Shown here one piece after another: positions 1-22,278 of a stretch of 22,278 bases of DNA (its first letter is position 1; each line of letters starts with the position of its first letter). This DNA is from a virus. Below the pieces are notes generated by a model that saw nothing but the letters and a program-made list of their open reading frames with translations, did no database searches and had not been told where the DNA came from. The translations under genes and the position numbers were made by a program. The stretch is from the IMG/VR virus record IMGVR_UViG_3300021957_000348, positions 1-22,278 of that record; one strand, 5' to 3'.

Positions 1-2559
1 ATCGTCTGTATCGTTTGATTCGAATACACCTCTTAGAGCGTAGATATCAGGTACACCCAATGTTATAATTTCATCATTGATGTTTGTACCGTAAATATCA
101 TCTGATACACTCGAACCGGCTGTAGCGTTAGCTGTTGAAGTAACTTTAACACCTCTTGATCTTCTTAGTGTCTTAGCAGCATTGTTATTAGCTACATCTT
201 TAGTAGCACCGTAAATAACTTTTAATTGATCTGCATTACCTAATGGTGTTGAGTTCGCTGAAGCTATCGCTATAGCTCCACCTTGAGATGATGAAGGTTC
301 TATAACACCGTCATGTTCTTGAGTTGAAATTGTACTACCTTCTCCGTTATCTTCTGGGTTAGTTTCTGTACCTTCAGCTTCGTGAATTGTTACAATGTAG
401 TTATCTGTCTCACTTGTCGGGTCTGAGAATAATGTTTCATCAGCTACACCACTCAATGAACCTGTACCACTACTTAGTAATACTGTTTTTTGTTTTCTTA
501 TTTGAAGTGTGTTTGGTGTAATTGAAGAAACAAAGTTCTTCGGAGTAGCTGCTACAGCTACTGTTTTTTCTTGTTCTTGTAATTGAGCTCTTTGTCTGAT
601 ATACTTACCATTCTCGGCTACACCATTACCTGTCAATTCTAAAGATGTATCACTTGTAATTGATAAAACAATTTTTGTTGTACCAGAAGGTGCTACAAGT
701 ACATCTCCTTCTTTTAATTCTTGAGAAAACTTAGTGTTAACACCTGTTTGTGTAGCGTCACTACCATTACCTGTGAATGTACCTGTTAATATAAATTGAT
801 TGTCTGTTGTAATTGTATCGGCAGCGAAGACAGCAGCGTTAGAGTCAATAGAAGCTTGAGAAATTTGTCTTACTCTATCAGTAGAATAATTTCTAACAGC
901 TGATACAGCTTTACCACCTGTTGTAGCTTGTTCTAGTCTGATTGTATCAGAAGTAGAAAATTCACCTTCTACATCATGAACAAATAGTGTTGTCGCGTTA
1001 GCGGCTGTTGCTGTAGCTAATATACCTTTAGCACCTGATACTGAACCTTTAATTCTTTGTCCAGCTGATAGTCTATAGTTAGTACTCGCTACTGTAAGTT
1101 TGGTATACATACGAACATCAAATAAATGAACTCTGTATTGTGAAGCTGTAGTGTGAACACCACTTGAAACTGTCACATCTGTCGCGTCATAGAATCTTAC
1201 TCTCGCTCTACCGATTACAGTACCATTTTCACCTTCTACATTATCTTTAACTGTATCTCTAAGTTCACAAGCACCAAATGGTCTAATATCACTCGTATCA
1301 CCTGTACCGAATTCGGGTTGACCGAATGCGTTTGATACTGTAAAATAGTTACCTATTTCGAATGGTACAGCTAATGCACCTGAGTCTATTGTTGTTCTAG
1401 CTTTGTCTACTGTAACGAATGTTTCAGAAGATTTTTGTACTTCATAACCTTTAACATAAGCTTTACCTGCTGATAAGACTGTAATAAACTTAGTCTTATC
1501 ACCAGCTGGTGTATCTGTAGAAGTATAAACACCATTATTTAATTTAGAGTTAAAATGTTCTCTTAATTGAGCATGAAATGGTTTAGTAACATAATCACCA
1601 CTTTCGTCATGAGTTCTTCTAGCTAATGTTCTTTCTAAAGTATTGTAAGCTGTGATAGCTGTTTGTTTTGTAATTGTACCAGATTCGACTCTTGATAACT
1701 CAATGAAATTATCAATGTCTTGAGTACCTGTTAACAGTTTAGTTACTAATGTTAATTCAATTTTTAAACGATTAGCACCTGGTGCATTCTCGTTTGAAGA
1801 ACCTGAAGCATTATCTTCTAAACTGTCATCATCTGTAGATGATATAGCTGACTCTGTAACTTGTAATCCTATTCTATATGTAGGTGTGTTTGAATATTTG
1901 TCTAATAAAATTGTTTGTTCTTCACATCTAACGAAGAACCCTCTTGTATAGAATACTCCACCTCTTACTGTAGCGGCAGACCCAGTTGAAGTAGAAGAAT
2001 CATGTCCTGATACTTCACTAGGTAAAATAGTTTTAAATTCGTTATTGTTTGATGCGTCTGAGTATGAACCGTCAGCGGCTAAAGTAACTTCTTGTAATTC
2101 TTCATTATCTAAGAACTTAGTATAAGTTGTAGTAGAAGAATCAGCGTTAGCTTTAACATAAGTAACATAAAGTGTTAATGGATCACCACCTGTTGTAGCA
2201 GCGACTGAGTTAATGACTTTACCAACGACACCAGAAGTTTGACCTTCAAAATATTTATCATGAGATGCTACTCTATAAGTCTCAGCTGTTGCTGTACCTG
2301 ATCCATTCGGATTAGACGCGTTGACTTTAACAGCTTCATACAATGTATTTACTGTTACAGTACCACCCATAACAAGTGAACCCTCATCAAATATATGATT
2401 ACCAAATCTCTCGACTTGATTCTGTAATATACTCTGTAACTGAGTTAGTTCTCTTGCTTGTATCGCATTAGATGGACGAAATAGAATTCTATGAAAATTC
2501 TTTGTTTCATCATAATCATCATAATAAGGCGATACATTTAAATCTGTATTCTGTGCCAT
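1..2559 (-). CDS. DUF4815-type virion structural protein (3' end outside window)
   Basis: Open for 853 codons from an ATG at 2559 to the window edge with no stop, so the C-terminus is missing. The N-terminus (MAQNTDLNVSPYYDDYDE, then FHRILFRPSNAIQARELTQL and QNQVERFGNHIFDEGSLV) matches, from memory, the DUF4815 family of large virion proteins in marine T4-like phages; these are thought to be tail or baseplate-associated, with no biochemical role known to me. The rest is Thr/Ser/Gly-rich, beta-type sequence, including compact segments such as SAGQRIKGSVSGAKG (about 1030-1075) that resemble modules in neighbouring structural proteins. A good ribosome site (AAGGGAAA) precedes the start, only 11 bp after the 497-residue gene, so the two are probably co-transcribed. 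The family call is fairly sure; the precise place in the virion is inference. Confidence 0.8.
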   Translation of the reverse strand, partial: MAQNTDLNVSPYYDDYDETKNFHRILFRPSNAIQARELTQLQSILQNQVERFGNHIFDEGSLVMGGTVTVNTLYEAVKVNASNPNGSGTATAETYRVASHDKYFEGQTSGVVGKVINSVAATTGGDPLTLYVTYVKANADSSTTTYTKFLDNEELQEVTLAADGSYSDASNNNEFKTILPSEVSGHDSSTSTGSAATVRGGVFYTRGFFVRCEEQTILLDKYSNTPTYRIGLQVTESAISSTDDDSLEDNASGSSNENAPGANRLKIELTLVTKLLTGTQDIDNFIELSRVESGTITKQTAITAYNTLERTLARRTHDESGDYVTKPFHAQLREHFNSKLNNGVYTSTDTPAGDKTKFITVLSAGKAYVKGYEVQKSSETFVTVDKARTTIDSGALAVPFEIGNYFTVSNAFGQPEFGTGDTSDIRPFGACELRDTVKDNVEGENGTVIGRARVRFYDATDVTVSSGVHTTASQYRVHLFDVRMYTKLTVASTNYRLSAGQRIKGSVSGAKGILATATAANATTLFVHDVEGEFSTSDTIRLEQATTGGKAVSAVRNYSTDRVRQISQASIDSNAAVFAADTITTDNQFILTGTFTGNGSDATQTGVNTKFSQELKEGDVLVAPSGTTKIVLSITSDTSLELTGNGVAENGKYIRQRAQLQEQEKTVAVAATPKNFVSSITPNTLQIRKQKTVLLSSGTGSLSGVADETLFSDPTSETDNYIVTIHEAEGTETNPEDNGEGSTISTQEHDGVIEPSSSQGGAIAIASANSTPLGNADQLKVIYGATKDVANNNAAKTLRRSRGVKVTSTANATAGSSVSDDIYGTNINDEIITLGVPDIYALRGVFESNDTDD

Positions 2560-2570
2560 TTATGTTTCCC

Positions 2571-4064
2571 TTACATTTCTACTATAAGTTTAATATCTTC
2601 AATCTGATCTGATGCTCTATTAACAGCAAGTCTATTTTCTAAATAGATAATATCACCTGAATGTCTCTGAACTTCTTCTGCTGTAATAGCTGATGATGAG
2701 TTTAGATCACCATGATCTGTATTAGTAGCTGAGTAAATAGTATTACTATTAGCAAAAGCTACGAAGTTGCCTGATTCATTAGGATAAGGTAAGTATGAGA
2801 TAACTCTGTTTGTTGAGTCAACTGATACTACGATACCTACTGCTGTTCCGACTACTTCTGTAGATGCATTACGAATAATAGTATCTACTGCTGGAGCTAC
2901 AAATCCAGATGCTTGGAAAGTCATCTTCTTATAAGCTGTTCTTGTTGTAGCTGAACATAGTGTATTACCACCATTGTCTGTTGGATTAACAACTACACCA
3001 ATTTGTCTGAAATCGTTATCTGTTGGGAAGTCACCTGAACCTTCTGAATACTCAAGTCTTGAGTTAAGAATGATATAGTTTCCACCAAGTTCTTCAACAG
3101 GATCGGCACCATGTCCGTTCTTTGGTTGAATGACGAATTCAATATTCGCTGAGTTACCTGTCCCATCTGCTGCTGTATCAGCATTATCGAATCCTGGAAT
3201 ATCTTCATTAGCGATAAACGCTGTTGTATATCCTGAACCTACTGTAGTAATATTAACATCACTAACAGCACCTGAACCATTTGTTACTACTTGAGCCACA
3301 CCACCTGATCCATCACCACGAACTGTAATGTTAGATGTTGTAGTACTACCTGTATATCCTGAACCAGCTCCTTTAATTCTTACTTTTTGAAGAGCTCCGT
3401 CTACTGCTCCGTTCTCAATATCCCATTGAGCTGAACCGTCGTCTGTAGCCGCGTCTCCTAATCTACCGTCTTGAGAACCTGTATCTACTCCACCAGCTAC
3501 TGCTAGTTTAGCACCGAGTGTTTTCACTGGTATAAAATCGTTTGTTACAAATTTAATTACATCACTAGCTGAGATTGAGTACATGAATTTCCATTCATAA
3601 CCATCTGATTCGATTGGTGTTGCTAATGTTGTATGATCTGGTTTTACTGTAGATGCATTCGCTGCTGAATGATCTTGAGTACCATTAGATAAACATTTGT
3701 ATACATTGTAATCATCTGTTACAACATAAAATAATGAAGAATACAAGTTTGTAGCTCCACTAGATGCTGTATTACTAGATGAATAGTTGTGACGATACTC
3801 GTCATAAGTTGTTCCGGAAGTCCAATCCCTTCTAACAATCGCGTGTGATATATCCGATGTTGAAATCTTTTTCAACGCTACCATACTACGATAAGCATCG
3901 TACTCATCATTTGGACTGTCTACAGGTGTTGGCGGAGTTGAATCGTCTGTCCATGCGTGTCCTCTACCGATGAACGAATAAGCTACAGAGGAACTCTGAG
4001 TTATGTCTTCGATAAACTGTTTCGCGTTGTTTAGACGAAATTTTTCAGTTATAATTGCTGCCAT
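2571..4064 (-). CDS. virion structural protein, probably baseplate/tail-fibre associated
   Basis: A 497-residue protein. Its N-terminus (MAAIITEKFRLNNAKQFIED, then YSFIGRGHAWTDD) looks like a virion protein found next to gp6 and DUF4815 genes in marine T4-like phages, but I cannot give it a T4 gene number. The middle (about residues 225-300) has repeated glycine turns of the GSGYT type, typical of beta-rich phage fibre and baseplate proteins. Around residues 395-430 a segment (STEVVGTAVGIVVSVDS) resembles the short beta module seen in neighbouring proteins. The start at 4064 has an upstream AAAGGGTAA ribosome site and a TATAAATA late promoter about 40 bp upstream. A baseplate-to-fibre connector (gp9/gp10-like position) is possible but not shown. 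Confidence 0.65.
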   Translation of the reverse strand: MAAIITEKFRLNNAKQFIEDITQSSSVAYSFIGRGHAWTDDSTPPTPVDSPNDEYDAYRSMVALKKISTSDISHAIVRRDWTSGTTYDEYRHNYSSSNTASSGATNLYSSLFYVVTDDYNVYKCLSNGTQDHSAANASTVKPDHTTLATPIESDGYEWKFMYSISASDVIKFVTNDFIPVKTLGAKLAVAGGVDTGSQDGRLGDAATDDGSAQWDIENGAVDGALQKVRIKGAGSGYTGSTTTSNITVRGDGSGGVAQVVTNGSGAVSDVNITTVGSGYTTAFIANEDIPGFDNADTAADGTGNSANIEFVIQPKNGHGADPVEELGGNYIILNSRLEYSEGSGDFPTDNDFRQIGVVVNPTDNGGNTLCSATTRTAYKKMTFQASGFVAPAVDTIIRNASTEVVGTAVGIVVSVDSTNRVISYLPYPNESGNFVAFANSNTIYSATNTDHGDLNSSSAITAEEVQRHSGDIIYLENRLAVNRASDQIEDIKLIVEM

Positions 4065-4095
4065 TGTTATTACCCTTTAATTAATAATTGTTTGT

Positions 4096-4111
4096 TATAG
4101 TTATTTATATC
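4096..4111 (-). promoter_or_regulatory. T4-type late promoter for the 497-residue gene
   Basis: On the minus strand this reads GATATAAATAACTATA and contains a perfect T4 late-promoter octamer TATAAATA (4109-4102). It lies in the 49-bp gap between the stop of the 1499-residue gene and the ATG at 4064. A start site a few bases beyond the octamer would leave a leader of about 30 nt containing the AAAGGG ribosome site. The motif recurs nearly unchanged at two other minus-strand positions in the window. Confidence 0.7.
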
Positions 4112-4113
4112 AT

Positions 4114-7100
4114 TTATCCTGTTTGAACTACAGCTGAATAACTTAAATTTGTTTTTCTTTCTAGTTCTCTTTCAAATCCTGATACAAATCTGTTTGGATA
4201 TAATGTACTTATATCACTAATTCTGATACCTTCTGACGGAGATTCTTGTAATAAGTGTTCTCCAGTTTCAAGTAAAAGATCATCACCTGATGAGATACCA
4301 CTACCACCATCAAGTTGTACTTTCTTATGAATACCGTAATTTTCAGTAAACATCACATCTCCCAAGTCTCCAATAGTCGGACCTGATGTATTAGCTGTTT
4401 TCTGACCTATCATTAAGGCATCTTCTAATAATATTGGTTGATCATCTTCACCGATTAACCTAACATTATTTGTCTCGTCTAATAGATTATATGAATCTAA
4501 TTGACTTGATTCTTCTGATACAAAGACTAAATTATCATCAGCTGTTGTAGCATCTTCAAAATTTATGTTTGTACCATCTTCATTTATTATAACACCACCT
4601 TGACCGAAGTCTTGTTCACCTAGTATATTACCAGCTTGTGGTTCGAATATTAAACTGTCTCCAGCTTCTGTTATAATTCTTTCTGACAAGACACTAACTG
4701 ATTCAAATAATTTTTGACCAGCGGGTCTATGTCCAAAACTCACACCTGCTTGAGATGTAGTATTAAAACTAGAATCAATTCTCAAAGCTGTTCCTGTTAA
4801 ATTAGTTACAGTTGAATTAGAACCTAGTGTTCTTGATGTTTGTGTATTTAATGTTCGTATCTGTTTTACACCAGCTGAGAATGATCTACCTCTTTGTGTT
4901 GTAGCTTGTGTAAATAATGGAGATGAAATAATATTAACTTTTCTTTGTCTCATCTCTGAATCGTATGTCTCGTTCGGATCATTCGCTGTTAGTATTCTAC
5001 CTCTACCAGTAAACCCAGAAATATAAGTAGAAGGTGTTTCTCCACCACCTTCAGCATCTGTTTTTTGATCCGTAGCTAGTAATGTTGTGTCAGGTGTGAT
5101 TGTGCTTGGATCTTGGTTAGCTACTATATTTTCTATTACATGATGTAAATCTATTGATGTAGCTGTAAAGTATGTTGTAGATAACGCTGTGTTTTTAATT
5201 ATTTCATTACCTAAGAATTGTGAACCAGGTTGACCCCAATCTATAACATCTCTATGAACTATTACATATTTGTTTGTAGTATCATGTTCCATTACAATAC
5301 CAAGAGCGTTAGAAGTAGTTCCTCTTACTCTTGTACCTACTGGTAATGTATTAGTTAATGATGAATATGATATCTTATGTTGATTATAATGTGGACTTAT
5401 ATCTAACTCTTTAGTTACTTCATGTCCTTTCGCTGTCGCTTCAGCTGTTAATTGTCTCTTGAAGAAATCTCTGTCTGTTTCTTCAACTGTATCTGTACCT
5501 AGAATATATGGTTGACCTGATGATTGATCTTTTACTGTAGTAGCGTCAACTGATAAGAATCTTTCAGTAGTTAAAACACCTTCACCTGTTTCTAATTGTA
5601 TTCTACCTTCAAATGAACTGAATACTTGATCTTCTGTTGAATATGTTCCGACTTCTAATTGAATATCAGCTGCATCTATCTTAGAACCGATAATTAGAGT
5701 AGGTATAAATGATCTTGTTGTTCGTGAACCATCAAAATCTACATTATAGATATCAGCTCTAGCGTCTATTTCATTTCTGATAGATACTTCACCAAAGAAT
5801 ATTGTACCAGCTGGTGATAATAATGACTTGACTAAACTTCTGTATTCATCTACACCTTTACCAACTTTAATTAAGTATGAGAAATCTTGATACTGTTTAC
5901 TATCGTGTATTCTCATTGAAGTAGCTGACGGAAAACCTGTATCATTTAAATAGTTACCATCTAATTTAGATTCACCTCTTACTCTACCTCTTGATGTACA
6001 GGGTTCTGTTTTAGCTATATAGAAATTCTTACTGTCACTTGTAGTTACATAATCACCTTCATTAAATATACCTTTAACATTCTCTATCGTCAATAAATTT
6101 AGATCACCATCCATTGTTCTAATCGTGCCTGTAGCACCTGTTAGAGCCGCTGTAACAGTAGTATTGACCACTAGTGAACCACTGAGGTCTTTTACTATCG
6201 CTTTCTGTTTGTAATTACCGATACCACCGTCAACAAAGTCATGTCCAGGGTCTTGTACTTTTATTTTTTCAATACTACCGATAGTATTACTGAATGCCCA
6301 TAACTTAGCACCTGAACCAGCTGTAACATTAGTTTGTGTTAAAGTAAATACTGCTCCTGATGTACCACCTGTTATTGTACCTGTTGGAACACCAGCGTTG
6401 TCTGTTGGTCTTTTATATACTAATAGTCTTTTCTTTTTCGTATCATGACTGACTACTATCATTGATTTACTGTTTGATGAAGAAACAACTTCTCCGACTG
6501 AGAATGTAGTACCTGTAGTCATAGTATCATAGTAGATATATCCACCCATAAATACTTTAGGTAATGATTTATATTGTAACCCTTGATTTGTTATTTGAAT
6601 TTTACGAATGGCACCTGATGTTTCACTAGATATAACAAAATCAGTATCAGTTAATTCACCATATTGAAGTGTTTGTGGTCTTAATGAATCTTCTAATAAT
6701 ACACCACGATTCGAAGCGTGTATTTCTATCTTAGCACTGTTGGCTGGTGCTGACACGAATGTAACTTTTGTACCAGATTGATCTGTTGTGAAACCTGTTG
6801 TTCTAACTATCTCTGTACCTGCTACAAATACTTGAACTTTTCTTGGGTCGAATCCCATATTAAGTCCAGCATTATCTCTACCAGAGAATACTGTCTCTGA
6901 ACCATCACCAGTAAATTCATGTACACCTTCTACTGTCGCTGTCTCTAATTCTATTGTTCCTTCTGTAACTGATATCTGTGCTTCAGCGTGATTACCTTCT
7001 GTACCTGTGTTAATAAACACAACCATATCTTCTGTTGAATAACCAGCACCTACATCATCAATAACTATATCTGTTACACCACCTCTACCAATAGAACCGA

Positions 7101-8613
7101 TAACATTAATATTTGATGTCGCTGTACCACCAGCTGGTGATTTATAATTAAATGTATCTGATTCTACAAACAATGAACCTTTAGAAGCTTGTTCTGTATA
7201 AAGACCACCTTCCATAACTCTTGTAGCAGGACCACCTGATTGTGTATTGTCTTGATCAAATAAATCTGTATTCTCATCTAAGATCGCGAAGTCTGTAATT
7301 AAATTACCGTCTTCATCATATACAGATTCTTCTGAAAGTATAATACCCAATCCGTCTTCTCTACCAATCGGTCTAGCTTGAAAGAATTGACCACCGATAG
7401 CATGTTGATTAGCCATCTTAGAATCGTCTTCAAATAGTATGTGATTACCTTCTTCATTTAAAATATATTGTTGAGTAGAGGATTCTATTCTTAAAATATC
7501 TTCTACATCTCCGGCGTTACCATCTTCTTGACCTAAGTAAATACTTGAATCTGTTGGATCGATATCTGTTATAACACCACGAACTGTAGCTTCAGCGTCT
7601 ATTCGTAATCCGTCTCTATCAGATAATGTTACTGTATCACCTTGATTAAATGTACCAACATGAGGCATCACTAATTCTAATTCATAAGCTGTATCAGCGT
7701 CATTAGTACCACCCATACCAGATGAATCATTAATATACGCTTGAGCTACTACAGTACCTTGACCGTCTAATTTTTTAACTAGACCTTTTTTATAAACTGT
7801 TAAGTCTTTTATACTTGAGAGTCTCATTACTGTTGGTTCTGAGAATTCTGATACTGAAGGTTTTATTACATTGTCACCAGGAAATGTTACCTCAGCTTCT
7901 AAACCATATAATATTCTGAATAGAAATTCGTATGATTCTTTTGTACCTTTTGATAGATACAATTCTTGTACATGCTTCTGTAGTAATCTTTTATTCGCCA
8001 AGACATCTCGGTCAATGAATGGCATAAAGTCTCGTCTGAAATACTCTAAGAAGTCTCCAGAAGTTTTATCTACATCAGCATATGATAATAAGTTGTTAGC
8101 CGCGTGTAACGGACTAGCTGTAAACGAAGCTACTTTAGCTTCCATTCCAGAAGTCTTACCTACGATAGTTTCATTAATATCAAACTGTGCTTCTGAAAAT
8201 TGTTCAATATAAAGGTTTGAACTTGTACCTATAACATCAATTCTTCCTATGGCACCTGTAGTAGAACCTACTACGAATTCATCTTTCTCAAAAGATGTCT
8301 TTTGTGCACCACCAGAATCAATGTCTACTTCATAATTAAATTTAGCAGAGGTTATAGAAGACGGAGCATAAGTCCCAGGCTCTTGTAAAAGATTACCTCT
8401 TTCACCTGCAGAGTTAAAAGATTCTCCTGCTGTTGTCCCATCTTCTAAACCAATGTAGTCAATGTCTGCCGCATCTTTATAGATTAGCTGACCTTTCTCT
8501 AAGAACTCAAAGTAAGCTTTGAGAAAAGAGACAAATCGAGGTCCATCTTGCTGATAAAAATCAGGTAGAAGTTCCTCGACTTGATCCGCTATTCTGTTAT
8601 GAAAAATAGGCAT
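4114..8613 (-). CDS. very large virion structural protein, probable baseplate wedge/fibre component
   Basis: A 1499-residue protein, the largest here. Residues 1-45 (MPIFHNRIADQVEELLPDFY, then FVSFLKAYFEFLEKGQ) and 185-245 (LEYFRRDFMPFIDRDVLANK, then LYLSKGTKESYEFLFRILYG) form a helical N-terminal part that I recognise from large structural proteins of marine T4-like phages. From about 250 onward it is beta-rich. Two repeat classes are visible: a short module around residues 113-147, 703-735, 816-850 and 1090-1120, and acidic strand motifs of the type ILLEDG/LLLETGEHLLQE clustered at 378-445, 1003-1015 and 1311-1458. By position (after gp25 and gp6) it may fill the role of the T4 gp7/gp8/gp10 wedge or a fibre attachment protein, but no T4 homology is evident to me. 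The ribosome site is AAGGTAAT. Confidence 0.6.
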   Translation of the reverse strand: MPIFHNRIADQVEELLPDFYQQDGPRFVSFLKAYFEFLEKGQLIYKDAADIDYIGLEDGTTAGESFNSAGERGNLLQEPGTYAPSSITSAKFNYEVDIDSGGAQKTSFEKDEFVVGSTTGAIGRIDVIGTSSNLYIEQFSEAQFDINETIVGKTSGMEAKVASFTASPLHAANNLLSYADVDKTSGDFLEYFRRDFMPFIDRDVLANKRLLQKHVQELYLSKGTKESYEFLFRILYGLEAEVTFPGDNVIKPSVSEFSEPTVMRLSSIKDLTVYKKGLVKKLDGQGTVVAQAYINDSSGMGGTNDADTAYELELVMPHVGTFNQGDTVTLSDRDGLRIDAEATVRGVITDIDPTDSSIYLGQEDGNAGDVEDILRIESSTQQYILNEEGNHILFEDDSKMANQHAIGGQFFQARPIGREDGLGIILSEESVYDEDGNLITDFAILDENTDLFDQDNTQSGGPATRVMEGGLYTEQASKGSLFVESDTFNYKSPAGGTATSNINVIGSIGRGGVTDIVIDDVGAGYSTEDMVVFINTGTEGNHAEAQISVTEGTIELETATVEGVHEFTGDGSETVFSGRDNAGLNMGFDPRKVQVFVAGTEIVRTTGFTTDQSGTKVTFVSAPANSAKIEIHASNRGVLLEDSLRPQTLQYGELTDTDFVISSETSGAIRKIQITNQGLQYKSLPKVFMGGYIYYDTMTTGTTFSVGEVVSSSNSKSMIVVSHDTKKKRLLVYKRPTDNAGVPTGTITGGTSGAVFTLTQTNVTAGSGAKLWAFSNTIGSIEKIKVQDPGHDFVDGGIGNYKQKAIVKDLSGSLVVNTTVTAALTGATGTIRTMDGDLNLLTIENVKGIFNEGDYVTTSDSKNFYIAKTEPCTSRGRVRGESKLDGNYLNDTGFPSATSMRIHDSKQYQDFSYLIKVGKGVDEYRSLVKSLLSPAGTIFFGEVSIRNEIDARADIYNVDFDGSRTTRSFIPTLIIGSKIDAADIQLEVGTYSTEDQVFSSFEGRIQLETGEGVLTTERFLSVDATTVKDQSSGQPYILGTDTVEETDRDFFKRQLTAEATAKGHEVTKELDISPHYNQHKISYSSLTNTLPVGTRVRGTTSNALGIVMEHDTTNKYVIVHRDVIDWGQPGSQFLGNEIIKNTALSTTYFTATSIDLHHVIENIVANQDPSTITPDTTLLATDQKTDAEGGGETPSTYISGFTGRGRILTANDPNETYDSEMRQRKVNIISSPLFTQATTQRGRSFSAGVKQIRTLNTQTSRTLGSNSTVTNLTGTALRIDSSFNTTSQAGVSFGHRPAGQKLFESVSVLSERIITEAGDSLIFEPQAGNILGEQDFGQGGVIINEDGTNINFEDATTADDNLVFVSEESSQLDSYNLLDETNNVRLIGEDDQPILLEDALMIGQKTANTSGPTIGDLGDVMFTENYGIHKKVQLDGGSGISSGDDLLLETGEHLLQESPSEGIRISDISTLYPNRFVSGFERELERKTNLSYSAVVQTG

Positions 8614-8631
8614 AATTAACTAATAATTACC

Positions 8632-9090
8632 TTACGCTACTGCGTATGAATTACCACCAACGATTACCCATTTTGACATTGTACCTGAATACATTAAAAA
8701 TACTGAATCACCTTCAGCGTTCAAAGTAATTGTTGTACCACCATGTAAAGCTGCAGGTGTAATTCTGGAAGTTCCAGAGTTAGTTATAGTATTACAGTAA
8801 ATGATTTTTAACTGACCAGCTACACCTGCTGCTAATGATAAATCATCATTCGCTGCTGATACAGTATGGTTAGTAATTGCAGTCGCTACAGACGCTGCTT
8901 GTGAGTCACCTGTTTTAGAATCTTCTGCTTCTGCGAAAGCGATGAAGTCTGGTAAGTAATTCAAGAAATTCGATACTGAAAGTTTCTTGTTTACTGGAGT
9001 TCCAGAAGGATCATCAATTACATGAAGAAGGTCTTCACCTGCTACACTTGTGCTTAAATCCGTAAGCGCGGTTATTTTTTTATCTGCCAT
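8632..9090 (-). CDS. small tail-fibre-like structural protein
   Basis: A 152-residue protein. The N-terminal part ([20 protein letters not shown], then [20 protein letters not shown]) is a motif common at the start of fibre or appendage proteins of marine phages, where it is thought to be a virion-attachment segment. The C-terminal half (residues 70-152) is Ala/Thr/Gly-rich with short strands ([33 protein letters not shown] region), compatible with a compact beta domain. It is too short to be a complete long tail fibre; it may be a trimeric decoration or a short fibre. A strong AAGAGGAAA ribosome site precedes the ATG at 9090. It lies between gp6 and the 1499-residue gene, separated from gp6 by a 73-bp gap containing hairpins. 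Confidence 0.6.
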
Positions 9091-9120
9091 TTTAGTTTCC
9101 TCTTATTAGCATTATTTGAA

Positions 9121-9160
9121 CCCTATTACTAGGGAATTTTACTCTATGCATATACATAGA
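9121..9160 (-). other. two small inverted repeats in the gp6 downstream gap
   Basis: CCCTA-TTAC-TAGGG (9121-9134, 5-bp stem, 4-nt loop) and TCTATG-CATATA-CATAGA (9143-9160, 6-bp stem, 6-nt loop) lie side by side between the gp6 stop and the next ATG. Neither is followed on the minus strand by a clear U-run, so they are more likely mRNA processing or attenuation elements than strong terminators. The function is not established. Confidence 0.4.
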
Positions 9161-9163
9161 TCA

Positions 9164-11032
9164 TTATGAAGAATAACTAGATGAGGTCGTATAACCCACT
9201 CCAGCACTCGTTTCACCACTAGCTACTGTATCTGCAGTACCTGATACTGAGATTTCAGAAGCCGTGATATCCAGCAATTGATTCTTTGTCGAAATTACAT
9301 CATTCGAACTTGGAATCATTGTGAAATCTATAGATGAATCTGTATTAGATGTTGAACTATATGTCAATGAATTAATACTTATTACACCTGTTGAATATAT
9401 TATTGTACCAGCCGTATTGTCTGAGTACACTCTTGTTGAACCATTTAAGTAATATCTTCTTACATTACCGTTACCGTCTTCATCAAAGAAGTAATTGTTT
9501 GAATCACCTGATAAGAAGAATCCTGTTGTAGAAAGAATACCACCACCAGACATATTGTGTCCTGAATGTGGATTGTAAGCTGAGTTACCAAAATTCAATT
9601 TAATATCTGAAGCCGTTCCGTCTATTACAGCTACATAGTTCTTTCTTAATTTAACATTTGTGATATTAGAAAGAATAGATGTTTCTGTACTGTCTATCTT
9701 TGTAGATAATTGTGAATGTCTAAACAATGTGTCAAAACCTGAAAGTTCTGAATCATCAAAAGAAAGAATAGAGGCTCTAACTAATGTCTCTAACGCTGAT
9801 TTAGTTTGAGATGTTTTAGTCGGATCATATTTAAAGTTTGTACTTAATAAAATTTGTAATATTTCAGCGTCTACAATTTCAGGTCTAACTGTTAAGACAC
9901 TCAAGTCTGATAACTTAGTTGTTAATGTTGACTTTTCAGCTGTTGTTAGATTGTTTGAGAATTGAGAAGGTTTCAAAGCTACAAATACTTTACCATATTT
10001 TGGTGGATCGTTGTCTTCACCACCCCATACAGCTATTGAGTCAGCACCGGGATATAGTTCTTGTAATTTAGCTTTATAATCTTGTACTGTAACTAATCTA
10101 TTCTGAGAAGTGTAGAATTTAGAAGCTGAGAATTTAATTTGATCTGGTGTTTCAATATCTTTACCACCAGAAGCACTTACTGTACTCGTATATGTTACTG
10201 CTGAGTTTCCATTGATAGATGTAGACATTGAGAATATATTAGCACCATTAGCGTGATTAGTATCTGTAACTAAATATGATATTGTTATTAAATCACCATC
10301 TTTCGGTTCAGCACCAATAATACCATCTCCGAAATATAATTCAAATAATCCTTCATCATTCTCTTGTAAGTACCATACATTTGAAGTTGATCTAATACCT
10401 GTTAAATCACCTGCACGACTCCAAGCTGTAACTGTATTGTTTGAAGTAATATTAACTGTAATTGTTGATGTATCAATATTAGGATTCAACATAGGAAATC
10501 TTTGGTTTGATACTTGATTGTCGTATCTGTATATATCAGAAGATAGTTTACCTTGATAAATTTCTAATGTTTCAAACTTAAATTGACCTGTTGATGGTGT
10601 GATTGTTTTATTGTCTAATACTATAAATGTGTATGATGTTCCGTCAAATACGGTTGTAAATTCATGACCTCTATTAATTGTCAAAGATGATGGAGTAACA
10701 CCACCGATTGTAGGACTTGTAACTGTTAAATCGAAACTAGCTTTAGCTGCCGTTCTTGAACTAGGTGTGTAACCAAGTTCTTTAGCTCTTGATACAACAT
10801 TCTTTCTTATCTGTGCTGTGTCTAAGAACATTTCTGATGCTACCATGTTCGCGTTGAAAGCTGATGTATGAGCTGAGTATGCTAGTAAGTCAACTAGTAC
10901 AGCTAAGTTAGAACCTTCAAAGTCATAATCTTTTAAAGTTGATTGACCTTTTAAATATTCTTTTAGACTATTTGATACATTATCAAAGTCTAAATCTGTT
11001 ATGTTAATGTTTGAACTGTTTATCGTCGCCAT
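9164..11032 (-). CDS. 6: baseplate wedge protein gp6
   Basis: 622 residues, close to T4 gp6 (about 660). The N-terminus (ITDLDFDNVSNSLKEYLKGQ, then YDFEGSNLAVLVDLLAYSAH, with NANMVASEMFLDTAQIRKNV and AKELGYTPSSRTAA following) is the characteristic gp6/J-like start of marine T4-type phages. A middle segment (LFELYFGDGIIGAEPKDGDL) carries the FGDG signature of the baseplate J family. gp6 dimers form the iris-like inner ring of the baseplate wedges, and sheath contraction is triggered through that ring. The start codon overlaps the gp25 stop in TAATG, so translation is probably coupled; gp25 is its structural partner in the wedge core. The C-terminal 130 residues are Ser/Thr-rich and low in complexity. 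A confident call. Confidence 0.9.
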   Translation of the reverse strand: MATINSSNINITDLDFDNVSNSLKEYLKGQSTLKDYDFEGSNLAVLVDLLAYSAHTSAFNANMVASEMFLDTAQIRKNVVSRAKELGYTPSSRTAAKASFDLTVTSPTIGGVTPSSLTINRGHEFTTVFDGTSYTFIVLDNKTITPSTGQFKFETLEIYQGKLSSDIYRYDNQVSNQRFPMLNPNIDTSTITVNITSNNTVTAWSRAGDLTGIRSTSNVWYLQENDEGLFELYFGDGIIGAEPKDGDLITISYLVTDTNHANGANIFSMSTSINGNSAVTYTSTVSASGGKDIETPDQIKFSASKFYTSQNRLVTVQDYKAKLQELYPGADSIAVWGGEDNDPPKYGKVFVALKPSQFSNNLTTAEKSTLTTKLSDLSVLTVRPEIVDAEILQILLSTNFKYDPTKTSQTKSALETLVRASILSFDDSELSGFDTLFRHSQLSTKIDSTETSILSNITNVKLRKNYVAVIDGTASDIKLNFGNSAYNPHSGHNMSGGGILSTTGFFLSGDSNNYFFDEDGNGNVRRYYLNGSTRVYSDNTAGTIIYSTGVISINSLTYSSTSNTDSSIDFTMIPSSNDVISTKNQLLDITASEISVSGTADTVASGETSAGVGYTTSSSYSS

Positions 11033-11451
11033 TATCTTACTCTCTCTAGTGTTAAATTAAGTTCTTGTGGTCTAGGATCATTTGATATAGTCATATATAT
11101 CGTTACATTTAAATCATTACCATCTAAAGCTGAGATAACATCCGTTACATTAGCTCTTGGTTCAAAGTTATTTATTAGACTTATTATATCTTGTTCTAAT
11201 ACAATAGCGTCTGTACCCATTGTACTCAATTCAAATAACATAGCTGATAAATTGATACCTAAACTAGGTTTAAATGGCCTTTCATATTCATTAGTTAATA
11301 TTAAATTTTTAATACTTCTTTTGATAGAGTTGATATCATATTTTAATACTAAGTCTCCACTTTGTGGATGCAAACTCATATTGATATCTATATCTGTAAA
11401 CCATCTTCTGGATACTCTCGAACTTTGATTTTTACTATTAAACTGAGCCAT
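11032..11451 (-). CDS. 25: baseplate wedge protein gp25 (GPW/gp25 family)
   Basis: 139 residues, compared with 132 in T4. It shows the family hallmarks: an N-terminal segment with DLVLKYDINSIKRSIKNLIL, the strongly conserved NEYERPFKPSLG stretch (about 54-65), and a C-terminal EPRANV (98-103) followed by strands ending in LNLTLERVR. gp25 is the wedge component next to gp6 and gp53, forming the inner baseplate core that contacts the first sheath ring; although the family was once called lysozyme-like, that activity is not supported by the structure. A late-promoter-like motif directly abuts its ATG. The stop overlaps the gp6 start. Confidence 0.92.
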   Translation of the reverse strand: MAQFNSKNQSSRVSRRWFTDIDINMSLHPQSGDLVLKYDINSIKRSIKNLILTNEYERPFKPSLGINLSAMLFELSTMGTDAIVLEQDIISLINNFEPRANVTDVISALDGNDLNVTIYMTISNDPRPQELNLTLERVR

Positions 11452-11466
11452 ATAGTTATTTATGTC
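11451..11466 (-). promoter_or_regulatory. late-promoter motif abutting the gp25 start codon
   Basis: The minus strand reads GACATAAATAACTATA and runs directly into the gp25 ATG (11451-11449). It is identical over 16 bases to the motif upstream of gp48 and contains the stop codon of the upstream 396-residue gene. If initiation occurs 5-7 bases beyond the octamer, as at T4 late promoters, the transcript would begin at or next to the gp25 AUG, giving a leaderless message. Confidence 0.5.
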
Positions 11467-12650
11467 GGAAGTACAGCTGTACTTGTCTTACCTTCTGTTA
11501 TATCTTCTGAAAAACTTAAATCGATTGTCTTTGGAAATCCTAATATATTTAGAAAGTCACAAAATGTAAATGTAATAAATTCAACTATAGCACCTAATCC
11601 TATTGTTTCAAAAAACTTTGTAACTATTTCCATCCATTTTACTAATAAGTATCTTGGCCAATTAGCTCCGAAGTCTCTAGCGGCTTCCATTAATCTCTCT
11701 ATTTTTCTTTCAGCTGTCTCTATTGATTCTTCAATTTTTCCACCGATCAATGATAGTAAATCGAATCCAGCTAAACTAACTTTTTCTAATTCTTCTATTA
11801 GATCAGCATATGTAGCTTTACCTTGTTCAACTTTCTTTTTCCAAGCATCAATGATAGCCTGTAATATAGATTCAACATTTAAGTCTGGTAATGGAAGTGG
11901 AATATCTGGTAATCCTAATAAGTCCCATGGTATTTTAAACAACTTAATCAAAGCTTTAAATGCATCAGCTAACAATCCTGTCATACCACCATTTAGTTTA
12001 CTACGAATGTATGACCAAATAGTTTCTACTTTCAGTTCTATTGATGATAATCCGAAATCACCACCGAACAATTTATATGAATCAGGTAACAATGCCCAAA
12101 ACTTATCAGTTATCTCAGCTCTTAGTTCAGCTAACTTCTGTAATTCTTTTTGAAGATCACCTGGTGATAATGTTAAATCATCTTTTAAAGCTTGAATTTT
12201 ATTTTTCATATCATCTGTCATACCAGATAATTGTTTCTTAATATCATCTACACCTTCAGCTGTGAATATTTTCAATATATCAATCTTCAAACCTAGAACA
12301 GGTATTACAAAATCTATCGGGACTAGTTTACTAATTAATTCTAGTATCTTCTGTTGAACATACATAGGATAATCTTGAACTAATCTAGTAATCATTATCT
12401 CCCATTCTATTTCAGGTATTGATAATCCGTCAAACTTAGGATCATAGATTGATAGAAGACTTCTAACTTCATCTAAGATATCTTGTATTTGTTTAGCTAC
12501 TTCTTCTTGACCAGCTGCTATCAGCTGAGCCGGTAAATTAGCTAACTGACTAAACATATTAACTAGATCAGCTTTAGTCGGAAGTATAACTTTAGGACAC
12601 TCAATCGGTGGTACAGTTATAGGACTAACTTTGAATGTAACTGTACTCAT
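11460..12650 (-). CDS. helical virion-region protein of unknown function
   Basis: A 396-residue protein I do not recognise. It starts with a Pro-rich segment (SPITVPPIECPKVILPTKAD), then is mostly long amphipathic helices with coiled-coil character around residues 130-185 (DDIKKQLSGMTDDMKNKIQA, then LQKELQKLAELRAEITDKFW) and 270-325. Hydrophobic Leu/Ile/Pro stretches such as PWDLLGLPDIPLPLPDLNVE lie near 245-265, and a further hydrophobic segment lies around 345-370 (GLGAIVEFITFTFCDFLNIL), but no clear transmembrane topology emerges. There is no signal peptide. Its start overlaps the gp5-like stop (TAATG), so it is translated with the hub proteins; an internal hub or tail-lumen protein is one plausible idea, from position only. 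Codon use looks like its neighbours. Confidence 0.5.
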   Translation of the reverse strand: MSTVTFKVSPITVPPIECPKVILPTKADLVNMFSQLANLPAQLIAAGQEEVAKQIQDILDEVRSLLSIYDPKFDGLSIPEIEWEIMITRLVQDYPMYVQQKILELISKLVPIDFVIPVLGLKIDILKIFTAEGVDDIKKQLSGMTDDMKNKIQALKDDLTLSPGDLQKELQKLAELRAEITDKFWALLPDSYKLFGGDFGLSSIELKVETIWSYIRSKLNGGMTGLLADAFKALIKLFKIPWDLLGLPDIPLPLPDLNVESILQAIIDAWKKKVEQGKATYADLIEELEKVSLAGFDLLSLIGGKIEESIETAERKIERLMEAARDFGANWPRYLLVKWMEIVTKFFETIGLGAIVEFITFTFCDFLNILGFPKTIDLSFSEDITEGKTSTAVLPT

Positions 12651-13618
12651 TATCCGTTTAACTTAATCTTCGGAGCTACCATAGTTATATCATCTACAGA
12701 AGTGATATTAGTTTTACCACCAACTGATATATCGGCATCACCTGTAATATTGACTGTCACTTTACCACTTATAGTAACAGTATCATCACCCAATATAACT
12801 GAGTACTTATCTTTAACTACTTTCTCTATGTAGTTTCCGTCTTTATCTACCTCTACTCTTGTACCCTTTCTATGATATAAATGTATTCTTTCTTTGTCTG
12901 GTGTATCATCTAATTCTAATACATGACCAGATTCTGTTTCGTGTACATGATTAAATGGATATACTGGTTCGACATAATCTCGTTTTGGTTCACCTTCTTC
13001 TATTTCAATAACAGGATATGTTTTGTCGTCATAGTCTCTCGCGAGAACATTGACATCGGAAGTACCAAGATATAATTCTCTTGGATAATTGATAGCTTCA
13101 TCACCACCTTGATTCTTTGGTGACTTATCTAAAGCTAATGTTAATCCGTAAGCTCTGTTAATATGTTTAGGACTTGGACCGTCTGGTGTACCTTTGTATG
13201 ATGATTCACTATCTAATCTAGGATCATTAAATCCGTCTTTTGTTGATCTTGGTATTTTTGTAAATTTTCTAGTACCTTCATTGTCTACTTCTTCGTCTAC
13301 TCTATAAAACTCTTGAGGTGTTCCGATAAACGAACCTATAACTACTGGGTCTTGCATCTCTAAATGATCTCTGTAGAAACCCATTACAGTACTACCTTCA
13401 ACTAGACCATGAGTTGTTGTACCTAATCCTGATAGAGATGGAGAAGTTGTAGGCATCATAACTTCTGACCATGGTAGATCAGCTGTAGCGATCATTTGTT
13501 TGTCGTGTGAATGAGAACCGTATATTCTAACACGAACTCTATTCAAAAACAACGGATCGTTTCTGTCTTCTACAACACCCGTAAACCAATTAAATCCTGT
13601 CTTACCTTGATACATCAT
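12650..13618 (-). CDS. 5: gp5-like baseplate hub/spike protein without lysozyme domain
   Basis: 322 residues against 575 in T4 gp5. Residues about 8-100 (FNWFTGVVEDRNDPLFLNRV, then GSTVMGFYRDHLEMQDPVVI) form the OB-fold typical of gp5/VgrG proteins. Residues about 220-265 (HETESGHVLELDDTPDKERI, HRKGTRVEVDKDGN) mark the transition to the spike, and the C-terminal 50 residues (VTISGKVTVNITGDADISVG, ending in APKIKLNG) are a short beta-helix. The central glycosidase domain of T4 gp5 is absent: only about 120 linker residues lie between the OB domain and the spike. Two adjacent ATGs begin the gene; the first overlaps the gp27-like stop as ATGA. It trimerises and plugs the tail tube tip with its gp27 partner. 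Confidence 0.8.
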   Translation of the reverse strand: MMYQGKTGFNWFTGVVEDRNDPLFLNRVRVRIYGSHSHDKQMIATADLPWSEVMMPTTSPSLSGLGTTTHGLVEGSTVMGFYRDHLEMQDPVVIGSFIGTPQEFYRVDEEVDNEGTRKFTKIPRSTKDGFNDPRLDSESSYKGTPDGPSPKHINRAYGLTLALDKSPKNQGGDEAINYPRELYLGTSDVNVLARDYDDKTYPVIEIEEGEPKRDYVEPVYPFNHVHETESGHVLELDDTPDKERIHLYHRKGTRVEVDKDGNYIEKVVKDKYSVILGDDTVTISGKVTVNITGDADISVGGKTNITSVDDITMVAPKIKLNG

Positions 13619-15090
13619 ATTTTTTCTGTCTCACCATATTCCATTTCTGTTGTTTCAATATTATTCATTAATGAATCTTTTACAACTTTTAGATTCGTTC
13701 TTAATTCATTTCTACTTAAAGTCCATTTAATTTGTGTAATTAAATGATTACCACCTTGAAACTTTTGTTCTATAGAATCTTCACCTGGTCTAACAGATGG
13801 TAGTTCTAAGTTTATTAATGTACCAACAGAGATATCTGTTCTAGCTGATAACGCTACACTCATAGTATTATATTTTAATAATTGATTAGCAGCATTTCTA
13901 AACTGAGATGAACCTAAGTGTGTAAAATGATTAGCTTGATGTATATCATCTTTATCATCATTTACAAAAGAAGCATCACTAGTTAAAATATGATAAGCAT
14001 TATTAAAATCACCTATAGCTTTATCTTCTATTGATCCTACAATACTTACATCTCCTTCATCAGCAGCTCCACCTATATGTAGTGTTTCTGGTTGTGTACG
14101 AATAAATGGGTGTGGTGATAATGATTGACCTTCACCACTAAAATGTTTCTCTAAGAAGTTATATGTTTTTTGTGTATAGAATTTAAATGTATTATCGATT
14201 GTTGTTTGTTTAGATGTAAATAATCCTTCTGTAATACCTCGTAAAGCATCAGCTTGAGTTTCAACTTTATAACCTAATACTCTACGACCCATACCAACAG
14301 CACCATCAGTATCAGTTACATCATATGGTAAATCTTTTCCTTCTCCACCAAAATCAGAAGAATACACAAATGGTCTACCACCACCATATTCAATTTCCAT
14401 CATACTAGCTAGTGATTGTATTCTATAACCACCATTAGCTGTTTGATACCAATAGAATGAATCTTGTAACCCACTATTTGAATCAATACCTTGAGCTTGT
14501 TTACACAACCAATTAATACTATAACCTACTGTCCAATTTGGAATGACTACATGATAATTATCACCTTGAGATTTTTCTCTCACTTCCCACCATGGTTGTC
14601 CAACACCTTTATCACCACCTTCTGGAAGAATGTCTAAATGATCTTCAGCTATAACTTGAGCTATGTCTGTCATTGAACCTCTAAAGGCTTGACTTATTCT
14701 TTCTCTTTTTGATTTAATCATTTCTGTTGAACAGAAATTTAGTTTGAAAGCTTGAGATGAGTTTTTCATTCTCATTACTGAATCTATTTTATAGATTCTG
14801 AATACTTGATCAATTACATCATCTTCATCTATCTCATCACCTTGTAGACCGACGGGTTGTCTAAATCTAATTCTTATAGATTCTTGTCCAAAGAGTTTAG
14901 CATTTTCTAAAAACCCTACTTGATCGGCTATGATAACTTCACCTAATAGAAAATTTCTATGTATAGATTCATAGATATTACATTCCTGAAATATCTCTCT
15001 AATATCAAATCCGTCACCTTCGTTGTTCACGATTGACATGATTTCTAATTCGTAACTTAATGGTGACGAAGTGTCTAAAGCTGCTGGCAT
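13615..15090 (-). CDS. gp27-like baseplate hub protein
   Basis: 491 residues, longer than T4 gp27 (about 390). The N-terminal part (YELEIMSIVNNEGDGFDIRE, IFQECNIYESIHRNFLLGEV, then FGQESIRIRFRQPVG) has the layout of the first tube-like domain of hub proteins, with an early-strand region followed by a partner strand (FRIYKIDSVMRMKNSSQAFK). Later segments (YSINWLCKQAQG, then DSFYWYQTANGGYRIQSLAS) resemble the conserved core of gp27/gpD hub proteins, where the chain reads out a substitute for tube symmetry. The gene is immediately followed by the gp5-like gene with a 4-nt overlap, the usual hub pairing. The ATG at 15090 lies 3 nt after the gp53 stop. Hub identity rests on position and general pattern; precise T4 orthology is not proven. 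Confidence 0.68.
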   Translation of the reverse strand: MPAALDTSSPLSYELEIMSIVNNEGDGFDIREIFQECNIYESIHRNFLLGEVIIADQVGFLENAKLFGQESIRIRFRQPVGLQGDEIDEDDVIDQVFRIYKIDSVMRMKNSSQAFKLNFCSTEMIKSKRERISQAFRGSMTDIAQVIAEDHLDILPEGGDKGVGQPWWEVREKSQGDNYHVVIPNWTVGYSINWLCKQAQGIDSNSGLQDSFYWYQTANGGYRIQSLASMMEIEYGGGRPFVYSSDFGGEGKDLPYDVTDTDGAVGMGRRVLGYKVETQADALRGITEGLFTSKQTTIDNTFKFYTQKTYNFLEKHFSGEGQSLSPHPFIRTQPETLHIGGAADEGDVSIVGSIEDKAIGDFNNAYHILTSDASFVNDDKDDIHQANHFTHLGSSQFRNAANQLLKYNTMSVALSARTDISVGTLINLELPSVRPGEDSIEQKFQGGNHLITQIKWTLSRNELRTNLKVVKDSLMNNIETTEMEYGETEKI

Positions 15091-15093
15091 AAT

Positions 15094-15834
15094 TTAGTCT
15101 CTTACTATTTCTTTGAATTCACGAATAACAGTATCTATATATCTTGGTTCGATATATCTTATTAAATGTCTTTCTTCGTTTAAGTCCCTCTCATATTTTT
15201 CATTTGAAACTGGTGTGTTGTTTGTAGATACAGTTGTAAGTAAATCATTACTATCTGTATAATGATGTACAGCGTCTCTTTCATCAATTACAGAAGTTAC
15301 AGTAAAACTCTTAGATGAATCACTACCAACAACTGTATTGTTTGTAAATGTACCTTGTACACTATTTAATACTATTCTATTATGTGTCGGATCAATTTTA
15401 GTAACGAAACCATAAGCATCTGATGATGATTGAGATACTTTTTCACCTAATGTAAACTTACTCGAAACATTAGTATTATGATTGAATGAAACTATGTCTG
15501 TTGAACTTGAAGCTTGTAGTACTGTACCTGAATATTTTCTAGTTATAAATTTATGTAATAGTTGTTGTGACTTAGGCCAATCATTCATGTCTTGTAGGTT
15601 TTCATTGACTAAAAAGAATGTCCAGTATAATGTTCCATCTCCATATAATCTTGATGCTAATACATCAGGTCGTTCACCATCTGTTATACGATAATAATTA
15701 TAACCTGAGATACCTTCTTGTAGATAACTCCAAACAGAAACTTTACGAAATAAGTCTTTAGCTTCAAAGAACTTACCATCACTTTTAAAGTCATAGTTTA
15801 TATTCGGTATATTTTTAAAAAATCCTTCTGCCAT
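15094..15834 (-). CDS. 53: baseplate wedge protein gp53
   Basis: 246 residues, longer than T4 gp53 (196). The N-terminus is diagnostic: FFKNIPNINYDF, then LFRKVSVWSYLQEGISGYNY, YRITDGERPDVLASRLYGDG and TLYWTFFLVNENL (about residues 28-80) form the LysM-like region of gp53, and HKFITRKYSG follows. gp53 joins adjacent wedges around the hub. An apparent insertion at about 103-185 contains a beta module (KFTLGEKVSQSSSDAYGFVT, about 127-146) like those in the neighbouring 1499-residue protein, which explains the extra length. The C-terminus (NEERHLIRYIEPRYIDTVIR) resumes the usual family ending. The ribosome site GGAG overlaps the gp48 stop (TAGGAG), a coupling arrangement. Confidence 0.88.
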   Translation of the reverse strand: MAEGFFKNIPNINYDFKSDGKFFEAKDLFRKVSVWSYLQEGISGYNYYRITDGERPDVLASRLYGDGTLYWTFFLVNENLQDMNDWPKSQQLLHKFITRKYSGTVLQASSSTDIVSFNHNTNVSSKFTLGEKVSQSSSDAYGFVTKIDPTHNRIVLNSVQGTFTNNTVVGSDSSKSFTVTSVIDERDAVHHYTDSNDLLTTVSTNNTPVSNEKYERDLNEERHLIRYIEPRYIDTVIREFKEIVRD

Positions 15835-15842
15835 AGTTACTC

Positions 15843-17060
15843 CTAATCAAATGGGTTAAAGTTATACTCACCGTCAACCGTTTGACCAGCTCTGTTCTCG
15901 GCGTCCATACCCACTCTATCTTTGACTCTATTTGACAAACTTACATCAGTACCTCTTCTATTCATGATATCATCTAATGAACCACCTTCTTGAGATTTTT
16001 CTCTACGACTACCTGATTGATTTTTAAAAGCAGCTACTCGTTTTTCATATTTACCTCTATCTAATGTCATTACTTCTTGGAATGTCAAAGATAGTTCCAT
16101 AGCTACTGGTGCACCGTCAACCATTCTAGCTGATCCAGCTGTAGATTGATTAGTCTCTACTTTTGTTAAAACAGAAGTCATTGGAAAGTCCATCCATTTC
16201 TTTATTGGTCCATGATATCTGATAGCAAATTCATTTGGAAATGAATACAACCTATCTTTTGAAGCTGGTAATGAAGAATATTTAAAAGCGTATGCTATCT
16301 CTCTAATAATCTCTGAGTCTTTTGAATTCTTTGGATATAAAACAAAAGTATATGTAAATGATCTAAACTCTACACCTTCAAATAATTGAAACTTCATAGG
16401 ATTGATAACTTTACCAGCAGCTGCTTTACCTATATCTCCGAGAACAGCTTCTTTTACAGTTTGTCCGACTTGACCCATTACATTTTGATCTGTACCTTCA
16501 CCCAATGTAAATAATTTAGATATCATAGATTCTAGTATACCTTTCTCTCCAGCTTTGTATGTAAGTTCTGTACCATCAGTCATTTCTTCTGGTACATATA
16601 AGAAGATATCATAAAGAGTATCTTCTCTATCACCAACAGCACCTCTCTTACCATTTCTTAATGGTAAAGATCGAAAGTGAATGTAGTTTGTTAGACCATA
16701 AGAACCATCACCATTCTCTGTATTAAAATTTTCTGGAAATTGAAGTTTTACACCTTTACTTGGTGTATCTGAAGCTCTACCACCCATAGCATTATTAAGA
16801 ACTTTAGCTCTGGCCTCTCTATTCTTTTGTTTTGAAGCTAGTACTTCATTAGAGATTTCTGGTATGTTAGATGTACGAATACCTGTAGCACCTGTAAGTA
16901 GATCAGATAATCCATCTGAGATTCTTTGATCAAAAGAGTTTGAGAAGTTACCAACACTTCCAAATTTACTTTTTAATTTAGAAAACGCTGAATTGAGATC
17001 GCCACTAACAGAACCTATATGATTCTTAAGTGATTTTTTTGATTTTTTAAATATGCCCAT
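15843..17060 (-). CDS. 48: baseplate tail-tube cap/initiation protein gp48
   Basis: 405 residues (T4 gp48 is about 364). A basic N-terminus (MGIFKKSKKSLKNHIG) precedes a segment with LTNYIHFRSLPLRN, and the core (FRSFTYTFVLYPKNSKDSEI, then IREIAYAFKYSSLPAS, FPNEFAIRYHGPIKKWMDFP) matches the gp48/gp54 tube-cap family, ending in the strand ELSLTFQEVMTLDRGKYEKR. gp48 sits on the hub and starts tail-tube polymerisation. It is first in the minus-strand unit, 23 nt beyond a late-promoter motif. No clear Shine-Dalgarno is visible before the ATG at 17060; the leader would be short and A/T-rich. The C-terminal 60 residues are charged and probably flexible. Confidence 0.82.
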   Translation of the reverse strand: MGIFKKSKKSLKNHIGSVSGDLNSAFSKLKSKFGSVGNFSNSFDQRISDGLSDLLTGATGIRTSNIPEISNEVLASKQKNREARAKVLNNAMGGRASDTPSKGVKLQFPENFNTENGDGSYGLTNYIHFRSLPLRNGKRGAVGDREDTLYDIFLYVPEEMTDGTELTYKAGEKGILESMISKLFTLGEGTDQNVMGQVGQTVKEAVLGDIGKAAAGKVINPMKFQLFEGVEFRSFTYTFVLYPKNSKDSEIIREIAYAFKYSSLPASKDRLYSFPNEFAIRYHGPIKKWMDFPMTSVLTKVETNQSTAGSARMVDGAPVAMELSLTFQEVMTLDRGKYEKRVAAFKNQSGSRREKSQEGGSLDDIMNRRGTDVSLSNRVKDRVGMDAENRAGQTVDGEYNFNPFD

Positions 17061-17082
17061 AATTGAATTGTAATATATACTT

Positions 17083-17098
17083 TATAGTTATTTATGTC
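17083..17098 (-). promoter_or_regulatory. late promoter for the gp48-led unit, overlapping gp4 start
   Basis: On the minus strand this reads GACATAAATAACTATA, a close match to the T4 late octamer (CATAAATA at 17096-17089). The gp48 ATG is about 30 nt downstream. The complementary strand of the same bases supplies the gp4 start codon (17094-17096), so the divergent arms share DNA here. Confidence 0.65.
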
Positions 17099-17549
17099 TT
17101 ATAAAGGAAAGTTTAGACCGAAGAATCCAAATAAGTACAAAGGGAATCCTACAAACATTATTTATCGTTCATTATTAGAGCGTAGATTCATGGTTTACTT
17201 GGATAACAATCCTTCTGTACTTAAGTGGGGATCAGAAGAAATCATTATACCTTATATATCACCGGTAGACAATCGTTTGCACAGATATTTTCCAGACTTC
17301 TATATGAAGTATCGGAACGCCAAAGGCATGATAGTAGAAGAACTGATTGAAGTTAAACCTTTCAGTCAATGTTCACCACCCAATCCAAAGAAGAAACTTA
17401 CAAAGACAGGTAGAACATCTAAGCGATATCTTAAAGAAGTACAAACTTATATGGTTAATGAAGCTAAATGGACTCAAGCTATGTCGTTTTGTAAAGATCG
17501 TAATTGGAAATGGAGAATTCTTACAGAAAAGGATATAAACATCTATTAG
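17094..17549 (+). CDS. 4: head completion protein gp4 (TnsA-like nuclease fold)
   Basis: 151 residues, almost the same as T4 gp4 (150). It aligns along its length from memory: SYKGKFRPKNPNKYKGNP versus the T4 start, then NIIYRSLLERRFMVYLDNNP, LKWGSEEIIIPYISPVDNRL, HRYFPDFYMKY, and the C-terminal TKTGRTSKRYLKEVQTYMVN, KWRILTEKDI. Glu29, Asp68 and the Glu86-x-Lys88 pair fit a PD-(D/E)XK-type nuclease site. In T4, gp4 (also called gp50) is required for head completion after DNA packaging, just before tail joining. It heads the plus-strand arm, 33 bp from the divergent gp48. No Shine-Dalgarno or convincing plus-strand late promoter precedes it; the start is fixed by family alignment. Confidence 0.92.
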   Translation: MSYKGKFRPKNPNKYKGNPTNIIYRSLLERRFMVYLDNNPSVLKWGSEEIIIPYISPVDNRLHRYFPDFYMKYRNAKGMIVEELIEVKPFSQCSPPNPKKKLTKTGRTSKRYLKEVQTYMVNEAKWTQAMSFCKDRNWKWRILTEKDINIY

Positions 17550-17550
17550 T

Positions 17551-17565
17551 GACATAAATACTATA
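17551..17565 (+). promoter_or_regulatory. late promoter for the porin-led unit
   Basis: Reads GACATAAATACTATA just after the gp4 stop; the octamer CATAAATA spans 17553-17560. It lacks one A relative to the minus-strand copies but keeps the CTATA tail. The leader to the porin ATG would be about 50 nt and carries a hairpin and an AGGAG ribosome site. Confidence 0.65.
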
Positions 17566-17569
17566 AACT

Positions 17570-17590
17570 ACATTATGTATTATATAATGT
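17570..17590 (+). other. 5'-leader hairpin before the porin gene
   Basis: ACATTAT (17570-17576) pairs with ATAATGT (17584-17590), with a further G-U and U-A pair closing a 3-nt loop, for 9 bp in total. It would lie at or very near the 5' end of a transcript from the promoter at 17551. Short 5' stems are known to protect some T4 mRNAs; that role here is inference. Confidence 0.45.
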
Positions 17591-17617
17591 CAAATACAAA
17601 ATAATATAGGAGAATAT

Positions 17618-18238
17618 ATGAATAAATTATTAGTATTATTAAGTAGTGTACTATTGAGTACATCTACATTAGCAATGAGTGGTCATGTTGGAATCAGCAC
17701 TGACTATATGTGGCGTGGTCAAACACAAACTGATCATGGACTAGCAGTGAACTTTGGTATAGAACAAGACCTTGGTCAAGGTTTTTATATAGGTAACTGG
17801 AACTCAAGCGTTGATATAGACGGTGATAGAGAGTTAGAGTCTGACTTTTTCGGTGGATACACAAAATCATTTGATTCAGGTTTCTGGTTCAATGGTGAGT
17901 ATATCGCTTATCGTTATAGTGGAGACAACTCTGACGGTTTAGAGTTTGAAGAAAGAATCTTCCAAGTAGGATATGAATCTTTTTCATACGGTAAAGCTGA
18001 AGGTGTTGACTTAGACATGGATTATGAATGGTATAACATTGGTTTACCTTTCATCTCATGGGCTGATGTCAGCTTAGAACTTGGAGAATGGTCTGATGGT
18101 AGAGAAGTCAAGATGTTAAAAGCTGATTGGTCTTTATCTGATAGCATGACTCTAGGATTACTTGTAATGAGTGATGTTAAAGAAAGTGAAGTTGAATTTG
18201 GAGACGCTGTGTCTTTACATTTCACTCATAAATTTTAA
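17618..18238 (+). CDS. outer-membrane beta-barrel (TorF/Gcw_chp-like putative porin)
   Basis: 206 residues with a classic signal peptide: MNKLLVLLSSVLLSTSTLA, probable cleavage after Ala19. The mature start SGHVGISTDYMWRGQTQTDH matches the putative porin family TIGR02001/Gcw_chp (STDY-x-WRG-x-Q-T-D), followed by GFYIGNWNSSVDID, DFFGGYTKSF, and alternating aromatic/polar strands. It ends in LHFTHKF, with the C-terminal Phe recognised by the outer-membrane assembly machinery. It would be exported and inserted in the host outer membrane, not the virion. Family members are cellular proteins of unclear transport role; in a phage it could act in superinfection exclusion, permeability or release. 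Strong AGGAG ribosome site and its own late promoter. Length is slightly short for the family. Family call good; function unknown. Confidence 0.75.
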   Translation: MNKLLVLLSSVLLSTSTLAMSGHVGISTDYMWRGQTQTDHGLAVNFGIEQDLGQGFYIGNWNSSVDIDGDRELESDFFGGYTKSFDSGFWFNGEYIAYRYSGDNSDGLEFEERIFQVGYESFSYGKAEGVDLDMDYEWYNIGLPFISWADVSLELGEWSDGREVKMLKADWSLSDSMTLGLLVMSDVKESEVEFGDAVSLHFTHKF

Positions 18239-18250
18239 GAGTTTATAATT

Positions 18251-18829
18251 ATGGCTGGGAGACTATTCGACAAACTTGAACAAGAAGCGTTCAGAGCTGG
18301 TATAGCCGCTCGAACAAAAGCTTCAATGGAATGGTTTCGTTCCACAGTAAGTAACAGAAAAGTCTCTCGAGCCGCTTTGATTGGTGATGGTCCGACACGA
18401 TCAAGACAAGTATATGGATCTATGTACAATTTTCAATATGATCCTAAGACAAAACAAACATTACCATACTATGATAGGTTTCCGTTATGTATCCCTGTTC
18501 AGAAAGCCAAAGGTGGTTTTTATGGACTTAATTTACATTACTTACACCCTTTAATTAGGGCACAATTTTTAGATGAGTTATACGACATTACGAACAATAG
18601 CAAATACGATAGAACAACAAAGATGAATGTAACTTATCAACTATTAAAGAGTACATCAAGAATGAGATTCTTTAAACCATGTTTAAAACATTATTTGAGT
18701 AATCAAATACAATCACCATTATTATTAATAGAACCAGCTGACTGGGAGATAGCTATCTTCTTACCAACAGAATCATTTAGAAAAGTTGATAAGAATACAG
18801 TCTGGAATGAAAGTAGGAGTAAATTTTAA
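18251..18829 (+). CDS. conserved T4-like morphogenesis-region protein, unassigned
   Basis: 192 residues. A basic, helical N-terminus (residues 1-40, AGRLFDKLEQEAFRAGIAAR) is followed by a conserved-looking core: LPYYDRFPLCIPVQKAKGGF, YGLNLHYLHPLIRAQFLDEL, and later MRFFKPCLKHYLSN and PADWEIAIFLPTESFRK. I have the impression this YDRFP/GLNLHYL pattern recurs in T4-like phages but cannot tie it to a T4 gene; gp2 or gp3 (tail or head completion) are possible by neighbourhood with gp4. There is no signal peptide or membrane segment. AAGAG overlapping the porin stop serves as ribosome site 9 nt before the ATG, and its stop overlaps the next start (TAATG), so the three genes are one unit. Confidence 0.55.
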   Translation: MAGRLFDKLEQEAFRAGIAARTKASMEWFRSTVSNRKVSRAALIGDGPTRSRQVYGSMYNFQYDPKTKQTLPYYDRFPLCIPVQKAKGGFYGLNLHYLHPLIRAQFLDELYDITNNSKYDRTTKMNVTYQLLKSTSRMRFFKPCLKHYLSNQIQSPLLLIEPADWEIAIFLPTESFRKVDKNTVWNESRSKF

Positions 18830-19425
18830 TGAACATAAACAGATTTATGAATCATATGGATTCTATGAGTAGAAGTGATAGATTCAATATAGAGATTCGT
18901 GGACCACAGAATATCAGAAGTAGAGGTCTTAGATGTACAGCTGTAACAACACCAGGTAAAACTATAGCTACAACTGGTAAGAATTATGGTGGTGCTACAC
19001 CAGAGAGACCTTATGTAACTGGTGTTGAATATGAAAATAAAATTACAGCTACATTTATGTTAGACACAACATTTGAAGATAAACAATTATTTGAACTCTG
19101 GCAGAGTTATATGTATGACGAAGCATACAATCTTCAATATCCAGATAAGTATCATGGTTCTGTTAAGATAGATCAATTAGGTGTTGACAATATACCATTA
19201 TATTCAGTAGAATTACACGAAGCGTTTCCATCTAATGTAACAGGTGTAGCGTTTACAGCTGAAGCCACTACAGTACAGACATTTGATGTTGAGTTCTCAT
19301 TTAGAACCTGGAGTTCTTCATTCGAAAATTCACCAAGTGGATTACTCGGCGGATTGTTCAATAAGAAAATGAGAAAGATAAGATCAAGACTTGATAAGAA
19401 AGTAAATGATAAATTGTTCGGATAA
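18829..19425 (+). CDS. tail-tube-fold protein (gp19/gp54-like)
   Basis: 198 residues. Segments such as SDRFNIEIRGPQNIRSRGLR, CTAVTTPGKTIATTGKNYGG, then VEYENKITATFMLDTTFEDK, LFELWQSYMYD and the late strand TVQTFDVEFSFRTW give the layout of the T4 gp19 tail-tube family: two beta sheets, an extended loop and a helix with the WQ motif. T4 gp19 is 163 residues and gp54 (tube initiator) 320. In T4-like genomes the tube gene is normally beside the sheath gene (gp18), which is not in this window, so this copy may be the gp54-type initiator or a second tube-like protein. The basic C-terminal tail (KKMRKIRSRLDKKVNDKLFG) is not typical of tube subunits and supports a specialised role. The ATG overlaps the upstream stop. 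Confidence 0.65.
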   Translation: MNINRFMNHMDSMSRSDRFNIEIRGPQNIRSRGLRCTAVTTPGKTIATTGKNYGGATPERPYVTGVEYENKITATFMLDTTFEDKQLFELWQSYMYDEAYNLQYPDKYHGSVKIDQLGVDNIPLYSVELHEAFPSNVTGVAFTAEATTVQTFDVEFSFRTWSSSFENSPSGLLGGLFNKKMRKIRSRLDKKVNDKLFG

Positions 19426-19431
19426 CCGGAC
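19416..19431 (+). other. GC-rich hairpin over the stop of the tube-like gene
   Basis: GTTCGG-ATAA-CCGGAC: a 6-bp stem (one G-U) with the TAA stop in its loop, directly before the late motif at 19429. No U-run follows, so it is at best a weak terminator or an mRNA 3'-end stabiliser or processing site. Confidence 0.4.
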
Positions 19432-19444
19432 TAAATAGTTATAT
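19429..19444 (+). promoter_or_regulatory. late-promoter-like motif for the gp26-family unit
   Basis: Reads GACTAAATAGTTATAT. It keeps the GAC-AAATA frame of the other late motifs, with CTAAATA as the core. The ATG at 19466 is about 30 nt downstream, preceded by a GAGGAAAT ribosome site. It is the most divergent of the five sites. Confidence 0.5.
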
Positions 19445-19465
19445 AATATTATGAGGAAATAAATT

Positions 19466-20173
19466 ATGGCGTTACCAGTACTTGACACACCTAAACATAG
19501 TTGTGTCTTACCATCATCTGGTGAAACAGTCACTTATAGACCGTTTCTAGTTGGTGAACAAAAAGTGTTATTAGTAGCACAAGAATCAGAAAACACTAAT
19601 GAACAAATTAGTGAAATGATTAGATTGATTAATGTATGTTGTGATGATATGGATGCTAATGAATTAGCAACTATTGATTTAGAATATTTATTTTTACAGT
19701 TGAGAATTAAATCAGTTGGTGAAACAGCTGATGTACAAATGGAATGTGAACATTGTAAAGAACTTAATAAAGTTACAGTACAATTAGAACAAACCATTGT
19801 AGAAGAACCTGAACAAGTAATAGATCATGTAGTTAAGATTACAGATACTATTAGTATTGATTTAAAGACACCGAGTTATCAAATTGTTAATTCAGTAAAT
19901 TTAAATAATTCAGAAGACCCAAAAGTAATTTTTGAAGTTGTATCTAAGTGTATTAATTCAATTATTGACGGAGATGAGATTCATACTAGAGATGATTTCT
20001 CTGATAAAGAACTAATGAGTTTTTTAGATAGCATGTCCATGGATATGTTTGAAAAGATTCAAGCGTTCTTTGTTAATGTCAAAAAATTGAAAATTAACGG
20101 AAGTTATGATTGTGAAAAATGTGGAGAGAATAATTCGTATGAATTAGTGGGTATCGGAAATTTTTTCGGCTAA
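19466..20173 (+). CDS. gp26-family baseplate/tail assembly protein (0-frame product)
   Basis: 235 residues (T4 gp26 is 208). The N-terminus (LPSSGETVTYRPFLVGEQKV, then LLVAQESENTNEQISEMIRL) is characteristic of the T4_baseplate family (gp26/gp51 type), followed by LATIDLEYLFLQLRIKSVGE. Two cysteine pairs, CEHC (94-97) and CEKC (216-219), could form one zinc-ribbon-like site. In T4 this family acts in baseplate hub assembly and is not well understood. The frame ends at GNFFG with a TAA immediately after two slippery heptamers, and the -1 frame continues for 66 codons, so this is probably the short form of a frameshifted pair. Its late motif and ribosome site are clear. Position ahead of a tape-measure-like gene agrees with a chaperone role (inference). 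Confidence 0.8.
   Translation: MALPVLDTPKHSCVLPSSGETVTYRPFLVGEQKVLLVAQESENTNEQISEMIRLINVCCDDMDANELATIDLEYLFLQLRIKSVGETADVQMECEHCKELNKVTVQLEQTIVEEPEQVIDHVVKITDTISIDLKTPSYQIVNSVNLNNSEDPKVIFEVVSKCINSIIDGDEIHTRDDFSDKELMSFLDSMSMDMFEKIQAFFVNVKKLKINGSYDCEKCGENNSYELVGIGNFFG
20158..20167 (+). promoter_or_regulatory. -1 programmed frameshift slippery site
   Basis: In the 0 frame this reads gg-A AAT TTT TTC. It contains two overlapping X-XXY-YYZ heptamers: A AAT TTT (20158-20164) and T TTT TTC (20161-20167). Slippage on either gives the same protein, continuing as FRLTLSHESL. It lies 4-7 bases before the 0-frame TAA at 20171. Confidence 0.75.
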
Positions 20174-20364
20174 CCCTCTCTCATGAAAGTCTATATAATT
20201 TGATTCATACAAACTTCGGTTTGATGCAACATCATAAGTACAGTTTAACAGAACTGAACTATATGATACCCTGGGAGAGGGAAGTATATGTTCAACTTCT
20301 AATGAAACATTTAGAAGAAGAAGAACAGCGTCAAAAGAACGCTGAGTCTAAAATGAGGAGATAG
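20164..20364 (+). CDS. frameshift extension of the gp26-family gene (fusion 19466-20364, 299 residues)
   Basis: Read in the -1 frame from 20164, 66 codons run to TAG at 20362: FRLTLSHESLYNLIHTNFGL, MQHHKYSLTELNYMIPWERE, VYVQLLMKHLEEEEQRQKNA and a basic end. No usable independent start exists: the frame is closed by TGA at 20140, the first ATG (20224) is inside the conserved-looking part, and there is no Shine-Dalgarno. The PWERE-VY helix and the acidic coiled tail look like the T part of lambda-type GT chaperones. Expression by -1 frameshifting gives a 299-residue fusion. The short piece also resembles separately annotated small proteins after gp26 in marine T4-like phages (from memory). Confidence 0.72.
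   Translation, partial: FRLTLSHESLYNLIHTNFGLMQHHKYSLTELNYMIPWEREVYVQLLMKHLEEEEQRQKNAESKMRR
20174..20281 (+). promoter_or_regulatory. long-range stem downstream of the slippery site
   Basis: CCCTCTCTCA (20174-20183) pairs with TGGGAGAGGG (20272-20281) over 10 bp, including one G-U. The stem starts 6 nt after T TTT TTC (9 nt after A AAT TTT), the spacing usual for frameshift stimulators. The 88-nt loop holds a CAAAC-TTCG-GTTTG hairpin (20210-20223) with a UUCG tetraloop. Confidence 0.55.
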
Positions 20365-20366
20365 AA

Positions 20367-20753
20367 ATGGCAGAAGATCATAGAGATAGATTTTCAGGTG
20401 ACATGAGTCGCAACGAAGTAGAAATAGACCTTAAAAAGTTTATGGAGATGGTTACTGAAAATAACGATCTCAAAAGAGAAATATTTGAATTAACAAACGA
20501 AGATAGAAAGAACCCATGGCAGAAATGGGTATTCGCAGCTAAGACAATAGATGCTTGGAGAATTATTCCAAGACTATTCTTAGGTATCTATATGTACTTA
20601 CTATACTTCGCGACATTCTGGTTTATGGATTTACCAGAACCTTCACTAGAACAATCAGGATTGATTTCAATTTTAGTCGGAGCTGGAGCAGCTTGGTTTG
20701 GACTATACACATCTAGTGCAGCTAAAGAACATGGTGACAATAACCCTAACTAG
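20367..20753 (+). CDS. two-helix membrane protein between assembly chaperone and tape measure
   Basis: 128 residues. Residues 18-45 are charged and helical, possibly coiled-coil (VEIDLKKFMEMVTENNDLKR). Two hydrophobic segments follow: about 66-87 (IIPRLFLGIYMYLLYFATFW) and 96-116 (SGLISILVGAGAAWFGLYTS), joined by the short turn DLPEPSLEQ, giving a hairpin with both ends on the same side. I recall similar DAWRIIPRL/GAGAAWFGLY proteins in marine phage genomes, usually annotated as hypothetical. A holin-like or membrane-targeting role is possible from topology, and a tail-tip protein inserted in the host membrane is another; neither is shown. Strong GAGGAGAT ribosome site overlapping the end of the frameshift extension; the ATG is 2 nt beyond its stop, so they are one operon. 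Confidence 0.6.
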   Translation: MAEDHRDRFSGDMSRNEVEIDLKKFMEMVTENNDLKREIFELTNEDRKNPWQKWVFAAKTIDAWRIIPRLFLGIYMYLLYFATFWFMDLPEPSLEQSGLISILVGAGAAWFGLYTSSAAKEHGDNNPN

Positions 20754-20763
20754 GAAATAATAA

Positions 20764-22278
20764 ATGGCTGAAGCAGTAGTTGATAATAGTATAGCTGAAA
20801 ATATTCTTACAAAGATACAATCACAAGCGTATAAAACTCGTCAAGCTGGTGTGCATAACAAAAGTCTTATAGATACAATCAGTTCTATGGATGAATCAAT
20901 ACAAGATAAACTAGGTGATTCAACCTTCACTACAGATGAATTAAAAACTGAATTTGTCAAAGCCGCTCAAGAAGAAGCACAAGCTATAGCTGAGAAAGAA
21001 AAATCTGATACAGCTGATGAGAAAAGAAAAGAAGCTGAAGCTAAAGAAGCTAAGAAACAAAGAATAGAGATGATGTCTAACTTTGAACAGTTAGGAAATG
21101 TTCTTAGAACTAATGCTACTAAATTAGGTGAAGCTCTTAAAGACGACTTCAAACAGATAACAGGTGGTCTGAGTTTGATCGCTGAGGCACCAGGTATAAA
21201 ATCAATCATAGCTATTATTACAGGTATCGCGTCTACTCTCGGTAGTCTCTTATTGATTAATATTAAAAATAGTGGTATACTAGGTAAGACAATCAGTGGT
21301 TTAATAGGACAAGATGATGATGGTAATTTTGATCCCGGAAAGACTATGGAGAATATTAAAGAAAAGTTTACTCCAGGGTTCTTAAAAAATAAAAAAGATA
21401 AAGATGGTAATGAAATTAAAAGTGACGAACCTGATCAAACATTTTTAGAAAAGTCTATGGCTAATTTAAAAGAATCTACCAATAAAATGGGAGAGACTTT
21501 TAAAAGTATTGGTAATGGTATTATGCATCCTATTCAAACATTGAAAAAAGCTGGAACAGCATTCATGGGTGGTATAAAATCTATAGGTGCTTCAATGATG
21601 AACGCTGGTAAAGCTTTATTATCAGGTGCTAAGAGAATGGTTATTTCAGTAGCTAGTTTTGTTGGTGGTATGTTAGCATCAGCGGCTTCTGTTCTCATAG
21701 CAGGTTTAACAATGTTAGCACCAGTAATTCTAATAGGTTTAGCTGTAGCTGCTCTAATCTTCGGAGTCATGTACTTAAAAGATAAGTTCATAGAAAATAA
21801 AGATATGATCATGGCCAGATGGGAAATGATCAAAGAAGGTTTCAAAATAGCTTTAGATGGATTAGTATTATGGAAAGATAAAGCTGTAACATTTATTAGT
21901 AACACATTCAAGTCAATATGGTTAGGATTAAAATCACTCTTCGCTACGGTTATGACAGGTCTTGAGAATGGTATCAACATGGTTATCAAAGGTATTAATA
22001 AATTGATACCTGGTGAGAGATATGACTTAGACCCTGTAGACATTGGTGCTAAAGGTATGAGACAAAGGGTTGATGAAGAAAAAGCAGCCTTTGAAGTTGA
22101 GAAAGCCGGACAAGCTCAAGAGTTTGCTGATAGACAAAAAGATATAGACGATAGAAAATCAAATAACACAATGGAAAGAGCTGCAACTATAGTTCAACAA
22201 ACTAATCAAACTGTTAATGAAGCTAGTTCAACAACCACAATAGTACCAACAGGTACAGAACCTCAAGATTCATTTGCT
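20764..22278 (+). CDS. tape-measure-like tail protein (3' end outside window)
   Basis: 505 codons from the ATG at 20764, open to the window edge. The N-terminal part is a charged helical region; residues about 60-100 (EEAQAIAEKEKSDTADEKRK, then AEAKEAKKQR) are typical coiled coil. Hydrophobic stretches at about 142-166 (SIIAIITGIASTLGSLLLIN) and 296-337 (long Gly/Ala/Leu-rich segment with SVLIAGLTMLAPVILIGLAV) resemble the membrane-active segments of tape-measure proteins. Repeated phrases such as GGIKSIGASMMNAGKALLSG support this. T4 gp29 is about 590 residues. The position right after the assembly-chaperone gene and membrane protein fits a tape measure; a different internal tail protein is possible since the end is missing. 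Ribosome site: AGGAAA overlapping the upstream stop. Confidence 0.55.
   Translation, partial: MAEAVVDNSIAENILTKIQSQAYKTRQAGVHNKSLIDTISSMDESIQDKLGDSTFTTDELKTEFVKAAQEEAQAIAEKEKSDTADEKRKEAEAKEAKKQRIEMMSNFEQLGNVLRTNATKLGEALKDDFKQITGGLSLIAEAPGIKSIIAIITGIASTLGSLLLINIKNSGILGKTISGLIGQDDDGNFDPGKTMENIKEKFTPGFLKNKKDKDGNEIKSDEPDQTFLEKSMANLKESTNKMGETFKSIGNGIMHPIQTLKKAGTAFMGGIKSIGASMMNAGKALLSGAKRMVISVASFVGGMLASAASVLIAGLTMLAPVILIGLAVAALIFGVMYLKDKFIENKDMIMARWEMIKEGFKIALDGLVLWKDKAVTFISNTFKSIWLGLKSLFATVMTGLENGINMVIKGINKLIPGERYDLDPVDIGAKGMRQRVDEEKAAFEVEKAGQAQEFADRQKDIDDRKSNNTMERAATIVQQTNQTVNEASSTTTIVPTGTEPQDSFA

Follow-up and report, generated by a model that had tools for sequence, protein, structure and literature searches.

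How many proteins does a phage make from a gene whose last codons would allow a ribosome to slip back into another open frame? We addressed this question for the gp26 gene of a 22,278-base IMG/VR virus record (hereafter the window, meaning this whole stretch of DNA), which carries the tail module of a T4-like marine phage.

A slippery sequence at the end of gp26

The 3′ end of the gp26 gene, AAATTTTTTC, is phased for −1 slippage, its last codons being GGA AAT TTT TTC GGC TAA. The original prediction had named two overlapping slippery heptamers near this stop codon, an open −1 frame running past it, and an extension ending 2 nucleotides ahead of the next gene, and all three were borne out (Table 1). 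Both heptamers are phased in the 0 frame so as to allow −1 tandem slippage, the −1 frame (which has stops at 20131 and 20140) then stays open to a TAG at 20362–20364, and the next ATG follows at 20367. The product of the extension reads FFRLTLSHESLYNLIHTNFGLMQHHKYSLTELNYMIPWEREVYVQLLMKHLEEEEQRQKNAESKMRR, and the junction peptide would be the same, GNFFRLT, from either heptamer.

Table 1. Features of the gp26 locus and its surroundings, in window coordinates.
Feature	Position	Strand	Basis or remark
Head closure gp4-like gene	17094–17549		
DNA end protector gp2-like gene	18251–18829		
Tail tube gp19-like gene	18829–19425		
gp26 gene, 235 aa; putative short chaperone form (TAC-N, G-like)	19466–20173	+	PF12322, phrog_150, AlphaFold2 model
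Second, overlapping heptamer A AAT TTT	20158–20164	+	Not conserved; seen in just 10 of 89 loci
Slippery heptamer T TTT TTC	20161–20167	+	Conserved; in phase, T TTT TTN kept across junctions
−1 frame extension (gp51 family, putatively T-like), read after the slip	20161–20364	+	phrog_634; new codons from 20167
gp26 0-frame stop TAA	20171–20173	+	
Internal ATG in the −1 frame, the gp51 start used by databases in relatives	20224–20226	+	Probably not the true start
128-aa gene, probably a membrane protein (hydrophobic stretches by eye)	20367–20753	+	phrog_10198, E 5.3e-20, unknown function
Probable gene for the tape measure protein, truncated where the contig ends	20764–22278	+	Several tape measure families match weakly (best E 1.1e-4)

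Taken alone, the window was weak evidence, because 4.5% of codon shuffles of gp26 produced some canonical heptamer at the very end of the gene. gp26 was the only one of the 16 window genes with an in-phase heptamer within 10 nucleotides of its stop. The sequence case for frameshifting is carried by conservation and not by the window alone.

In most long-tailed phages such a pair lies just upstream of the tape measure gene. The window agrees with this location, except that the small gene for the 128-residue putative membrane protein intervenes; a tape measure gene is annotated at the corresponding place in HTVC008M and Cr30. HTVC008M, Syn33, Melnitz and phiM7 have a small gene at this same position. 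Elsewhere among the structural genes, a plus-strand gene (17618–18238) separating the head closure gene from that of the DNA end protector encodes a 206-residue protein with a signal-peptide-like start that belongs to the bacterial Gcw_chp outer-membrane family (PF09694, E 8.4e-15); only six phage records had even weak similarity to it, one of which is annotated as a TorF family putative porin. Rfam and tRNA scans of the window returned no matches.

The slip site is conserved across gp26 loci

Comparison with related gp26 loci, the check suggested alongside the original prediction, found T TTT TTN at the same residue and in 0-frame tandem-slippage phase in 89 of 90 different junctions. Only L053 departs from this pattern, with GTGTTTTCG, which may reflect an error in the sequence. 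A AAT TTT, present in only 10 of these 89 loci, was rejected as the conserved slip site. The last base of the heptamer was C in 65 junctions, T in 16 and A in 8, and the stop codon followed at a distance of 3 nucleotides in 71, 0 in 12, 6 in 2 and 24 in 4. The longest spacing is seen in Pelagibacter phage Mosig (L094 2501–2534) and in some IMG/VR loci (L017, L033 and L079), in which the gp26 frame extends 24 nucleotides beyond the heptamer, so that the short form would have a tail of ~8 extra residues.

Conservation extended to synonymous positions. The codon preceding the two Phe codons of the heptamer always ended in T despite encoding different residues (S, A, D or N), and the first Phe codon was always TTT, with nominal log10 P values of −22 and −17, respectively, under a null that took synonymous usage from the genes themselves and ignored the relatedness of the loci.

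Because the IMG/VR loci had been found partly through a peptide pattern containing FF, a selection bias, we assembled an independent set of 15 named phages picked by gp26 matches alone. The heptamer was present in 12 of them (Syn33, HTVC008M, KVP40, Cr30, phiM7, pf16, Aeh1, LPCS28, Mendera, XG4, SRB7757 and 65.2), a Nitratidesulfovibrio phage being among the carriers. The window itself is an uncultured marine member of this group, with 30–38% gp26 identity to named relatives. The remaining 3 of the 15 gp26-bearing phages, Vibrio phages 207E48.1 and K364 and Pseudomonas phage Cygsa01, lacked T TTT TTN while keeping gp26 and a −1-frame gp51-like ORF, which in these phages starts at an ATG overlapping the gp26 stop (L091 3190–3402, L112 2690–2905 and L110 2270–2482).

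The −1 extension belongs to the gp51 family and is under selection from the slip site onward

Residues 2–65 of the extension matched positions 56–119 of the 121-position profile phrog_634, the gp51 family annotated as 'baseplate hub assembly catalyst' (E 4.5e-25), and the extension also matched the C-terminal end of the gp26 profile phrog_150. It aligned with residues 200–244 of T4 gp51 (E 9.7e-5), and tblastn located it in 598 phage records and in at least 600 stretches of IMG/VR. When the extension was scanned against Pfam, only chance matches resulted. Structure prediction for the extension alone yielded three helices at middling confidence (pLDDT 71.5).

Eighteen codons separate the slip site from an internal ATG in the −1 frame. 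Over this interval none of 89 loci had a −1-frame stop, compared with an average of ~2 in each of the other two frames, and differences among loci were concentrated at third positions of the −1 frame, with a pN/pS of 0.28 in that frame versus 1.26 and 1.59 in the others. These patterns indicate that the −1 frame is conserved as protein already upstream of any conserved ATG.

The extension had been predicted to have no workable start of its own, which proved reasonable but not absolute. An in-frame TTG (20200) and the ATG at 20224 do exist in the window, and an ATG at about the equivalent of 20224 was present in 85 of 89 loci; 62 of these 85 lacked a Shine-Dalgarno match of at least 3 nucleotides, unlike most starts of gp26 and of the next gene, which have one. 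Because selection on the −1 frame begins upstream and most of the ATGs lack a Shine-Dalgarno match, the annotated gp51 start at the internal ATG, as found in the Syn33 and HTVC008M records, is probably an annotation artefact. The records of Aeh1, LPCS28, Aeromonas phage 65.2 and S-WAM1 contain a conserved −1 extension with no gene annotated (L089 3241–3420, L095 3172–3351, L109 2681–2850 and L092 2501–2700).

gp26 is predicted to have a tail assembly chaperone fold

Residues 9–234 of gp26 matched positions 2–218 of the 219-position PF12322 profile (E 1.6e-53; 182 bits against a cut-off of 24.5), and the protein also matched phrog_150 (E 1.3e-56). For its AlphaFold2 model (pLDDT 90.9), the top three solved-structure matches were 3fgx, 2ob9 (HK97 gp13) and 3klu (YqbN), with Z scores of 7.2–7.4 over ~84 N-terminal residues and the next row at 4.6. 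All three best-matched proteins, HK97 gp13, YqbN and rbstp2171, have been named tail assembly chaperones (PMC9603447). The match is persuasive because all three top structures are chaperones and stand above the other rows; because Z values below 8 could by themselves reflect a common arrangement, we consider the model-based case for a chaperone (TAC-N) fold in the N-terminal domain good but not overwhelming. Foldseek also listed 2ob9 (probability ~0.8, E of 0.5 and more), and searching PDB sequences with the gp26 profile gave nothing beyond chance matches. Two CxxC pairs in the part of the window's gp26 that follows this domain (at ~94–97 and 217–220) suggest a zinc ribbon; a C-terminal CPxCG is found in the T4, KVP40 and Aeh1 proteins and is absent from those of Syn33, HTVC008M and Mosig.

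Relationship to T4 gp26 and gp51 and to lambda G/GT

In T4, the same parts are arranged differently. T4 gp26 (208 aa) consists of the gp26 domain alone and ends in GLKEFFELL, with GAG TTC TTT GAG at the position of the slip site, and T4 gp51 (249 aa) contains the same domain plus the extension in one frame (phrog_150 over residues 3–248 and phrog_634 over 147–246). These two baseplate hub assembly proteins therefore look, by sequence, like a short and a long form produced from separate paralogous genes. They share with the window the PF12322 domain and the C-terminal extension; unlike in the window, they are encoded by two separate, divergently oriented genes, and gene 26 has no slip site. The gene tree grouped T4-type gp26 with T4-type gp51, apart from the frameshift types (support 98/96), in a tree whose root is arbitrary and some of whose rows are long-branched. 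T4 gp51 is required yet missing from the final particle (PMC3004832).

The lambda locus, which precedes the tape measure gene, produces a short protein and, at a low level, a −1 extension of it encoded at the gene's 3′ end, and this G/GT arrangement is widely conserved among long-tailed phages, 'except T4' (PMC5009743). The window has these elements in common with lambda and differs in its slip site (T TTT TTC), in the greater length of gp26, which has an extra C-terminal part after the chaperone domain, and in the one small gene ahead of the tape measure. A similar slip motif, compared by motif alone, occurs in other phage families, the Vandenendeviridae and Andersonviridae, in whose TAC locus, as in phage Adele, a −1 frameshift is predicted at a conserved GTTTTT motif ending TAC-N (PMC12846349).

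Sequences around the slip site that might stimulate frameshifting

A Shine-Dalgarno-like stimulator upstream of the slip site is the arrangement known from dnaX. Across the group, the mean length of the upstream Shine-Dalgarno-like match was 4.27 nucleotides, compared with 4.09 (sd 0.057) in a synonymous null, a slight but consistent excess, and where a Glu codon lay 10–13 nucleotides upstream of the slip site it was GAG in 42 of 62 cases, compared with 31% GAG elsewhere in these genes. This modest signal fits a dnaX-like upstream stimulator; the window's own match is weak, at 3 nucleotides.

Downstream, the RNA just past the slip site had a mean structure z score of −1.9 across 41 loci, with values that were very uneven. 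In cyanophage S-WAM1 (L092 2508–2572), L026 and L035, very stable stem-loops (about −22 to −27 kcal/mol) directly follow the slip site; they are absent from the window. These strong stem-loops notwithstanding, no downstream fold was common to the loci: no significant downstream structure was found in the window, and RNAalifold on 89 ungapped junctions returned no consensus structure. Two candidates were set aside. Pairing of AGTCT with AGACT was better in register than slid, yet had only a slight advantage over +1, and conserved residues are its probable cause; a UUCG-looped hairpin noticed by eye at 20210–20223 did not reach significance when the window was folded (z 0.5 to −0.5).

A model for the locus and its alternatives

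We propose, with a probability of roughly 0.92, that this locus supplies a marine T4-like phage with its tail assembly chaperone pair, gp26 (TAC-N) and a frameshifted gp26–gp51 fusion (TAC-NC). Most ribosomes would stop at the TAA at 20171 and release the short form, the counterpart of lambda gpG. A minority would move back by a single nucleotide at T TTT TTC, with both Phe tRNAs re-pairing on TTT TTT, and would bypass the stop in the −1 frame, yielding a fusion of ~300 residues that resembles gpGT and has the junction GNFF/RLTL. Following the lambda analogy, many short and few long copies would coat the tape measure, and the extension, like gpT, would recruit tail-tube subunits. That gp26 is the G-like part and the extension the T-like part, as originally predicted, is supported by the phased heptamer, selection on the extension, gp51 homology, the chaperone fold and the gp51 fusion of T4. 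The conserved slip site, this selection, the homology and the fold have direct support from sequence and structure comparison, and the frameshift itself, with its rate, the long-to-short ratio and the binding partners, is inferred.

The main alternatives concern how the extension is translated. It might be translated independently as a short protein that is never fused to gp26, with ribosomes starting at the internal ATG or reinitiating once past the gp26 stop, as the ATG in 85 of 89 loci, its use in the Syn33 and HTVC008M annotations, and an ATG overlapping the gp26 stop in KVP40, Cr30 and phiM7 might suggest. But the −1 frame is conserved at the codon level from the slip site onward, starting 18 codons ahead of that ATG, most of the internal ATGs have no Shine-Dalgarno match, T4 gp51 holds both parts in one chain, and the heptamer would be kept for no reason; we regard separate synthesis as quite improbable. 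We are less skeptical of a combination, although we still consider it unlikely, in which the fusion is accompanied by the extension as a free peptide, initiated internally or at an overlapping start codon, making three products. The conserved internal Met, the overlapping ATG in a few heptamer-bearing phages, and the precedent for extra starts in this family set by T4 gene 26, annotated with an internal-start product 26′, all agree with it, but the Met is part of a helical stretch that is itself conserved and may be retained for the sake of the protein, and no Shine-Dalgarno match precedes it in most loci.

The remaining alternatives concern the T run itself. Stuttering of the polymerase could produce mixed mRNAs and so replace ribosomal frameshifting, and runs of 6 to 8 T at the site are compatible with such slippage; however, 73 of 89 runs are 6 T only, which is short for polymerase slippage, and the run is held in tandem-slippage phase with the stop at a near-constant 0–6 nucleotides in 85 of 89 loci, making this explanation very improbable. 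An accidental heptamer and an accidental open frame at an AT-rich gene end would agree with the 4.5% of shuffles that place a heptamer this near the end, but chance is refuted by the gp51 homology, the 89/90 conservation and the purifying selection in the −1 frame, and we treat it as negligible.

Translational frameshifting at T TTT TTC remains our preferred reading for the window, and the family as a whole prompts a more tentative one, which we consider possible rather than probable: T4-like phages may obtain the short and long chaperone parts by at least three routes. Frameshifting might serve most lineages, among them those infecting SAR11, cyanobacteria, Caulobacter and a sulfate reducer; the T4 type might rely on a short gene and a separate fused one; and in Vibrio phages 207E48.1 and K364 and Pseudomonas phage Cygsa01 the extension ORF with the overlapping ATG might work as a separate subunit.

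Relation to previous work and implications

The TAC genes of T4-like phages were reportedly identified by Vladimirov, Gautam and Davidson in 2022 (Virology 566:9-15, doi 10.1016/j.virol.2021.11.003), so the original suggestion that frameshifting in the gp26 family was undescribed is out of date. Where PRFect cites that study, it is for T4-like phages in which a longer fused gene accompanies the short one, in place of frameshifting (PMC10885494), and a second citing paper credits it with poly-T slippery signals in the TAC-N genes of T4-like phages (PMC12846349). Judging from these citations, this kind of frameshift is not new, and the genes in question are by every indication the same as the window's gp26 and gp51. 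What the present analysis adds is the distribution of the slip site, the conservation tests, the modest upstream Shine-Dalgarno-like signal, the lack of a common downstream hairpin and a sub-lineage without the slip site.

A 2010 comparison of cyanophages found gp51 at ~20% of its usual length, with the first ~200 residues missing, and Aeh1 without gp51, and recorded these observations with no mention of frameshifting (PMC3037559). Both are explained if frameshifting joins gp26 to the extension: the missing ~200 residues of cyanophage gp51 would come from gp26, and Aeh1 does carry a −1 ORF after gp26. In several of the records that we examined gp51 is annotated as truncated or is missing, and annotating a joined CDS would put this right. 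Within the family there is also a natural series in which to ask why T4 swapped frameshifting for two genes.
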